Assembly: GCA_913061075.1 (NCBI GenBank)
Contig: CAJXSK010000009.1
Span: 1-64,000 of the forward strand
Source of the DNA: an uncultured Piscirickettsiaceae bacterium
GTDB taxonomy: Bacteria > Pseudomonadota > Gammaproteobacteria > Methylococcales > Cycloclasticaceae
Length of the DNA: 64,000 bases
Direction: 5' to 3'
The position numbers were made by a program, and so were the translations under genes. Position 1 is the first letter of the stretch. The number at the start of each line of letters is the position of its first letter. Of this stretch, positions 1-64,000 are shown one piece after another. The notes beneath the pieces were generated by a model. It was not told where the DNA came from. It saw only the letters and a list, made by a program, of their open reading frames with translations, and did no database searches.

Positions 1-123
1 CTGAATGCAGCTTAACCTCTACTTTTAACTTCGGTTAGGAATGGGGGGATTACACATCATCATATCTTCCCTAACAAAAAATTCAATCCGACCGCAAAAG
101 ACGCGGCGACTTATTTAAAACGT

Positions 124-165
124 TATAATTTAATACAATTAATATTGGTAATTTTATAGAGGGAG
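124..165 (+). promoter_or_regulatory. aqpZ -10-like box and ribosome binding site
   Basis: A perfect TATAAT lies at 124-129, without a convincing -35 element at the usual distance. A purine-rich GAGGGAG at 159-165 sits seven bases before the ATG at 172 and is a good Shine-Dalgarno sequence, which supports that start. Confidence 0.4.
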
Positions 166-171
166 TAAAAT

Positions 172-873
172 ATGACATTAACTAAAAAATTAGGTGCTGA
201 ATTTATTGGTACATTCTGGCTAGTACTTGGTGGATGTGGGAGTGCGGTTTTATCCGCTACATTTCCGGACGTGGGGATTGGCTTGTTGGGGGTATCACTA
301 GCGTTTGGGCTTACTGTATTAACAATGGCCTTTGCAATTGGTCACATATCTGGCTGTCACCTTAATCCAGCTGTTTCTTTTGGGCTTTGGTCAGGCGGTA
401 GGTTTCCAACCGCTGAATTAGGTCCTTATATTGTTGCTCAAGTTGCTGGTGGCGTAACTGGGGCGGCCATTTTATATGTTATCGCTAGTGGTCAAACGGG
501 TTTTGATGTTACAGCTGGGTTTGCATCAAATGGATATGGAGAACACTCGCCTGGTGGATATAGTTTAACGGCTGCATTGGTAACAGAGATTGTGATGACA
601 TTCATGTTCTTGGTGATTATTTTAGGCGCTACAGATAAACGTGCTCCTGCCGGTTTAGCTCCTATCGCGATTGGTTTAGGCCTTACTCTTATTCACTTAA
701 TTAGTATTCCTGTTACTAATACGTCTGTAAACCCTGCGAGAAGTACAGGCGTTGCAATCTTTCAAGGAGATTGGGCGCTATCTCAATTATGGCTTTTTTG
801 GGTAGCTCCGATTATCGGCGCTATTTTAGCTGGAATTGTTTATAGGTGGTTTGAAACAGAAGAGAAAACCTAG
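172..873 (+). CDS. aqpZ: Aquaporin Z-type water channel
   Basis: This is an inner-membrane MIP-family channel of 233 residues, the usual AqpZ length. Both half-helix motifs are present: NPA at residues 65-67 (in HLNPAVSF) and NPA at 187-189 followed by Arg190 (in SVNPARS). Phe45, His175, Thr184 and Arg190 match the narrow selectivity filter of orthodox water-selective aquaporins, which argues against a glycerol facilitator. Six hydrophobic segments are visible. A good Shine-Dalgarno sequence precedes the ATG. The gene stands alone, since the next gene starts about 150 bases downstream after a weak hairpin. Passive water flux during osmotic change is the known role of the family. Confidence 0.93.
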
Positions 874-890
874 CAAGTGGGTCAAAAGCG

Positions 891-914
891 ACGCACAAAA
901 ATCGCGTGCGTTTT
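891..914 (+). terminator. Weak hairpin after aqpZ
   Basis: ACGCAC at 891-896 pairs with GTGCGT at 906-911 and is followed by a short T run. The stem is only six pairs and the T run is short, so this is a weak candidate intrinsic terminator. Confidence 0.35.
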
Positions 915-1021
915 ACCTAATTTGTTTTATGGAAAGAGACAGGGTAGTGATGGCAGAAATGGTGTCTGCAAAACTGGTGATACCATCAAGTGGTGACATA
1001 ACTTAAGTTGAATTCTAGAGA

Positions 1022-1816
1022 ATGCGTATGAAAATTGAACCCTATTTCGAACAGCAAGGCAGTGGTTCGCCTATTGTGTTTATTCATGGTTCGTATGCCA
1101 CTACGTCCACCTGGAAGAAAATGATTGGGCATTTGGCAGAGAGTAATCATTGTATCTCTATTAAGTTGCCAGGCCATTGTGGAACACCTGACCCTGTGGA
1201 TTTTGCCGAACCTTCTATTGAAACAGAATTGTGCATTGTGGGAGAGGTGGTTCGACAGTTAACCCATGAGCCTATTCACCTTGTTGGTCACTCTTTTGGG
1301 GGGGTGGTTGCTTTAGCGCAAGCGTTGAAAGGGGATATAAATCTACATCAAATGACACTGTTTGAGCCTGTTGCAATATGGGTGTTAGATCGTAGTAATG
1401 GCGGCGAAATGGCTAGTAACGTACAGGCGTTTTTAGCTAAACATCATCTTGATATGCTCAATGAATCACCTCGTGTTTGTGGCCATGTTATCGATTTTTG
1501 GGGCGGTGAAAATACGTTTAATGCACTACCTGATTTTATTCAAGAAAGTATGACATCACTGGTGAAGAACAATATTCGTCACTGGAATATTATTTCCACT
1601 ACGACGAACACCCATAATGATTTAAATGGGTGCAATGTTCCAACCCGTTTGGTTTATGGAGATGAGTCTAACCCAGTTTCTGGTGCAATTTGTACTCACT
1701 TGAGCAAACACTTACCCAATAGCAATAAATACATCATTGAGGGCGCTAGCCACTTTTTGGTGACAAGCCATGCAGATGACTGTTTGAATATTCTTTCTAA
1801 TCAGTCAATATGCTAA
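1022..1816 (+). CDS. Alpha/beta hydrolase
   Basis: The 264-residue protein has the alpha/beta-hydrolase fold signature. An oxyanion-hole HG lies near residues 22-23 (FIHGSYA). The nucleophile elbow GHSFGG has Ser91 as the nucleophile. A likely acid is Asp214 (in VYGDES) and the likely catalytic histidine is His244 (in GASHFL). No signal peptide or membrane segment is seen, so it is probably cytosolic. The substrate cannot be deduced. The next gene, an amphi-Trp protein, follows after 21 bases and the two are probably cotranscribed. A second ATG lies two codons downstream; neither start has a strong ribosome binding site. Confidence 0.82.
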   Translation: MRMKIEPYFEQQGSGSPIVFIHGSYATTSTWKKMIGHLAESNHCISIKLPGHCGTPDPVDFAEPSIETELCIVGEVVRQLTHEPIHLVGHSFGGVVALAQALKGDINLHQMTLFEPVAIWVLDRSNGGEMASNVQAFLAKHHLDMLNESPRVCGHVIDFWGGENTFNALPDFIQESMTSLVKNNIRHWNIISTTTNTHNDLNGCNVPTRLVYGDESNPVSGAICTHLSKHLPNSNKYIIEGASHFLVTSHADDCLNILSNQSIC

Positions 1817-1837
1817 TTAACAATAAGGAATTAGATT

Positions 1838-2053
1838 ATGAAAGGCGATAGAGATATTGAGAAAGGCTACACAACATCAGAGTTTGTTTCTAAATTAAGG
1901 CGGTTAGCTGATGCGCTAGAGTCGGGTGATAAATTTGAAATACAAATAGCGGGTGAACGCATTTATGTACCTGTTCGTGCTGATTACAACATTGAGCATG
2001 AACGAGATGGGGCTGAGGAAGAAATTGAGTTTCAAATTAAATGGTCCCGTTAA
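1838..2053 (+). CDS. Amphi-Trp domain protein
   Basis: This 71-residue protein matches the amphi-Trp domain pattern: an N-terminal helix (FVSKLRRLADALESGDKFEI), then short strands, and a C-terminal strand ending in FQIKWSR with the signature tryptophan. The biochemical role of the family is not known to me. An AAGGA ribosome binding site lies upstream of the ATG. It is downstream of an alpha/beta hydrolase (21-base gap) and 34 bases upstream of a BASS-family transporter, so it is likely part of a short operon. The protein is acidic and highly charged and has no signal peptide. Confidence 0.72.
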   Translation: MKGDRDIEKGYTTSEFVSKLRRLADALESGDKFEIQIAGERIYVPVRADYNIEHERDGAEEEIEFQIKWSR

Positions 2054-2087
2054 AATAAATTAACGCCTTCAAACAATAGGATTTTAT

Positions 2088-2966
2088 ATGCAAGCTGACT
2101 TGCTGATGACGGTTGTTTTACCTGTCTCACTATTTATTATTATGCTGGGGATGGGGTTGTCTCTTCGAATGGCCGATTTTGTGCGTGTGTTAGCCATGCC
2201 CAAAGCAGCATTGGTTGGCTTATTTGCGCAAATGATTGCGTTGCCCGCCATTGCTTTTTTTATAGCGACTGCTTTTAAATTACCACCTGAATTGGCCGTT
2301 GGGCTAATGATTATTTCCTTCGCGCCTGGTGGGGCAACATCAAATATGTTCAGCAATTTGGCCAACGGTGATGTGGCGTTGTCTATTAGCTTAACGGCAA
2401 TAGTTAGCCTTGTTACACCGTTTACTCTGCCCTGGTTGACGCTCTTATCGATGGATCATTTTATGGGGGCAGGTGACGCATTTGAGCTGCCTTTACTAAA
2501 AATCATTATTCAATTATTGGTTATTACGGTGATACCTGTGTTTATTGGCATGTTTATATTGAGCAAGTGGCAAAAGGCCGCTAATAAAACGGAACCTGTT
2601 ATAAAAGTGTTTTCGGTCATCTTTTTGTTTTTGATTATAGTGGTTATTCTTTTGAAGAATAAAGCGCAAATGGTTGATTTCTTTATACAAACAGGGGCTG
2701 CAACGTTAATGCTCAATGTTTTAGTTTTGGGGCTTGGTTATTTATTGGCTAAGTTCTTCAATCTGCCACAAGCACAATCTATATCTATTGGTTACGAAGT
2801 AGGTATTCAAAACGGCACGCTGGCATTAATGGTGGCTGGTATGCTGGTTGGTAATGACACGATGATGATTCCTGCGATAACGTATAGTGCGTTTATGTTT
2901 ATTACAGGGTTTGTTTTTGGTTTTGTTATGAAAAAATCTAGCAAGCGTACAAGTTCTTCCGTTTAG
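2088..2966 (+). CDS. Bile acid:sodium symporter (BASS) family transporter
   Basis: The 292-residue integral membrane protein has about nine to ten hydrophobic segments and the BASS-family (COG0385) layout. Family features include the segment FAPGGATSNMFSNLANGDVA, around residues 79-98, and a late stretch (GYEVGIQNGTLALMV) that corresponds to the sodium-binding crossover region. Homologues move organic anions with sodium across the inner membrane; the bacterial substrate is usually unknown and bile acids are only one possibility. It follows the amphi-Trp gene closely on the same strand and has an AGGA ribosome binding site. The C-terminus is basic (KKSSKRTSSSV). Confidence 0.85.
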   Translation: MQADLLMTVVLPVSLFIIMLGMGLSLRMADFVRVLAMPKAALVGLFAQMIALPAIAFFIATAFKLPPELAVGLMIISFAPGGATSNMFSNLANGDVALSISLTAIVSLVTPFTLPWLTLLSMDHFMGAGDAFELPLLKIIIQLLVITVIPVFIGMFILSKWQKAANKTEPVIKVFSVIFLFLIIVVILLKNKAQMVDFFIQTGAATLMLNVLVLGLGYLLAKFFNLPQAQSISIGYEVGIQNGTLALMVAGMLVGNDTMMIPAITYSAFMFITGFVFGFVMKKSSKRTSSSV

Positions 2967-3003
2967 TATCAGGGTGGCTATTTTTAAAGAGTAGGAAGAA
3001 TTT

Positions 3004-3393
3004 ATGAAAGAAATTACTGGAATTAATCATGTTGGTTTAAGAGTAAAAAATCTTCAAAGGTCTAGGGCGTTTTACGAGAAGCTTGGTTTTGAATTTCTTG
3101 CAGGACCAATTGGTCCAGAGCCAGTGGCGATAATGGAGCACCCATCGGGGGTTAATATTAATTTTATTTTAAATTCTACGGATGATATCCCCAGTAATAT
3201 TTTGATGGACACTCCGACTAAACACACGGGTTATACCCATATTGCTTTGGAGGTGACGAGTATCAGTTCTATCGAAGAACAGCTTTTAAGCCATGAAATC
3301 ACCATTACAGAAAAAGTAGAGTTTGAAGGGGCTAAATTCTTTTTTGTACGAGACCCAGATTCAAATGTTATTGAATTTCATCAACCTGCATGA
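3004..3393 (+). CDS. VOC-family (glyoxalase/dioxygenase fold) protein
   Basis: The 129-residue protein is one vicinal-oxygen-chelate domain pair. It opens with ITGINHVGLRVKNLQRSRAFYEKLGF, where the His is a candidate metal ligand. Its second half contains YTHIALEVTS and ends in FVRDPDSNVIEFHQPA, which supplies the late glutamate ligand. Members act as glyoxalases, dioxygenases or resistance proteins, and the specific reaction cannot be read from the sequence. GGAAGAA upstream of the ATG is a plausible ribosome binding site. The stop codon overlaps the start of the next gene in an ATGA, which suggests translational coupling. Confidence 0.82.
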   Translation: MKEITGINHVGLRVKNLQRSRAFYEKLGFEFLAGPIGPEPVAIMEHPSGVNINFILNSTDDIPSNILMDTPTKHTGYTHIALEVTSISSIEEQLLSHEITITEKVEFEGAKFFFVRDPDSNVIEFHQPA

Positions 3394-3824
3394 GTGTTGA
3401 GGTGATGGAAAATAAAATGGAAACAATTGATTTTAAAACGGAGTGGTGTTTACTTCAGAATCAGTTTGATAGTTATGAAAAACACTCGCTCTATATTAAG
3501 TTATTAAGTGTCATTGCCTTGTTGATGGCAGAGGCTTTAAGCATGAGTAATATATTGATAATACTGATATTAACCGTACTGTGGCTTCAAGATGCTATTT
3601 GGAAAACGTTTCAATCACGTATTGAACCTCGGTTATTGCAGCTTGAGGGGTGTATTCAGGAGGGCGGTGAGAATGCTCCATTTCAGTTTAATCGTGAATA
3701 TCAGAAAGTTCGTTTAACGGGGCTGTCTTTAATAGCTGAGTACATCAGCCAGTCAATTCGCCCTACGGTGGCCTTTCCTTATGTGGTTTTGATTTTAATC
3801 TTAGCTGCTCAATGCTTGCTTTAA
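3390..3824 (+). CDS. Small membrane protein of unknown function
   Basis: I do not recognise this 144-residue protein. It has two adjacent hydrophobic stretches in the first half (LLSVIALLMAEALSM and ILIILILTVLWLQ), a polar middle (EPRLLQLEGCIQEGG) and a C-terminal hydrophobic tail (VAFPYVVLILILAAQ). That suggests an inner-membrane protein with about three segments. The start used here overlaps the upstream stop (ATGA), and a later in-frame ATG at 3405 with GAGG before it is an alternative. It converges on the NRDE gene with only 15 bases between stop codons and no terminator. Confidence 0.6.
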   Translation: MSVEVMENKMETIDFKTEWCLLQNQFDSYEKHSLYIKLLSVIALLMAEALSMSNILIILILTVLWLQDAIWKTFQSRIEPRLLQLEGCIQEGGENAPFQFNREYQKVRLTGLSLIAEYISQSIRPTVAFPYVVLILILAAQCLL

Positions 3825-3839
3825 CTTACGCCCGTTAAA

Positions 3840-4607
3840 TTAAGAGTCGAGTTGAATTTGTTGTGTGACAGTGTGTGCTTGTTCACCTAATACGTCGAAT
3901 GATACTTCAGTGAATTCCAATAGATTATTGGCATCTATCGTAACCAGTGTTTTACAGCGAGTTCCGTATTTAGGACCAATAATAAACTGAGGCGATAGAA
4001 CACGTTCAGATTCAACGCTAACGCCGGTGTTAGGCAACATGTCATCGGGCACTATGTTTGTGGACGTAAGAAGCTTTAACAAGGCTACACGGTTTACTTT
4101 TGGTCGATTTAACATCATTTGTAGCTGGGTAACACCATGAGCAACTTTTGGCCAGGGTGTGTTAAGCGTTGCATTGCTTAAGCCGTGCAGGCCTGTTGAT
4201 ATTTTTTTAACTGTGTTTGTATCATTTGAATAATGCCATAGACCAGTTTCATCCTTAAGAAGGATGTTTAGTAAGGCATATTCTTCACTTTTCTGTTTTA
4301 GTTTCTCTAAAAAATCGGGGGCAGGGACATTGCCTGATAGAAACTTTTTTAGAATTTGGCCACGACTTTTTTTTGTTTGCTCAACAAAAGGGGGCTTTCT
4401 AACGTTGGTGATACCGGCAAGTCGTCCAGTCTTATCTACACAGAGCCAACCGCCACCGCCACGTTTATCAAAACCACCAAACACATGATCTTGATCGGGC
4501 CAAAATTGAGCCGGTAGTGAGGCGCGTTTATGAAACTCATCCCTATTAGCAACCAGCACAAATTTATACTGTTCAGAATAATGGTTGGCAAGAACGATTA
4601 AGCACAT
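3840..4607 (-). CDS. NRDE (TANGO2) family protein
   Basis: The 255-residue protein begins MCLIVLANHY and carries the family-defining NRDE at residues 21-24 (VLVANRDEFHKRAS). It continues with the conserved FGGFDKRGGGGWLCVDKTGR and ITNVRKP stretches. Cys2 immediately after the initiator Met is typical of the family, which has an N-terminal-nucleophile hydrolase-like character. Human TANGO2 belongs here and has been linked to haem handling; the bacterial role is unsettled. There is no signal peptide. The gene is transcribed away from acnB and the two share the 4608-4801 intergenic region. Confidence 0.85.
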   Translation of the reverse strand: MCLIVLANHYSEQYKFVLVANRDEFHKRASLPAQFWPDQDHVFGGFDKRGGGGWLCVDKTGRLAGITNVRKPPFVEQTKKSRGQILKKFLSGNVPAPDFLEKLKQKSEEYALLNILLKDETGLWHYSNDTNTVKKISTGLHGLSNATLNTPWPKVAHGVTQLQMMLNRPKVNRVALLKLLTSTNIVPDDMLPNTGVSVESERVLSPQFIIGPKYGTRCKTLVTIDANNLLEFTEVSFDVLGEQAHTVTQQIQLDS

Positions 4608-4760
4608 GGAAGGGCGTTGCTAAGGTTATATAATAGGCTCTAATTATGGTACAAATTTGAAATTTTGTATTAGCAACAACGCTGAAGTTTGTAATTGTGT
4701 GATATGGCTGTCACTTTTACGACTAAAAAGGTAAAATAGGTGATTACTATTTACTAACTT

Positions 4761-4795
4761 ATTAGGTTTTTTTTGCCTAATTTAATACGCAGGAG
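4761..4795 (+). promoter_or_regulatory. acnB leader: inverted repeat and ribosome binding site
   Basis: ATTAGG at 4761-4766 and CCTAAT at 4776-4781 form an inverted repeat around a run of T. A strong AGGAG lies just before the acnB ATG at 4802. I cannot tell whether the inverted repeat is an operator or an RNA hairpin. Confidence 0.35.
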
Positions 4796-4801
4796 AAATG
4801 A

Positions 4802-7399
4802 ATGTTACAGGAATACCGTCAACATGTAGAAGAGCGCGCGGCAATAGGAATTGTCCCTAAGCCACTTAATGCTGAGCAAGTGTCAAGCCTTGTTGAATTG
4901 TTAAAAGCCCCGCCTTCTGGCGAAGGTGAATTTTTGCTAAATCTTATTACAAACCGTGTACCAGCGGGTGTTGATGAGGCGGCATATGTAAAAGCCGGTT
5001 TTTTAGCAGCAATAACGACGGGTGAGTCTACTTCTACTTTAATTAACCCTAAAAGAGCAACAGAGTTACTAGGTACAATGCTAGGTGGTTACAACATCAT
5101 GCCACTCGTTAACTTGCTTGATAATGCTGAACTTGCTGAAACAGCAGCTGACCAACTGTCTCATATTCTTTTAGTATTTGATGCGTTTCATGATGTTAAA
5201 GAAAAAGCAGATGCTGGCAATGCCGCAGCTACACGTGTAATCCAAGCGTGGGCAGATGCAGAGTGGTTTACAAGTAAACCGGCATTGGCTGAAAAATTAA
5301 CTGTAAAAGTTTTCGAAGTAACTGGCGAAACAAATACGGATGATTTATCACCAGCACCGGATGCTTGGTCACGTCCTGATATTCCTTTACACGCGTTAGC
5401 CATGTTAAAAATGCCACGAGATGGCATTACCCCTGATGAACCAGGTGTTAAAGGGCCTATCAAATTAATTGATGAAATGGAAAAAGACGGTATTCCATTG
5501 GCGTATGTTGGTGATGTTGTCGGTACCGGCTCTTCACGTAAATCAGCGACTAATTCTGTTTTATGGTTTATGGGTGATGATATTCCTTATATTCCTAATA
5601 AACGGGGTGGTGGTGTTTGTATAGGTTCAAAAATTGCCCCTATTTTCTTTAATACCATGGAAGATTCCGGCGCGTTACCGATTGAAATGGATGTATCCAA
5701 TTTCAATATGAATGATGTTATTGATATTTACCCATATGAAGGAAAGGTAACAAAAAGTGGTTCTGATGAGGTGTTATCTACCTTCGAATTAAAATCAAAC
5801 GTTATTTTAGATGAAGTTCAAGCCGGTGGTCGTATACCTTTGATTATTGGGCGTGGGTTAACACTGCGTGCTCGTAAAGCGTTGGGTTTAGGTGCATCTG
5901 AATTGTTTAGAACGCCAGAATCACATGAAGACAGTGGCAAAGGTTATACCTTAGCTCAAAAAATGGTCGGTAAAGCATGTGGCGTAGCGGGTATTAGAGC
6001 GGGTGTTTACTGTGAACCTCATATGACAACTGTTGGTTCACAAGATACAACGGGGCCTATGACGCGTGACGAATTAAAAGACTTGGCTTGTTTAGGTTTC
6101 TCTGCAGACCTTGTTATGCAGTCATTTTGCCATACAGCAGCTTATCCTAAGCCGGTTGATGTCAACACACATCATACGCTGCCTGACTTTATTATGAACC
6201 GTGGCGGTGTGTCCTTACGCCCTGGTGATGGTATTATCCATTCATGGTTAAACCGCATGTTGCTTCCTGATACCGTCGGTACAGGTGGTGATTCACATAC
6301 GCGTTTCCCACTAGGTATTTCTTTCCCTGCGGGTTCTGGTTTAGTTGCATTTGCAGCGGCAACCGGTGTTATGCCGTTAGACATGCCTGAATCTATTCTT
6401 GTTCGTTTCACAGGTGAAATGCAGCCAGGTATTACGCTACGTGACATGGTTAACGCTATTCCATTAGCCGCAATAGACCAAGGCTTATTAACGGTTGCTA
6501 AAGAGGGTAAAGTTAATGCGTTCTCTGGTCGTGTTCTTGAAATTGAAGGCTTACCCGACTTAAAAGTAGAGCAAGCGTTTGAATTATCGGACGCATCAGC
6601 TGAACGTTCAGCAGCCGGTTGCACGATTAAATTAAACAAAGAACCTATCATCGAATACTTAAACTCAAATATCACGATGTTGAAGTGGATGATTTCTGAA
6701 GGTTATGGCGATGTTAGAACCATTGAACGCCGTATCAACGCGATGAACGATTGGTTGGCTAACCCAGAGTTAATGGAAGCGGATGCAGATGCTGAATACG
6801 CTGAAATTATCGAAATTAATATGAGCGATATACATGAACCTATTTTAGCGTGTCCAAACGACCCTGATGATGTGAAAACGCTATCAGAGGTTGCAGGTGT
6901 AGAAGTAGACGAAGTATTCATTGGTTCTTGTATGACTAACATTGGTCACTTTCGAGCTGCAGGTAATCTGTTAAAAGAATTTGGTGGAGTAATACCGACG
7001 AGACTTTGGGTCGTACCACCGACTAAAATGGATGCTGCTCAATTGACTGCGGAAGGTTATTACAATATTTACGGTACATCGGGGGCACGTACAGAAATGC
7101 CAGGGTGTTCACTATGTATGGGTAACCAAGCGCGTGTGGCAGAGAAATCCACAGTGATTTCAACATCTACCCGCAACTTCCCTAACCGGTTAGGGAATGG
7201 TGCTTTTGTTTATCTTGCTTCAGCAGAATTAGCAGCTGTTGGTGCGATTTTGGGTAAAATTCCAAGTAAAGAAGAATACATGGAATATGCCAATAAAATT
7301 GACACAATGGCCGCTGAAACTTACCGTTATTTAAACTTTGATCAGATAGCGTCTTATCAAGATATTGCTGATACGGTAGAAGTAGCAGTTAATGGCTAG
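4802..7399 (+). CDS. acnB: Aconitate hydratase B
   Basis: This TCA-cycle enzyme interconverts citrate and isocitrate; AcnB-type enzymes also often accept 2-methylisocitrate. The protein is 865 residues, the same length as E. coli AcnB. The three [4Fe-4S] cysteines fall at the same numbers: Cys710 (GSCMTNIGH) and Cys769/Cys772 (PGCSLCMGN). The N-terminal HEAT-like domain specific to the B type ([13 protein letters not shown] onward) is present, followed by the swivelling domain ([16 protein letters not shown]). The ribosome binding site is strong. It is monocistronic, ending in an intrinsic terminator. A decayed copy of its last codons and terminator occurs about 830 bases downstream. Confidence 0.98.
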
Positions 7400-7451
7400 A
7401 AAATACTAATATGTACTATAAAAAAGGCGCTGTTTATACAGCGCCTTTTTT
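7355..7451 (+). repeat. Direct repeat copy 1 (acnB 3' end plus terminator)
   Basis: This 97-base unit covers the last codons of acnB, its TAG stop and its terminator. It matches 8188-8284 at 88 of 97 positions by hand alignment without gaps. The terminator hairpin is identical in both copies. Confidence 0.85.
7421..7451 (+). terminator. acnB intrinsic terminator
   Basis: The hairpin GGCGCTGTTTATACAGCGCC (7426-7445) has an eight-pair GC-rich stem and a TTAT loop. It is flanked by A5 and T6, so it is a strong bidirectional intrinsic terminator just after the acnB stop. Confidence 0.92.
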
Positions 7452-7576
7452 GTGCGAATAATAATATTGAAAACACCTTGTTTTCATTTGATTTTATAGC
7501 TGTTAAATTTTGATGTAATATTATTGATAGTTGGTTGGTCATATGTTGTTAGAGACTAATGTATTTAGGATTAACT

Positions 7577-8155
7577 ATGATAAAAATGTCAGAAAGGAAT
7601 ACAAGCTCAATTATCATTCTATTAATGTTACTAATTGTGTCGACTAATGTACAAGCGGATCAAAATGATCTTCAACTAAAGCCACTGTTTAATAAGCTTC
7701 AACATGCAAATAGCGTTAGGGAAGCAAAACTTGTTCAGGCTAAAATAATGCATATATGGAATTTATCGGGTGATGAGAGTATTGATCGGCGTATGGGCTT
7801 AAGTGATGCAGCAATGCGTGAAAGGTCTTTTGATAAAGCCCTTGAGATAGTTATGACGATTACACAAGAGATGCCTAAATTCTCAGAAGGTTGGAATTTG
7901 CAAGCTACTATTTTGTTTTTTATGGGCAAGTATGAAGAATCACTAGAAAGCGTAGAAAAAACATTAAGTCTTGAACCCCGACATTTCGGTGCATTGATTG
8001 GGAAAGGCGATATGCTTGTTCGTCAGGGTAAGCTTAAAGAAGCCCGCAGTACTTTACAGCGTGTAATGAAGGTTTATCCGCTACACCAGCGAGTTATTAA
8101 AAGATTAGAACGGATTGATGATGCAATAAAAACGAGGGCTAGGCGTTACGTTTAG
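7577..8155 (+). CDS. Secreted tetratricopeptide-repeat protein
   Basis: From the ATG at 7577, which has AGGA six bases upstream, the protein has about 192 residues. A further in-frame ATG at 7559 lacks a ribosome binding site. A short N-terminal hydrophobic segment ends in NVQA-D, a plausible signal peptide, so the protein is probably periplasmic. The C-terminal half holds two TPR units (EGWNLQATILFFMGKYEESL and RHFGALIGKGDMLVRQGKLK), a layout also common in alphaproteobacterial TPR proteins ending in the phrase LEPRHFGAL. Function unknown. The gene lies exactly between two copies of the acnB tail and terminator, which suggests it arrived by insertion or segmental duplication. Confidence 0.75.
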   Translation: MIKMSERNTSSIIILLMLLIVSTNVQADQNDLQLKPLFNKLQHANSVREAKLVQAKIMHIWNLSGDESIDRRMGLSDAAMRERSFDKALEIVMTITQEMPKFSEGWNLQATILFFMGKYEESLESVEKTLSLEPRHFGALIGKGDMLVRQGKLKEARSTLQRVMKVYPLHQRVIKRLERIDDAIKTRARRYV

Positions 8156-8187
8156 AGGGTTTAAGCGTTGGCCGGAAAGCGGGATCG

Positions 8188-8284
8188 TATCAAGATATTG
8201 TTTATACGGTAGAAATGGCAGTTAATAGTTAGACAATATTAATATGTACTACAAAAAAGGCGCTGTTTATACAGCGCCTTTTTT
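8188..8284 (+). repeat. Direct repeat copy 2 (decayed acnB 3' end plus terminator)
   Basis: Read in frame, this stretch still encodes YQDIVYTVEMAVNS and a TAG stop, against [14 protein letters not shown] and TAG at the true acnB end. No open frame leads into it, so it is a non-coding relic of an acnB 3' end. Confidence 0.82.
8253..8284. terminator. Second copy of the acnB terminator
   Basis: The same 20-base hairpin as after acnB (8259-8278), flanked by A6 and T6. It can end transcription of the TPR gene from the left and of the SIMPL-domain gene (stop at 8313) from the right. Confidence 0.88.
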
Positions 8285-8312
8285 AATAAGTTAGTTTAAG
8301 AAGGCTATGTAA

Positions 8313-9002
8313 CTATTTGGTTATTCTAATTGAACCATTGACATTAACTTGTATATTTGAGGTGTTTTGTTGAAGGTTAGCAGGGGCTGATTCGGCCATC
8401 ATCATATCGGCTTTCATATGTGATCTTGCACGATACACAGGTTGATGACGGTTGTTAGCATTGACATTAACCTGATGAATAACATATTTGTTTTTATCAA
8501 ATTCTTTTGTAATAACCGAGGCTTGCTCTTTAAAGTTTGAAATGGCTTGTTTAATAAGTACTTTATTTACAGCCTGCACTTTCTCTTTTGATACATGGTA
8601 ACGGAGAGATTTTATCAACAGTTTTTTCTGTAAAAGCCCAATTAATTTCCCTAACTCTTCAGTATTTTTGCTTTCTAGTGTGATTGTTTGAGTACCACGC
8701 CAGGCTTTAAAAATGCGCTTATTGTAAATTTGGTGAGTCGTGTATTGACCACCTTTAACTTTTACTTCTGAAAATGGTTTGGCTGTATCCATAGCCCAAG
8801 ACATTTTTTCATTTATTCTTTTGGCTAAAACGGCTGGATCGTAATTTTCTGCTTCAACAGCGACCGTTGCTTGCATAGTATCCGTTTCTACTTCCATGCT
8901 AGCGGAAGCTTGGAGGTTGATAATACCTTCTGGCTTTACGTCGTGTGCGAATGCTATTGAACTTAATAAACTTAAGCTTAGTAAAAAAATCAGTTGTTTC
9001 AT
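8313..9002 (-). CDS. SIMPL (DUF541) domain periplasmic protein
   Basis: The start at 9002 is chosen because AAGGAG lies eight bases upstream and the protein then opens with a clean signal peptide (MKQLIFLLSLSLLSSIAFAH). The frame is open 15 codons further upstream but without support. The mature part, about 210 residues, follows the SIMPL/DUF541 pattern: INLQASASMEVETDTMQATVAV at the front, a central TTHQIYNKRIFKAWRGTQT, and SNIQVNVNGSIRI at the end. Relatives include E. coli YggE, linked to oxidative-stress tolerance, but the biochemistry is unknown. It follows sthA on the same strand by about 70 bases. Confidence 0.82.
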   Translation of the reverse strand: MKQLIFLLSLSLLSSIAFAHDVKPEGIINLQASASMEVETDTMQATVAVEAENYDPAVLAKRINEKMSWAMDTAKPFSEVKVKGGQYTTHQIYNKRIFKAWRGTQTITLESKNTEELGKLIGLLQKKLLIKSLRYHVSKEKVQAVNKVLIKQAISNFKEQASVITKEFDKNKYVIHQVNVNANNRHQPVYRARSHMKADMMMAESAPANLQQNTSNIQVNVNGSIRITK

Positions 9003-9071
9003 TGTTATCTCCTTAGAATAAATACTGATTAGCACTATAAGCCTCATACTATGAACGTTGACTTAACCCTT

Positions 9072-10484
9072 TTAATGGTTCTCCAAACGGTTCAAACCGT
9101 TTAGCGCTGCTACGCGGTAGGCCTCAGCCATAGTTGGGTAGTTAAATGTTGTATTGGTGAAATAGAGCAAGGTATTAGCGTCGCCTTCTTGTGCCATAAT
9201 CGCCTGGCCAATATGAATAATTTCAGCGGCTTGATCACCAAAACAATGTACGCCCAGTATTTGTAATGTTTCTGAATGAAAAATTATTTTTAATAGCCCC
9301 TGAGTTTCACCTGAAATTTGTGCACGAGCAAGCGAGTTAAAACGTGAATAACCTGTTTCATAGGGGACTTTTTGTTCGGTAAGTTCTTTTTCCGTGTAGC
9401 CAACGGAGCTAATTTCTGGATTGGTATAAATACCGGTTGGAATGTCTTTAACTAATGTCGCATCACAAACACCATCAATAATGTGTGTTGCAGCAAAGCG
9501 TCCTTGATCATACGCGGCACTGGCGAGACTTGGGTATCCAATAAAATCACCAACAGCATAAATATGTTCTTTGCCTTCTACTTGGTAGTTTTCGTTAACG
9601 TTAATTTGGCCACGTGAATTGGGTTTTATGCCAACCTTGTCTAGTGCTAAGTCTGCAAAGTTGCCAGTACGACCATTTGCCCAAAGGAAAACATCCGTGG
9701 TTATCTTTTTACCAGAAACGAGCTTAGTTATGACGCTGCCTTTTTCTGACGTGATTGATTCATATTCTTCACTTGAACGTATAACAACACCTTGGTTGCG
9801 CATGTCGTGGCTAAGTGCATGCACAATTTCTTCATCTAAAAAAGCCAGCAATGCAGGCTGCGTATTAATTAGGTTAACTTTTACACCGAGTCCTTGAAAG
9901 ATTGAGGCATATTCAGAACCAATGACACCCGCGCCATAAATGGTGATAGAGCGAGGCGTGAAATCAAGATTTAAAATAGTATCGCTGTCGAAAATATTAT
10001 CGGCTTTAAAATCGACATCATCTGGTCGATAGGGGTGGGAACCCGGTGCGAGAACAAATTTTTCAGCAGAAATCTTTTTTGTTTTACCACCAGCTACAGG
10101 TTTTATCGACATGGTATTTTCACCAACAAAACTGGCTGTACCGAAAATTAAGTCAGTATTGTTTCTTTCATAAAAACTACTGCGCATATGTACTTGTTTT
10201 GCGATGACTTCTGTTGCTGAGCTTAGTAGCTGAGGGAAGGTGAGGTGCAGTGGCCCACCACATGCTTCTTTGAACCAACGGTTACGATTAAATTGAAGAA
10301 CGCGCTGTACGGCTTGGCGTAAAGCTTTTGAAGGAATAGTTCCCCAATGTGTACAGCCACCGCCCACATCTTGGTATTTCTCAACCACAGCAACGCGTTT
10401 GCCTTCTTTACTGGCTTTCATTGCGGCGCCTTCACCACCGGGGCCTGTACCAATAACAATTAAATCGTAATCATGTTTGTTCAT
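9072..10484 (-). CDS. sthA: Soluble pyridine nucleotide transhydrogenase
   Basis: This cytosolic FAD flavoprotein moves reducing equivalents between NADPH and NAD+. Its 470 residues have the FAD-binding GTGPGG near residue 12. [13 protein letters not shown] stands where lipoamide dehydrogenases have a redox Cys pair; only one Cys remains, a hallmark of SthA/UdhA. An NAD(P)-binding motif [14 protein letters not shown] follows, and the C-terminal dimerisation domain ([17 protein letters not shown]) is intact. It is followed on the same strand by the SIMPL-domain gene and is divergent from the DUF455 gene. Confidence 0.95.
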
Positions 10485-10630
10485 GTCATGTTCTCTTGAA
10501 TATTATTTTTATAATGAGGTTTATTATAGATGCTGTAAATTAAGAGATAAAATCATCTAAATAATTTTATTAAGTATACCTTAGGTACGATAAAATCAGC
10601 CATTGTTAGCATATAAAACATCACTACTCT

Positions 10631-11440
10631 TTGTTTAAATTAATTGAAAAAGCTTTATTCAGTGCGTCGATAACTGAAACGCTAAGTGCCACACGGCAAG
10701 CATTCCACTTGGCGCAATCAATGCCGCTTAAAGGAGATGAAGCTGAGAGAGCTATACGGCCAATTTCTGAGGTGTGTTTCCCCGATAAGCCTCTTTGCGT
10801 GTCTCCACGTGATTTACCGCGGCGTAGGTTAGGCTCTGAAGCGGGTAAACGTTCCTTTATTCATGCGATAGCGCACATTGAATTCAATGCGATTAAATTA
10901 GCATTAGATATTGCCTATCGCTATCAAAACCTTCCGGAGCAGTTTTACATTGATTGGTTATACGTGGCTAATGATGAATGTAAACATTTTGAATTGTTAT
11001 GCCAGCATTTAAAAAACTACGATTGTGAATATGGTGACCTTCCATCTCATGATGGTTTATGGAGTATGGCCGTTAAAACAGAGCATGATTTACTTGCTAG
11101 GCTATCACTGGTGCCACGTTATCTTGAGGCGCGTGGGCTTGACGTTACACCGGGTATGTTGGAGAAATTGTATGCGCAAAAGGATATGGCATCTGCAGCG
11201 GTATTAGAGGTGATTGTTGAAGATGAAGTGACGCATGTTGCGTACGGTACTAAATGGCTTGATTATGTTTGTGAAAAAGAAGGGTTAGATCGGGAGGGTG
11301 TTTTTTTCGAACATGTTGAAAGCTATTTAAAAGGGCAAATATTGGGACCATTCAATCGGCCATTGCGTATTAGGGCTGGGTTTACAAATGATGAAATGGA
11401 TAAGTTAGAGCAGCTAGATAAGCGTGATTTAAAACACTAA
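10631..11440 (+). CDS. DUF455 ferritin-like protein
   Basis: The 269-residue protein belongs to the DUF455 family, which has a ferritin-like four-helix fold. Repeated metal-ligand-like motifs are present: HIEFNAIKLALD, NDECKHFELL, RYLEARGLDVTP and EDEVTHVAYG. The middle and last contain the ExxH spacing expected for a di-metal site. Its substrate is unknown. The most upstream start in the frame is a TTG at 10631, preceded by an in-frame stop at 10607 and with no ATG between; no strong ribosome binding site is visible. Its 3' end overlaps the 3' end of lpxH, on the other strand, by 12 bases. Confidence 0.8.
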   Translation: MFKLIEKALFSASITETLSATRQAFHLAQSMPLKGDEAERAIRPISEVCFPDKPLCVSPRDLPRRRLGSEAGKRSFIHAIAHIEFNAIKLALDIAYRYQNLPEQFYIDWLYVANDECKHFELLCQHLKNYDCEYGDLPSHDGLWSMAVKTEHDLLARLSLVPRYLEARGLDVTPGMLEKLYAQKDMASAAVLEVIVEDEVTHVAYGTKWLDYVCEKEGLDREGVFFEHVESYLKGQILGPFNRPLRIRAGFTNDEMDKLEQLDKRDLKH

Positions 11441-12157
11441 TTCATTAATACTGTAACCGTCTGCTGAGAAAACCAACACGCTTCCACAGGTATCCCATTC
11501 TGCTAATACAAACCGTTTTGCTGTTTTGTCATTCAGTTGAATAGGGTGAATATTAGGGCGATGAGTATGCCCGTGTATTAATTGAGTAACATCGTGCTTG
11601 AGCATCGCATTAATAACTGCTTGCTCATTAACGTCCATAATATCCATGGACTTTTCAGCTTTGTTCTTTAAACTCTCGACTCGATAGTGCTGCGCGATAG
11701 CTAAACGTTCCTCTAACGCCTTAGAGAGCATGTTATTTTGCCATGCTTGAGTATGGGTAAGTTGCCTAAACTGTTGGTATTGAACATCATCCGTACAAAG
11801 CAAATCACCGTGCATAAGCAGTGTTTGGGTTCCAAACAAATCGAACACATGTGCATCCTTTAAACAAATAATACCCGTTTCGTTAAAGAAATTTTTACCG
11901 ATTAAAAAATCGCGATTACCGGCTATAAAGTAGGTGTTAATGCCGTTATTCACAATGTTTTGTAGCGCCGATTTTACATCTAGGTTGGGTTCAGTCATAT
12001 CATCATCACCGACCCATACATCGAATAAGTCACCCAATATATAAAGGTCTGAGACGTTGTTATCTAATGAAGCAAGATAGGCCAGAAACCCGTTGGTTAT
12101 ATCTGGCCTATCTTTTGTCAGGTGTAAATCTGAAATAAAGTGGACGTGCTTAGACAC
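11429..12157 (-). CDS. lpxH: UDP-2,3-diacylglucosamine diphosphatase
   Basis: This enzyme of lipid A biosynthesis hydrolyses UDP-2,3-diacylglucosamine to lipid X and UMP on the inner face of the inner membrane. The 242-residue protein shows all metallophosphoesterase motifs: FISDLHL near the start, GDLFDVWVGDD, AGNRDFLIG, LMHGDLLCTDD and the C-terminal HGHTHRPNIH. Length is typical of LpxH. It starts four bases after the stop of the upstream cyclophilin gene, so the two form an operon. Its last 12 bases overlap the convergent DUF455 gene. Confidence 0.95.
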   Translation of the reverse strand: MSKHVHFISDLHLTKDRPDITNGFLAYLASLDNNVSDLYILGDLFDVWVGDDDMTEPNLDVKSALQNIVNNGINTYFIAGNRDFLIGKNFFNETGIICLKDAHVFDLFGTQTLLMHGDLLCTDDVQYQQFRQLTHTQAWQNNMLSKALEERLAIAQHYRVESLKNKAEKSMDIMDVNEQAVINAMLKHDVTQLIHGHTHRPNIHPIQLNDKTAKRFVLAEWDTCGSVLVFSADGYSINELVF

Positions 12158-12160
12158 GAA

Positions 12161-12754
12161 TTACTTTAAGACTTCAGCCTTTTCAATGATAACTTCTTCT
12201 TGAGGTACATCGGTAGGGAACATGCCGCCTGAACCCGTTGGGATAGCAGCCATTTTATTAACGACATCCATACCTTCTGTTACTTTACCAAATACTGCGT
12301 ATCCCCAACCTTGTTGAGTTTTAGAGCTGTGGTTTAGAAAGTCATTATCTTTTAGATTGATGAAAAATTGGCCAGTGGCTGAGTGCGGGTCGCCGGTTCT
12401 TGCCATAGCAATGGTGCCAAGGTCATTTTTAAGACCATTGTCTGCCTCGTTTTGAATTGGGTCCTTCGTGCTTTTTTGCTGGAAGTCAGTTGTAAAACCG
12501 CCACCTTGGGCCATAAAATTAGGAATGATACGGTGAAATATCACACCATTAAAAAAACCATCTTCAATATAAGCCACAAAGTTAGCGACTGTTTTAGGTG
12601 CTTTTTCAGTATTTAGTTCTAAGGTGATATCGCCTTGGTTAGTTGTAAACTTAATCATTGTCATTGTTGAAGTATCCGTTGCGTAAAGTGAAGTTGATAA
12701 AAATAGCGCGGTTATTACTGCCAATAAACGAGGTAAGAAATATTTAGTGCTCAT
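12161..12754 (-). CDS. Periplasmic cyclophilin-type peptidyl-prolyl isomerase
   Basis: The protein catalyses cis-trans isomerisation of prolyl bonds. Its 197 residues start with a signal peptide (LLAVITALFLSTSLYAT), placing it in the periplasm. The cyclophilin core has FHRIIPNFMAQGGGF, MARTGDPHSATGQFFIN and GWGYAVFGKV. The core reads more like cytosolic PpiB than periplasmic PpiA. A start at the internal MIKFTTNQG would give a cytosolic PpiB-sized protein, so both forms are conceivable. It precedes lpxH by three bases and diverges from cysS, the same neighbourhood seen in other gammaproteobacteria. Confidence 0.9.
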   Translation of the reverse strand: MSTKYFLPRLLAVITALFLSTSLYATDTSTMTMIKFTTNQGDITLELNTEKAPKTVANFVAYIEDGFFNGVIFHRIIPNFMAQGGGFTTDFQQKSTKDPIQNEADNGLKNDLGTIAMARTGDPHSATGQFFINLKDNDFLNHSSKTQQGWGYAVFGKVTEGMDVVNKMAAIPTGSGGMFPTDVPQEEVIIEKAEVLK

Positions 12755-12883
12755 TAATTTGTCTCTACTATTTAAAGAGGATGCATATTATCTTTTTTCA
12801 GATGGATAATAAAGCTTCATATTATTTTAATATTTATTAAATGAATCAGTTATCATTTCGTTTTTCAGTAAATGTTGTAAATT

Positions 12884-14275
12884 ATGGGCCAACTTAAGAT
12901 TTTTAACTCACTGTATCGAACGAAAGTGCTTTTCCAACCAATTGAAACAGGAAAGGTTGGTATTTACGTTTGTGGTATGACGGTATATGACTTTTGTCAT
13001 ATTGGGCATGCTCGTGTGATGGTCGTGTTTGATGTGGTCGCCCGTTACTTTAAATACCTAGGGTACGAGGTTAAATACGTTCGAAATATTACTGATATAG
13101 ATGACAAAATAATTGCTCGAGCAAATGAAGCGGGAGAGGACTTTTCGGTATTAACAACTCGATTCATTAAAGAAATGCACCATGATGAAGCCGATTTGAA
13201 TGTACTTCGCCCTGATTTAGAGCCGTTAGCGACTGAATCTATTGACGATATTATACGTATGATCAATGTCCTTATAGAGCGTGAAAATGCGTATGTTGGT
13301 GATAATGGCGATGTGTATTATGCGGTTGAATCGTTTGAGAAGTATGGCCAGCTGTCGGGTAGAAAATTAGACGATATGAATGCTGGTGAACGTGTTGAAG
13401 TTGATACTAATAAACGTAACCCGTTCGATTTCGTTTTATGGAAACCTGCCAAAGCGGGTGAGCCCTCATGGCCTTCACCTTGGGGAGAAGGGCGTCCAGG
13501 CTGGCACATTGAATGTTCGGCGATGGCAACGTGTTGTTTAGGTGATCAAATCGATATTCATGGTGGCGGCATGGATTTACAATTTCCTCATCACGAGAAT
13601 GAAATTGCCCAATCAGAAGCAGCAACGGGTGTACATTATGTGAATACCTGGATGCACAACGGCTTTGTGCGGATTGATGATGAGAAGATGTCTAAATCGT
13701 TAGGTAATTTTTTCACAGTAAGAGAGGTGCTTAAAAAGTACCGCGGTGAAGAGATTCGCTTTTTTGTTTTATCTAGCCACTACCGTAGCCCATTGAATTA
13801 TTCAGAAGAACAGTTGAATGAATCACGTTCTGCATTGGAACGCCTTTACACGGCGATACGCGACGTAGAACCAAAAAGACATCATATTAAGTCAGATTAC
13901 ATTGAGCGTTTTGAAGAAGCGATGAATGATGACTTTAATACGGCGAAGGCCATTTCTGTCATGTTTGAGTGTGCGAATGATATTAATAAACAGAGAAGCT
14001 TAGATCCTGAGCAAGCATCATTAATGGCGGGTGATTTACTACAAATGGCCGAACCGCTGGGTTTATTAGCACAAGACCCGAATGAGTATTTACAATCAAC
14101 GACGGGCTCTGATGCTGCGATTAGTAATGACGACATTGATTCGCAAGTAACTAAACGCTTACAAGCCAAAGCGGATAAAGATTGGGCGTTAGCTGACCAA
14201 ATTCGTGACGAACTAAAAGCTCAAGGCGTTATTGTTGAAGACAAAGGCAAGGAAACGTCCTGGCGTAGGGCTTAA
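12884..14275 (+). CDS. cysS: Cysteinyl-tRNA synthetase
   Basis: This class I synthetase charges tRNA-Cys. Its 463 residues are close to the E. coli length (461). The nucleotide-binding HIGH motif lies at residues 39-42 and the KMSKS loop at 268-272 (EKMSKSLGNFF). Zinc-site residues are seen as Cys30, a Cys in GWHIECSAMA, and FPHHENE. It diverges from the cyclophilin gene across a 129-base region and converges on folD, with two bases between stop codons. Confidence 0.97.
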   Translation: MGQLKIFNSLYRTKVLFQPIETGKVGIYVCGMTVYDFCHIGHARVMVVFDVVARYFKYLGYEVKYVRNITDIDDKIIARANEAGEDFSVLTTRFIKEMHHDEADLNVLRPDLEPLATESIDDIIRMINVLIERENAYVGDNGDVYYAVESFEKYGQLSGRKLDDMNAGERVEVDTNKRNPFDFVLWKPAKAGEPSWPSPWGEGRPGWHIECSAMATCCLGDQIDIHGGGMDLQFPHHENEIAQSEAATGVHYVNTWMHNGFVRIDDEKMSKSLGNFFTVREVLKKYRGEEIRFFVLSSHYRSPLNYSEEQLNESRSALERLYTAIRDVEPKRHHIKSDYIERFEEAMNDDFNTAKAISVMFECANDINKQRSLDPEQASLMAGDLLQMAEPLGLLAQDPNEYLQSTTGSDAAISNDDIDSQVTKRLQAKADKDWALADQIRDELKAQGVIVEDKGKETSWRRA

Positions 14276-14277
14276 CC

Positions 14278-15132
14278 TTAATTACTTTGAAGTTCTGCCG
14301 CTTGTAATGTGTTTTCAAGCAACGATGCAATCGTCATTGGGCCAACACCACCAGGTACAGGTGTAATCCAACTGGCTTGCTTTGAGGCTGCTTCATAATC
14401 AACATCGCCTACTAAACGGCCAGATTCTAAACGGTTAATACCCACGTCAATCACAATGGCGCCGGGTTTTATCCAATCACCTTTTACAAAAGAAGTAATG
14501 CCGACGGCCGCAATAACGATATCTGCGCGTTTCACATGCGCTTCAACATCGACCGTACGACTATGACAAGTGGTGACAGTACACTTTGCCATCAACAATT
14601 CAAGCGATACAGGCCTGCCGACGATATTAGAGGCGCCGATGACGACAGCTTCCTTACCTTCTAAGGGCACATTGGTGCTTTTTAGCAGTGTCATAATGCC
14701 TTTAGGCGTACAAGACCTTAAAATAGGCATACGAAGGGCAAGTCGACCGATATTGTAGGGATGAAAGCCATCAACATCTTTAAGTGGATCGATAGCTTCG
14801 ATAATTTTTTCTTCATTAATATGTTCTGGCAAGGGAAGCTGTACAAGAATGCCGTTAATGGCCGAATTATTGTTTAGGTCACGAATAAGCGTTAATAGCT
14901 CTTCTTCAGTCACACCATATGGAAAGGTCTTAGATAGCGAGTAAAAACCGACTTCTTCACAAGCATTGCATTTATTTCGAACGTAAACTTCAGAAGCAGG
15001 GTTTTCGCCAACTAAAATAACAGCCAAGCCCGGTTTTGATAAACCGCGAGCAATTCTTGCTTCTGTTTGTTTTTTTATTGCAGAGCGCAGTTCGCCTGCA
15101 ATTTTCTTCCCGTCAATTTTTTGAAACGTCAT
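14278..15132 (-). CDS. folD: Methylenetetrahydrofolate dehydrogenase/cyclohydrolase
   Basis: This bifunctional cytosolic enzyme interconverts 5,10-methylene-THF and 10-formyl-THF in one-carbon metabolism. From the ATG at 15132 ([10 protein letters not shown]) the protein has 284 residues, the usual FolD length. The frame extends 27 codons upstream, but that extension runs towards the tRNA promoter and has no family counterpart. Motifs present: [15 protein letters not shown] with the catalytic lysine, [26 protein letters not shown], the NADP-binding GASNIVGRP and [16 protein letters not shown]. It converges on cysS. Confidence 0.96.
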
Positions 15133-15177
15133 ATTGTGTTTTTTTACTATTTTTGAGGCTCTTTTTTTAAAGAAGCG

Positions 15178-15206
15178 TTGACCAAAATTACTGTGTGCCG
15201 TATTAT
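15178..15206 (+). promoter_or_regulatory. Promoter of the tRNA-Pro/Arg/His operon
   Basis: TTGACC (15178-15183), a 17-base spacer and TATTAT (15201-15206) make a near-consensus sigma-70 promoter. It is followed by the GC-rich CGCCCACC, typical of stringently controlled stable-RNA promoters. It lies about 90 bases before tRNA-Pro. Confidence 0.55.
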
Positions 15207-15304
15207 CGCCCACCTACAGACTTATTGCATTATTTATACATTGGATTTTCCAATAAGTAGGTAGAAAAGCGAAGGACGCGAGAGCTTAATTTGTTTTGTA
15301 TAGT

Positions 15305-15381
15305 CGGGGTGTAGCGCAGCCTGGTAGCGCAACTGCTTTGGGAGCAGTGGGTCGGGAGTTCGAATCTCTCCACCCCGACCA
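15305..15381 (+). tRNA. tRNA-Pro (anticodon TGG)
   Basis: A full cloverleaf can be drawn: acceptor CGGGGTG pairs with CACCCCG, and the anticodon arm ACTGC-TTTGGGA-GCAGT gives anticodon TGG. The T loop is GTTCGAATC, and CCA is encoded. Length is 77 bases. It is first in a three-tRNA cluster. Confidence 0.96.
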
Positions 15382-15394
15382 TTTTTATGATGAA

Positions 15395-15471
15395 GCGCTT
15401 GTAGCTCATCTGGATAGAGCATCGGCCTTCTAAGCCGAGGGTAGCAGGTTCGAGTCCTGCCAAGCGTACCA
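15395..15471 (+). tRNA. tRNA-Arg (anticodon TCT)
   Basis: Acceptor GCGCTTG pairs with CAAGCGT (terminal G-T wobble). The anticodon arm TCGGC-CTTCTAA-GCCGA gives anticodon TCT, reading AGA/AGG. The T arm is GTTCGAGTC and CCA is encoded; 77 bases. It lies 13 bases after tRNA-Pro. Confidence 0.96.
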
Positions 15472-15502
15472 TCAGCTTTAAAAGCTAAAAATAATCGTCA
15501 AT

Positions 15503-15579
15503 GGTGGGTGTAGCTCAGTTGGTAGAGCCCCTGACTGTGACTCAGGTTGTCGAGGGTTCGAGTCCCTTCATCCACCCCA
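15503..15579 (+). tRNA. tRNA-His (anticodon GTG)
   Basis: The gene starts with the extra G-1 typical of tRNA-His, pairing with C73. Acceptor GTGGGTG pairs with CATCCAC, the anticodon arm CCTGA-CTGTGAC-TCAGG gives anticodon GTG, and CCA is encoded. It is third in the tRNA cluster. Confidence 0.96.
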
Positions 15580-15777
15580 TTTTCGATTTATAACTAAAAG
15601 CCTACGAAATAGGTTAATTCACGCGCCCTATACTTTCTATATACCACACCCGCATCATCCTAAATTAAAAGTGCTTATCGTTGTGCTTTTCTTATCAGGC
15701 TTAAACCTTCATTATAAATAACAGTTTTTGAACTATTCAGATAAATACCAATCTGATTATAAAAAACGGGGGTTTAA

Positions 15778-16008
15778 ATGAATTTAGATAGCGTTGCTAT
15801 AACACTAGCTAAGCAATGTGCTAAAAAATCTACTGCTATTGTAGTTGAGGTTTTGTTGATTATCTTTGGCTTATATCTGCTCTTTGTGGAAGAAAGCCCC
15901 TATGCTTTATTGTTCCAAATACCTGTAGTAGTGGTTTGTATCATTGTTGATGCTTTTTGGATAATGGAGCTCAACGACAGAGAAGAAAGAGAATCCTCTA
16001 AAAAATAA
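15778..16008 (+). CDS. Small two-helix membrane protein, unknown function
   Basis: I do not recognise this 76-residue protein. It has two hydrophobic segments (VVEVLLIIFGLYLLFV and LLFQIPVVVVCIIVDAFWIM) joined by a short acidic turn, and a highly charged C-terminal tail (NDREERESSKK). That suggests a small inner-membrane protein with a cytosolic tail. A G-rich stretch (CGGGGG) lies eight to twelve bases before the ATG and may serve as ribosome binding site. It lies between the tRNA cluster and rsmJ on the same strand. Confidence 0.55.
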   Translation: MNLDSVAITLAKQCAKKSTAIVVEVLLIIFGLYLLFVEESPYALLFQIPVVVVCIIVDAFWIMELNDREERESSKK

Positions 16009-16071
16009 CGTAGTACATATTTAATATTTGCTACTGTATTATGTATTTTTTTCTTAGCCCAATTAACAACA

Positions 16072-16845
16072 TTGAACGCTAATCCATTCCCCTATGTTTC
16101 ATCACCAAACGATTCTATTTGTAATGCCATACAAGCGTTAATTGAAAACGATACGTTTGAATTAAGTGATACGAATGCCGGCTTATGTAGTTATCTTTTT
16201 TTTGATGAAAATGCTCTCACGTACTCCTTGCGGGCTGACAATCAAACGTTAACACTCTCGCATAGTTTTACATCTGGTAAGAACAAACATAGGCAGCAAT
16301 ACGGCGGTGGTAAAAACCAACCATTACCAAAGGCTTGTGGCTTAGATAAACACCCAAACTGGACTATATTTGATGCAACAGCAGGTATAGGTAGGGATGC
16401 TTATGTACTAGCTAGCTTAGGTGCACAAGTAACGTTGTGTGAACAACACCCGGTTTTATATGCGCTATTAGTTGATGCATTGAATAGGGCGGCTTTGGAC
16501 GAAGAAGTTAAGGCTGTTGTTCAGCGAATCCAAATAATTCACGGTAATTCGTCGGACGTGTTAAATGCTATGCCAGAGACTACAGTAAAACGCCCTGATG
16601 TTATCTATTTAGACCCGATGTATCCTGACCGTAAAAAAAGCGCAAAAATCAAAAAAGACATGCAAATTCTTCAGTACTTGGTTGGTCATAACACACAAGA
16701 CGGTTTGTTATTTGAAACTGCTTATGCAACAGCAATCAACCGTGTTGTCGTAAAACGCCCAAAGACGGCGAAATCTATTACATCAATCAAACCAAGCTAT
16801 AACGTTAGTAGTGAAAACACACGTTATGACGTGTACGTTTTATAA
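16072..16845 (+). CDS. rsmJ: 16S rRNA (guanine1516-N2)-methyltransferase
   Basis: This SAM-dependent methyltransferase modifies G1516 of 16S rRNA in the 30S subunit. The 257-residue protein contains the SAM-binding motif FDATAGIGRDAYVLASLGA and the acidic loop CEQHPVLYALLVDAL. It also has the family catalytic stretch VIYLDPMYPDRKKSAKIKKD, followed by the conserved VVVKRPKTA. The start used is TTG at 16072; no ATG occurs in frame upstream within the open stretch, so a non-AUG start is needed or the start is slightly different. No convincing ribosome binding site is seen. Confidence 0.9.
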   Translation: MNANPFPYVSSPNDSICNAIQALIENDTFELSDTNAGLCSYLFFDENALTYSLRADNQTLTLSHSFTSGKNKHRQQYGGGKNQPLPKACGLDKHPNWTIFDATAGIGRDAYVLASLGAQVTLCEQHPVLYALLVDALNRAALDEEVKAVVQRIQIIHGNSSDVLNAMPETTVKRPDVIYLDPMYPDRKKSAKIKKDMQILQYLVGHNTQDGLLFETAYATAINRVVVKRPKTAKSITSIKPSYNVSSENTRYDVYVL

Positions 16846-16943
16846 AGATATCTATCTAAAACTGCTCATTATGTGATGTAAGTAAATACAGCAAATTTTC
16901 GAATATTGCCTACACTTACATACTCATTAATTAAAGAAAGTAA

Positions 16944-19900
16944 ATGAGTTCATGTTTGATTCATTTACATTCTATATTGTGCTTTTTTTATAAAAATAAT
17001 AACGCCTTTGGGATGCTTGTGAATAAATTATTTCGTATTTTGGTTATTTTGTTGTTGCCTGTTAATGCAATGGCGGCTCTTACAACCGCTGTAACGCTTG
17101 TTACAGGCCAACCAGGAAGTATTCTTCCCGGAGAACAAACGCAAATTGAAATTACGTTAGGGAATAGTAATACGGGTTCAACCATAACAGGGCTCGCATT
17201 CAACTCGCCACTTCCAGCTGGCTTTCCAGACGGTCTAGAAATCGCAGGTGCAGCAACTTATCAATGTACAGATTATGTTGATCCCCCTGGCCCGGCAACA
17301 GGCCCCACAACAACACCTGGCGTGGGTACGTTAACGGCGACTATTGGTGGGCAATTAATCAGTTTGACTGGCGGGGTAATTCCAGCAAGAGCAAGCAACA
17401 CAGACGGCTCTTGTACAATAATTATTCCTGTTACTGCGGGTACCTCTACAGGTAATAATGCGACGTATACGTACGACATTGCGAATAATGCTGTTACAGG
17501 TAATGACGGTGCGGCTGTTGCTAATGTGGGCGCTGTAAGCCAAAGCATCAATGTATTAGCATTTAACCAACCTGTTATTAGCAAAGGTTTTTCAGCATCA
17601 ACAGTGACGCTTGGTGGAAACGCATCAACATTGACATTCAGCGTGACAAATACGAACAGTGTTGCAATTCCTAACTTCAGTATGACAGATGCATTTCCGC
17701 AACTAGGTGGCAGTGCCATTATTGAGGTGGCAAATCCTGCTAATGCAACGAGTAATTGTACCAGCGGGACACCGTCATTCACGCCCGTAGTTGGTGCGGA
17801 TACTGTCGTGGCGACGGGCGATATTCCGGCCAATGGTAGCTGTACCTTTACTGTTGATGTTATTGCTTCACACACAAACGGTGGATACACAACAGGGGCA
17901 CAAACAAATAGAATTACAAGCGGCGGTGATTTCACCAATGATTTAGGTATTCCGGCTGCAGGAGACGCAACGAGTAATATTACGGTGCGATCATCATTAA
18001 GTGTTTCAAAAGCGTTTAATAATAGTGTGTTATCTAGCGGGCAGTCTGATACGTTTACCATTACATTAAATAATGACTCAAATAGCGCTCTAACGATCAC
18101 AACGTTCGATGATAATCCTATTGACGGAACGGCGGGTATTGGTGGGGGAGCAGGTGTATTAGGTTCTGGCCTTGTCGCAACAGGTGTTGCAAGTACCTGC
18201 GCCGGAGCTGTAGGTTCGCTATTAAATGCAGGCGATGGTATTCGAATAACAGGTGGTGTCATACCAGCTAACAATTCTTGTACGGTAACCGTTAACTTTA
18301 CAGCGGCTGCACAAGTAACACAGGTTCCTATAACGTATACCAATACTATTGCCGAAGACGCCGTTAATGTAACAACACCAAATGTAGTGAGCCAAACGCG
18401 TTCTGCAACAGTATTAGTAGCAGATGAGTTACGGGTGCTTAAAACGGCGAATCCATCTATTGCAGCACCTGGCAATCCAGTTAATTATGTTATTACTGTC
18501 CAGAATTTCTCTAACAGTGTTATAAATGCGGTAACTATTAATGATGTTCTACCGGTAGGGTTCACTTATCTAACAGGCGTTATTGCTGGTAATGATTTTA
18601 ATCCGACATTAACAGCAGCTTGCGGCGTGTTAACAGAAACAAGTGTGTTAGGTGACGTGGCAGCACAATTTTCTGTAGCGACACTACCTGCCAGGACAGC
18701 TATTGGTTCTCCCGGGGCATGTGATATCAGCTTTTGGGCAATGTTAGACCCTCTTGCTGCTGATGGTGTGGCAACAGCTAATACCATTGATGCAGGACAG
18801 GTTTGTTATAACGCCGGTACAACGTGTAATGGTTCAGGTGTTAGTTCAGGTACTACGACTGCGGAAACAACCGTTTTTTCAGCAACCAAACGTTTTAATA
18901 ACACGTCAAGTACGGTCACCTTACCTGAAGGAACCATTGCAACGCTTAGTGTTACGTTAACTAATATTTCAGCGAACCCGTTAACAAATGTAACGTTATC
19001 AGATACGTTCCCAAGCGATGGTTTAGGTCAATTACAAGTCGCAACGCCGGCGAATGCTTCTACTACATGTGGTGGAACAGTAACAGCCGTGGCTGGTACT
19101 ACCTCACTAGCCTTAACTGGAGGAACCGTTCCAGCGAGAGCGGCAAACGGAACAGGGGCAAATGGTACGTGCGTTATTAATGTTGATGTTATTGGCCCTG
19201 CGGGAACATTTGATAATGTTGCCCAACTAGCAGGTACGCAAACCTTTGCTAATGGCGGCACTGGCAATATTACGCAATTCGATACTAATACGGCGCGTCT
19301 TGTTTACTTATCTTCATTGTTGGCAAATAAAAGTTTCAACCCAACAGCTGTTTCATCTGGTGGTACATCGCGTGTGTCGATTAGGCTATCTAATTCAGGG
19401 GCAGTGGCGTTAACAAATGTGTCTGTAACTGACCCATTACCGGCGGGGATGGTTTTAGCAAACCCCGTTAATGCGGCCTCAACTTGTGCAGGGTCACCTG
19501 TATTTACGTCTGCGGTTGTTGGCGCAAGTTCCATTACAATGCAGGGTGCTAGTATTGCGGGTCTGGGCTCTTGTGATGTTCTCTTTGATGTGGTCGCAAC
19601 GGGTGCAGGAGATTGGATAAACACCATTCCTGTAGGAAATATTACGGCTGATGGTGGCATTATTAATACGACTGCTGTGACAGATACACTGTTATTTCAG
19701 CCCGGCACGGGGATTAGCGTTGGTAAAACATCCAACCCAAGCACGCTTAGTTTTCCAGGAGAAACAAGCCAGCTAACCATTACGTTTACTAATGGCACGA
19801 ATGCCGTTACTAACATGGCGGTCACAGATTATTTTACAGTCGATGGAACTGTTGGAGGCGCATTAAATGGGATGGTTGTTGCGGTAACCCCTAATGCATC

Positions 19901-22670
19901 AACCACTTGTACAGGCGGCACAGTAACAGCTGTTTCTGGGGGCACACAAGTTGCCTTATCAAATGTTTCATTAGCAGCTAGCCAAGCATGTACGGTAACG
20001 GTCGATGTGTCATCTACTAGTATTGGCGGTATTACTAATTTTATCCCTATTGGTTCGATCACGTCTGATCAAGGATCTACAAATGCAGGCCAAGCAACAA
20101 CTAGTTTAACGGTACAAAGTAATTTGGGTGTTGTGAAAGAATTCACGCCCAAAACTATTCTTCCTGGTGAACGGTCTAGATTACGCATTACATTTTTAAA
20201 TCCAACAAATGTAGCCATTGGTGATTTATCTGTCATAGATACAATGCCGGCAGGCGTCACCATACCAAGTGGTGCCAATCCAATAACAACTTGCTTAGGT
20301 GGCGTCGTGTCATCTCCAGCAGCAGACCAAGTACAAGTTGTTAGTGCTAATTTACCAGCAGCGTCTGGTGGCGTATCGACCTCTTGTTATGCTGAAATTG
20401 ATGTGACTTCTGCTGCTCAAGGGGATTACGTCAATACCATTCCCGTGGGTGCGGTAACGGGTGTAGCAGGCGGCTCAACGATTAGCAATTCACAACCGAC
20501 GAGCGACACGTTATCGGTTAAAACACCATTAACGATTCATAAGGCATTTGATAACAATACATTGGATGCAGGTAACCCCGTTGGTTTGACAACGGGCACA
20601 TCGACGGTTAGCCCAGGTGCGTCTTCAACGTTAACGATAAGAATGGACAACCCTAATGCACAGGCACTAACGGGTGTAGCGTTTATAGATGATTTGCCTG
20701 CAAATTTAGTGATTGCACAAACACCAAATGCTAGCACAACGTGTGCAGGTGGTTTTGTAGATGCATTAGCTTCAGCAACCAGCGTGCGTTTGTCTGGTGC
20801 GACTGTGCCTGCCAGTGGGTTTTGTACAGTGTCTGTTGATGTTTTAAGTAATATTTCTGGTAACTATGTTAATTCAATAGCGCCTAACGCGGTCACATCA
20901 AACGAAGGTGTCTCTAACGAAGAAGGAACGAGTGCCGAGTTATTAGTATCAACGCCACCGAGTGTCGATAAACAGTTTGCACCGGCGGTTATTGCTTCAG
21001 GTGGTATTTCTACGTTGACGATTGTGTTCGATAATCAGAATGCAACGGATATTACGTTAACAAGTTCTTTTGTTGATACTCTACCAACATCACCTGGGGC
21101 GATTGTTGTTGCTGGTACACCTAATGTCGTAAAAACATGTCCGGGTGCAGTAACGGCTGCAGCGGGAAGTGGGTCAGTTACCTATGCAAATGGGGCTGTT
21201 ATACCAGCAGGTGGTTGTACTATTAGTGTTGATGTATCGGGCACTGTTGCAGGAGAGCATGTTAACAATATTCCTGCAGGAGACCTACAAACAACAGTTG
21301 GTAATAACCAAACACCTGCGAATACGAGTTTAATCATTAGCCCATTGGGATTTGTCTCTGGGCAGGTATTTACAGACAATAATTTAGTACCAAATGGCGT
21401 TTTTGATAGTGGTACTGATACGCCGTTATCAGGTGTGTCAATTGAGCTTCGTGCAGGCGCAACTTGTGCAGCGCCATTGGCTGTTATTGCTGGGGTAACA
21501 AACCCAACAACAACAGATGGGTTAGGAAATTACTTATTCGCTAACTTACCAGCCGGTACGTACTCTGTATGTGAGCCAGTACAGCCAACTAATACGGCAA
21601 ATGGTACGACAACAGCAGGTGCTATTTCAACAAGTAATGGTAGCTCGGGTACTGCTGGTACAGCAACAAACCCCACTGTAACGAGTAGTGAAATAGAAAA
21701 CATTATTCTAAACGGTGATGGAGCAAGTGGCGAAGTGAGTGGTAGTGCAAACAATACGTTTGCAGAAATTGCACCTTCATCCATTTCTGGTGTTGTATTT
21801 TTAGATCAAAACAATAATGGAGTTCAAAATGGTGCTGATACGCCATTAGTTGGTGAAACCATTGAACTGTTAGACAACTTAGGTGCTGTAATCACATCGG
21901 TCGTTACTGATGCTAATGGAGCCTATAGTTTTACCGGACTTGGGCCAGGTACCTATTCAATTAGGCAACCTAATCAGCCTGCTAGTACCTCTAATGGTCA
22001 AACATTAGCTGGTGTAGTAGCAAACGCTGGAACCGATGGTACAGCTACTAACATAGCAACATTGCCTAGCCAGATATCAACCATTATTTTGCCACCTAAT
22101 ACATCGGTAACGGCGAATAATTTTGCTGAAATTCCGCAGACCAGAAGAATATCAGGCTCTATCTTTTTAGATTATGACAGTGATGGTATAGAAAATAATT
22201 CAGACCATGGCATTGGTGGGCAAACAGTTAATTTAACGGGGACAGACATTAATGGTAACCCGGTTAATTTAGTAGTAGTTACAGCTAATGATGGTTCTTA
22301 TGTTTTTGATGGATTGCCAGAAGGAACGTATACGGTTACACAACCTATTCAACCTGTCGGCACAACAAACGGGATAACGACTGTAGGGAGCACTGGAGGT
22401 ACAGCAACAGCTATTGGTGTAACACCTAGTGCTATATCTGTTATAGATTTAACGGGTGCAAATACGGTATCTGGCGCTAATAATTTTGCTGAATTACCGG
22501 GGGCCGCTGTTGATTTAGCTATTACTAAAACGCATAGCCCAGCCAGTTTTGGTGCAGGGTCAAACACAGGGTTTTACACCATTACACCAAGCAATATTGG
22601 TACGTTAGATTCATCTGGAACGATAACGATTGTTGATACATTACCTGCAGGAATGACAGCATTTGCTTAG
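16944..22670 (+). CDS. Giant DUF11/SdrD-B repeat surface protein, N-terminal part (ends at in-frame TAG)
   Basis: The 1908 residues begin with a signal peptide (RILVILLLPVNAMA-A). ATG 17013 is an alternative start that removes 23 residues. Next come about nine DUF11-type beta-sandwich units of 130-150 residues, opening at roughly residues 210, 350, 495, 645, 790, 925, 1060, 1195 and 1340 with phrases such as VVKEFTPKTILPGERSRL. Most units have two cysteines. Three SdrD-B-like units follow near 1470, 1615 and 1735 (ISGVVFLDQNNNGVQNG). A further DUF11 unit at about 1860 is cut by TAG at 22668-22670. The same frame stays open to 24719, so the intact gene would encode about 2590 residues. It probably forms an extracellular fibre or adhesin, but the substrate is unknown. 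Confidence 0.8.
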   Translation: MSSCLIHLHSILCFFYKNNNAFGMLVNKLFRILVILLLPVNAMAALTTAVTLVTGQPGSILPGEQTQIEITLGNSNTGSTITGLAFNSPLPAGFPDGLEIAGAATYQCTDYVDPPGPATGPTTTPGVGTLTATIGGQLISLTGGVIPARASNTDGSCTIIIPVTAGTSTGNNATYTYDIANNAVTGNDGAAVANVGAVSQSINVLAFNQPVISKGFSASTVTLGGNASTLTFSVTNTNSVAIPNFSMTDAFPQLGGSAIIEVANPANATSNCTSGTPSFTPVVGADTVVATGDIPANGSCTFTVDVIASHTNGGYTTGAQTNRITSGGDFTNDLGIPAAGDATSNITVRSSLSVSKAFNNSVLSSGQSDTFTITLNNDSNSALTITTFDDNPIDGTAGIGGGAGVLGSGLVATGVASTCAGAVGSLLNAGDGIRITGGVIPANNSCTVTVNFTAAAQVTQVPITYTNTIAEDAVNVTTPNVVSQTRSATVLVADELRVLKTANPSIAAPGNPVNYVITVQNFSNSVINAVTINDVLPVGFTYLTGVIAGNDFNPTLTAACGVLTETSVLGDVAAQFSVATLPARTAIGSPGACDISFWAMLDPLAADGVATANTIDAGQVCYNAGTTCNGSGVSSGTTTAETTVFSATKRFNNTSSTVTLPEGTIATLSVTLTNISANPLTNVTLSDTFPSDGLGQLQVATPANASTTCGGTVTAVAGTTSLALTGGTVPARAANGTGANGTCVINVDVIGPAGTFDNVAQLAGTQTFANGGTGNITQFDTNTARLVYLSSLLANKSFNPTAVSSGGTSRVSIRLSNSGAVALTNVSVTDPLPAGMVLANPVNAASTCAGSPVFTSAVVGASSITMQGASIAGLGSCDVLFDVVATGAGDWINTIPVGNITADGGIINTTAVTDTLLFQPGTGISVGKTSNPSTLSFPGETSQLTITFTNGTNAVTNMAVTDYFTVDGTVGGALNGMVVAVTPNASTTCTGGTVTAVSGGTQVALSNVSLAASQACTVTVDVSSTSIGGITNFIPIGSITSDQGSTNAGQATTSLTVQSNLGVVKEFTPKTILPGERSRLRITFLNPTNVAIGDLSVIDTMPAGVTIPSGANPITTCLGGVVSSPAADQVQVVSANLPAASGGVSTSCYAEIDVTSAAQGDYVNTIPVGAVTGVAGGSTISNSQPTSDTLSVKTPLTIHKAFDNNTLDAGNPVGLTTGTSTVSPGASSTLTIRMDNPNAQALTGVAFIDDLPANLVIAQTPNASTTCAGGFVDALASATSVRLSGATVPASGFCTVSVDVLSNISGNYVNSIAPNAVTSNEGVSNEEGTSAELLVSTPPSVDKQFAPAVIASGGISTLTIVFDNQNATDITLTSSFVDTLPTSPGAIVVAGTPNVVKTCPGAVTAAAGSGSVTYANGAVIPAGGCTISVDVSGTVAGEHVNNIPAGDLQTTVGNNQTPANTSLIISPLGFVSGQVFTDNNLVPNGVFDSGTDTPLSGVSIELRAGATCAAPLAVIAGVTNPTTTDGLGNYLFANLPAGTYSVCEPVQPTNTANGTTTAGAISTSNGSSGTAGTATNPTVTSSEIENIILNGDGASGEVSGSANNTFAEIAPSSISGVVFLDQNNNGVQNGADTPLVGETIELLDNLGAVITSVVTDANGAYSFTGLGPGTYSIRQPNQPASTSNGQTLAGVVANAGTDGTATNIATLPSQISTIILPPNTSVTANNFAEIPQTRRISGSIFLDYDSDGIENNSDHGIGGQTVNLTGTDINGNPVNLVVVTANDGSYVFDGLPEGTYTVTQPIQPVGTTNGITTVGSTGGTATAIGVTPSAISVIDLTGANTVSGANNFAELPGAAVDLAITKTHSPASFGAGSNTGFYTITPSNIGTLDSSGTITIVDTLPAGMTAFA
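22668..22670 (+). other. In-frame TAG inside the giant repeat gene
   Basis: The codons read GCA TTT GCT TAG CCA ACA. Translation continues without frame change as PTTGDWICSVAGQIVTC, which completes the DUF11 unit interrupted here. So a single nonsense codon, not a frameshift, divides the gene. Confidence 0.9.
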
Positions 22671-22769
22671 CCAACAACAGGTGATTGGATTTGTTCTGTA
22701 GCAGGGCAAATAGTTACTTGTAACAGTAGTGCGGTTATAACTGCAGGCGGTGTAGGAAGCGATATTTTA

Positions 22770-24719
22770 TTGCAAGTAGCTGTAGCAGCAGGAACTGAAG
22801 GACAAATTCTAACAAATAATGTCGTTATATCGGGCGGCAATGAACCACCAGGGTTTGATGGTAACAATGATGATAGTGACAGCGTTTCAATTGCAGCAGC
22901 GGCGGCAGTTGAAGGCACTGTTTGGATAGACGCCAATCATGACAGAGTTCTAGACGGTTCTGAACAGCTAGTGCCGGGTTGGGTCGTTGAGCTGGTCTTA
23001 AATGGTAATACGGTTGCCTCTACATTAACAGACAGCAATGGGGACTACTCATTTACTGGCTTAGCACCAGGTTCAGGTTATCAAATACGATTCACAGAAC
23101 CAACAAGTGGCGCTGTGTTAGGGCAACCATTGCCGAATGAAACAGGTGGCGCTTCAACGAGTGGTGTAACGGACCCTGTAAATAACCCAGCCGGTGCAGA
23201 ATATGTGGACGGTACATTAAACAACCTTACATTACTAGCTGGTACAACAACGTCTAATCAAAGTTTGCCGCTTGACCCATCTGGTGTCATTTATGACTCA
23301 GTGACACGTAACCCTGTCGCTGGTGCGACGGTAACGCTCGTGAGTGGGGGTGTTCCGGTACCCAATATTTGTTTAGTTGGGGCAAATAACAACCAAGTAG
23401 TTGGTGCGTTAGGCATATATCAATTCTTATTGGTAAACCCAGCCCCTGTTGGATGCCCCGGCGATGCGGTTTATTTATTAGAAGTAGTGCAACCAAGTGG
23501 TTATTTGCCACCGGCTTCAACAATTATTCCTGAAACAGCGGGTGGTCCATATACGCCAGTTGGTGGAATAGATGCAATTCAACCACAAGCAACACCACCA
23601 ACAGGTGGGCAGGCGACTACTTATTACTTTGATTTTAACTTAACGTTAGGTGGGTCAGGCGTCATCAACAATCATATTCCGATTGACCCCATTCTAGAAG
23701 GTGCATTATTAGTCACTAAAACAACGCCAAAGAAAAATGTTGTACGAGGTGATTTGATTCCTTATACGGTCACAGCGACAAATACATTAACAGCAACGTT
23801 AACGAACTTATCGCTTCAAGATCAAATACCTGCTGGCTTTAAATACATATCCGGTTCATCTTCTTTAAATGGTACGGCGCTAGAGCCAATTGTTGCCGGC
23901 CGTTTATTAAGTTGGAGTGGTTTAACCTTTTTAGCGGGTGAAACAAAAACCATTCAACTTATATTGATTGTTGGTTCGGGTGTGAGTGAAGGCGAATATG
24001 TAAACCAAGCTTGGGCTAATAATGATATCGCTAATGCTAGAGTGTCGAATGTGGCGTCTGCAACAGTGAGAGTTGTTCCTGATCCATTATTCGACTGTTC
24101 TGACCTCATCGGTAAAGTGTTTGATGATGAAAATATCAACGGTTATCAAGATAACAATGAAAAAGGCATTGCTGGGGTTAGATTAGCAACTGTTAGAGGC
24201 TTGTTAGTGACGACAGATAATTATGGGCGATTCCATGTTGCCTGTGCCGATGTGCCTAATGAATTACATGGTTCAAACTTTATTATGAAGCTAGATGAAC
24301 GAACATTACCATCTGGCTACCGTGTAACAACTGAAAACCCACGTGTTGTTCGGTTAACACGCGGCAAAATCACTAAGTTGAATTTCGGTGCAGGCATTCA
24401 TCGTGTGGTACGAGTCGACATCAACAACCTAAGCTTTGATAAAGAGGGAGAAACATTAAGAGTCAATTCAATTTCTCAAATAGATGAGCTTGTTGACATA
24501 CTTAAAGAAAAACCTTCATTAGTCCGATTGGCTTATTTTGAAGGCAAAGGTGAACCTAAGGCAGATGTTGAAGAGAAAATGAAACTATTTATTGATGAAT
24601 TAACCTCGAGATGGCAGTCATGTGATTGTTCATTTTATGAGCTAACAGTAGAACAAGAAATAGTGCCTCAGGCGTTTGGAAAAACCAGCTTAAATAGCCT
24701 AGTAGGAGATAAAAAATGA
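22770..24719 (+). CDS. Giant repeat surface protein, C-terminal part (downstream of the in-frame TAG)
   Basis: This piece is in the same frame as 16944-22670 and continues it; the coding sense resumes directly after the TAG at 22671. The start at 22770 is only the first usable start codon and has no clear ribosome binding site. Contents in order: rest of a DUF11 unit, an SdrD-B-like unit (VEGTVWIDANHDRVLDGSE), a further variable unit (SGVIYDSVTRNPVAGATV) and a DUF11 unit (LLVTKTTPKKNVVRGDLIPY). Then come a carboxypeptidase-regulatory-like unit (IGKVFDDENINGYQDNNE) and a C-terminal stretch (ISQIDELVDILKEKPSLVRL) resembling a degenerate OmpA-like peptidoglycan-binding domain. Its stop overlaps the start of the next gene by four bases (ATGA). 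Confidence 0.75.
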   Translation: MQVAVAAGTEGQILTNNVVISGGNEPPGFDGNNDDSDSVSIAAAAAVEGTVWIDANHDRVLDGSEQLVPGWVVELVLNGNTVASTLTDSNGDYSFTGLAPGSGYQIRFTEPTSGAVLGQPLPNETGGASTSGVTDPVNNPAGAEYVDGTLNNLTLLAGTTTSNQSLPLDPSGVIYDSVTRNPVAGATVTLVSGGVPVPNICLVGANNNQVVGALGIYQFLLVNPAPVGCPGDAVYLLEVVQPSGYLPPASTIIPETAGGPYTPVGGIDAIQPQATPPTGGQATTYYFDFNLTLGGSGVINNHIPIDPILEGALLVTKTTPKKNVVRGDLIPYTVTATNTLTATLTNLSLQDQIPAGFKYISGSSSLNGTALEPIVAGRLLSWSGLTFLAGETKTIQLILIVGSGVSEGEYVNQAWANNDIANARVSNVASATVRVVPDPLFDCSDLIGKVFDDENINGYQDNNEKGIAGVRLATVRGLLVTTDNYGRFHVACADVPNELHGSNFIMKLDERTLPSGYRVTTENPRVVRLTRGKITKLNFGAGIHRVVRVDINNLSFDKEGETLRVNSISQIDELVDILKEKPSLVRLAYFEGKGEPKADVEEKMKLFIDELTSRWQSCDCSFYELTVEQEIVPQAFGKTSLNSLVGDKK

Positions 24720-27700
24720 AATATTTAATCCCTACATTATTTAGCGTCCTTCTTTCATTTACAGCGCTTGCGTCAGATAAAGAAAAGTCTTGTCCAGTAA
24801 ACGAAAAAGGTGAAGACAAATTCTGCGAACATAAAGAATGGCGTGAAGAAGCAACGCTTTCAGACGATGGTTCCATTAGAACGGTTTCAATCCCTGAAAA
24901 CGCAGAGCGTCAGTTAATTAAGCAGAAAGTGACGCTATGGTCTTTACCAATAGATAATACATCACACTATACCCACGATGATTTAGAACAGGTAAAAGTG
25001 GATGTTTCTTCTACACATTTTGCATCAGCCAGTGCGACGATTGAATTATCTAAAGTAAAGCGAGTAGATGAGCTTCTTAAGCAACTTAAAGGTAAAAACT
25101 CACTTAAACTGGAAGTCATTGGTCATACCGATAGTCAGCCATTATCATTAAAGGCGCAACGTTGGTTTAACAATAATCAAGCGTTATCTCAAGCACGAGC
25201 AAAAGCGGTCGCTAACTATTTGCAAAAACAGCTTAACTTGTCTAACGCGTCCATTATTATTAAAGGTAAAGGAAGCAAAGAACCCATAGCGAGTAATGCT
25301 ACCCCTTCTGGGATGGCTAAGAACAGGCGTGTAGAAATTTTAGTGTCGTATGAGAACGTTGTTAAATCTCATCAAATCGCATTTCAACAGATCATGAGCC
25401 ATCAACATGTTTGCCAGGGTGAAATGTTATCTAAGCAATCAGATAAGGGTTTCAATATACGTATTGATGGTGAATCGAATGCAGGTTTGGTAGAAGATAA
25501 TGAAGATGAACAACGCTGTATAGACAAAAAATTATCAGTAGCCGACATACGGCTTCAATATGATAACTTAGCCGCCGCGCCTTTGCTAAATGCATCTGCT
25601 TGGCCTGCAACGTTTGTTAATAATGAAACGGTTAAATTTAACGCTTACAGTAATTATTTAGCATGGGTTGAACGTGCGGAAATACGTATTTTTAAAGCAG
25701 CTGATTCTGACAATGGTAAGCCGTTACACGTTATTAAATTGGATAACAACTTATCCGCTGATTGGGGCGTTAAATCACAATCGCCAGAAGCATTGAAATA
25801 CCGGTTGCGTGTATATGATAAAAAAGGGAGGTTCGATGAAACAACCAGCCTACCCTTATGGCGAGTCGCTAAAAGAAAATCACTCGATGATGAACAGCTG
25901 TCTGCCAAAGAAAGCGCGTTTATAGCGTACGGTAAAACACGGTTAGAGAAACACAATATTCCAGTGCAAGGTGGAAGTGTGACAGTCAGCGGGCGACGTG
26001 TGCCTGGTGATGAAAGCGTATTTTTTATGGGACGCTCGATACCTGTCGATTCAAAAGGAAACTTCGTTGCACGTCAAATAGTCCCTAATGGGCGACATAC
26101 TATTGAAGTAGTGACCTTGGATTCAAAACGTAGCGGAACGTTATATTGGCGCAATATTGAGTTCAAATCCGATGATTGGTTTTATGTGGCTATTGCTGAT
26201 ATTACGGCCGGTAGATACAAGGCTAATAATAATGCAGTCGTCGTGACTAAAGATAAACAGCACTTAGCTGACAATAGTTTTATAGATGGACGTTTAGCGT
26301 TTTATACAAAAGGTAAGTGGCGTAATAAATACACTGTCACAGCCAGTGCAGATACAAGAGAGCAGCCGCTAGAAGATCTTTTTTCAACCTTTATGGATAA
26401 AGACCCAAGAAGTTTATTACGCCGTTTAAATGATAAAGACTATTACCCTGTATACGGTGATGACAGCACGCTAGTTGAAGATGCGCCAACACAAGGAAAG
26501 TTTTACGCAAAAATTGAAGATGCACGTTCAAGTGCTATGTGGGGAAATTTCAAAATTGTTCAACAAGAAACTGATTTAGCGCAAATTAACCGAGGCTTGT
26601 ATGGGGCCGTTGTTGATTGGAACAGTGAATCATTCAATAGCCGAAGCGAAAGCATAACGAAAGTTAATGTATTTGCTGCAGAACCTGGCACACAGGCCGC
26701 TAGGGAAGAGTTCCGTGGAACAGGTGGCTCGTTGTATTACCTAGGTCATCAAGACATAGTGAATGGCTCAGAACGCGTACAGGTTGAAGTGAGAGACAAA
26801 GATTCTGGCATTGTTTTAAACGTTAATTCGTTAGTAGCAGGGCAGGATTACCAAGAAGACGCTATTCAAGGAAGAATACTATTGACCCGTGCATTACCCT
26901 CAACAGCCGATGATAGTCAGTTAGTGCGTGCGGGAAGTTATTCTGGTCACCCTGTGTTTTTGGTTGTTAACTATGAATACGTCGGCAATTTAACCAACTT
27001 TGACGAGTTAGCGGTAGGTGGAAGAGCATCGCATTGGTTAAATGATTCAGTTCGTTTAGGCATAACGGGTTCACACCAACAACGTGATCAACAAGACCAA
27101 AACTTAACAGGGTTAGATGTTCTGTTCCGTAAAACGGCAGAAACCTATTTAAAATTAGAAGCAGCTAGAACAGAAGGGCCAGGTGTCAGTTCCAATGGTT
27201 CAATTGATGGCGGCTTCAGCTTTTCTTCAACAGGTGTTAACCCATCTAACAACCAAGGCGCTAATGCATTCCAACTAGAAAGTGGGTTTGTGTTTAATGA
27301 CTTTGCAATGGATATGGATGGCAAAGGTCATGTTTATTTACGGCGTAGAGAAAAGAACTTCACCGCACCTGGCCAACAAACAAGCTTTGATACGAACCAG
27401 TTTGGTGGTGGCATTAACGTACCATTAAGTGATAAAAATAGCGTTAGTTTGAAAGTGGACTTAACTGATCAAAAAGGCGGTGTTGATCAAGAGATTGCAG
27501 AAGCAAATGTGCATCATAAGCTAAATGAAGACTGGAGAATTAGTGCCGGTGTTCGAGGTGACAGCCGTCAAGACAATACAGGCACACCGTCGAATAACAA
27601 TGACGGTGATCGCGTAGATTTAACACTTCAAGCAGATTATGGCATTGATGAAGAGTGGGGCGCGTTTGGTTTTGTACAAGGGTCATTATTAACCAATGGT

Positions 27701-28834
27701 GATAGAGACAAAAACAACCGACTTGGTTTAGGTGGGCATTTTCAAGCAAATGATCGTTTAGGTCTTAACGGTGAAGTGTCATCTGGCACAGGCGGTTTTG
27801 GTGCATTGATTGGTGCGGACTATAGATTATCAGACCGTACAACGACCTATTTAAATTATGCACTGGACCCAGACAATGCAAACAGTGGCATTGGTAACAG
27901 GCAAGGTAAATTGGTGTCTGGCCTTCGTACACGCTACTCAGACTCTATTAGTGTGTATGGTGAAGAACAATTACTACACGGCGAAAGCAATGAAGGCTTA
28001 ACCCATGCCTATGGTGTTGACTTAATTGCAAATGAGCAGTGGAACTTTGGTCTTGCCGTAGAAAGTGGGCATATCACAAACAAAAACAGTAAATTGCGTA
28101 GGCGGGCAGCTAGCTTCTCTGCAAACTATAAATTTGAAGATGTTAAATACGGCGGTAACCTTGAATACAGGCGAGATAACATTGATGGCGACGTCCGTAA
28201 TAATTGGTTAACACGTAATAACTTTGCTTATATGGTCAATGAAGATTGGAGAATGCGCTTTCAATTAGACTTAGCCTTAAGTGATAACAGTAATGATGAC
28301 TTCTTTGATGCCGATTACGCTGAATTAATTTGGGGATATGCGTATAGACCTATTGATAACGATGAGTTGAATTTACTGGTTGAATACAAATACCTTGCCG
28401 ATCAATCACCGTCGGATCAATTTACGGCCAGTGAGCAACAAAACGAATTTGAACAACGTAGCCATGTGTTTTCTGTTGATGCGACGTACGACTTAAACCC
28501 GCGTTGGGCAATAGGCGGTAAATACGCAACGCGTATTGGAGAACTAAGAGCAGGAAGGGGCACAGGTGAATGGTTTAGAAGCCAAGCTCAACTAGGTGTA
28601 GTACGCCTAGACTGGCATGTGGTTAGACATTGGGATGCGCTTATTGAAGCTCGTGTCTTAGATATTGATGAAGCTGAAGATAGACGAGCAGGCTTTCTTG
28701 CTGCTATATACAGACACTTCGGAGATCACCTGAAAGTGGGTGTGGGTTACAACTTCACGGATTTTTCAGACGACCTAACAGACCTTGATTACGACAGTAA
28801 AGGTGTTTTCTTTAATGTGGTAGGCAAGTGGTAA
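24716..28834 (+). CDS. OmpA-domain outer-membrane beta-barrel protein
   Basis: The 1372-residue protein has a signal peptide (IPTLFSVLLSFTALAS). Residues 90-215 are an OmpA-like domain with VIGHTDSQP, LSQARAKAVANYL and NRRVEILV, expected to bind peptidoglycan. Residues of about 270-500 look like Ig-like beta domains. After about residue 500 the sequence alternates polar and hydrophobic residues with many GN, D and aromatic positions. It ends in VFFNVVGKW, with a terminal aromatic as in outer-membrane barrels. Stretches such as YYPVYGDDSTL and FRGTGGSLYYL recur in large OmpA-family barrels I have seen next to DUF11 proteins. The ATGA overlap indicates coupling to the giant repeat gene. I infer that it anchors or exports that protein. 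Confidence 0.78.
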   Translation: MKYLIPTLFSVLLSFTALASDKEKSCPVNEKGEDKFCEHKEWREEATLSDDGSIRTVSIPENAERQLIKQKVTLWSLPIDNTSHYTHDDLEQVKVDVSSTHFASASATIELSKVKRVDELLKQLKGKNSLKLEVIGHTDSQPLSLKAQRWFNNNQALSQARAKAVANYLQKQLNLSNASIIIKGKGSKEPIASNATPSGMAKNRRVEILVSYENVVKSHQIAFQQIMSHQHVCQGEMLSKQSDKGFNIRIDGESNAGLVEDNEDEQRCIDKKLSVADIRLQYDNLAAAPLLNASAWPATFVNNETVKFNAYSNYLAWVERAEIRIFKAADSDNGKPLHVIKLDNNLSADWGVKSQSPEALKYRLRVYDKKGRFDETTSLPLWRVAKRKSLDDEQLSAKESAFIAYGKTRLEKHNIPVQGGSVTVSGRRVPGDESVFFMGRSIPVDSKGNFVARQIVPNGRHTIEVVTLDSKRSGTLYWRNIEFKSDDWFYVAIADITAGRYKANNNAVVVTKDKQHLADNSFIDGRLAFYTKGKWRNKYTVTASADTREQPLEDLFSTFMDKDPRSLLRRLNDKDYYPVYGDDSTLVEDAPTQGKFYAKIEDARSSAMWGNFKIVQQETDLAQINRGLYGAVVDWNSESFNSRSESITKVNVFAAEPGTQAAREEFRGTGGSLYYLGHQDIVNGSERVQVEVRDKDSGIVLNVNSLVAGQDYQEDAIQGRILLTRALPSTADDSQLVRAGSYSGHPVFLVVNYEYVGNLTNFDELAVGGRASHWLNDSVRLGITGSHQQRDQQDQNLTGLDVLFRKTAETYLKLEAARTEGPGVSSNGSIDGGFSFSSTGVNPSNNQGANAFQLESGFVFNDFAMDMDGKGHVYLRRREKNFTAPGQQTSFDTNQFGGGINVPLSDKNSVSLKVDLTDQKGGVDQEIAEANVHHKLNEDWRISAGVRGDSRQDNTGTPSNNNDGDRVDLTLQADYGIDEEWGAFGFVQGSLLTNGDRDKNNRLGLGGHFQANDRLGLNGEVSSGTGGFGALIGADYRLSDRTTTYLNYALDPDNANSGIGNRQGKLVSGLRTRYSDSISVYGEEQLLHGESNEGLTHAYGVDLIANEQWNFGLAVESGHITNKNSKLRRRAASFSANYKFEDVKYGGNLEYRRDNIDGDVRNNWLTRNNFAYMVNEDWRMRFQLDLALSDNSNDDFFDADYAELIWGYAYRPIDNDELNLLVEYKYLADQSPSDQFTASEQQNEFEQRSHVFSVDATYDLNPRWAIGGKYATRIGELRAGRGTGEWFRSQAQLGVVRLDWHVVRHWDALIEARVLDIDEAEDRRAGFLAAIYRHFGDHLKVGVGYNFTDFSDDLTDLDYDSKGVFFNVVGKW

Positions 28835-28867
28835 AAAATGTAAATAATTGAATTATTAAATAAAAAA

Positions 28868-28894
28868 GGCCTTATCAATGATAAGGCCTTTTTT
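28868..28894 (+). terminator. Terminator after the OmpA-barrel gene
   Basis: GGCCTTATC (28868-28876), loop AAT, GATAAGGCC and then T6: a strong intrinsic terminator just downstream of the stop at 28834. The A-tract on the other side also lets it end the minus-strand tRNA-Leu transcript. Confidence 0.9.
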
Positions 28895-28903
28895 ATTGTG
28901 ATT

Positions 28904-28988
28904 TGGTACCGAGGGCCGGAATCGAACCGGCACTTCCGAAGAAACCGGATTTTGAATCCGGCGCGTCTACCAGTTCCGCCACCCCGGC
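28904..28988 (-). tRNA. tRNA-Leu (anticodon CAA)
   Basis: The 85-base gene has the long variable arm of class II tRNAs (TTTCTTCGGAAGT). The anticodon arm CCGGA-TTCAAAA-TCCGG gives anticodon CAA, which reads TTG. Acceptor GCCGGGG is visible and CCA is encoded. Confidence 0.95.
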
Positions 28989-29003
28989 CAAATTTGTGTG
29001 GGC

Positions 29004-29009
29004 ATTATA
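29004..29009 (-). promoter_or_regulatory. -10 box of tRNA-Leu
   Basis: A perfect TATAAT on the minus strand, 15 bases before the mature tRNA 5' end and followed by the GC-rich GCCCAC. No good -35 element is present at the usual spacing. Confidence 0.4.
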
Positions 29010-29098
29010 GACAGTTTCAAATACAAACTCTATCGAATTTAATAATTAATCTTTTGTTTGTTCTCCCTAAAGGTTGAGTTCCTGTAAAATCCTCGGCC

Positions 29099-30124
29099 AT
29101 GAAAAAAAGTGATTTTAATTACCAATTACCAAATAAATTAATCGCACGCTATCCCTTAGAAAAGCGAACTGATAGTCGTTTATTAGTGGTGGATGATGAG
29201 CAATTAATTGACCAACACTTTACTGATTTACCTGGTTTGTTAAAAGCGGGTGATTTATTGGTGTTTAATAACACTCGAGTGATTGCTGCTCGTTTATATG
29301 GGCATAAAAAGACGGGTGGGAAATTAGAAATCTTATTGGAACGAGTGATTGATGATAAATCTGCGTTAGCGCATGTTAGAAACAGTAAATCACTAAAAAT
29401 TGGCGCTACCATCCTTTTAGATGGGGGTTATCATTGCACTGTTGAGGGCAAGGTTGATGACTTGTTGGAATTAACGTTTGTTGATTCTATTCATACTGTA
29501 TTAGAGTCCGTTGGCCATATGCCGTTGCCACCGTATATTGACAGGGAAGATGAATCGTTAGATCTTGAGCGCTATCAAACGGTTTTTAGCGAAACGCCAG
29601 GGGCAGTTGCTGCGCCTACTGCAGGGCTTCATTTTGACGAAGCGTTATTAGATAAAATTTCAACAATGAATGTCGATTTTGCCCATGTCACGCTACACGT
29701 TGGTAGTGGCACGTTTCAACCTGTACGAGAAGAAAATTTAGATGACCATTTAATGCATAAGGAATGGTTAACGGTTGACCAATCGGTTATAGATAAAGTC
29801 AATAAAACAAAACAAGCAGGTGGCCGTGTGATTGCTGTAGGAACAACGGCTATGCGTTCGCTTGAGTCTGCCGCTAAGGATGGCAAATTAAAGCCGTTTA
29901 CAGGTGATACAGATTTATTTATAACACCGGGTTATCAATTTAATGTGGTCGATGCGATGGTGACTAATTTTCACTTACCTGAATCTACATTGCTGATGCT
30001 AGTGAGTGCGTTTTCGGGCTATGAACGCATTAAAGAAGTATATAAGCATGCCATTAATCAACGTTACCGTTTTTTTAGTTATGGTGACGCCATGTTTTTA
30101 AGCAATATGGATGATGAGGACTAA
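29099..30124 (+). CDS. queA: S-adenosylmethionine:tRNA ribosyltransferase-isomerase
   Basis: QueA transfers the ribosyl part of SAM to preQ1-modified tRNA, making epoxyqueuosine at position 34. The 341-residue protein has the family sequences [13 protein letters not shown] near the N-terminus, the central [25 protein letters not shown], and [13 protein letters not shown] near the C-terminus. It is the first gene of the classic queA-tgt-yajC-secD-secF order. Its stop codon directly abuts the tgt start, which implies coupled translation. Confidence 0.96.
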
Positions 30125-31243
<1,119 letters not shown>

Positions 31244-31279
31244 TATGCGATTAACTTAAAACTAATTTAGGAAAAACAT

Positions 31280-31654
31280 ATGTTAGATTTTTTTGTATCA
31301 AATGCGATGGCAGCCGAAGAAGTAGTTGCTGCCACTACTGACGCTGCTCAACCAGGTTGGGAAGGCTTAATATTTCCAGTGGCACTGGTTGCGATTTTTT
31401 ACTTTTTGTTGATACGTCCTCAACAAAAACGTAATAAAGACCATAAGAAAATGGTTGGTGGGGCTGCCAAAGGTGATGAGATTGTAACTAACGGTGGCAT
31501 ACTCGGAAAAATCACTGAAGTTGGCGATCATTTTATAACACTTGAAATTGCGAATAACTTATCGGTTAAGCTGATGAAAACATCTATTTCATCTGTTATG
31601 CCAAAGGGTACGTATAAAACAGCTGGTAAAGCTGAGACTAAAGCAAAAAAATAA
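31280..31654 (+). CDS. yajC: Sec translocon accessory protein YajC
   Basis: This small inner-membrane protein of the SecDF-YajC complex has 124 residues. A single membrane segment (LIFPVALVAIFYFLLIRPQQ) carries the family RPQQKR boundary, and is followed by a cytosolic domain with GDEIVTNGGILGKI. The C-terminal tail is rich in Lys and Ala. It sits directly ahead of secD, with 21 bases between them, and AGGAAAAAC precedes its ATG. Confidence 0.95.
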   Translation: MLDFFVSNAMAAEEVVAATTDAAQPGWEGLIFPVALVAIFYFLLIRPQQKRNKDHKKMVGGAAKGDEIVTNGGILGKITEVGDHFITLEIANNLSVKLMKTSISSVMPKGTYKTAGKAETKAKK

Positions 31655-31675
31655 ACTGTTAAACGAGTTGTCATA

Positions 31676-33532
31676 ATGAATCATTTTCCCGCATGGAAAA
31701 ACTTACTGTTGGTGGTAGCAATAGTTATTGCTGCTGTGTATGCCTTACCAAATTTATATGGTGAAGACCCTTCAGTACAAATTTCACCTCTTCGTGGGGC
31801 TGTCATTAATAACAGTGTATTGGCTGATGTTAAGAAAGAACTTCAAACGGCCGACATTTCAACGTTAAAAGATGAATTAGTAAAAGATCAGATTTTATTG
31901 CGTTTTTCTAATACTGAAGATCAATTGAAGGCGTCAGATATTATTAAAACTTCACTGGGCAATGACTATATCGTTGCACTTAATTTGGCGCCGGCTACGC
32001 CTAAGTGGTTACGTGATTTAAATGCTTCACCGATGTACCTTGGTTTAGATTTAAGGGGTGGCGTACATTTCTTATTAGAAGTTGACATGCAAGCGGCTGA
32101 GAAACAAGCGGTTGATAGAACAGCGACTGAAATACGTCAGCTTTTAAGAGAAAACAAGTTACGTTATTTAAGTGTGGTTACAGATAAAAGTGACATTCGT
32201 ATAAAATTTAGAACTGAAGCTATTTACGACAAGGCTGAAGAAACGTTATCAGATGAGTTCAAAACATGGGATATTGACCCTGAAGCAGGGGGTAGTTCAA
32301 CGCTTACATTAATAGCTAAGATGTCTACGAGTGAGCTAACTGATATTCGTCAATACGCACTTCAGCAAAACATCATAACGCTTAAAAACCGTGTTAATGA
32401 ATTGGGTGTGGCTGAACCCATTATTCAACGCCAAGGCGATAAACGAATTGTTGTGGAGTTACCAGGTGTCCAAGATACGGCGCGTGCAAAGGAAATTTTA
32501 GGCGCAACGGCTACGCTTGAATACCGTATGGTCGATACAAAACACAGTGTAAGCTCTGCTTTAGCAGGTCGTGTTCCTCTGGGGTCAAAACTATACAAAA
32601 ACCGAGAAGGCGGGCATGTATTGCTCAAAAAACAAATTATCGTGACAGGTAGTGAGATTGTAGATGCCTCATCGGGTATTGAAAATGAGACAGGCTCAGC
32701 AATGGTGTCTGTTTCACTTGATGGCCCTGGCGGTAAGAAAATGAGTAAAACAACCAGGGATAATATTGGTCAACCGATGGCTGTTGTGTTCATTGAAAAT
32801 AGAACAGAAACGAAAATTGTAAACGGTAAAACTATTCGTGAAAAAACGATTGTTGAAGAAGTTATTAATGTCGCGACAATTCGAGGTCATTTCAGTAACC
32901 GTTTTCAAACAACAGGCCTAGATAATGGTGCTGAAGCGCGTGATTTGGCTTTACTGCTTCGCGCTGGCGCTCTTGCTGCCCCAATTGATATCGTTGAAGA
33001 ACGGACCGTTGGACCAAGTCTTGGCCAAGATAATATAGATAAAGGCTTCAATTCTGTATTGATTGGCTTCGTACTGGTATTAGTGTTTATGGCGATTTTT
33101 TACAAAACATTTGGTTTAATTGCAGATGTCGCATTAGCCTTAAACTTAGTATTTATTATTGCAGTATTATCATTATTGCAGGCGACCCTTACGTTACCTG
33201 GCATAGCCGGAATCGTTTTAACGGTTGGTATGGCAGTTGATGCGAATGTGCTTATCTTCGAACGGATTAAAGAAGAACTTAAAAATGGTAATTCGCCGCA
33301 AGCTAGTATTCATGCAGGTTATGAAAAAGCCTTCTCAACGATTGCTGATGCGAATATAACCACACTAATCGCAGCACTTATATTATTTGGTTTTGGAACA
33401 GGCCCGATTAAAGGGTTTGCAATAACGTTGAGCATAGGTATTTTAACGTCTATGTTTACTGCGATTATCGGTACGAGAGCACTCGTTAACTTGGCGTACG
33501 GTAGCCGAGATATAGACACATTGAAGATATAA
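31676..33532 (+). CDS. secD: Protein translocase subunit SecD
   Basis: SecD works with SecF to use the proton gradient to help preproteins leave the SecYEG channel on the periplasmic side. The 618-residue length matches E. coli SecD (615). It has an N-terminal membrane segment, a large periplasmic domain with YLGLDLRGGVHFLLEVD, and six-helix RND-type membrane domain sequences. These include LGVAEPIIQRQG, LRAGALAAPIDIVEERTVGP and AVDANVLIFERIKEEL, the last holding the proton-pathway Asp. Its stop overlaps the secF start by one base. Confidence 0.97.
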   Translation: MNHFPAWKNLLLVVAIVIAAVYALPNLYGEDPSVQISPLRGAVINNSVLADVKKELQTADISTLKDELVKDQILLRFSNTEDQLKASDIIKTSLGNDYIVALNLAPATPKWLRDLNASPMYLGLDLRGGVHFLLEVDMQAAEKQAVDRTATEIRQLLRENKLRYLSVVTDKSDIRIKFRTEAIYDKAEETLSDEFKTWDIDPEAGGSSTLTLIAKMSTSELTDIRQYALQQNIITLKNRVNELGVAEPIIQRQGDKRIVVELPGVQDTARAKEILGATATLEYRMVDTKHSVSSALAGRVPLGSKLYKNREGGHVLLKKQIIVTGSEIVDASSGIENETGSAMVSVSLDGPGGKKMSKTTRDNIGQPMAVVFIENRTETKIVNGKTIREKTIVEEVINVATIRGHFSNRFQTTGLDNGAEARDLALLLRAGALAAPIDIVEERTVGPSLGQDNIDKGFNSVLIGFVLVLVFMAIFYKTFGLIADVALALNLVFIIAVLSLLQATLTLPGIAGIVLTVGMAVDANVLIFERIKEELKNGNSPQASIHAGYEKAFSTIADANITTLIAALILFGFGTGPIKGFAITLSIGILTSMFTAIIGTRALVNLAYGSRDIDTLKI

Positions 33533-34470
33533 TGATGAAAGAAAATAATACAATAAAATACGATTTCTTAAGTAAACGACTGATTGCTTTAGTCTTTTCC
33601 ACCCTATTAATCGTTGTTTCAATTGGCTCACTTGCAACACAAGGCCTTAAGAAAGGTATTGATTTTACGGGTGGCACATTAGTGGAGGTTAGTTTTACTG
33701 AACCATCTGATTTAGCTGAACTTAGAGACATATTAAACAAGGAGAATTTTGAAGGTGCTGTCGTTCAGCATTTTGGTTCTTCTAAAGAGGTATTGATTAG
33801 GTTATTACCTGATGCAGCCCTAAACACTGCAACATTAAGTAACAAAATGTTGGACTTAATAAATACTAAATACAGTCAAAAAGGTGAGCTGAGAAGAGCA
33901 GAGTTTGTTGGCCCTCAAGTAGGTGAAGAACTAACAGAAGATGGTGGATTAGCGTTATTGTATGCGTTAATCTGCATCTTGATTTATGTCACCTTTAGAT
34001 TTGAATACCGCTTCGCATTAGGCTCCGTAGCTGCTTTGGCCCATGATGTTATTATTACATTAGGCGTATTTTCAGTCTTTCAATTTGAATTTGATTTAAC
34101 TGTATTAGCCGCTTTGTTGGCGGTGATTGGCTATTCTTTGAACGATACGATCGTCGTATTTGATCGTATCCGTGAAAACTTTAGAAAATTGAGAAAAGGA
34201 ACGCCGACAGAGGTTGTGAATATTTCGCTTAATCAAACACTCGGCCGTACCATTATGACATCGGTAACGACGTTGCTCGTGTTGTTCGCGCTATTTTTCC
34301 TCGGTGGAGAAATCATTCATGATTTCGCATTAGCCTTAATTATTGGCGTGTTTATAGGGACTTACTCGTCTATCTATGTCGCGAGCCCAATTACACTAGC
34401 ACTCGGCATATCAAAAGCTGACTTGATGATTGTAAAAGTAGACCAAGACGAATTAGATAAAATTCCATAA
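33532..34470 (+). CDS. secF: Protein translocase subunit SecF
   Basis: SecF is the partner of SecD. The 312-residue protein has an N-terminal membrane segment and IDFTGGTLVEV, which aligns with the SecD LRGG motif. The membrane domain contains VIGYSLNDTIVVFDRIRENF and FALALIIGVFIGTYSSIYVA. Two ATG codons in tandem offer alternative starts. The one-base overlap with secD indicates translational coupling. No clear terminator follows; the next gene starts 71 bases later. Confidence 0.97.
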   Translation: MMKENNTIKYDFLSKRLIALVFSTLLIVVSIGSLATQGLKKGIDFTGGTLVEVSFTEPSDLAELRDILNKENFEGAVVQHFGSSKEVLIRLLPDAALNTATLSNKMLDLINTKYSQKGELRRAEFVGPQVGEELTEDGGLALLYALICILIYVTFRFEYRFALGSVAALAHDVIITLGVFSVFQFEFDLTVLAALLAVIGYSLNDTIVVFDRIRENFRKLRKGTPTEVVNISLNQTLGRTIMTSVTTLLVLFALFFLGGEIIHDFALALIIGVFIGTYSSIYVASPITLALGISKADLMIVKVDQDELDKIP

Positions 34471-34541
34471 ACTCTAAAATTCACAACATGTTGATTCGTT
34501 TTTGGTAGGCTAAGCTAACGTAACAAATCAAACACATCGCC

Positions 34542-34991
34542 ATGGCCAGCACAGTAATAGGCTTATTAGTTGGAATTATCATCGCCGTACCCGGCACGAT
34601 AATGATAACGCGGCGATACTTAAAACCATCAACTGAGAAGGCGTTTTATGCGCTTTCACTCATTCCCATCGCACTAATTTATATCGGCTTCACATTCTAT
34701 TATGGTGATGTGGATGCGTTGCCATCAGAATTAATTGGTGTCCTTATTTTTTCAATTTTCTCATTAACTGCTCAATTCATATCACTAAAAATACTACCTT
34801 TGGCCTATATTCTTCACGCTGTTTGGGATGTGTTTCATGAAATCTTTGTAAAGGTTATTGCTGATAACATAGTATGGACGCAGGTGCCGATGGGGTATGC
34901 TGCTTTTTGTTTAGCCTATGACATAATAATTGGGTATTATGTTTACATTAGTATAGAACGTTGGCAAATCAAGGAAGGAGAACAAACATGA
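34542..34991 (+). CDS. DUF6010-like membrane protein
   Basis: The 149-residue protein has about four to five hydrophobic segments (VIGLLVGIIIAVPGTI, FYALSLIPIALIYIGF, LIGVLIFSIFSLTAQF, MGYAAFCLAYDIIIGYYVYI). The conserved-looking HAVWDVFHE lies between the third and fourth. The pattern resembles DUF6010 proteins, whose function is unknown; this assignment is from memory of the family pattern. Its end overlaps the start of the GST gene by four bases (ATGA at 34988), so the two are translationally coupled. Confidence 0.6.
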   Translation: MASTVIGLLVGIIIAVPGTIMITRRYLKPSTEKAFYALSLIPIALIYIGFTFYYGDVDALPSELIGVLIFSIFSLTAQFISLKILPLAYILHAVWDVFHEIFVKVIADNIVWTQVPMGYAAFCLAYDIIIGYYVYISIERWQIKEGEQT

Positions 34992-35722
34992 AATTATTGG
35001 TCTTCCCACATTCGCATTATTGCGAAAAGGCCCGCTGGGTATTAGATTATAAAAACATACCGTATGAAACAGTGACTATTATGCCAGGCACGCATATGTT
35101 TACTGTCCGTCGGCATGCTAAGAATAGTTCTGTTCCAGTTTTACTCGATGGCGATATGGCAATTCAAGGTTCCAGTGACATTATTAATTACCTTGAAGAA
35201 AAGTTTCCTGACAAATGTTTAACGCCAAAAGACCCTGCGCAATTTAAAACATGCTTATCGATTGAAGAACAGATGGATAAACGCTTAGGTGTGAATATTC
35301 GTCAAATTCTATACGCAAAACTATTAGATTACCCTAGCTATATTCGTTTTTGTTTTACATATCCGATGCCGGAATATAAAAAAGTAATATTCTCGGCAAT
35401 GTACCCAGTGTTAAAAAAGAAAATTTATAAAACCTATGTTAAATCAGATGAGAAAGTTGCTGAAGCTCAATTAGAGTTTGATGAAGCATTAGATGAAGTT
35501 GGCGTAATTATTCGGAAACAACCCTATTTATTAGGTGATACGTTTACGCGAGCCGATTTATCTGTTGCTTCCATGTTGTCTTTATTAGTATTACCAAAAG
35601 AACACGCATTCCCATGGGGAGAGAGAGTGATTCCAGATGCCGATATTAAGGCGTTACACGAAAGTTATTTAGACCATCCCGTGGCTAAATGGGCATTAGA
35701 TATTTATCAAAAACACAGATAA
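34988..35722 (+). CDS. Glutathione S-transferase family protein
   Basis: The start at 34988 is chosen because AAGGAG lies at the right distance and the N-terminal thioredoxin-like fold then begins at once (MKLLVFPHSHYCEKARWVLD). The frame is open nine codons earlier. The protein has about 244 residues. The Cys in HYCEKAR is in the position of a glutaredoxin-like or omega-class active-site cysteine. VPVLLDGDMAIQGSSDIINYL is the glutathione-binding cis-Pro and ESS-type region. The C-terminal helical domain includes LLGDTFTRADLSVASML. The substrate is unknown. It converges on suhB, with two bases between the stops. Confidence 0.85.
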   Translation: MKLLVFPHSHYCEKARWVLDYKNIPYETVTIMPGTHMFTVRRHAKNSSVPVLLDGDMAIQGSSDIINYLEEKFPDKCLTPKDPAQFKTCLSIEEQMDKRLGVNIRQILYAKLLDYPSYIRFCFTYPMPEYKKVIFSAMYPVLKKKIYKTYVKSDEKVAEAQLEFDEALDEVGVIIRKQPYLLGDTFTRADLSVASMLSLLVLPKEHAFPWGERVIPDADIKALHESYLDHPVAKWALDIYQKHR

Positions 35723-35724
35723 AC

Positions 35725-36528
35725 TTAATCTTCGTTAAGCACCTTTTTAGCATGTGGTGTAATTTTATCTAATAAAATTCGATGCATTCTAGGGTTGCCA
35801 CAAATAATGTTACCGGTCTCAAAGTAACCATGGTTATTCTCAAAGTCGGTCACTAATCCACCAGCTTCTTGAATCATTAATACGCCCGCTGCTAAATCCC
35901 ATGGCTTTAATCCAATCTCAAAAAAGCCATCCAATTTTCCAGCGGCGACATAGGCCAAATCCAACGAAGCGGCACCCGCACGGCGTACGCCTGATGTGGA
36001 AGAGAAAATGTCTCGGAATATATCAAGGTAAGGTTCGATATGTGTTCTGTTTTTGAACGGGAAGCCAGTACCTAAAAATGCACCTTCTAATCTGCGTTGA
36101 TGCGATACGCGTAAGCGGTGGTTGTTTAGCGTAGCGCCTTTACCTTTTGATGCAGTAAACAAATCTTGCCTAACCGGGTCATAGATTACAGCTTGGTCAA
36201 GTACGCCACGGTGTTTTAATGCAATTGAAACGGAATAATGCGGAAAGCCATGGATAAAGTTTGTAGTGCCATCAAGAGGATCAATAATCCACATGTAATC
36301 CGCACCTTCATTAGTATAGCCCGACTCTTCAGCTAAAACCCCGTGATCTGGGTAGGCCGTTAGCAATGCTGTAATAATTAACTCTTCAGCACGCTTGTCT
36401 ACTTCTGTTGCAAAGTCATTTTGGCTCTTAACAGTGATTTTAAGCGTGCCTAAAGACTCACTTGATCTTATAATCAGATCACCTGCCTGACGAGCTGCTT
36501 TTACAGCAGTGTTCAACATTGGATGCAT
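35725..36528 (-). CDS. suhB: Inositol-1-monophosphatase (SuhB type)
   Basis: This is a magnesium-dependent, lithium-sensitive phosphatase; in E. coli SuhB also joins the rRNA antitermination complex. The 267-residue protein has all family motifs: the metal ligand Glu in LAEESG, DPLDGTTNFIHGFP with the two metal Asp residues, and KPWDLAAGVLMIQEAGG near the C-terminus. It diverges from trmJ, the usual neighbour in gammaproteobacteria, over 58 bases. Confidence 0.95.
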   Translation of the reverse strand: MHPMLNTAVKAARQAGDLIIRSSESLGTLKITVKSQNDFATEVDKRAEELIITALLTAYPDHGVLAEESGYTNEGADYMWIIDPLDGTTNFIHGFPHYSVSIALKHRGVLDQAVIYDPVRQDLFTASKGKGATLNNHRLRVSHQRRLEGAFLGTGFPFKNRTHIEPYLDIFRDIFSSTSGVRRAGAASLDLAYVAAGKLDGFFEIGLKPWDLAAGVLMIQEAGGLVTDFENNHGYFETGNIICGNPRMHRILLDKITPHAKKVLNED

Positions 36529-36586
36529 AATTTTGCCTAACCTTTAAAGTGGCGCAAGGATAACAGATACAAGTGGAGTATGTCTT

Positions 36587-37330
36587 TTGAAAGTAGATGA
36601 AAAGTGTGAAATTTTACAAAATATAAGGGTTGTACTGGTGCATACCTCCCATCCTGGGAATATTGGTGCAACAGCACGGGCAATGAAGAATATGGGCTTA
36701 TCCGACCTTGCGTTAGTAAACCCGAAGACTTTCCCTAGCGCAGATGCTACATCAAGAGCATCTGGCGCGGACGATATCTTGGCGTCTGCAAGTACATATG
36801 ACTCGTTACAAGCAGCTCTTGAACCGTGCGAACTTGTTATTGGTGCTAGCGCTAGAATAAGGCATTTGGGATGGTCTGAAGTAAACCCAAAAAAAGGCTG
36901 CGGATTGCTATTAACAGCGGCTAAAACATCAAAGGTTGCCATGGTGTTTGGCCGTGAAAATTCAGGCCTTACTAATGAAGAATTAGAGCTTTGCCATCAT
37001 CTATTACATATTCCAACTAATCCTGATTTTAGTTCACTAAATGTCGCCTCTGCGGTACAGGTTATTTGTTATGAATTATATTCGACACTTATTGGCGAGC
37101 ATGTCATTACAGCGCCAGAACCTGAAGACAGGCCTGCAACAAGCCAAGAATTTGAGGGTTTTTTCGAACATTTATTAAACACGTTGGAAAAAACAGATTT
37201 TTTAGAATTATATAAAACCAAACGGTTACAGCAGAGAATTAGGCGAATTTTTTATCGATCAGAGTTAAACCGTACGGAAGTTAATATTCTTAGAGGAATA
37301 TTAACGGCCTTTAATAAAAAGCTGGATTAA
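36587..37330 (+). CDS. trmJ: tRNA (cytidine/uridine-2'-O-)-methyltransferase TrmJ
   Basis: TrmJ is a SPOUT-class SAM-dependent enzyme that methylates the 2'-OH of nucleotide 32 in several tRNAs. The 247-residue protein contains VRVVLVHTSHPGNIGATARAM (in part), VFGRENSGLTNEEL and HIPTNPDFSSLNVASAVQV, the SPOUT knot motifs. The C-terminal helical extension is typical. The start codon is TTG at 36587 with GGAG about eight bases upstream; no in-frame ATG lies just before it. Confidence 0.94.
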   Translation: MKVDEKCEILQNIRVVLVHTSHPGNIGATARAMKNMGLSDLALVNPKTFPSADATSRASGADDILASASTYDSLQAALEPCELVIGASARIRHLGWSEVNPKKGCGLLLTAAKTSKVAMVFGRENSGLTNEELELCHHLLHIPTNPDFSSLNVASAVQVICYELYSTLIGEHVITAPEPEDRPATSQEFEGFFEHLLNTLEKTDFLELYKTKRLQQRIRRIFYRSELNRTEVNILRGILTAFNKKLD

Positions 37331-37399
37331 CTCAAATAATACGGTTTGATGGTGATAACACGCGGTAGAATATAATTTATTTACCTCTAGTTATTAGTT

Positions 37400-38182
37400 A
37401 TGTTTGAGCAACTTAAAGAAGACATCAACATTGTATTTGATCGCGATCCGGCTGCGCGTAACACGCTTGAAATTGTTACAACCTACCCGGGTTTTCATGC
37501 AATCCTATTTCACCGTTTAAATAACTGGTTATGGCGCTCAAATTTGAAATTTTTAGCGCGCTTTTTCTCTTACTTCTCCCGCTGGTTAACAGGTATTGAA
37601 ATTCACCCCGGGGCTATCATAGGTAAACGCTTTTTTATTGATCACGGTATGGGGATTGTTATTGGTGAAACAGCGGTTATTGGCGATGATTGTACGTTGT
37701 ACCACGGTGTAACATTAGGCGGAACCAGCTGGAATAAAGGAAAACGGCACCCAACCTTAGGTGATGGTGTTGTTGTTGGTGCTGGCGCTAAAGTATTGGG
37801 CCCGATTGATATCGGTTCTAACGCTCGAATTGGTTCTAATGCCGTTGTTATTAGGACCGTGCCCGCTGATGCCACCGTTACAGGTATTCCTGGCCGCATC
37901 GTCAATGCGGATGCAGCCAAGCCAAGTGCTGAGCAAGAGGCAATGGCAAAGAAAATCGGTTTCGATGCTTACGGCGCATCACAAGAGGTTCCAGACCCAG
38001 TTGCTGTCGCTATTAATAGTATGTTGGAACATATTCATAAAATGGATAAAGAAATGGAGCAGATGTGCCATGAAATCAAACGACTCGGTGGTGGTCTAGA
38101 CGAGAAGTCTATCCAAGAATTAAGTAGCGAACGGGTTGATGATGGAACCGGTTCGACGTGCTTGGGAAAAAAAGCCAAATAG
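37400..38182 (+). CDS. cysE: Serine O-acetyltransferase
   Basis: CysE acetylates serine with acetyl-CoA, the first step of cysteine synthesis. The 260-residue protein has a helical N-terminus and then the left-handed beta-helix of hexapeptide repeats. The active-site stretch [19 protein letters not shown] leads to [10 protein letters not shown] and [21 protein letters not shown] charged C-terminal tail extends past the usual end and carries the QEVPDPV region. It sits between trmJ and a cysteine desulfurase, matching the trmJ-cysE-isc order of pseudomonads, but iscR is absent here. Confidence 0.95.
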
Positions 38183-38197
38183 TAACCGCTTAGAACA

Positions 38198-39316
38198 ATG
38201 ATTTACTTTGATCATAATGCGACAACGCCAATAGACCCTTTGGTTGTTGAGGCTATGCAGCCATTTTTGATGGGTTTTTATGGAAACCCCTCTAGCTTGC
38301 ACCGCCATGGGCGTTTAGCTAAAACAGCCGTAGAACAAGCTCGGCAACACGTGGCGTCGCTAATTAATGTTCAGCCCGAACAAGTTATTTTTACGTCTGG
38401 TGGAACTGAAGCAAACAACTTGGCGTTAACCGCCGCAACGAACACACAATACAAACATGTGCTTGTAGGCGCCACGGAGCATCCGTCTGTTATTGAATGT
38501 TGCAGAAACTATTTATCAGCCAGTTGCTCTGTCGATGTATTGGATGTTGACGAGGGAGGATTATTAACACCGGATTATCTGCAATCTTGCATAACGGCGG
38601 ACACAGGGCTAATCAGTGTGATGCATGCCAATAATGAAACGGGTGTCATACAAGGTATTCAAACGTTAGCTGAATTGGTTAAGGATAAGCCAACAGTTTT
38701 CCATACCGATGCTGTTCAGTCCTTAGGCAAACTTGAGGTGGATTTTAATGCAATGGGCGTGAATTTAATGACGTTATCATCCCATAAAATCTACGGGCCC
38801 AAGGGTGTGGGCGCTTTAATCCATGATAATCAAACCACGTTATCACCTATGTTATACGGCGGTAGCCAAGAACTGGGGTTTAGAACCGGCACCGAAAATG
38901 TGGCCGGTATTGTTGGCTTTGGAAAAGCGGCTGAATTAGCTAAACAACACTTGGCAGAGCGCGCCAAGCATCTAGTGGCTCTGCAAAAAGAATTAGAGCA
39001 GGGCATTAGTGACATAAAAGGCCTAACTATAGCGGGGATCCAAAGCGAACGGCTACCGAATACAACACAAATCTTAATGGATAATGTTGATGGCGAAATG
39101 CTGCTAATGCAATTAGATAAGCAGTCCATTGCTGTTTCAAGTGGTTCGGCCTGTTCGAGCAATAGCAAAAACCCCAGCCCTGTTCTAAAAGCGATGGGCT
39201 ATAACGATAAGCTTGCATTAAGTGCGATTCGGGTTAGTTTAGGCCAACAAAACACACATGAAGAAGTACAGGAATTTATCTCGGTACTTAAAAGCATTAT
39301 CAATAGCAACCAGTAA
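38198..39316 (+). CDS. Cysteine desulfurase (NifS/IscS type)
   Basis: This PLP enzyme removes sulfur from cysteine as a persulfide for Fe-S clusters or thiolation. The 372-residue protein begins YFDHNATTPIDP and has TSGGTEANNLAL, the His of GATEHPSV, and HTDAVQSLGK. The PLP lysine lies in SSHKIYGPKG and the catalytic Cys in SSGSACSSNSKNPSPVL, which is group I. It ends soon after EFISVLKSI, lacking the C-terminal tail that E. coli IscS uses near IscU. No iscR, iscU or iscA gene adjoins it. It starts 15 bases after cysE and is probably cotranscribed. Confidence 0.9.
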   Translation: MIYFDHNATTPIDPLVVEAMQPFLMGFYGNPSSLHRHGRLAKTAVEQARQHVASLINVQPEQVIFTSGGTEANNLALTAATNTQYKHVLVGATEHPSVIECCRNYLSASCSVDVLDVDEGGLLTPDYLQSCITADTGLISVMHANNETGVIQGIQTLAELVKDKPTVFHTDAVQSLGKLEVDFNAMGVNLMTLSSHKIYGPKGVGALIHDNQTTLSPMLYGGSQELGFRTGTENVAGIVGFGKAAELAKQHLAERAKHLVALQKELEQGISDIKGLTIAGIQSERLPNTTQILMDNVDGEMLLMQLDKQSIAVSSGSACSSNSKNPSPVLKAMGYNDKLALSAIRVSLGQQNTHEEVQEFISVLKSIINSNQ

Positions 39317-39321
39317 ACTAT

Positions 39322-39905
39322 TTGATGCTAAATATTCAAAAACACGTACCTAGCAATGCACCCGCAACAGGTAATTGTGTTACTTGTTTTATAGGGCGAG
39401 TGATGCTGAAATTGATTGGCTATAAAATTGAAGGACGCTTTGCCAACGAACCAAAAATGATCATCATCGGCTCACCCCATACATCAAACTGGGACTTGTT
39501 TTTAGCCGTTGGATTGATGCTATCACTTGGCGTTCGCATCAATTGCATGATGAAAAAAGAAGCATTCTTTTTTCCATTTAAGTTTTTATTTATGACCTTA
39601 GGCGGCGTTCCAGTTGATAGAAGTTCTCCACAGCAAGTCATTAAAAGCGTTATTAGCGGATTCCAAGCACATGAAAATACTGGGTAGCCATTCTGCCAGA
39701 AGGAACGAGGGACTCGGTAACACAATGGAAATCGAGCTTTATTCGTATTGCTAAAAGTGCAGCTGTCCCCATTTTTATTATTGGCGTAGACAGTAGAACA
39801 AAAACAGTTCATTTTGATAGGTTAGCGCTTGATAATGAAACAGCGGATGATTTGAGAGAATAGTCGCGTAAAAAATTCTATGTGTTAGTGCCAAAGAATA
39901 ACTAA
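39322..39905 (+). pseudogene. 1-acyl-sn-glycerol-3-phosphate acyltransferase-like pseudogene
   Basis: The first 121 codons encode an acyltransferase with the catalytic HTSNWD motif (SPHTSNWDLFLAV) and GGVPVDRSS. At about 39684-39687 the frame ends at TAG, but the frame one base back continues with WVAILPEGTRDSVTQWKSSF, the expected next motif. This indicates a one-base deletion. The continuation meets a further in-frame TAG at 39861-39863 and stays open for 13 more codons to TAA at 39903. No slippery heptamer or following stem supports programmed frameshifting. It starts five bases after the desulfurase stop. Confidence 0.82.
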
Positions 39906-40240
39906 CAAGAGTTTTTAATTCTATAAACTGTATACCTGCCCAGACTGCTTAGTTGACTTGGCTTTCTAAATAGAATTGATATTTTTATCCATAGGCACTA
40001 TGGATAGTTATTAATTAAAGTTACTGTGGCTGAATAATAAAGTCTTTATTATTCGGTCAGAGTTACATTATTAATGACGCTAAAGTAGCGGGCCAATAGA
40101 GCCATACTGGCTGCTATAACTTTTGGCTAAAATAATATATTACTGGGCACCCGTAAAAAGGTATAACGGTCAAATGAAAGATAGCGAGTATATAAGGCTA
40201 GTGCTAAAAACTGGCTATTGGCCCATTAAAATTTACTTTC
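39906..40240. other. Gene-free stretch with two perfect hairpins
   Basis: No plausible gene is found in this 335-base stretch. It holds a nine-pair inverted repeat with loop GCA at 39986-40006, and a ten-pair AT-rich inverted repeat (GAATAATAAA/TTTATTATTC) at 40032-40054. A 15-base sequence at 39958-39972 occurs again at 43783-43797, on the other side of the mechanosensitive channel gene. Confidence 0.6.
39958..39972 (+). repeat. 15-base direct repeat, left copy
   Basis: TTGGCTTTCTAAATA, identical to 43783-43797 in the same orientation. The two copies bracket the mscK-like gene. Confidence 0.6.
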
Positions 40241-43200
40241 CTATTTTCTAGCTGGTTCACGCCGCATCACCAATTCCAGTGGTTGGTTATTATCAAAGTG
40301 TATGTCACGTTGAGGGAAGGCAATCACGATGTCAGCTTCATTGAATTTTTTGTTAATGCTCAGGCAAACATCAGTCATTGTGCTCACACGTAAACCAATA
40401 TCATTCAAATAGATACGGAGAAACAAGTTTAATGAGTTATCACCAAAGCCCTCAAAACTAGCTCTAGGTTCTGGGTCATCCAATATGTCGGGGTGTTCTG
40501 CTGCGATCTCGAGCATTAAACGCATGGCCTTTTCAACATCACTGCCATAAGCAACACCAACAGGTATGATGACGCGGGTTATGTTATTTGAAAGTGTCCA
40601 ATTAGTAAGTTGGCTGGTAATAAATGTTTTGTTAGGTACGACAACTTCTTCACGACCCCACAATATGATTGTAGTGGCACGGATACGGATACGTGAAACA
40701 GTGCCTGATATTCCTTCAGCTGCATTGCCTTGCATGCCCGAGATAGTAACGACATCACCGATTCTTATCGGTTGCTCGAAGAGTAGAATGACGCCACTGA
40801 CGAAATTGGCAACAATTTCCTGAAGACCAAACCCCAGTCCAACCGAAAGTGCAGCCACCAGCCACTGGATACTGGACCATTGCAGTCCGATACTGTTTAA
40901 ACTGATCACCAAGCCAATCATCACAACCGTATACTGGGTCAATGTAGTTATCGCATAACGTGAAGCTTGGGTGATAGGTAGGCGTTGTAACAGTGTGAAT
41001 TCTAGCAGGCCAGGGATGCTTCGTGCTGCCAGTAGTGTCAAGCCACCGATAATTAAACCGCCAATAAGGCTGCCGAGTGATAAAGGAACTTCTTTAGTGA
41101 CTCCTTCAACCAGCACTGTGTTAGTAATGGGGAGTTTTACATTGTCGAGAAAACTTAATGCAGGAATGATGTCTTTGCATATCCACCATAAACCAATGAT
41201 TAGACCACTGATATAGGCCGTGCGCACTAGTTGACGTACCTGTTCACTAAGAGCGGTATACTCTATTTTTTCCTCTTCAATCACTGGTGGCATTGTGTCG
41301 TTTCTTTGCTCTGCTGAGGTGTTTTTTTCAGCTTCACGAAGTGCTACGCGTGCGCGTTTAGCTTCCTGTATGCGCAGATTTCGTTGGGTAAGGTAGAGTC
41401 TTCGTAGCAACAGATCTCTGAATAACCGCAAGATTATAAAAAACAACAGCATTTCTCCAAGCAAAGAGAGAAAGAAAACAGCTGTGTAGTAATACCCAAG
41501 TAAAGCGGTAGCAACAAAGACTAGTGGTAGCAACAATGCTGGAATAAACCAGAAAAGATGATAATCAGCCCAGCGTTTACTGTCCGAGGCAGAGGCTAGT
41601 TTTTGCAATACCGGTCCATTACGACGCCATATTCTGTGTATTGCTAACGAAAATAGAATCATCAGAGACACAAAAGATAGGCCACCCAATGCAAGTAGGC
41701 CCGGTTCACGGACCTGTGCAGCACCAGTGAGGTAAATAAAATCAGACGGTATCCCCGATGCACTGGCAGATATCAAAAATGCCATCGGTACTGCAAATGG
41801 CATCAGCCAGTCGGATTGTGTGCGGAGTTTGTTACATAACACTTGGTGCCAGCCAAGGTGGTTAATTGCCAAGCCATTTTTATGGCAGAGTTGACGTAAA
41901 AATAGCAAAAAGAATAGTGTTTGTCCGCTGCCTTGTAACCCAGCCGCTATTTTAATAGTAAACTCGTTAACGTTGGTGGTATTACCGAGGAGCAATCCTG
42001 AACCGAATAATAGTAGAGGTAAGGGTAAAATTAATATTAGCGTATAGCCAATCGCTTTAAACGTAGCAGCATAATTATCCTTACTTGGTTTGGCCGTCTC
42101 AGCAGATGTTATTGCCAGCCCATTGCATGCACGTCGATATGAAAATGCCAGTGCCAATAATAGTAGAGCCCAAATAACTCCCCAGCTACGTTTTTTCCAA
42201 AATGTATGTTTGCTATCATCGAGCAGCTGTATTAAGTTTTGCTTTTCTATCAACCACTCTAGCCCATTAATCAGCAACTTAGGTTGAGTCAACAGCATAA
42301 ACCCGTTGCTCGGCATCCAGAGTAGGTTGTCACTGATAAATAATCTAAAATCACCAGCAACTTGTAGTAGTTGACGCGTGTTAGAGTCTAAGAAGGATAG
42401 AACAGCAATAGAGCTATTATAGTTTTTAAGCAACTCCAGGATAACCTTATGGTACTGAGCCCAGATTACCTCTGCATCTTTACGTAACTCTTTTCGACGA
42501 TTCTCTGTTGTTTCGACTGGCAGTGAGGCCAATAATTGTGCAGAGAACTCTGTGGCCGATCGCGTATCACGAAGTATCTCATTCAACGCGAGTTGGCGCA
42601 TAAAGGTATTACTGAGGCCATTCTGATAAGTAATGATATCTTTTTTCAATGAGGATATGCGGGGTATTGCGGCCAAACGTTTTTGTAGTAAATCAGAGAT
42701 ATGCTCGTTATCACCTGCAATGTTGATGGCTTGCTGTATGCGTGTACGGTCACTTTTTAACTCATCCAATAGCTGCTTCAGGGTATCTAGCCGATGCTCA
42801 TGGGTAGTTTTAATCGTTAATAGGTCACTTTGTTCTTTAAGTAACGCGATGATTTTATTTTGTAATGATTTCAGTTCGGGCATTGCACTATCAACAGAAT
42901 TTTCCGCAATAGTTTGTGCAGTTTTGAGGTTAATATTTTGCTTTTCAGCAAGTGCTGAACGAATTAGCTCGAGGCGTTTTTGTAAAGAACTGATGGTGAG
43001 GGAGGCAGTATCTCGTTGAGCTGTGGCTAACTCTGTTAGTATGCCAAGGTTACTTTGTTGAGTTTTTAATAGTGATAGGCGTGCTGATAACGTATAGCTA
43101 TTAGCCTGATTAAGTAGTATATCGGTATTGGTTAGTGATTTATCGTTAATGGCTGATGGGCTAAGGAGCTTGCTTAATTGATTACTAATCTGACTTATTT

Positions 43201-43681
43201 CGGCACCTCCATTTTGAGCAGCATCAATATACTCTGAGAGAGACCTTTCGGCTGTTTCTTTCAGCCTATTAGCGTCATCAATCTCTATTATTGTTTTGGC
43301 CAATGCTTTTGTCAGTTGTTGTTGAGACCAGCGTTTAACCGTGGACGAATCTAACGTTTTATTGATGCTCGGTTTGCGTAGGCGGGTCAGTTCAGCAGGT
43401 GCACTAGCAATCAATGATTTCAATTGATTTGATTGGTTTTCAAGCTGAATAGTTTGTTCCACAAGGTTAGCAGCTTGATCGAGTTTTGTTAACGTTAAAT
43501 CTCGCTCATCATCGCTTAGGTTTTTTGTGGCCTCAATACGTGATCGCTCTGCACTTATGTTTTGTGAGAGCTTGGTAATGTTTGCGTGTAAGGTCTTCGT
43601 GGTGTCAGCCCATACGTATTGGCAACCAACAAATAACAAGGTAATGATTAACTTAAGAATAACGCGACTAAAATTTCTCAT
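40241..43681 (-). CDS. mscK: MscK/KefA-type mechanosensitive channel
   Basis: This large mechanosensitive channel has 1146 residues (E. coli MscK about 1120). It carries a signal peptide and a long periplasmic coiled-coil-rich region to about residue 480. A set of about eleven membrane segments follows, and the C-terminal MscS core includes GLGFGLQEIVANFVSGVILL, RIGDVVTISG, TVSRIRIRATTI and VVVPNKTFI. The known role is release of ions during hypo-osmotic shock. It opens the accessory block and lies upstream of no close partner on its strand; corA begins 211 bases away. Alternatively it could be a YbiO/YjeP-like large MscS member. Confidence 0.88.
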   Translation of the reverse strand: MRNFSRVILKLIITLLFVGCQYVWADTTKTLHANITKLSQNISAERSRIEATKNLSDDERDLTLTKLDQAANLVEQTIQLENQSNQLKSLIASAPAELTRLRKPSINKTLDSSTVKRWSQQQLTKALAKTIIEIDDANRLKETAERSLSEYIDAAQNGGAEISQISNQLSKLLSPSAINDKSLTNTDILLNQANSYTLSARLSLLKTQQSNLGILTELATAQRDTASLTISSLQKRLELIRSALAEKQNINLKTAQTIAENSVDSAMPELKSLQNKIIALLKEQSDLLTIKTTHEHRLDTLKQLLDELKSDRTRIQQAINIAGDNEHISDLLQKRLAAIPRISSLKKDIITYQNGLSNTFMRQLALNEILRDTRSATEFSAQLLASLPVETTENRRKELRKDAEVIWAQYHKVILELLKNYNSSIAVLSFLDSNTRQLLQVAGDFRLFISDNLLWMPSNGFMLLTQPKLLINGLEWLIEKQNLIQLLDDSKHTFWKKRSWGVIWALLLLALAFSYRRACNGLAITSAETAKPSKDNYAATFKAIGYTLILILPLPLLLFGSGLLLGNTTNVNEFTIKIAAGLQGSGQTLFFLLFLRQLCHKNGLAINHLGWHQVLCNKLRTQSDWLMPFAVPMAFLISASASGIPSDFIYLTGAAQVREPGLLALGGLSFVSLMILFSLAIHRIWRRNGPVLQKLASASDSKRWADYHLFWFIPALLLPLVFVATALLGYYYTAVFFLSLLGEMLLFFIILRLFRDLLLRRLYLTQRNLRIQEAKRARVALREAEKNTSAEQRNDTMPPVIEEEKIEYTALSEQVRQLVRTAYISGLIIGLWWICKDIIPALSFLDNVKLPITNTVLVEGVTKEVPLSLGSLIGGLIIGGLTLLAARSIPGLLEFTLLQRLPITQASRYAITTLTQYTVVMIGLVISLNSIGLQWSSIQWLVAALSVGLGFGLQEIVANFVSGVILLFEQPIRIGDVVTISGMQGNAAEGISGTVSRIRIRATTIILWGREEVVVPNKTFITSQLTNWTLSNNITRVIIPVGVAYGSDVEKAMRLMLEIAAEHPDILDDPEPRASFEGFGDNSLNLFLRIYLNDIGLRVSTMTDVCLSINKKFNEADIVIAFPQRDIHFDNNQPLELVMRREPARK

Positions 43682-43782
43682 ATATTAATTTTATTTTTTC
43701 TAAACGATGAGGCTTTTGTTGAATTTCGGCTGGAACTTTTTGTAAATGACAAACTAATCAAATATATCAAATTTTTATCTCA

Positions 43783-43797
43783 TTGGCTTTCTAAATA
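43783..43797 (+). repeat. 15-base direct repeat, right copy
   Basis: Identical to 39958-39972. It lies in the 210-base intergenic stretch between the mscK-like gene and corA, in which I see no other gene. Confidence 0.6.
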
Positions 43798-43843
43798 TAT
43801 TGGCATAGTGTCAATAGAGAGCTTTCTATTTTAAGAATCTAAA

Positions 43844-43880
43844 ATGTGTGTAAATTTTTACGTTCGCTAACATCACACAT
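43844..43880 (-). terminator. Possible weak terminator after corA
   Basis: On the minus strand ATGTGTG pairs with CACACAT around a long loop, followed by a short T run. It sits just after the corA stop. The loop is long, so this is uncertain. Confidence 0.25.
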
Positions 43881-43891
43881 ACCGGCAGCAT

Positions 43892-44971
43892 TTATAACCA
43901 TCTTTTTCGGCGAAAGAAAATAAGCATACCAATAGCTATAACAATGAATAAGCCCCAGACAAAGGGGTAGCCAAAAGACCATCGTAATTCTGGCATGGCC
44001 CAAGGACTTTGGGACTCCCCAGCGAAATTCATTCCATAGACACCTGCGATGAATGTTAATGGGATAAATATCGTCGTAAATATAGTGAGTAAGCGCATGA
44101 TTTCATTCATGCGCATGCTGGCACTGGATAAATATAAATCCAATAGGCTGGCGCTCATATCACGATAAGACTCAAGCAAATCCATCACCTGTATGGTGTG
44201 ATCATAACAGTCACGTAGATAAACTTGTGTTGGATCCTCGACCCACGCATTTTCATCACGAATCAACTGGTTCAACACTTCACGCTGTGGCCAAATACCA
44301 CGTCGAAGCAAAATAATTTGTCGTTTAGCCTCGTGAATCTCGTGTAGTACGGATTGATCAGGTTCTTGTAACAATTTTTCTTCTAATGTTTCGAGTCCTA
44401 GCCCTAGGGTTTCCAATACAGGAAATGCCTGATCGATGGCAAGATCCATAATTAAATACACCAGATAGTCTAGGCCACTGCGCCTTGATCGTGTGCCGCT
44501 GGTGCGTAACCGTTTTAGTAATGGGGAAAATGTATCTTTATCACCGGTATAAAAGCTAATAAGATAGTGCTTATGCCAACATAGATAAAGTTGATTGATA
44601 GTAATGACACCATCAACATCATCAGGCAGGTTCATAACAATGAATAGCTGATCATCATAAGATTCTAGTTTAGGTCGCTGACCGCCGTTTAAAATATCTT
44701 CCTGAACTAAGGGATGTAATTTAAAAAGCGAGCCATATTGCTGCATCCAGTCAGCATTTGGTGAACCTTGAACTTGAAACCAAGTCGCAGTATTAGATTC
44801 AAGTTTTGCTTCTATGTCGGACGGCAGGGCATTGTCAATTTCCACTAAACTATCTTCTGAATAATCCAAGGTAAGGAAGTTTAATGGTGCAGAGTCGTCG
44901 ATAGTGTCTGATGCAAGTGTACCTGGTGGTGTTCCAGGGGAGTGATAGTCTTTATTAAAAAGTTTCAACAT
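43892..44971 (-). CDS. corA: CorA-family divalent cation transporter
   Basis: The 359-residue protein has a large cytosolic N-terminal domain. Two C-terminal membrane segments follow (LLTIFTTIFIPLTFIAGV and FVWGLFIVIAIGMLIFF), with the selectivity-loop signature YGMNF between them. Magnesium or cobalt uptake is the usual role. The C-terminus is basic (RRKRWL). It lies between the mscK-like gene and the Kef-type antiporter on the same strand, with about 100 bases or more on each side, so coordinated but not tightly coupled expression is likely. ZntB-type zinc export is a less likely alternative given the GMN motif and overall CorA layout. Confidence 0.9.
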   Translation of the reverse strand: MLKLFNKDYHSPGTPPGTLASDTIDDSAPLNFLTLDYSEDSLVEIDNALPSDIEAKLESNTATWFQVQGSPNADWMQQYGSLFKLHPLVQEDILNGGQRPKLESYDDQLFIVMNLPDDVDGVITINQLYLCWHKHYLISFYTGDKDTFSPLLKRLRTSGTRSRRSGLDYLVYLIMDLAIDQAFPVLETLGLGLETLEEKLLQEPDQSVLHEIHEAKRQIILLRRGIWPQREVLNQLIRDENAWVEDPTQVYLRDCYDHTIQVMDLLESYRDMSASLLDLYLSSASMRMNEIMRLLTIFTTIFIPLTFIAGVYGMNFAGESQSPWAMPELRWSFGYPFVWGLFIVIAIGMLIFFRRKRWL

Positions 44972-45078
44972 TTGTCTCCGTACATTTTTTATAGAACCAT
45001 GCTATCCAAACTAGTTTATCGTTATTAGTAGTAAGTATTTGAGCAGCGCTTAGTTCATATTACACATTATTTCGTCAT

Positions 45079-46257
45079 TTATGGGTTTGTTGTATTTGCC
45101 AAATTTTTTACGCCAAGTACCCGTCGGGCGGCCATAATCCAAAATGGGCTAATTATCAATGTTAATACGATAACCGCAATGGTATATTGATATGCAATGT
45201 CGCTAATAAATCGCTCGGATAAGCCAACGGCGGCTAGTACAAATGCAAACTCGCCTATCTGGCTAAGCATGGCACCAGCATAGAAACTTTCTCGCCATTG
45301 ATAACCGAGCAGTTTTAAAATAACGCCATTCAAAACAGTGTTACCAAGCAAGACAATAACGACCAGTAATACGAGTTGTGTGATATGCGACAATACAAAT
45401 ACGATGTCTACTAGCATACCGATTGAAACAAAAAAGAGGGCAATAAAAACCACTCTGAAGGGCCCAAGAGCATGATGAACCCATTCAGTCTCTCGTGCGG
45501 TCGTGATTAAAATTCCGGCGGCGAAAGCTCCTAGTGCAGTTGAAAGATGGACTATACCTGTTAACCAAGACAAGCCCATACAAATCAATAATGCACTAAA
45601 AACTTGCTGTTCAGGGTCATGGCGCAAATACTTTCTGAAGGGTAGGTGAAATGCTTGGCGTGAGAGTGCCCATGCCAGTATTGCAATAATACTGATAGCG
45701 CCACCAACCTGCAGACCGAGTTCATGCCAGCTTGGAGTAGAGCCTCCCATCATACTAATAACGATTAACATTGGGATGATGACCAAATCTTGCGCTAATA
45801 ATATACTGAGAACGGCTTGTCCTTCTTTGCGATTAATTTCGCCTGAGTCACGCAAAAGCTTGACGATGACAGCAGTGCTGCTAAGGCTGGTGACGAAACC
45901 AAGCAGTACCACGCGCTCTATCGGCCAGTCGAACCATAAACCGATAGGTACGATTAGGGCAACACTGAGTAAGACCTGCGCTAATGTGCCGATGACAGCA
46001 ATTCGCCAGTTTGCTAATAGCTGCCGTGGTACAACTTCCATACCGACGAAAAATAGCAAAAGCACCACCCCAAAACTTCCGAGCCTGGCTATAACATCTC
46101 CATCTGTTAGTAGAGATAGACCGTATGGGCCTATTGCGATACCAGCAAATAGATACCCTATCACTTGAGGCAAACGAAGAAGTTGCAAAGACAAACCAAT
46201 AAGCAGAACGACACATAGAATTGCAACAATAACAGGTAAAAGGGGGTCAATATGCAT
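45079..46257 (-). CDS. Kef/CPA2-type cation:proton antiporter, without a TrkA domain
   Basis: The 392-residue membrane protein has about twelve hydrophobic segments of the CPA2 family. Family stretches include LPQVIGYLFAGIAIGPYGL, LLFFVGMEV, SSTAVIVKLLRDSG with the nearby conserved LAQDLVIIPML, and FVSIGMLVD. Most KefB/C proteins carry a C-terminal TrkA-N/RCK domain after the membrane part; this one ends at 392 residues without it. A TrkA-C-domain membrane gene lies in the same block at 51185. Potassium or sodium exchange for protons is inferred from the family. Confidence 0.88.
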   Translation of the reverse strand: MHIDPLLPVIVAILCVVLLIGLSLQLLRLPQVIGYLFAGIAIGPYGLSLLTDGDVIARLGSFGVVLLLFFVGMEVVPRQLLANWRIAVIGTLAQVLLSVALIVPIGLWFDWPIERVVLLGFVTSLSSTAVIVKLLRDSGEINRKEGQAVLSILLAQDLVIIPMLIVISMMGGSTPSWHELGLQVGGAISIIAILAWALSRQAFHLPFRKYLRHDPEQQVFSALLICMGLSWLTGIVHLSTALGAFAAGILITTARETEWVHHALGPFRVVFIALFFVSIGMLVDIVFVLSHITQLVLLVVIVLLGNTVLNGVILKLLGYQWRESFYAGAMLSQIGEFAFVLAAVGLSERFISDIAYQYTIAVIVLTLIISPFWIMAARRVLGVKNLANTTNP

Positions 46258-46579
46258 ACAAAGAATTTAACATGGTACGAAGATGGATTAGTAAGAAGTG
46301 ATGTCGAAATGGTTTATATAATTTTATAACAATTAAAGGCGTTATGTTGAAGTATATAAAAAACAGAAATATGGAGATTATCTATAAAATATCTAGGCAA
46401 TTACTTTATAGTCATTAAAAAAATTCAAATGGTCCTAAAAAAGGAATATAAATGCACATAAAGTTTTTTCCATGGGCTTTTAATTAACAAGGTTTTGGTA
46501 TAGTAATTGTGTGACAGCATAAATTTTTAATAATCAAGTCAACTGGTTTTACAATTAGTGATAAATACATGAGGAAAAA
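46258..46579. promoter_or_regulatory. Divergent intergenic region with an extended -10-like promoter
   Basis: This 322-base AT-rich stretch separates the Kef-type antiporter (minus) from the 7TM protein (plus). TGGTATAGT at 46496-46504 resembles an extended -10 element about 80 bases before the plus-strand gene, and GAGGAAAA at 46571 is its ribosome binding site. No coding sequence is seen. Confidence 0.35.
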
Positions 46580-48205
46580 GTGTTGAAACCAGAAGCATCA
46601 AAAAAATTTATCTATATAATCGTACTAGTATTTATATTCCTAACTATTTTTGTTGTAGCATACAAAATCTTAAATCAAAATATTGATGAATTGCCAACAG
46701 GTGATAGTGCATGGAAAATTAATTTAACCGTACTGGCAAATGCAAATAAAAAAGGGGCAACAGTTAAGATCCCTCGTCCTTGGGATACGCCATATTCTAG
46801 AATGTATGCCCAATCAGTGTCACATTATGGTTTAAGGGAAAAAAAAACAGGAGAACGTAAGAAAAATCGGGAAATTATTTTGGTCGCAACTGAGCCAGGA
46901 AGCTATGCTATTAAATCAGAGTTTAGCGTTCAAATTTCTAGTATTCCGAGGAAAAATTTGGGCAAGTCTAATCTAAGAGAAGTTGATCGTTCACTATGGT
47001 TAAAAAGCGAAAAATACTTAATCCAAATAAATACTTCCCAAGCAACTAATATTATAAAACAACTGTCTACTTCTACAAACTCGACAGATGGATTAATTGA
47101 AAAAATATTTGATTATGTCAGCAACAATACCAGAATAAAAAAACGTACCAACAATAATTCAGAAACTGTATTATCAAAACAACTTGGTACAGAATTGGGC
47201 GTCAACAGGGCACTGGTGGCCTTGTTAAGAACGGCACATATTCCAGCACGAATAATAACGGGGGTGGACTTGTTTTCCGACTCAAAAAAACAACCTGTCT
47301 ATTGGACGGAGGTTTATTATGATCAACGTTGGTTTTCACTTAATCCATCGCTTGGTTTTTTTATGATGCTACCAGCTCAATATATTCCACTTGTCAAAGG
47401 AAAAAGCGATATTTTGGGCATTCATGGTATGCAAATAAAATCAATAGATCTTGATGTTACAGCATCTCATGTGTCACCCTCATTGCTTACCACAGAATCT
47501 AAACATCTTTCAGGTATTTTGAATTTAAACAGGTTATCGCCTGATGATCGAGAAAACCTAGGCATACTGTTATTGATGCCGTTGGGAATTTTAATCACAG
47601 AAATTTTGCGACAAATTGTAGGGGTTCGTACTTATGGCACGTTTACGCCTACGTTGTTAGCTTTAGCGGTCGTTCATGTTGACCTTAAGCTTGCAATGAT
47701 TATATTTTTGATTGTCACCATTATTGGTATTTCTATCCGATCTTTACTGCCTTTGCTACACCTCAAAAGGACACCATTGTTAAGCGTAGTATTTACTTTA
47801 GTTGTGTTGAGTATGGCATTTATTATTTCTTTTCTTCATTATTTGGATCCGGAAATTGACAGCGTTGTTGTTCTCTTGCCTGTCGTTATTCTTACAATGC
47901 TTATTGATAGGATTTATGCCGTTATGGATCAACGAAAATTTCATACTGCGATGCTTCGTCTATTCTGGACAATAACAGCCGCTTTATTCTCGTTATTTGT
48001 TTTGTTACAGTCTGATTTGGGGCAGGTTTTAGTGTCTTACCCTGAACTGCATGCTTTAACGCTGGCTATCATTATTCTTATTGGAACTGGATCCACCTTA
48101 AATCTAACAGGTATTAAGTTATTAAACTGGATGTTTGAACCTGACTTGAGAATAGCTAAAAAAAATGCTGTTGTTCAATCTGAACAATCTGACGATATCA
48201 GATAA
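46580..48205 (+). CDS. Inactive transglutaminase fused to seven transmembrane helices
   Basis: The 541-residue protein has an N-terminal membrane segment, a periplasmic transglutaminase-like domain (about residues 60-300) and seven C-terminal hydrophobic helices (from LGILLLMPLGILITEILR onward). In LGVNRALVALLRTAHIPAR the nucleophile Cys is absent. PVYWTEVYYDQRW has no catalytic His, and WFSLNPSLG has Asn for Asp. The domain is therefore probably non-catalytic. This matches the dead-transglutaminase/7TM family that occurs beside RimK-like ATP-grasp and RimB-like protease genes. The GTG start has GAGGAA upstream. It looks lower in G+C than its neighbours. It converges on the M14 gene. Confidence 0.85.
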   Translation: MLKPEASKKFIYIIVLVFIFLTIFVVAYKILNQNIDELPTGDSAWKINLTVLANANKKGATVKIPRPWDTPYSRMYAQSVSHYGLREKKTGERKKNREIILVATEPGSYAIKSEFSVQISSIPRKNLGKSNLREVDRSLWLKSEKYLIQINTSQATNIIKQLSTSTNSTDGLIEKIFDYVSNNTRIKKRTNNNSETVLSKQLGTELGVNRALVALLRTAHIPARIITGVDLFSDSKKQPVYWTEVYYDQRWFSLNPSLGFFMMLPAQYIPLVKGKSDILGIHGMQIKSIDLDVTASHVSPSLLTTESKHLSGILNLNRLSPDDRENLGILLLMPLGILITEILRQIVGVRTYGTFTPTLLALAVVHVDLKLAMIIFLIVTIIGISIRSLLPLLHLKRTPLLSVVFTLVVLSMAFIISFLHYLDPEIDSVVVLLPVVILTMLIDRIYAVMDQRKFHTAMLRLFWTITAALFSLFVLLQSDLGQVLVSYPELHALTLAIIILIGTGSTLNLTGIKLLNWMFEPDLRIAKKNAVVQSEQSDDIR

Positions 48206-48217
48206 ACTGTTCCAATT

Positions 48218-48245
48218 AATACTTTATCGATAATTTCAAAGTATT
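48218..48245. other. Hairpin between convergent genes
   Basis: AATACTTT (48218-48225) pairs with AAAGTATT (48238-48245) around a 12-base loop in the short convergent region. There is no T tract, so it is not a convincing terminator. Confidence 0.25.
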
Positions 48246-48328
48246 GTCAGCAGGTAAATTTTAATTGACTTAAATGGTAAAGCGTACGCAATGGTTGCCT
48301 TCCTGCTTAAAAAGTGCTGAATTATTTA

Positions 48329-49381
48329 TTAAGTAATGGGGCTTTCAGGATGTGGTGATGGTGCTAGCTCATGAGAGAACTCTTCATTAAAATCATCAAC
48401 GGTATTAGCAGCATCAACAACATCTTCAAACCGGGCAATGTGGAATAAGGCATCACCTTCATTAACCAGCGGTAGATTTGTGCGACCGATGACGATGCCG
48501 CCAAAAGCGGCGGTAATAGCGACTTCCGATTCACCAAAAGGATCCGCTACCATACCAAGTAAAGTACCTTTCTTTACCTGACTACCTAGTGCTACCATAG
48601 CTCGTAATATACCGCTGTCTGGTGAACGCGCCCAAAAGCTGGAACGAGCAACAATCGGCTCGATAACTTTTTTAGATTGACTGCGTAAAGGTGGAAGCAT
48701 GTTAAGTGTACGCATCACGTTGATAATACCTTTAACGCCTGCCCGAATAGAGACTTCATCGAAACGCAGTGCTTCACCTGCTTCATACAAAAGCATCGGG
48801 ATACCGTGCGTTGCAGCCGATTCACGAAGTGATCCGTCGCGTAAAGTGGCAGAAATGATAACTGGAACATTAAATGCCTTGGCAAGTTTTTCAGTTATCT
48901 GATCATCCAGGTTAGCCCTGATTTGTGGTAAATTATCACGGTGTAGCGCACCTGTATGCAGGTCAATTCCATGAGTACTTTGTTCAACGATTTCTGTCAT
49001 AAAAAGATGGGCCAGTCTGGCCGCAATCGAGCCTTTTTCACTGCCGGGAAAGGAACGATTTAAATCTCGTCTATCGGGTAAATAACGCGAATGATTTATT
49101 AGGCCATGAACATTGACGATGGGCACCGCTATAATGGTTCCTTTTAAACGCTTTAGGGCAGGCGATTTTAAAAGTCGCCGAATAATTTCCACACCATTAA
49201 TTTCATCCCCATGAATCGCCGCACTGACAAACAGCCGTGGCCCGGACTTCTTCCCCGTAACGACATGAACGGGCATTGTCATTGGAGCATGGGTATATAA
49301 TTTACCAACCGGCAGCTCAACTGTTGTACGTGTTCCCAGTTTAAAGACAATACCGTTGATTGTTAATGGTCCAGCAATCAT
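48329..49381 (-). CDS. Succinylglutamate desuccinylase/aspartoacylase (M14) family protein
   Basis: The start at 49381 lies five bases after the RimK stop, has AAAGG upstream, and gives the usual family N-terminus (MIAGPLTINGIVFKLGTRTT). The frame is open to 49426. The protein has 350 residues. The M14 metal site is present: AAIHGDEINGVEIIRRL, PDRRDLNRSFPG and the later His in GIDLHTGALH. A C-terminal beta-domain (GILRAMVALGSQVKKGTLLG) resembles a biotinyl-lipoyl fold, as in this subfamily. It probably cleaves an N-acyl or amide bond, and RimK next to it suggests a glutamyl or related conjugate. Substrate unknown. Confidence 0.87.
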   Translation of the reverse strand: MIAGPLTINGIVFKLGTRTTVELPVGKLYTHAPMTMPVHVVTGKKSGPRLFVSAAIHGDEINGVEIIRRLLKSPALKRLKGTIIAVPIVNVHGLINHSRYLPDRRDLNRSFPGSEKGSIAARLAHLFMTEIVEQSTHGIDLHTGALHRDNLPQIRANLDDQITEKLAKAFNVPVIISATLRDGSLRESAATHGIPMLLYEAGEALRFDEVSIRAGVKGIINVMRTLNMLPPLRSQSKKVIEPIVARSSFWARSPDSGILRAMVALGSQVKKGTLLGMVADPFGESEVAITAAFGGIVIGRTNLPLVNEGDALFHIARFEDVVDAANTVDDFNEEFSHELAPSPHPESPIT

Positions 49382-49385
49382 AGAA

Positions 49386-50291
49386 TCAACCTTTACCTCG
49401 TGTTTTTGTATTATTAAGCTTGGCATTTTTTTCGATATGCTGGACGATCATTCCCGCAATATCTTTACCGGTAGCATTTTCAATACCCTCCAGCCCGGGT
49501 GATGAATTGACTTCCATTATTAACGGTCCACGTTCGGATCGAAGAATATCTACTCCGGCCACGCCAAGACCCATGACTTGGGCTGCTTTGGCCGCCGTAG
49601 CACGCTCTGTAGGTGTTAGCTTCACTAATGTTGCGCTACCACCGCGATGCAGGTTTGAACGAAATTCGCCGGGTAAACCTTGGCGCTTCATTGCAGCAAT
49701 TACTTTGCCGCCTACCACTAGACAACGGATGTCTGAACCATCAGATTCTTTAATAAACTCCTGTACCATAATATTCGCTTTCAACCCCATAAAGGCTTCT
49801 ATAACGCTTTCAGCGGCCTTTTTAGTCTCGGCGAGTACTACACCAATCCCCTGTGTGCCTTCGAGCAGTTTGATAACCAGTGGAGCGCCTCCGACCATCT
49901 TTATCAGATCTTGAACATCATCTGGATCATGGGCAAAACCGGTGATGGGTAAACCGAGACCTTTACGTGAAAGCAACTGTAAAGAGCGTAGTTTGTCCCG
50001 TGATCGAGAAATGGCGACCGACTCAGCAAGTGGAAAGGCGCCCATCATTTCAAACTGTCTTAATACGGCCGTGCCATAAAAAGTGACGGAAGCACCGATG
50101 CGCGGTATCACAGCATCAAAGTGAGGTAATGCCTCGCCTTTGTAATGCACAGTTGGTTTACTTTGTACCACTTCCATATAACAACGGAGTGCATCTAGAA
50201 CCATCGTTTCATGTCCTCTTGCCTCGCAGGCCTCTATTAAGCGGCGGGTAGAATAGAGTTTTTTGTTACGTGATAAAATTGCTATTTTCAT
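49386..50291 (-). CDS. rimK: RimK-family ATP-grasp alpha-L-glutamate ligase
   Basis: RimK adds glutamate residues to the C-terminus of ribosomal protein S6 in E. coli; relatives make other peptides. The 301-residue length matches E. coli RimK (300). The ATP-grasp signatures are visible: [40 protein letters not shown] and [20 protein letters not shown]. It overlaps the RimB-like gene upstream by four bases and is followed almost directly by the M14 gene. The three are therefore one operon. Confidence 0.92.
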
Positions 50292-50752
50292 ACGATGATA
50301 TCTTTTTGCTTTTCTGCTGTTTGTTTGCCCGATAAAAAAGATTTATGGGGGTTAACTAAAATTCTATTTTCCATAGCGGTACGGCCAAGCAGCATTCGAA
50401 ACAGCATGCTCTCTCTGTTAGAAAGTGTAATCTCAATCGGCCAGCGTTGTTCGGATAATACCAAATCAGTGATAATAACGTAACGCTCTTCTTTGTGTCC
50501 GCCAGAGTCTGTAACAATACGTTTATCTACTACCTCCGCTTCACAATATACCTCTAATTCAGTGTTCTGTTGTTCTGGATGCATGCCAAAACGAACCCAT
50601 TCTTTTTTATTTTTTTGGAATGGCTGAATAGAAAATGCGTGAAGGCAGGACGTTCTAGCCCCAGTATCAATTTTAGCTTTTATTGACTGAATGTTTAGAT
50701 GGGGGAGTGATACCCATTCACGCCAACCTACGGTTATTAATTTTCGATCCAT
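50288..50752 (-). CDS. RimB-like retropepsin-type (ATP-dependent zinc protease family) protein
   Basis: The 154-residue protein has the retropepsin-like active-site triplet in [13 protein letters not shown] and a second flap region with [16 protein letters not shown], as in the PF05618/RimB family. Annotation as a zinc protease is historical; the fold is that of an aspartic protease. In E. coli RimB-type enzymes are described as acting against the RimK-added glutamates. Its four-base overlap with rimK (ATGA) implies coupled translation. Confidence 0.88.
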
Positions 50753-51184
50753 GTTACCTTTATTTCCGGTTTACTAATCCGAGTGCTTGTTCAATTTAAT
50801 AAATCATACAATGTTTAATTCATATGACACATTTTTACTTGCTTTATTTTTCTGACACCAACTAGTATAGGCCGCTACATAGTTTTTTAACCTATAAATT
50901 AAATTAAGTAAGAAAAAAATAGAGCCATTACAAGCTAAAGAACGTGGTGCTATTTTGTATAATATCATGCTAACTATCATCGAAAAATTTGCAGTGAATG
51001 TATCTGAAAATTCTTATTTTATCGAGATTGTAAGTAGTTATTTTAACCTTGCTCTCATTTACAATGATTCACGCGTTAGTTGTCGTCTTAAGTACGTAAT
51101 ATCAATTCTGTTATCATTGCAATGCTATGTTAAAGAGTTTTATGTTGCTTTTTCAACAAGGCAGTGGTTAACAATGGGGTTTTT
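50753..51184. other. Gene-free stretch between RimB-like gene and TrkA-C gene
   Basis: A 77-codon open frame at 50955-51188 has no recognisable features and overlaps the next gene; I treat it as chance. A TATAAT box lies near 50958 without a supporting -35 element. Nothing else is visible. Confidence 0.4.
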
Positions 51185-51871
51185 ATGAGTGAACTTTACT
51201 ATTTTGTACCAACGCTGGTGGCTATTGCTATCTCTCTGCTGATCGTTCGGGCTGGCGCAGTAGCGTTGATGATGACGGGCATGAATTTTGACAAAGCCAA
51301 ATTTCAGGCGCTATCTGCTTTTTCTGGTACGGGGTTCACTACTCGTGAAGCTGAACGGGTGGTTAATAATCCTCGGCGACGAAAAATTGTGGTGTGGCTG
51401 ATGATTCTCTGTAATGTCGGTATCGTCACCGTTATCGTTACTGCGACTTCATCAGTCACTGAAATGCAAGGCTTGCAAACAGGCCTGAATGTCCTCATAT
51501 TACTTGCAGGACTTGGTCTTATCATCATGATAGCTCGGCATACACCGTTTGTAAGGCGCTGGGAGGCATTTGCTTAGAGGCGATTGGCACGTTTTAAAAT
51601 ATTTGACGACGATGCGACGGTTGACGAATTGTTACATATTACCGAAGGCTATGGAGTAGTGCGTGTTCAATTGATGGATAGCTCTGTATTTATCGGGCGG
51701 ACACTCTCACAGATTAATGCCGGCCTTGAACATTCATTTGTTCTTGGTATCGAGCGCGATAAAGACTGGTTTCCAACGCCTAAATTAAGTAGAACGCTAC
51801 TGACAGATGATTGCCTTGTGATCTACGGTAAATTAGATGATTTGGCGGCTCATTTTGGTGAGCCAATTTGA
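51185..51871 (+). pseudogene. TrkA-C domain membrane protein, split by an in-frame TAG
   Basis: The start at 51185 has GGGG upstream. The first part is a membrane domain (TLVAIAISLLIVRAGAVALM, then FQALSAFSGTGFTTREAE and VTVIVTATSSV) and runs to TAG at 51575-51577. The same frame continues at once with RRLARFKIFDDDATVDELL and a complete TrkA-C domain (YGVVRVQLMDSSVFIGRTLS), ending at TGA 51869-51871. Relatives read through this point as one protein of about 225 residues. So one nonsense codon divides it. TTG 51590 or ATG 51656 could start a separate TrkA-C peptide. TrkA-C domains usually bind ligands to gate potassium transport. Confidence 0.8.
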
Positions 51872-52164
51872 CTGATGGAGTGATGGATTAAGTTTTTTTG
51901 AATCCTTACGCCTTTGCTAGGTGGAACGTGAGATGAATAATACAAAAATAAATATTGATCGGGTAATCAGTGAGCCGAAGTAGAAAGTTTTAGGCCATGA
52001 AAGAATCTTTATATATTCATGAAGATCTATATGAGCGGTTATCATCTCTGTTTTATATCCAGCGCTGTTGGCTATTTCTGCATGCCTGACATGCTGCTAT
52101 CGGTAGCAAATATATCAAAATCACACTAGATGGGCATATCCCCTGCCATAGAGGACAAATACAC
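51872..52164. other. Gene-free stretch upstream of marC
   Basis: No credible open frame or clear promoter is seen in this 293-base stretch. AGAGG just ahead of 52165 serves the marC start. Confidence 0.4.
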
Positions 52165-52800
52165 ATGCTTGATTATACCGAATACATAAAAATACTTATT
52201 GGACTGCTGGCGATTGCCAATCCTTTCGGGGCAATTCCGATGTTTATTAGTATGACTGCCGACGACAGTCAAAGTGAGCGTCGTAGGACAATCCATCAGA
52301 CTTCATTAGGGGTAGCCATCATTCTTTTGGTTACGCTGTTTTTTGGCGAACTTATCTTACAAATTTTCGGTATTACCGTTAACTCCTTTCGTGTTGGTGG
52401 TGGCATTCTCATCTTGTTAATGGCGATTAATATGTTGCACGCTAAAACCAGTCAGGTTAAGCAAACTGAAGAGGAAGCAGGTGAGTCTATAGTTAAGGAA
52501 TCAGTCGCCATCGTCCCATTAGCGATGCCATTGCTTGCCGGTCCGGGCGCGATTAGTGCGGTTATATTAGCGGCGCACAAAGGTAGCGGTATCAGTCATT
52601 TTATAACTATCGCAGTTGGCATTATATTGCTAAGCCTGGTGATATGGTGTGTGTTGCGCATTTCGCCATGGATAGCTACCCGCATTGGTGCCACCGGCAT
52701 CAATATATTTACTCGAATCATGGGTCTAGTGTTGGCAGCTATTGCTGTAGAATTTATAGTTAATGGCATCAAAGGCTTGTTTCCTGTATTGGCTGGATGA
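52165..52800 (+). CDS. MarC family membrane protein
   Basis: The 211-residue protein has six hydrophobic segments and the MarC signature stretches LLAIANPFGAIPMFISMT and VAIVPLAMPLLAGPGAISAVI. Function is unresolved; the earlier link to antibiotic resistance through the mar locus has not held up. AGAGG lies upstream of the ATG. It is the last intact gene of the accessory block on the plus strand, with a degraded DUF389 gene facing it. Confidence 0.88.
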   Translation: MLDYTEYIKILIGLLAIANPFGAIPMFISMTADDSQSERRRTIHQTSLGVAIILLVTLFFGELILQIFGITVNSFRVGGGILILLMAINMLHAKTSQVKQTEEEAGESIVKESVAIVPLAMPLLAGPGAISAVILAAHKGSGISHFITIAVGIILLSLVIWCVLRISPWIATRIGATGINIFTRIMGLVLAAIAVEFIVNGIKGLFPVLAG

Positions 52801-52882
52801 TGTCTCGATGGGGTTTTTTTGTGTTTATTGGGATACAGCGAGCTTGATGAATTTTCTACTAACTTAAACTATTCGCTTATGC

Positions 52883-53152
52883 TTAGCGGAGAAAAACAGC
52901 CAGCGCCAGAACCATTAATGATACTAACCAAGCAAGAATATATATAATCATTGAGTGATTGGCCTTCTTTTTTTTCACCCAAGTCCGTGGGCGGATGCCC
53001 TTGATAAAAAATACAATTTTGCTTGACAGATTGACGCTAACCACATTAATCATTAACAGCAAAGCTGCCCCCGATGCGAGATTATAATCTCCATGACCAA
53101 GCATAATATGCGAATGCTCATTAGCTAAAGCAGGAGCCTGACTTTTCAGATA
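52883..53152 (-). pseudogene. C-terminal fragment of a DUF389-type membrane protein
   Basis: The frame encodes LANEHSHIMLGHGDYNLASG, then the hydrophobic LLLMINVVSVNLSSKIVFFI and GIRPRTWVKKKK, and a last membrane helix (IIYILAWLVSLMVLALAV). This resembles only the end of DUF389 (TIGR00341-like) proteins, normally several hundred residues long. The open frame begins at about 53152 after a stop codon, inside the 3' end of the SDR gene, and no N-terminal part is present. Hence a truncated relic, assigned from memory of the family. Confidence 0.5.
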
Positions 53153-53861
53153 TTATGCAATTAACGAGTTTTTTAGCGATATGATGAGCAGTATCTAATG
53201 TCGAATTTTTTTCTCCGGGGTGGGTTTTTTTTCTTATTGGTAAGATACAGGGGCCGGGGATATATACATTGCTAACGGTATTGGTATTTTCTAACTCATC
53301 GGCCAATATTGCGGACAGTGATTCAACAGCAACTTTCGATACGCCATACGATCCCCAGTAGGCTTTACTTTGACGGGCAGATGAATCTGAAACAAATGTA
53401 ATAGAAGCGTCACGTGCTTGTTGTAATAACGGCAAACAAACTTTACTAAGTATGGCGGCAGCATTTACGTTAACTTGTTGGGTTTGTAGCCATAAAGAGC
53501 CATCTTGGCTATCCATTGGGCCAATAACACCAAGTTGACAAGCACAATGAACTATTCCATCTAACTTATTGAATTCACTGTATATTGAATTTGCAAATTG
53601 TTTATAAATATCTTCGTCTGTCTGTTCTAAATCAAACGAAATAATAGCGGGTGTAGGGTGGCCAGATTGTTCTATCCGATCATAAATTTGATTTAATTTA
53701 TCGTCATTGCGGCCACTAAGAATGATAGTGGCTCCTAATTTTGCAAGTTGCAGAGATACAGCTTGACCTAAACCACCGGTTGCACCGGTAACAAGGTAAA
53801 CACGACCATTTAAACTTTCTTCTTGATTCTCTATGGGTAAAACAGGTATGGTTTTAGTCAT
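53121..53861 (-). CDS. Short-chain dehydrogenase (YciK-like)
   Basis: The 246-residue oxidoreductase has a Rossmann fold with YLVTGATGGLGQAVSLQLA, followed by SGRNDDKL. The catalytic Ser-Tyr-Lys set is in VSDSSARQSKAYWGSYGVSKVAVESL, and YIPGPCILPIRKKTHPGE matches the YciK family end. Usual YciK proteins finish with a strand that ends in GQ(S/T)F-like sequence; here SEKSGSCFS follows instead, where the DUF389 fragment begins. The C-terminus may thus be truncated by a junction. Its start overlaps the rmuC end by eight bases. Confidence 0.85.
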   Translation of the reverse strand: MTKTIPVLPIENQEESLNGRVYLVTGATGGLGQAVSLQLAKLGATIILSGRNDDKLNQIYDRIEQSGHPTPAIISFDLEQTDEDIYKQFANSIYSEFNKLDGIVHCACQLGVIGPMDSQDGSLWLQTQQVNVNAAAILSKVCLPLLQQARDASITFVSDSSARQSKAYWGSYGVSKVAVESLSAILADELENTNTVSNVYIPGPCILPIRKKTHPGEKNSTLDTAHHIAKKLVNCIISEKSGSCFS

Positions 53862-55161
53862 CTTTTGATTTATTAACTATAGTTTGTTTTCGAGCAGTTT
53901 TAGCTATCGGTTCAATTTCATTAATTTCCTTTCTACTTTCGATACCGAGCTCTTTAAATTTGCGTGCATTAGGAAAAACTTGGCGCTCTAAAGAACCAAT
54001 GGCTTTGTTGTAATGGTCAACACTTTTATCCAATGAGTTACCTACTTTAGCCATATGGTCAATGAAAGTGGACAATCTAGAGTACATGTTTTCACCTAGT
54101 TCACGAATCACTTCAGCATTCTCTGTTGCGGCTTGTTGTCGCCAACCAAACGCAATGGCTCGAAGCAGGGCAACCAGGCTTGTTGGTGTGGCTAAAATAA
54201 CGTGTTGTGCCAATGCATCTTCTAAAAGGGCATGGTCTAGTTCCAATGCTGCACTTAAAAATTGATCGCCTGGTATGAATAGAACAACAAAGTCGGGGGT
54301 GTTTTTAAATTGTGACCAATACGATTTTTGTGACAGTTCTTTAACCCGTGCACGAACCTGTTTAGCGTGGCGAACAAGGTGTATTTGTCTTTCATCATCA
54401 CTGCTTTGTTCTGTTGCCGTTAGATAAGCATCCAACGGTGTTTTTGCATCGACAACGATATCTCGTTGGTCGGGCATGCGGATAATCATGTCGGGCCTTA
54501 AAGCACCGTCATCCGTGTTGAGGTGTTCTTGTTCAAAGAAATCACAGTGTTCAACAAGGCCTGCCAATTCAGCTAAACGTTTAAGCGTTAATTCGCCCCA
54601 TTGCCCACGAACTTCAGGGCGGCGTAATGCTTGCACAAGGTTACGTGTTTCAAGCTGCAATTGGGTCTGTGATTCAGTCATGGTTTGTAAGTATTGACTG
54701 ATTGAGCCGTAAGATTGTTGCCGGTCTGCTTCTAGCTTTTTTAGTTGCTCGTCGGTTTTTTTAAGGACGTCTTTAATGGGGTTAACCATGTCTGAAAACG
54801 CTTTTTCTTTTTCAGATAATAAGTGTTCCGAGGTGGCGTGTTGTTTACTAAAGTTTTCACGGGCGAGTTTTAAGAACTCTTCGTTGTTATCTTTTAGTGC
54901 CTTCCCAGACAATGCGGAGAAAGAGTCTCTAAAATGCTGGACCAAATCGTCTTGATTGTCTTTTACTTTTTGTTCCAACTCTTTCTCAACTGAGAACCTT
55001 GTTTCGTAGGCTACTATTTGCTTTGTTAGCCGCGTTATAGACCGTGACATAATAAGATAAATAATAAGTGCGCCGATCAAAAAGCCGATAACAATCAATA
55101 CTAGGTCATCATCAGTAATGCCTTGGAGGCGTAATAAAATATCGTTTAACGCGTTATTCAT
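53854..55161 (-). CDS. rmuC: DNA recombination protein RmuC
   Basis: The 435-residue protein has an N-terminal membrane anchor (DLVLIVIGFLIGALIIYLIM) and a long coiled coil. The RmuC core follows: RRPEVRGQWGELTLKRLAELAGL, RPDMIIRMPDQRDIVVDAKTPLDAYL and VVLFIPGDQFLSAALE, then HVILATPTSLVALLRAIA. RmuC is linked to limiting DNA inversions; a nuclease-like core is proposed. It is inserted between the YciK-like and phosphatase genes, which usually adjoin in pseudomonads. It lies six bases from the phosphatase stop. Confidence 0.95.
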   Translation of the reverse strand: MNNALNDILLRLQGITDDDLVLIVIGFLIGALIIYLIMSRSITRLTKQIVAYETRFSVEKELEQKVKDNQDDLVQHFRDSFSALSGKALKDNNEEFLKLARENFSKQHATSEHLLSEKEKAFSDMVNPIKDVLKKTDEQLKKLEADRQQSYGSISQYLQTMTESQTQLQLETRNLVQALRRPEVRGQWGELTLKRLAELAGLVEHCDFFEQEHLNTDDGALRPDMIIRMPDQRDIVVDAKTPLDAYLTATEQSSDDERQIHLVRHAKQVRARVKELSQKSYWSQFKNTPDFVVLFIPGDQFLSAALELDHALLEDALAQHVILATPTSLVALLRAIAFGWRQQAATENAEVIRELGENMYSRLSTFIDHMAKVGNSLDKSVDHYNKAIGSLERQVFPNARKFKELGIESRKEINEIEPIAKTARKQTIVNKSKDD

Positions 55162-55167
55162 AGGTGT

Positions 55168-55851
55168 TTATTGAAGGCCTTTTAGCCAAGCAGATAATTG
55201 CAGAGGCTGTTCTACTATGGCATCAGCTTGCCAGTTGTTTATTTTTTCAGTTGATGGAATATAACCATATGCGCAGGCTATTGTTTTTGTTCCTGCTGAA
55301 TTGCCCGCTTGAATATCTCGCTCGGCATCACCGATATAAACCACGTTTTCAGGTGCTATTGCAATTAGTTCGCAGGCCATATAAATTGATTCTGGGTGCG
55401 GTTTGGTCTGTTTAACTTCATCACCGCTGACGACACAACTTGCTCTTTCGTGAAGACCTAACGCTTTTAGAAGTGGTGTTGTGAGATATTCGGGCTTATT
55501 GGTCACAATGCCCCATTTGATATTGTTATTTTCAAGGTGCGTAAGGCCAGCATTCAAACTCTCGAATAACTGCGTTTGTTCGGCGATGTTATGTTGATAA
55601 AAGGTGATGAGTTCTTGTTTGACTTGCAGATGTTGTTCGGCATTTAGCTGGTTGCCATAAGCAAGCTTTATCAAGCCATCAGCGCCATATGACACATAGG
55701 GCCGTATCAACGAATAGTCTAACGTTTCTAACGCCCTTTGTTTTAACGTGCTATTTAATGCGGCTGCTAAATCTGGTGCTGTATCTAATAACGTGCCATC
55801 GAGGTCAAATAAAACGGCTTCAATAGACGTAGAATCTAGCGTTAAACTCAT
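55168..55851 (-). CDS. HAD phosphatase, phosphoglycolate phosphatase/MupP type
   Basis: The 227-residue HAD-family enzyme has the nucleophile motif LFDLDGTLLDTAPDL, GIVTNKPEYL with the motif II Thr, the motif III Lys in EVKQTKPHPES, and VVYIGDAERDIQAG. Sequence alone suggests phosphoglycolate phosphatase (Gph). The position next to ubiG and near a YciK-like gene is where pseudomonads have mupP, which dephosphorylates MurNAc-6-phosphate in cell-wall recycling. I favour MupP on context. Its start overlaps the ubiG stop by one base. Confidence 0.85.
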   Translation of the reverse strand: MSLTLDSTSIEAVLFDLDGTLLDTAPDLAAALNSTLKQRALETLDYSLIRPYVSYGADGLIKLAYGNQLNAEQHLQVKQELITFYQHNIAEQTQLFESLNAGLTHLENNNIKWGIVTNKPEYLTTPLLKALGLHERASCVVSGDEVKQTKPHPESIYMACELIAIAPENVVYIGDAERDIQAGNSAGTKTIACAYGYIPSTEKINNWQADAIVEQPLQLSAWLKGLQ

Positions 55852-56564
55852 TAAACGACGTTCTTTTTAAATACACTAATGTAGTTAACACTGACATCGT
55901 CTGTCATCGAAAAACTCTTGCTGATGGGGTTATATTCGATGCCTTTACTGTCTATAAGCTCCAGTCCAGCTTTTCTAGCCCAACCGGCCAGTTCAGAGGG
56001 TTTAATGAAGCTGTTGTAATCGTGTGTGCCTTTTGCCAGCATGCCTAGAATATATTCAGCAGCAACAATAGAAAGAAGGTAAGACTTTGGGTTCCTGTTC
56101 AATGTTGATAAAAACACATAGCCGTTATCTTTAACCAAACTAGCGCATGACTCAATAATGGAATAAGGGTCAGGTACGTGTTCAAGCATTTCCATGCAGG
56201 TGACCGTGTCAAAACTAGCTGGCTGTTTTTCTGCTAACTCTTCAACACTAATATGTTGATAGTTAACAGTCACACCCGTATCTAAACTGTGTAAGTCGGC
56301 AACATCTAGGAGGTCTTTTCCAAGGTCTATACCGGTTACGTTTGCACCTTTAGCCGCCATAGATTCAGACAATATGCCACCGCCACAGCCTACGTCTAGG
56401 ATTAGTTTATCCTTCAGCGAAATGGTTTTATCAATTAACCTAAGGCGTAATGGATTAATTTGATGGAGCGTTTTGAAGTCACCTTCAGTATCCCACCAAT
56501 GGCTTGCCATTGAGCTGAATTTTTCAATTTCGGATGGGTCTACATTGTTTTTAGTTTCAGTCAT
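55851..56564 (-). CDS. ubiG: Ubiquinone biosynthesis O-methyltransferase
   Basis: UbiG performs the two O-methylations of ubiquinone synthesis. From the ATG at 56564 the protein has 237 residues (MTETKNNVDPSEIEKFSSMA), matching the family start; the frame is open to 56627 inside the mtaD gene. The SAM site is LDVGCGGGILSESMA, with MEMLEHVPDP and LSTLNRNPKSYLLSI following, all UbiG-like. It lies 20 bases downstream of the mtaD stop and overlaps the phosphatase start by one base, so it is part of an operon. Confidence 0.95.
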   Translation of the reverse strand: MTETKNNVDPSEIEKFSSMASHWWDTEGDFKTLHQINPLRLRLIDKTISLKDKLILDVGCGGGILSESMAAKGANVTGIDLGKDLLDVADLHSLDTGVTVNYQHISVEELAEKQPASFDTVTCMEMLEHVPDPYSIIESCASLVKDNGYVFLSTLNRNPKSYLLSIVAAEYILGMLAKGTHDYNSFIKPSELAGWARKAGLELIDSKGIEYNPISKSFSMTDDVSVNYISVFKKNVV

Positions 56565-56584
56565 AAGGTGCATTTTACACGGCT

Positions 56585-57910
56585 TTAATAGGATTGATGA
56601 TGGAATGGATAAACTTTCTTTTGCCAATTTTTTGTTTTTTTCAAAAGCTCTGAAGCATCTATGGTGGTTAGTTTATGGTGTGCCATCAGCTGTTTGCCTG
56701 CAACCCATACATCACTTATTTGAGAACGGCTTGCAGAATAAACTAATGTGGAAATCACGTCGTAAACAGGTTGAGTTTCGATGGTGTTTAAATCAATTGC
56801 TACGATGTCGGCTTGTTTGTTTACTTCAAGCGAGCCAATTTCATTATCCATACCCAGTGCTTTTGCGCCATTGATGGTGGCCATTCGCATCGCTAAATAC
56901 GCAGGTAATGCATTTGCTTTTTTCGTAACGCCTTTAGCGAGTAAGGCGGCTGTTCGCATTTCACCCAACATGTCCAAGTCATTATTACTGGCAGAGCCAT
57001 CAGTACCTAAAGCAACATTAATGCCGGCATTTGTTAGCTTGGTGACAGGGCAGTTGCCACTGGCCAGTTTTAAATTGGACTCTGGACAATGCACGACGTG
57101 TACACCATGAGTTGCTAATTTTTGTATATCAGCATTATTGAGTGCCGTCATATGCACGGTTAATAAGTCGGGGCTTAAAAGATTTAAATCATCAAGCCGG
57201 TCTAACGGGCTCATGCCGTTTTCTGAAATTGCTTGCGAAACCTCTGATTCAGTTTCATGAACATGCATGTGCATACGTATGCCTAGTTCATCCATTATGG
57301 GTTGAATGGTTTTTAATGACTCATCAGACACGGTATAAGGTGCGTGAGGGGAAAAGCAAAAATTCAGCAGCTTGTCATTGTTATAACGTTCTCGAACAGC
57401 TAACCCTTTACTAATATAATCAGGTAGGTCTTTAGCCCAGCGCGTAGGAAAATCAATAATGGGTATACCAAGGCAAGCTCTAATACCAGACTGTATGACA
57501 ACTTCTGCTGTTTTATTTATAAAAAAATACATATCGTTAAAACATGTCGTACCGCTTTTAATCATCTCAGCTATGGCCAGCTCAGTACCATCGTTTACAA
57601 AATCTTCATCTGCCAACGCAGTTTCAGCAGGCCATATGTGCTCGTTTAACCATTCTTGTAAGGGGATGTCATCGGCTAGGCCTTTTAATAAACTCATCGC
57701 TGCGTGTGTATGAGCGTTTATGAAGCCAGGGAAGATTGCATGTTCGTTTAAATCAGAAACTTGCTCAGGCTTGTATTTAATGGCATCAGCTTGCGGCAAA
57801 ATATCTAGAATAATATCGTTTTGGATAATCAACGCATGATTTTCTAGTACGGTATTTTCATTGTCTACCGTTATAATCCAACGGGCATTAATTTGATGAG
57901 TGTTTTGCAT
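56585..57910 (-). CDS. mtaD: 5-methylthioadenosine/S-adenosylhomocysteine deaminase
   Basis: This TRZ/ATZ-family amidohydrolase deaminates methylthioadenosine to methylthioinosine. The 441-residue protein shows the zinc ligands HTHAAMSLLKG, the HVH in RMHMHVHETES, and the later His in TVHMTAL. HCPESNLKLASG and GTDGSASNNDLD with the catalytic Asp follow. Its start codon lies just three bases from the mtnA ATG on the opposite strand; mtnA serves the same salvage pathway. As in pseudomonads, ubiG follows it. Confidence 0.93.
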   Translation of the reverse strand: MQNTHQINARWIITVDNENTVLENHALIIQNDIILDILPQADAIKYKPEQVSDLNEHAIFPGFINAHTHAAMSLLKGLADDIPLQEWLNEHIWPAETALADEDFVNDGTELAIAEMIKSGTTCFNDMYFFINKTAEVVIQSGIRACLGIPIIDFPTRWAKDLPDYISKGLAVRERYNNDKLLNFCFSPHAPYTVSDESLKTIQPIMDELGIRMHMHVHETESEVSQAISENGMSPLDRLDDLNLLSPDLLTVHMTALNNADIQKLATHGVHVVHCPESNLKLASGNCPVTKLTNAGINVALGTDGSASNNDLDMLGEMRTAALLAKGVTKKANALPAYLAMRMATINGAKALGMDNEIGSLEVNKQADIVAIDLNTIETQPVYDVISTLVYSASRSQISDVWVAGKQLMAHHKLTTIDASELLKKTKNWQKKVYPFHHQSY

Positions 57911-57913
57911 AAG

Positions 57914-58945
57914 ATGTTAACTAAAGAAAATTTATTGTACGACAGCATACGGCCCGTTACTTGGAAGGACAATGGCGTGTTATTACTAGACCAACGTCGT
58001 TTACCTGATGAAGAAGTATATCTTCATATAAATAACACGCAAGCTCTCTATGAGGCGATAAGAGACATGGCTGTTCGTGGAGCGCCAGCGATAGGTATAG
58101 CTGCAGCATTCGGTGCTGTATTAGCCTCACAAGAGGCTGATGATAGTGATTTTGATTCAACGTTTAATAAAAAGCTCGATTTGTTAGCATCTACTAGACC
58201 AACAGCGATTAATCTATCCAATGCACTAAATGCAGCAAAGCACGTTAATAACCCAAAAGAAAACCTCCTTAGCTGGGCGCACAAATGGCTTGAAGATGAT
58301 ATATCGGCCAATAAAATAATGGGGCAGTTAGGAGGAGAGCTTATTAAACAAGGCTCGACTGTTATTACACATTGTAATGCGGGTGCATTAGCAACTGGCG
58401 GTTACGGTACAGCCTTAGGTGTGATCCGTTGGGCTCATCAACATAATTTAATAAAACGAATTTACTTTGGCGAAACACGCCCTTGGAACCAAGGGGCACG
58501 ATTAACCCGTTGGGAGTTTGAACATGAAAACATTCCCGCTAACTTATTAATTGATAGTGCGATGGCATCAACTATGTTGCAAAGTCATGTTGATTGGTTA
58601 ATTGTTGGTGCCGATAGCATTTGTTTAAATGGCGATATTGCCAATAAAATTGGCACGTATTCGTTAGCTGTTTTAGCGAAACATCACGGCGTTAAAGTGA
58701 TGACTGTTGCACCGACTACAACGATAGACTTAAGCGCTGAACACGGTGATAACATTGAGATAGAACAACGGGGCGCGCATGAAGTGCTTTCTAAGCCTTA
58801 TGCCAAGGAGACGATAAATGTCCTAAACCCATCGTTTGATATTACACCTGCATCACTAATATCCGCCATCGTCACAGAAAAAGGCGTGATTGAATCGCCT
58901 AATACCCGTAAAATGCAAACTTTTATGGCGTCTATTAATACATGA
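57914..58945 (+). CDS. mtnA: Methylthioribose-1-phosphate isomerase
   Basis: MtnA isomerises methylthioribose-1-phosphate to methylthioribulose-1-phosphate in methionine salvage. The frame has starts at TTG 57893, ATG 57896 and ATG 57914; I use the last because it gives a usual family N-terminus and does not overlap mtaD. About 343 residues follow. Family sequences: RGAPAIGIAAAFG, TVITHCNAGALATGGYGTALG with the catalytic Cys, ETRPWNQGARLTRWE, and VGADSICLNGDIANKIGTY. No clear ribosome binding site is seen for any start. Its stop overlaps the crcB start by four bases. Confidence 0.93.
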   Translation: MLTKENLLYDSIRPVTWKDNGVLLLDQRRLPDEEVYLHINNTQALYEAIRDMAVRGAPAIGIAAAFGAVLASQEADDSDFDSTFNKKLDLLASTRPTAINLSNALNAAKHVNNPKENLLSWAHKWLEDDISANKIMGQLGGELIKQGSTVITHCNAGALATGGYGTALGVIRWAHQHNLIKRIYFGETRPWNQGARLTRWEFEHENIPANLLIDSAMASTMLQSHVDWLIVGADSICLNGDIANKIGTYSLAVLAKHHGVKVMTVAPTTTIDLSAEHGDNIEIEQRGAHEVLSKPYAKETINVLNPSFDITPASLISAIVTEKGVIESPNTRKMQTFMASINT

Positions 58946-59316
58946 ACCAATTACTAGCCATTGCTGCCGGTGGGTCTATCGGGGCTGTTTTGCGTTTCCT
59001 GTTATCTAGTCAAGTTTATAATGGTTTTGGGCGTGATTTCCCCTACGGGACAATCGTAGTAAACGTTATAGGGTCGTTGCTGATGGGCCTGCTGTACCAA
59101 CTATTTTTACAACGTTATTCCGTTTCGCCAGAATTAAAAGCAGCTTTAATAGTTGGGTTATTAGGCGCATTTACAACGTTTTCAACGTTCTCTATTGAAA
59201 CCGTTTTATTACTCGAACAAGGTAATTTATTCAAAGCGATGATGAATGTCATCGTTAGTGTTATCGTCTGCATAGTCGCTACATGGGCAGGTTTATTAAT
59301 AGCGAGACAATTTTAA
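58942..59316 (+). CDS. crcB: Fluoride ion channel CrcB/Fluc
   Basis: This small dual-topology channel exports fluoride. The 124-residue protein has four membrane helices and the Fluc signatures GGSIGAVLRFLLS, PYGTIVVNVIGSLLMG with the channel Asn, and GLLGAFTTFSTFSIET with the Phe-box region and the sodium-site GFTTFS-like turn. It begins in an ATGA overlap with the mtnA stop, so it depends on mtnA transcription. No fluoride riboswitch is expected inside the preceding gene and none was seen. Confidence 0.95.
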   Translation: MNQLLAIAAGGSIGAVLRFLLSSQVYNGFGRDFPYGTIVVNVIGSLLMGLLYQLFLQRYSVSPELKAALIVGLLGAFTTFSTFSIETVLLLEQGNLFKAMMNVIVSVIVCIVATWAGLLIARQF

Positions 59317-59346
59317 ATATCGGCATTAATCGTGCCACCCAATTAA

Positions 59347-60636
<1,290 letters not shown>

Positions 60637-60652
60637 CGAAAAATATATGCAT

Positions 60653-60684
60653 AAAAAAAGCCCCGTAATGACGGGGCTTTTTTT
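60653..60684. terminator. Bidirectional terminator between serS and the Bax-inhibitor gene
   Basis: A7, stem GCCCCGT (60660-60666), loop AATG, ACGGGGC, then T7. It can serve serS from the left and the minus-strand gene ending at 60702 from the right. Confidence 0.93.
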
Positions 60685-60701
60685 ATGGTTGAGGCTGAAG
60701 C

Positions 60702-61373
60702 TTAATCGCGGCCACTCATCGCACCAAGAATGTGTAATAAGCTGGTGAATAAATTGAACAAGCTAACGTACAAAGTTACTGTAGCCATGATGTAATTAGA
60801 TTCACCACCATGAATAATTGCACTTGTTTGGTATAAAATCATGCCAGACATCAACATAATAAACATAGCAGAAACACCCAATGAAAGAGCTGGGATGTTA
60901 AAGACCATAGCGCCAATGCCGGCTAAGAAAGCAACTAAGATACCCACCATCAAAAATCCAGACATAAAACTAAAGTCTTTCTTAGTTGTTAATGCATAAG
61001 CAGACAAACCTAGGAAGATAACGCCAGTGCCACCTAGTGATGTCATTATTAGCTGATGACCATTTGAATAAGCATTTAAGTACATATTTAAGATAGGGCC
61101 TAGTGTCATACCCATAAACCCAGTTAAGGCGAATACGCAAAGTATGCCCCAAGAACTGTTTCTTAATTTAGTGGTTAAAAATAACAGACCGAAATAACCC
61201 ACTAACGTGATAATCATGCCTGGATGAGGCAAATTAAGGGACATGGATAGGCCAGCTGTGCCAGCACTGAATAACAGTGTTAACGCTAATAGTATGTATG
61301 TATTCTTTAAGACTTTATTCGTCTCTAAAATACTTTGTTCGTTACGTGTTACTGATTGATTAAATTGATTCAT
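60702..61373 (-). CDS. Bax inhibitor-1/YccA family membrane protein
   Basis: The 223-residue inner-membrane protein has seven hydrophobic segments. Family stretches are LNLPHPGMIITLVGYFGLLFL, SSWGILCVFALTGFMGMTLGP, FLGLSAYALTTKKDFSFM and the C-terminal NLFTSLLHILGAMSGRD. E. coli YccA interacts with the FtsH protease; eukaryotic relatives leak calcium. The function here is not defined. It stands alone between two terminators on the minus strand. Confidence 0.93.
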   Translation of the reverse strand: MNQFNQSVTRNEQSILETNKVLKNTYILLALTLLFSAGTAGLSMSLNLPHPGMIITLVGYFGLLFLTTKLRNSSWGILCVFALTGFMGMTLGPILNMYLNAYSNGHQLIMTSLGGTGVIFLGLSAYALTTKKDFSFMSGFLMVGILVAFLAGIGAMVFNIPALSLGVSAMFIMLMSGMILYQTSAIIHGGESNYIMATVTLYVSLFNLFTSLLHILGAMSGRD

Positions 61374-61523
61374 CTGATTACCTCATTAAAAATAAATAAA
61401 TGCTATTACATAAGATTAAAAAACTTAGATTAAGTTCAATCGTACGTCTAAATAAAAATACTTCAAGTCTTTTGCTGATTGTACTGGAAAATAATCTCAT
61501 ACTTAAGTAATATGCCGCCTGTA

Positions 61524-61551
61524 TTGAGAATTTCAAGGTTCACAATACAAA
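61524..61551 (+). promoter_or_regulatory. Promoter of tRNA-Ser
   Basis: TTGAGA (61524-61529), a 16-base spacer and TACAAA (61546-61551) lie 15 bases before the tRNA. The -10 box is only a partial match to consensus. Confidence 0.4.
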
Positions 61552-61566
61552 TAACCGCTTAAATCT

Positions 61567-61656
61567 GGAGAGATGGCAGAGCGGTTGAATGCACTAGTCT
61601 TGAAAACTAGCATGGGTTAACGCCCATCCAGGGTTCGAATCCCTGTCTCTCCGCCA
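61567..61656 (+). tRNA. tRNA-Ser (anticodon TGA)
   Basis: The 90-base gene has a long variable arm (CATGGGTTAACGCCCATC). The anticodon arm CTAGT-CTTGAAA-ACTAG gives anticodon TGA. Acceptor GGAGAGA pairs with TCTCTCC, and CCA is encoded. Confidence 0.96.
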
Positions 61657-61661
61657 ATTAA

Positions 61662-61684
61662 AAAGCCCGGCTATTGCCGGGCTT
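61662..61684. terminator. Terminator between tRNA-Ser and rne
   Basis: AAGCCCGGC, loop TATT, GCCGGGCTT. The A-run on the left gives a T-run on the minus strand, so it best fits the end of rne (stop at 61710); it may also serve the tRNA. Confidence 0.85.
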
Positions 61685-61709
61685 TGTCGTTTTAATACAT
61701 CATAAAGTT

Positions 61710-64000
61710 TTAACTAGCTGAATCAGTACTTTTTGGCAGGCTAACCGCTTTCTCAATTAAGCTTGAACCTTCAGTTGGTGCCTTTTTTTGAGGCGCAGGA
61801 TTCGGTGCATCAGCCGACTGTGTAACAGTCTCTGGCGCTTTGGCTGTTGCTTCAGCAGTACGTCTTCTACGGCGGGGGTGTCTAACACCTGTTTTAGCCG
61901 TTTTAGTGCCATCACTAGCATTGGCTGCAGCTTTGGGTGCTTCTGGCGGTTTGCTGACATCAGCTGAGTTGGCTTTAGCTTTCTCAACCGGTTTAGCAGC
62001 CTCAACTTTAGGTACTTCTGGTTTTTTAACATCTGGTGTTACAGGTTTTGCAGCTTGTTCGGTTTTTGGAGCTACTGTTGGTTTGGTTTCAACAGGCTTT
62101 GTTTCTATTTTAACTGACTCAGGTGCCTTTTGCACGGGCGTTGGCTTATTAACAGTAGGATTTTCAGTTGGTGCAGCTTTAACCGGTTCAGGCGATTTGG
62201 TTTGTACGGTAGAGGCATCTCCAGTTTTCTGTACAGCATTCTCAGTATTGCTCTTTGGACGCCTAGTTCTTCTACGTTTGCGTGCTGGTGGTTTATCGCT
62301 GTTATTTACATCTGGTTTGTTTGGGTCAGCAGGGCGCGCATTAGCTTGTTGTTTAGTATCGACTGAGTTCGATTCATTTTGTTTCGGTGCCTGTTGTTGG
62401 TTTTGTTTCTGGTCAGGTTTGTTCTGTTGACCTTGTTTGTTTTGAGATGCGTTTTTATTCCTATTACGGTTTCTGTTTCGGTTTTGACTTTCGCCTTGTT
62501 TCGGGCGGTTCTGCTCCCTATTTTGTTGGGGCCTTCTATTTTGTTTAGGCTTTTCCTCAGCAGGCTCTTCGTTACCTGATGGTAGTATTTTACTGATCAT
62601 GCGTTTTAAGAACCCGCCACTTTCTACTACTTTAGGTGCGGGTTGCTGGGTTGCTGGCATGACGTTTTGAACAATAGCTTTTTGTTGTGCAACCGGATCA
62701 CGTTGGTAAGGCTGCACATCCCGTTTATTTTCTATCGGTGCACGGTCATGGCTAGCTGATGTATCGCCTTGTACTTCTTTAGTGCGAATTCGCTCAATCT
62801 CAAAATGTGGAGTTTCTAGGTGTTTGTTAGGAACGACAATAAGAGCGACATTGTGTGTCTTCTCAATTTGAGTTATTTCTGCACGTTTTTCGTTCAGCAC
62901 GAAGGTCGCACAATCTACCGGCAATTGAACAATAACACGTGCAGTTTGATCCTTCATCGCTTCTTCTTCAAGAATTCTGATAACAGACAATGAAAGTGAC
63001 TCAACGCTTCTTATAGTTCCTTGGCCATGACAGCGAGGGCATACTGGTAAACTTGATTCAGTAAGGGATGAATGGATTCGTTGGCGAGACATTTCTAATA
63101 AACCGAAACGGGATATCCGACTAAATTGGATACGTGCGCGGTCATTTTTCATTGCTTCTTTGATGCGGTTTTCAACTAAGCGTTGGTTTTTGCTTGGCCC
63201 CATATCAATGAAGTCGATTACAAACAGGCCGCCCATGTCTCGAATGCGCAATTGTCTAGCAATTTCATCTGCCGCTTCAAGGTTTATGTTTAGCGCTGTT
63301 GTTTCAAAGTCGGCACCTTTGGTTGCTCGCGCAGAGTTAATATCAATAGAAGTTAAAGCTTCTGTCGGGTCAACAACAATTGAGCCACCAGAGGGTAAGG
63401 GAACCTCACGGCCATAAGCGGTTTCTATTTGACTCTCTATTTGATATCGAGTGAATAGGGGCACAGTATCTTCGTATAATTTAACGCGTGATAAGTATTG
63501 CGGCATAATCTGCTGCATAAAGTCACGGGCTAATCCGAATGATTCTGGGCTGTCTATTAGAACTTCATCGATGTCTGCACGTAAATAGTCACGAATAGAA
63601 CGAATAACGAAGTTACTTTCTTGGAAAATTAGATAAGGTGCTTTGCGGCCTTCAGAGGCAACACTAATAGCGTCCCATAACTGTGTAAGGTAGTTAAGAT
63701 CCCATTGTAATTCTTCAACAGATTTGCCAACACCCGCCGTGCGAACAATTAGGCCAATAGTATCTGGAATATCTAACTGGTCCAGCACTGCACGTAACGC
63801 TGATCTGTTTTCACCATCAATACGGCGCGAAATACCACCAGCACCTGGATTGTGAGGCATGAGGACTAAATAGCTACCGGCAAGGCTTACTTGGCTGGTT
63901 AGGGCTGCACCTTTATTGCCACGCTCTTCTTTTTCAACTTGTACTACAAGTTCTTGGCCTTCTTTGATTAGGCTTTTATCTTTAATATCAACGGAATCTA
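61710..64000 (-). CDS. rne: Ribonuclease E, 5' end outside the window
   Basis: This essential endoribonuclease of mRNA decay and rRNA/tRNA processing is partial: the frame remains open through position 64000, so its N-terminus is missing. The visible catalytic part includes [15 protein letters not shown]-type sequence ([11 protein letters not shown]), [38 protein letters not shown] and the Zn-link VCPRCHGQG. After about residue 345 of the visible part comes a long disordered scaffold rich in Gln, Asn, Lys and Pro. It has an Arg-rich patch ([10 protein letters not shown]) and many KPVE-like repeats, typical of the degradosome-assembly region. Confidence 0.95.

Follow-up and report, generated by a model that had tools for sequence, protein, structure and literature searches.

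A giant exported repeat protein and a predicted outer-membrane beta-barrel protein are encoded by adjoining genes in the 64,000-nt stretch of DNA analyzed here (the window), and the same partnership recurs wherever it could be followed: at all 33 testable loci with separate partners, the barrel gene adjoins a gene for a giant bearing the same C-terminal module. A sequence-only reading of the window had proposed this coupling, to be given up if the homologues proved unlinked in most genomes; they were linked at every such locus. Because adjacency is conserved and natural fusions occur, the coupling is strongly supported. On balance we favor the view that the two form one functional unit, in which an exported, disulphide-prone rod of DUF11 and SdrD_B repeats is held by an outer-membrane barrel, whether encoded by two genes or fused.

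The window is on contig 9 of a 2.26-Mb genome (G000). The congener match of this genome is an uncultured Cycloclasticus, and we take the host of the pair to be a marine oil-degrading bacterium. Two plus-strand genes, giant then barrel, lie between a putative rsmJ (16072-16845) and a tRNA-Leu/queA block (28904 onward), these names being our own reading of the translations (Table 1). They overlap by ATGA at 24716-24719, and the second encodes, as the sequence-only reading had it, an exported protein of 1,372 residues that contains an OmpA domain and ends in W. The inverted repeat beyond the barrel gene is likely a bidirectional terminator closing the two-gene unit.

Table 1. Features of the giant-barrel locus, in window coordinates.
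Feature	Position	Strand	Remarks
Giant frame	16944-24719	+	2,591 codons, single frame, one in-frame TAG
Giant gene, 5' part	16944-22670	+	1,908 codons, ends at in-frame TAG 22668-22670
DUF11/DUF7933 units 1-10	17109-21302	+	Head to tail, ~110-130 aa each; profile searches
Three SdrD_B-like units	21354-22412	+	Profile searches
DUF11 unit 11	22521-22817	+	Broken by TAG 22668-22670; codon sense in L037
Remainder of giant frame	22671-24719	+	682 codons; SdrD_B unit 4, linker, DUF11 unit 12, C-terminal module, tail
Giant C-terminal module	24081-24392	+	SdrD_B-like; FDCSDxIGKVFDDxNxNGYQD...RLTRGKxTKLNFGA
OmpA-like tail of giant	24393-24716	+	~100 residues; without GHTD, LSxARA, NRRVE motifs
Shine-Dalgarno of barrel gene	24704-24708	+	AGGAG, within the giant's final codons
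Barrel protein gene	24716-28834	+	1,372 aa; signal peptide MKYLIPTLFSVLLSFTALA
OmpA domain (PF00691)	25019-25327	+	Residues 102-204, E 9.3e-18; GHTD, LSxARA, NRRVE intact
Predicted beta-sandwich ('Ig-like') region	25448-25915	+	Between OmpA domain and core; conserved in A1
Most conserved core	26288-26950	+	GRLAFY, YYPVYGDDST, WGNF, LYGA, TGGSLYYL, QGRILL
C-terminal outer-membrane beta-barrel region	26993-28831	+	Final residue W; barrel-family profile matches
Inverted repeat	28859-28897	.	19 nt, perfect, A/T-rich ends; not among terminator-scan calls

Iterated profile searches resolved the giant into 12 DUF11/DUF7933 units, five SdrD_B units, and an OmpA-like tail; the DUF7933 match covers eight stretches (E 6.6e-137), and SdrD_B and DUF11 repeats were also matched. 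Comparison with loci L037 and L038 places the true start, in all likelihood, at ATG 17013 or GTG 17019, yielding the predicted signal peptide MLVNKLFRILVILLLPVNAMA. Most of the first ten DUF11 units contain one pair of cysteines spaced ~27-33 residues apart. Across the family, where the longest rods reach 4,168 residues, most have 1-2 cysteines per 100 residues, in pairs; cysteine richness is nevertheless not universal, because a few families (L051, L055, L094-L096) have cysteine-poor rods. The degenerate OmpA-like end ascribed to the giant was weakly borne out, in that profile-profile comparison with OmpA gave an E value of 1.8e-4 but a probability of 48% over 33 columns, and the match to OprF was weak (E 0.4). 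A motif search of the tail found none of the peptidoglycan-binding motifs GHTD, LSxARA, and NRRVE.

The open reading frame coordinates and the DUF11/DUF7933/SdrD_B repeats agree with the giant repeat frame of ~2590 codons reported earlier, except that an in-frame TAG had been overlooked; as assembled, this codon (22668-22670) splits the giant into 1,908 and 682 codons. With such a stop in one gene, the locus in the window genome might be a decaying insertion without current function, which would be compatible with any function in relatives. Of 18 genomes in the genus only two have the pair, which marks it as an accessory element, and the interval between rsmJ and queA, 12 kb in the window, is ~0.5 kb (G009) or 1.6 kb (G005) in relatives. 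We nonetheless consider decay unlikely, as both genes are otherwise intact. In the congener G001 the pair is present twice and intact each time (2,566 + 1,372 aa and 2,573 + 1,375 aa), and each copy has a sense codon at the position aligned with the TAG. Relative to L037, dN/dS is ~0.05 before the TAG, 0.07 after it (dN 0.09, dS 1.28), and 0.05 in the barrel gene; dS is near saturation, and the ratios are rough. They point to strong purifying selection on the barrel gene and on the giant on both sides of the TAG. Given the intact congener copies and low dN/dS on either side, old decay is ruled out: the TAG is either very recent, or an assembly error or polymorphism.

The barrel-like C-terminus claimed for the second protein is upheld by family profiles. 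The window protein matches Porin_4 (E 1.6e-8), and the C-terminal halves of 28 homologues match OMP_b-brl in 19 cases, with Porin_4, BBP2, DUF481, and others also found. Its last residue, W, is mostly F in homologues, and one or the other ends most members. The profile matches and the terminal aromatic residue together support its assignment as a predicted outer-membrane beta-barrel protein. With alignments of only three sequences each, too shallow for the purpose, AlphaFold gave unusable models both for the barrel part (1,136 aa, pLDDT 28) and for the giant C-terminus (244 aa, pLDDT 43), and the assignment thus rests on sequence profiles. Note that a scan for strands of alternating hydrophobicity gave many hairpin-like C-terminal peaks, but controls were about equally dense and the scan was not discriminating.

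Homologues of the barrel protein are called 'TonB-dependent receptor', 'OmpA family protein', or 'hypothetical protein' in databases. Taken at its word, the first of these, an automatic name in plasmid records, would make the barrel a TonB-dependent-type nutrient receptor and the rod its capture device. The TonB plug (PF07715) and receptor (PF00593) families were, however, matched by none of nine full-length members (E up to 1) and none of 28 C-terminal halves; the name is therefore unsupported, and we regard the receptor reading as very improbable. 'OmpA family protein' fits the homologues only in part. All of these names hide that the barrel and the giant would be one system.

The distribution of the pair was surveyed in 398 evenly drawn Pseudomonadota genomes using barrel profile A3, which found 57, ~22 of them with a full-length match; a full-length barrel is thus present in roughly 6% of the sample, and a barrel or fused cousin in about 14%. 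The testable separate-partner loci came from survey genomes, plasmid records (Eleftheria, Nitratireductor, Pelagibacterium, Sinorhizobium, Roseovarius, and Vibrio), G001, the window, and one viral-collection contig. The giant is upstream of the barrel gene in 32 and downstream in one (G483), where the order is reversed and the giant follows 45 bp after the barrel. The distance from giant end to barrel start is -4 to +68 bp in 32 loci; at L129, where the barrel start is uncertain, the genes may overlap by 32 bp. All 29 partner giants scanned contain DUF11, and the C-terminal module is the diagnostic part common to them. Among distant relatives, mean column identity is 59% around this module vs 49% in the barrel protein (the sequence sets differ slightly). 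A reciprocal search with the module found 32 genomes, and in 30 of 30 testable ones (i.e., not cut by contig ends) a barrel was adjacent or fused. Pairwise distances of giants and barrels are correlated (Mantel r 0.80 vs a shuffled-null maximum of 0.29), a value to which shared species history contributes. The linkage itself is near absolute and beyond chance. Across neighborhoods, no third gene was found to recur beside the pair, and no secretion genes recur there either.

Fusion takes the association further. At L104 (G544), a close relative, the module runs on into the barrel in a single ORF of 2,079 aa that lacks a second signal peptide. A distant subfamily (L056, L057, L059, L060, L114, L115, L117-L119, L121-L125, L127, and L128) is fused throughout, with members of up to 2,417 aa, and in L114, L117-L119, L122, and L125 OmpA domains lie between module and barrel. 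Where the partners are separate, the barrel protein carries the OmpA domain in Cycloclasticus, Eleftheria, L091-L093, and L103, and the giant's tail carries it in L107-L111 and L129; it is never on both partners and is often detectable on neither. A complete domain in the giant's tail is confined to lineages other than that of the window, e.g., L107-L111. The earlier idea that both proteins bind peptidoglycan through OmpA-like domains is consequently not supported, the window giant's tail having no binding motifs, and peptidoglycan binding is not essential because many pairs have no detectable OmpA domain. The simplest reading is that giant and barrel would be the two halves of a single chain, ancestral or equivalent, divided at differing points around the OmpA domain, which would place their junction facing the periplasm. 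That one OmpA domain can sit on one partner or the other would also illustrate neatly how gene fission or fusion reallocates a domain.

That same arrangement bears on where the rod lies. It could stay in the periplasm and serve there as a structural element or tether, anchored in the outer membrane by the barrel and to the wall by the OmpA domain: the OmpA domain between rod module and barrel in fused relatives has intact binding motifs, which puts the junction in the periplasm, and an oxidizing compartment suits paired cysteines. Rods of the greatest length, however, far exceed the width of the periplasm unless they lie flat, which is possible but hard to fit, and surface proteins are the best-known setting of DUF11 and SdrD_B units; overall, a periplasmic rod seems to us improbable.

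Under the single-unit reading that we favor, the rod's C-terminal module would dock on the barrel protein from the periplasmic side, and the OmpA domain, where present, would tie the complex to peptidoglycan. The repeats would form a rod displayed outside, and the barrel may help this rod to get to the cell surface and remain there; the nearest working analogy would be a split autotransporter or anchored adhesin. Whereas the pairing of giant and barrel is evident from gene order and fusion, export of the rod through the barrel is presumed, and crossing of the membrane by this path is the least certain step. It is possible, and we put it forward tentatively, that the barrel family is a new outer-membrane translocon for large disulphide-bearing Ig-like rods, encoded beside or fused to its substrate and having an interchangeable peptidoglycan anchor. 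Cysteine-rich rods count against simple threading, since typical passengers thread a barrel unfolded; with paired cysteines, folded domains would need a wide pore, a reduced state, or another route.

One such route would be export by a separate pathway, e.g., type II secretion, with the barrel merely anchoring the rod. Paired cysteines suggest folding before export, which would suit type II secretion, and among Pfam families the barrel protein matches no known export barrel. The want of recurrent secretion genes beside the pair speaks against this route, and the natural module-barrel fusion better fits a self-contained unit; we think it distinctly unlikely.

Among known systems, classical autotransporters (type Va) share a long N-terminal rod and a C-terminal barrel; L104 and the fused subfamily have the two in this order in one polypeptide. 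In contrast, the window and most loci keep rod and barrel as two genes, the rod is cysteine-rich, some members have an extra OmpA domain, and the barrel region is much larger (~600-850 residues), without a match to the autotransporter barrel PF03797 in nine full-length members (E up to 1) or 28 C-terminal halves (0.01). Two-partner secretion (TpsA/TpsB, type Vb) also places a giant exported protein beside the gene for a dedicated outer-membrane protein. However, no ShlB or POTRA_2 match was found in nine full-length barrel proteins (E up to 1) or 30 N-terminal regions (0.1); the rod is DUF11/SdrD_B rather than the haemagglutinin beta-helix of TpsA, and the conserved module is C-terminal, whereas TpsA has an N-terminal TPS domain. 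A likeness to chaperone-usher pili is that, in the distant fused subfamily, the barrel gene comes after genes for small exported proteins of DUF11 type, but homology to ushers (PF00577) was rejected at an hhalign probability of 0.4% (only three usher sequences compared), and the window genome has no usher match. SdrD_B units are shared with the MSCRAMMs SdrC and SdrD, which are Gram-positive and sortase-anchored, whereas the partner here is a Gram-negative barrel. The window barrel protein has the peptidoglycan-binding domain of the OmpA/OprF family; unlike there, it stands ahead of a far larger barrel, and it is dispensable among the homologues of the barrel protein.

The best reading is thus of an outer-membrane barrel with a dedicated giant partner, the pair probably forming an outer-membrane display system split into rod and barrel. 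The component domains are known. The system itself, along with its fusions and distribution, appears undescribed: searches of the open-access literature turned up no account of the pair. Apparent DUF11 matches in a paper on type 11 secretion (PMC12282271) were, in the passages concerned, to DUF1194. Retention of the pair, adjacent or fused, across many Proteobacteria points to widespread holding or display of a long rod at the envelope, and the DUF11 giants of Gram-negative bacteria gain a candidate anchoring partner. Exclusive pairing and natural fusions argue, in a way open to test, for a distinct kind of display or export at the outer membrane.

The pair is also found on mobile DNA. An annotated phage collection contained no barrel homologue; 23 plasmid records carry the barrel, and on a predicted virus contig (L129) the pair is flanked by a tape-measure gene on one side and further tail genes on the other.

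Compared with other genomes in the genus, the window has its pair of giant repeat gene and barrel gene as an insertion of about 12 kb between rsmJ and tRNA-Leu/queA. In the congener genome G001 the pair occurs a second time, as a diverged copy (~68% identity) whose genomic surroundings differ. The giant gene of the window is interrupted in its DUF11 unit 11 by an in-frame TAG; both of the two congener copies are intact and have a sense codon at that position. The long ORF on the opposite strand of the giant gene is probably a mechanical by-product of its repeat coding sequence and not a gene candidate.

On a predicted virus contig from IMG/VR, the pair has a tape-measure gene on one side and further tail genes on the other, as if a prophage had carried it; the pair was absent from the annotated phages searched.

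At four loci of the distant subfamily, where the C-terminal module of the giant and the barrel are fused in one ORF, two or three small ORFs (about 370-420 aa) lie immediately 5' of the fused gene. These have signal-like sequences at their N-termini and similar ends (e.g., VTFQVTVD), and they are possibly substrates or rod subunits.

Positions of the features described
Feature	Locus	Position	Strand
Pair insertion	Window	16846-28903	
In-frame TAG	Window	22668-22670	
Antisense ORF, 400 aa	Window	17273-18475	minus
Second pair copy, G001	L038	7391-19239	
Pair, virus contig	L129	2047-12859	
Small ORFs 5' of fused barrel gene	L117	4201-6744	
Small ORFs 5' of fused barrel gene	L118	6189-10073	
Small ORFs 5' of fused barrel gene	L119	1289-3801	
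Small ORFs 5' of fused barrel gene	L122	7505-9949	
Genes 5' of pair, Eleftheria terrae	L050	1164-5916	
Barrel gene, G382	L111	13386-17107	

In Eleftheria terrae, genes for a response regulator, a FecR-domain protein and a CHASE2-domain protein immediately precede the pair on the same strand. The barrel gene of genome G382 consists of two overlapping ORFs of 1,093 and 147 aa, a split that is probably a frameshift.

Follow-up and report, generated by a model that had tools for sequence, protein, structure and literature searches.

Is a giant, adhesin-like surface gene of an uncultured Piscirickettsiaceae bacterium interrupted by a genuine stop codon, and if so is the stop recent, tolerated by the decoding machinery, or the boundary between two proteins? 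The gene lies in the window, meaning here the whole stretch of 64,000 nucleotides that was analyzed, on contig C9 (92,845 bases) of a draft genome of 2,256,817 bases in 20 contigs. Inspection of the sequence and of the ORF confirmed a TAG at 22668-22670 in the frame of the ORF 16944-22670, and the same frame is open again from 22671 to a TAA at 24717-24719, as the initial annotation had claimed. The giant gene thus comprises 2,591 codons in total, with the TAG as its sole internal stop, separating an arm of 1,908 codons (the head) from one of 682 (the tail); the base directly 3' of the TAG is a C. The features of the locus are as follows.

16944..22670, forward strand: giant gene, first part, an ORF of 1,908 codons plus TAG, with seven DUF7933, three SdrD_B and two DUF11 domains (Pfam)
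17013, forward strand: likely start of the giant gene, preceding a signal-peptide-like stretch, by eye
22668..22670, forward strand: in-frame TAG, a column at which both relatives carry the same sense codon
22671..24719, forward strand: giant gene, post-stop part, 682 codons plus TAA, with two SdrD_B and one DUF11 domains (Pfam)
24716..28834, forward strand: partner gene, intact, 1,372 aa, with an OmpA domain and a long C-terminal part
28864..28900, forward strand: terminator-like hairpin with a T run, 3' of the partner gene, seen by eye and absent from the output of a scan

The partner gene, whose product is probably an outer-membrane barrel, shares 4 bases with the end of the giant frame, has its own ribosome-binding-like AGGAG 7 bases before the ATG, and encodes a protein exactly as long as its counterpart in the closest relative. 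No further stop is found in the giant frame and its indels relative to the homologues are all whole-codon, so that the initial description of 7.8 kb undamaged apart from the TAG, followed by an intact coupled gene, holds on both counts.

In order to learn what the site looks like in relatives, homologues of both proteins were sought. The tail gave matches at E 0.001 in 8 of 61 genomes, the own genome counted, and the only full-length close homologues outside the own genome came from G001, an uncultured MAG of Cycloclasticus, the same genus as the window genome; a search of the named genomes with the partner protein likewise returned one locus, in an uncultured Cycloclasticus MAG. Cycloclasticus is a marine oil-degrading bacterium. 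G001 carries two copies of the giant gene, both single open frames (2,569 and 2,578 codons), which are 86.6% and 70.2% identical to the whole giant protein and 85% and 70% identical to the tail. At the column of the TAG both copies, all from this one MAG, share one sense codon, which is a single substitution away from TAG and does not encode glutamine; both close homologues are thus uninterrupted there, as is the case for nonsense pseudogenes. The comparison with these relatives agrees with a mutation or an error at this base, and lends no support to the CAG to TAG change that had been offered as an example. Within the order, the tail alignment matched 5 of 311 genomes at E 1e-20, and none of the six matches listed, which include the own tail starting after the TAG, has a stop inside it. 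A pattern scan of viral contigs for a further copy of the TAG site gave no match. Around the TAG, the alignment with the closest homologue is gap-free over 50 codons in each direction, which rules out a chance junction of two genes.

We then considered whether selection has been relaxed on the part beyond the stop. Branch counts were taken from codons where both G001 copies agree and the window differs; gapped codons and codons differing in all three copies were left out, as were those where the G001 copies differ from each other and neither matches the window. On the window branch, synonymous and nonsynonymous changes amounted to 193/32 in the head, 87.3/16.7 in the tail and 119.2/16.8 in the partner, and on the branch leading to the closer G001 copy to 221.3/37.7, 77.5/13.5 and 156.2/39.8, respectively. 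No relaxation was found in the tail on the window branch, where its omega is 0.062 versus 0.058 for the head (p=0.62); head and partner do not differ either (p=0.75), nor does the tail between the window branch and that of the closer G001 copy (p=0.85), and for the partner the same comparison gave p=0.075, with the window more constrained. If the omega of the head is used for the constrained state, neutrality of the tail over 4% of the branch predicts 25.9 nonsynonymous changes versus about 17 observed (p=0.043), an age estimate limited by synonymous sites near saturation and by a polarization for which a single MAG supplied both copies. Accordingly, these counts would agree poorly with a tail freed from selection for some 4% of the branch or longer. 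An old, decaying pseudogene is excluded by the equal constraint of tail and head, and an unrelaxed tail means that the stop is new, that the tail is still used, or that the base is wrong. Of the origins first proposed, a recent mutation fits both the intact relatives and a tail constrained as strongly as the head, and a sequencing error fits these two observations as well.

Based on these comparisons, we favor, with a probability of roughly 0.7, the reading that a functional accessory surface gene has acquired its stop very recently, by a single nonsense substitution. The sense codon of the relatives would have changed by one base to TAG, very recently and on this lineage, and translation would end after codon 1,908, leaving an exported repeat stalk that lacks the last 682 residues. 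Such a truncated protein would probably be neither anchored nor assembled, owing to the loss of the C-terminal module that accompanies the outer-membrane partner in other classes, and the genome would then represent an adhesin-minus or leaky variant. Translation of the partner may continue from its own ribosome-binding-like sequence, perhaps at a lower level because of its position 2 kb beyond a stop. The equal constraint of head, tail and partner on the window lineage would also be expected if the tail were still translated.

The strongest competitor, which we regard as clearly less likely, is that sequencing or assembly introduced the TAG, or that the consensus took up a minority variant at this base, the gene being intact in most cells. 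The unrelaxed tail and partner agree with it, as does the TAG being the only break in 7.8 kb, and the genome is a draft. Nevertheless, the sequence surrounding the TAG contains no long homopolymer, and the 27-mer around it occurs once in the own genome, so that a mis-assembled or collapsed repeat copy is not the cause. A scan for interrupted genes over 464 kb, comprising the window and 400 kb of the same genome, also argues against an artefact. It gave 150 stops flanked by 60 open codons on each side. The coding-potential cut was exceeded by 34; most of these have a start codon immediately after the stop, and only four lack an ATG, GTG or TTG in the next 30 codons. Besides the present TAG, with its arms of 1908 and 682 codons, no long-armed interrupted gene was found in the 464 kb: the other three start-less stops have arms of 91/115, 91/73 and 129/64 codons, two of them being antisense inside the giant gene and the 129/64 case lying at C2:95944. 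Candidates at two further stops were rejected after family searches, which assigned the parts at C2:123237 to a CBS-domain-like protein and exodeoxyribonuclease I, and those at C2:1962 to an argD-like gene and an ornithine carbamoyltransferase gene; at C2:59911 the family search covered the downstream side only. The assembly is therefore not rich in errors of this kind.

Functional readthrough, in which the TAG would be suppressed at a useful rate to yield a long anchored form next to a short one, had also been put forward at first, and the present results lend it no support; we consider it very unlikely. It would agree with the strong constraint on the tail and with the C directly after the TAG, which is a weak termination context, and the RNA 3' of the TAG folds with a z of -2.25 versus shuffles. 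However, folds this strong or stronger occur in 15% of 393 windows along the gene pair, and the RNA of the relatives folds differently. Neither relative has the stop, and the short form would be devoid of the module common to other classes. The decoding machinery likewise appears ordinary. A tRNA family search of the own genome gave 32 matches, 31 of which were named by ARAGORN, the remaining one, cut by the end of C7, being tRNA-Glu by eye, and none of the 32 has a CTA anticodon. tRNA-Trp lies outside these matches, as a truncated copy with a normal anticodon where C20 begins; no tRNA-Ala or tRNA-Ile was seen in the draft genome, which means that its tRNA set has gaps. A candidate suppressor tRNA at C1:317121, picked up by an anticodon-arm pattern, was rejected, being antisense inside an ORF which, from its translation, we take to be amidophosphoribosyltransferase-like. 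RF1 is present, the best match to PylS remained below the family cut-off (33.5 versus 178.15 bits), and TAG terminates 8 of 48 ORFs in the window, acnB included, these ORFs having been chosen by eye from the ORF list and not all being proven genes. Genome-wide recoding of TAG is thus rejected, given that the tRNAs found include neither a CTA anticodon nor an altered tRNA-Trp, that RF1 is present, that TAG is used as an ordinary stop, that PylS stays below its cut-off and that the 464 kb scanned hold no comparable gene. That the TAG is a newly acquired leaky switch, by which one gene of a free-living gammaproteobacterium would give both an anchored surface fibre of 2,591 residues and a released form of 1,908, seems slightly less likely still. 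Least likely is a restart of translation after the TAG with the tail made as a separate protein, for which an in-frame TTG at 22770 and GTG or TTG codons further on could serve, but the six in-frame starts listed in 22671-23300 include no ATG, the first lies 33 codons past the TAG, the tail alone has no signal peptide by eye, and in both relatives the gene is one frame.

The last 682 residues, which the stop removes, include the part of the protein common to other bacterial classes. The tail matched 40 plasmid records, and in the 15 that were listed every match spans query residues 348-661, which places the conserved module beyond the TAG. The three records opened, plasmids of Eleftheria terrae, Roseovarius sp. 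THAF9 and Phyllobacterium sp. T1293, belong to alpha- and betaproteobacteria and display the same gene order as the window, a giant DUF11/SdrD_B gene and, 3' of it, a gene for an outer-membrane protein, the two overlapping or within 73 bases in all three; identity to the window is 39-44% for the tail and 34-41% for the partner over the matched parts. Their partners are annotated as OmpA family, TonB-dependent receptor or outer membrane protein transport protein. All three giant genes are annotated as uninterrupted, and that of E. terrae, translated in full (2,647 aa), contains no stop. Based on this conserved association, we hypothesize that the C-terminal module and the partner function together, the module serving as an anchor or as an assembly signal, and consequently the product of 1,908 residues would not work. 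Structure modeling of the last 341 residues gave a pLDDT of 40, too poor for use.

Two known classes offer points of comparison. Premature-stop pseudogenes of bacteria are described as arising by point mutation to a stop (PMC11078800), and the giant gene resembles them in that its stop would likewise stem from a point mutation in a gene that relatives carry intact; it differs from that description in showing no secondary decay yet, and its loss of function is presumed. Fibrillar-adhesin-like proteins carry DUF11 and SdrD_B stalk domains (PMC9210967), and the giant protein shares with them its great length and the repeated stalk domains, including these two, that were found by Pfam. In contrast to that description, it is encoded in a Gram-negative bacterium, has a partner with an OmpA domain, and shows no known adhesive domain among its Pfam matches; neither Pfam nor NCBIfam named an adhesive domain or a surface anchor in it. 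A literature search returned nothing linking Cycloclasticus with DUF11.

The genomic context suggests that such a loss is bearable. The gene pair (16944-28834) sits in the window between rsmJ and tRNA-Leu(caa)-queA. In one other genome (G009) rsmJ and tRNA-Leu-queA are together and the pair is missing there, and in another (G007) about 1.1 kb of other DNA, with no gene pair, lies between rsmJ and tRNA-Leu (L101 11614-12779), so that accessory DNA may be inserted here repeatedly. G001 has the pair twice, at other places, and none was seen beside queA. Among 18 genomes of the genus, the own genome counted and several of the others being incomplete, 2 carry a full-length relative of the partner, which marks the pair as accessory and its loss as tolerable for the strain. 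No direct repeats of at least 11 bases were found at the ends of the cassette. Versus G001, its pS/pN values are 0.61-0.71/0.07-0.09, and those of secF, secD, tgt and queA 0.68-0.78/0.08-0.15; the cassette is no more diverged than core genes, and exchange within the genus is thus possible. As a separate observation, the tRNA-Pro/Arg/His cluster before rsmJ is doubled in tandem in G009 (L099 11165-11932) and present as a single copy in the window (15305-15579).

In practice, annotation will split the giant gene into two at the TAG. It is ordinary for a large accessory surface gene to acquire a single nonsense change, and the TAG by itself matters little; of broader relevance is the two-gene surface system that it interrupts, a repeat-rich giant protein with an OmpA/barrel partner, which is found in three classes of Proteobacteria and is accessory in Cycloclasticus.
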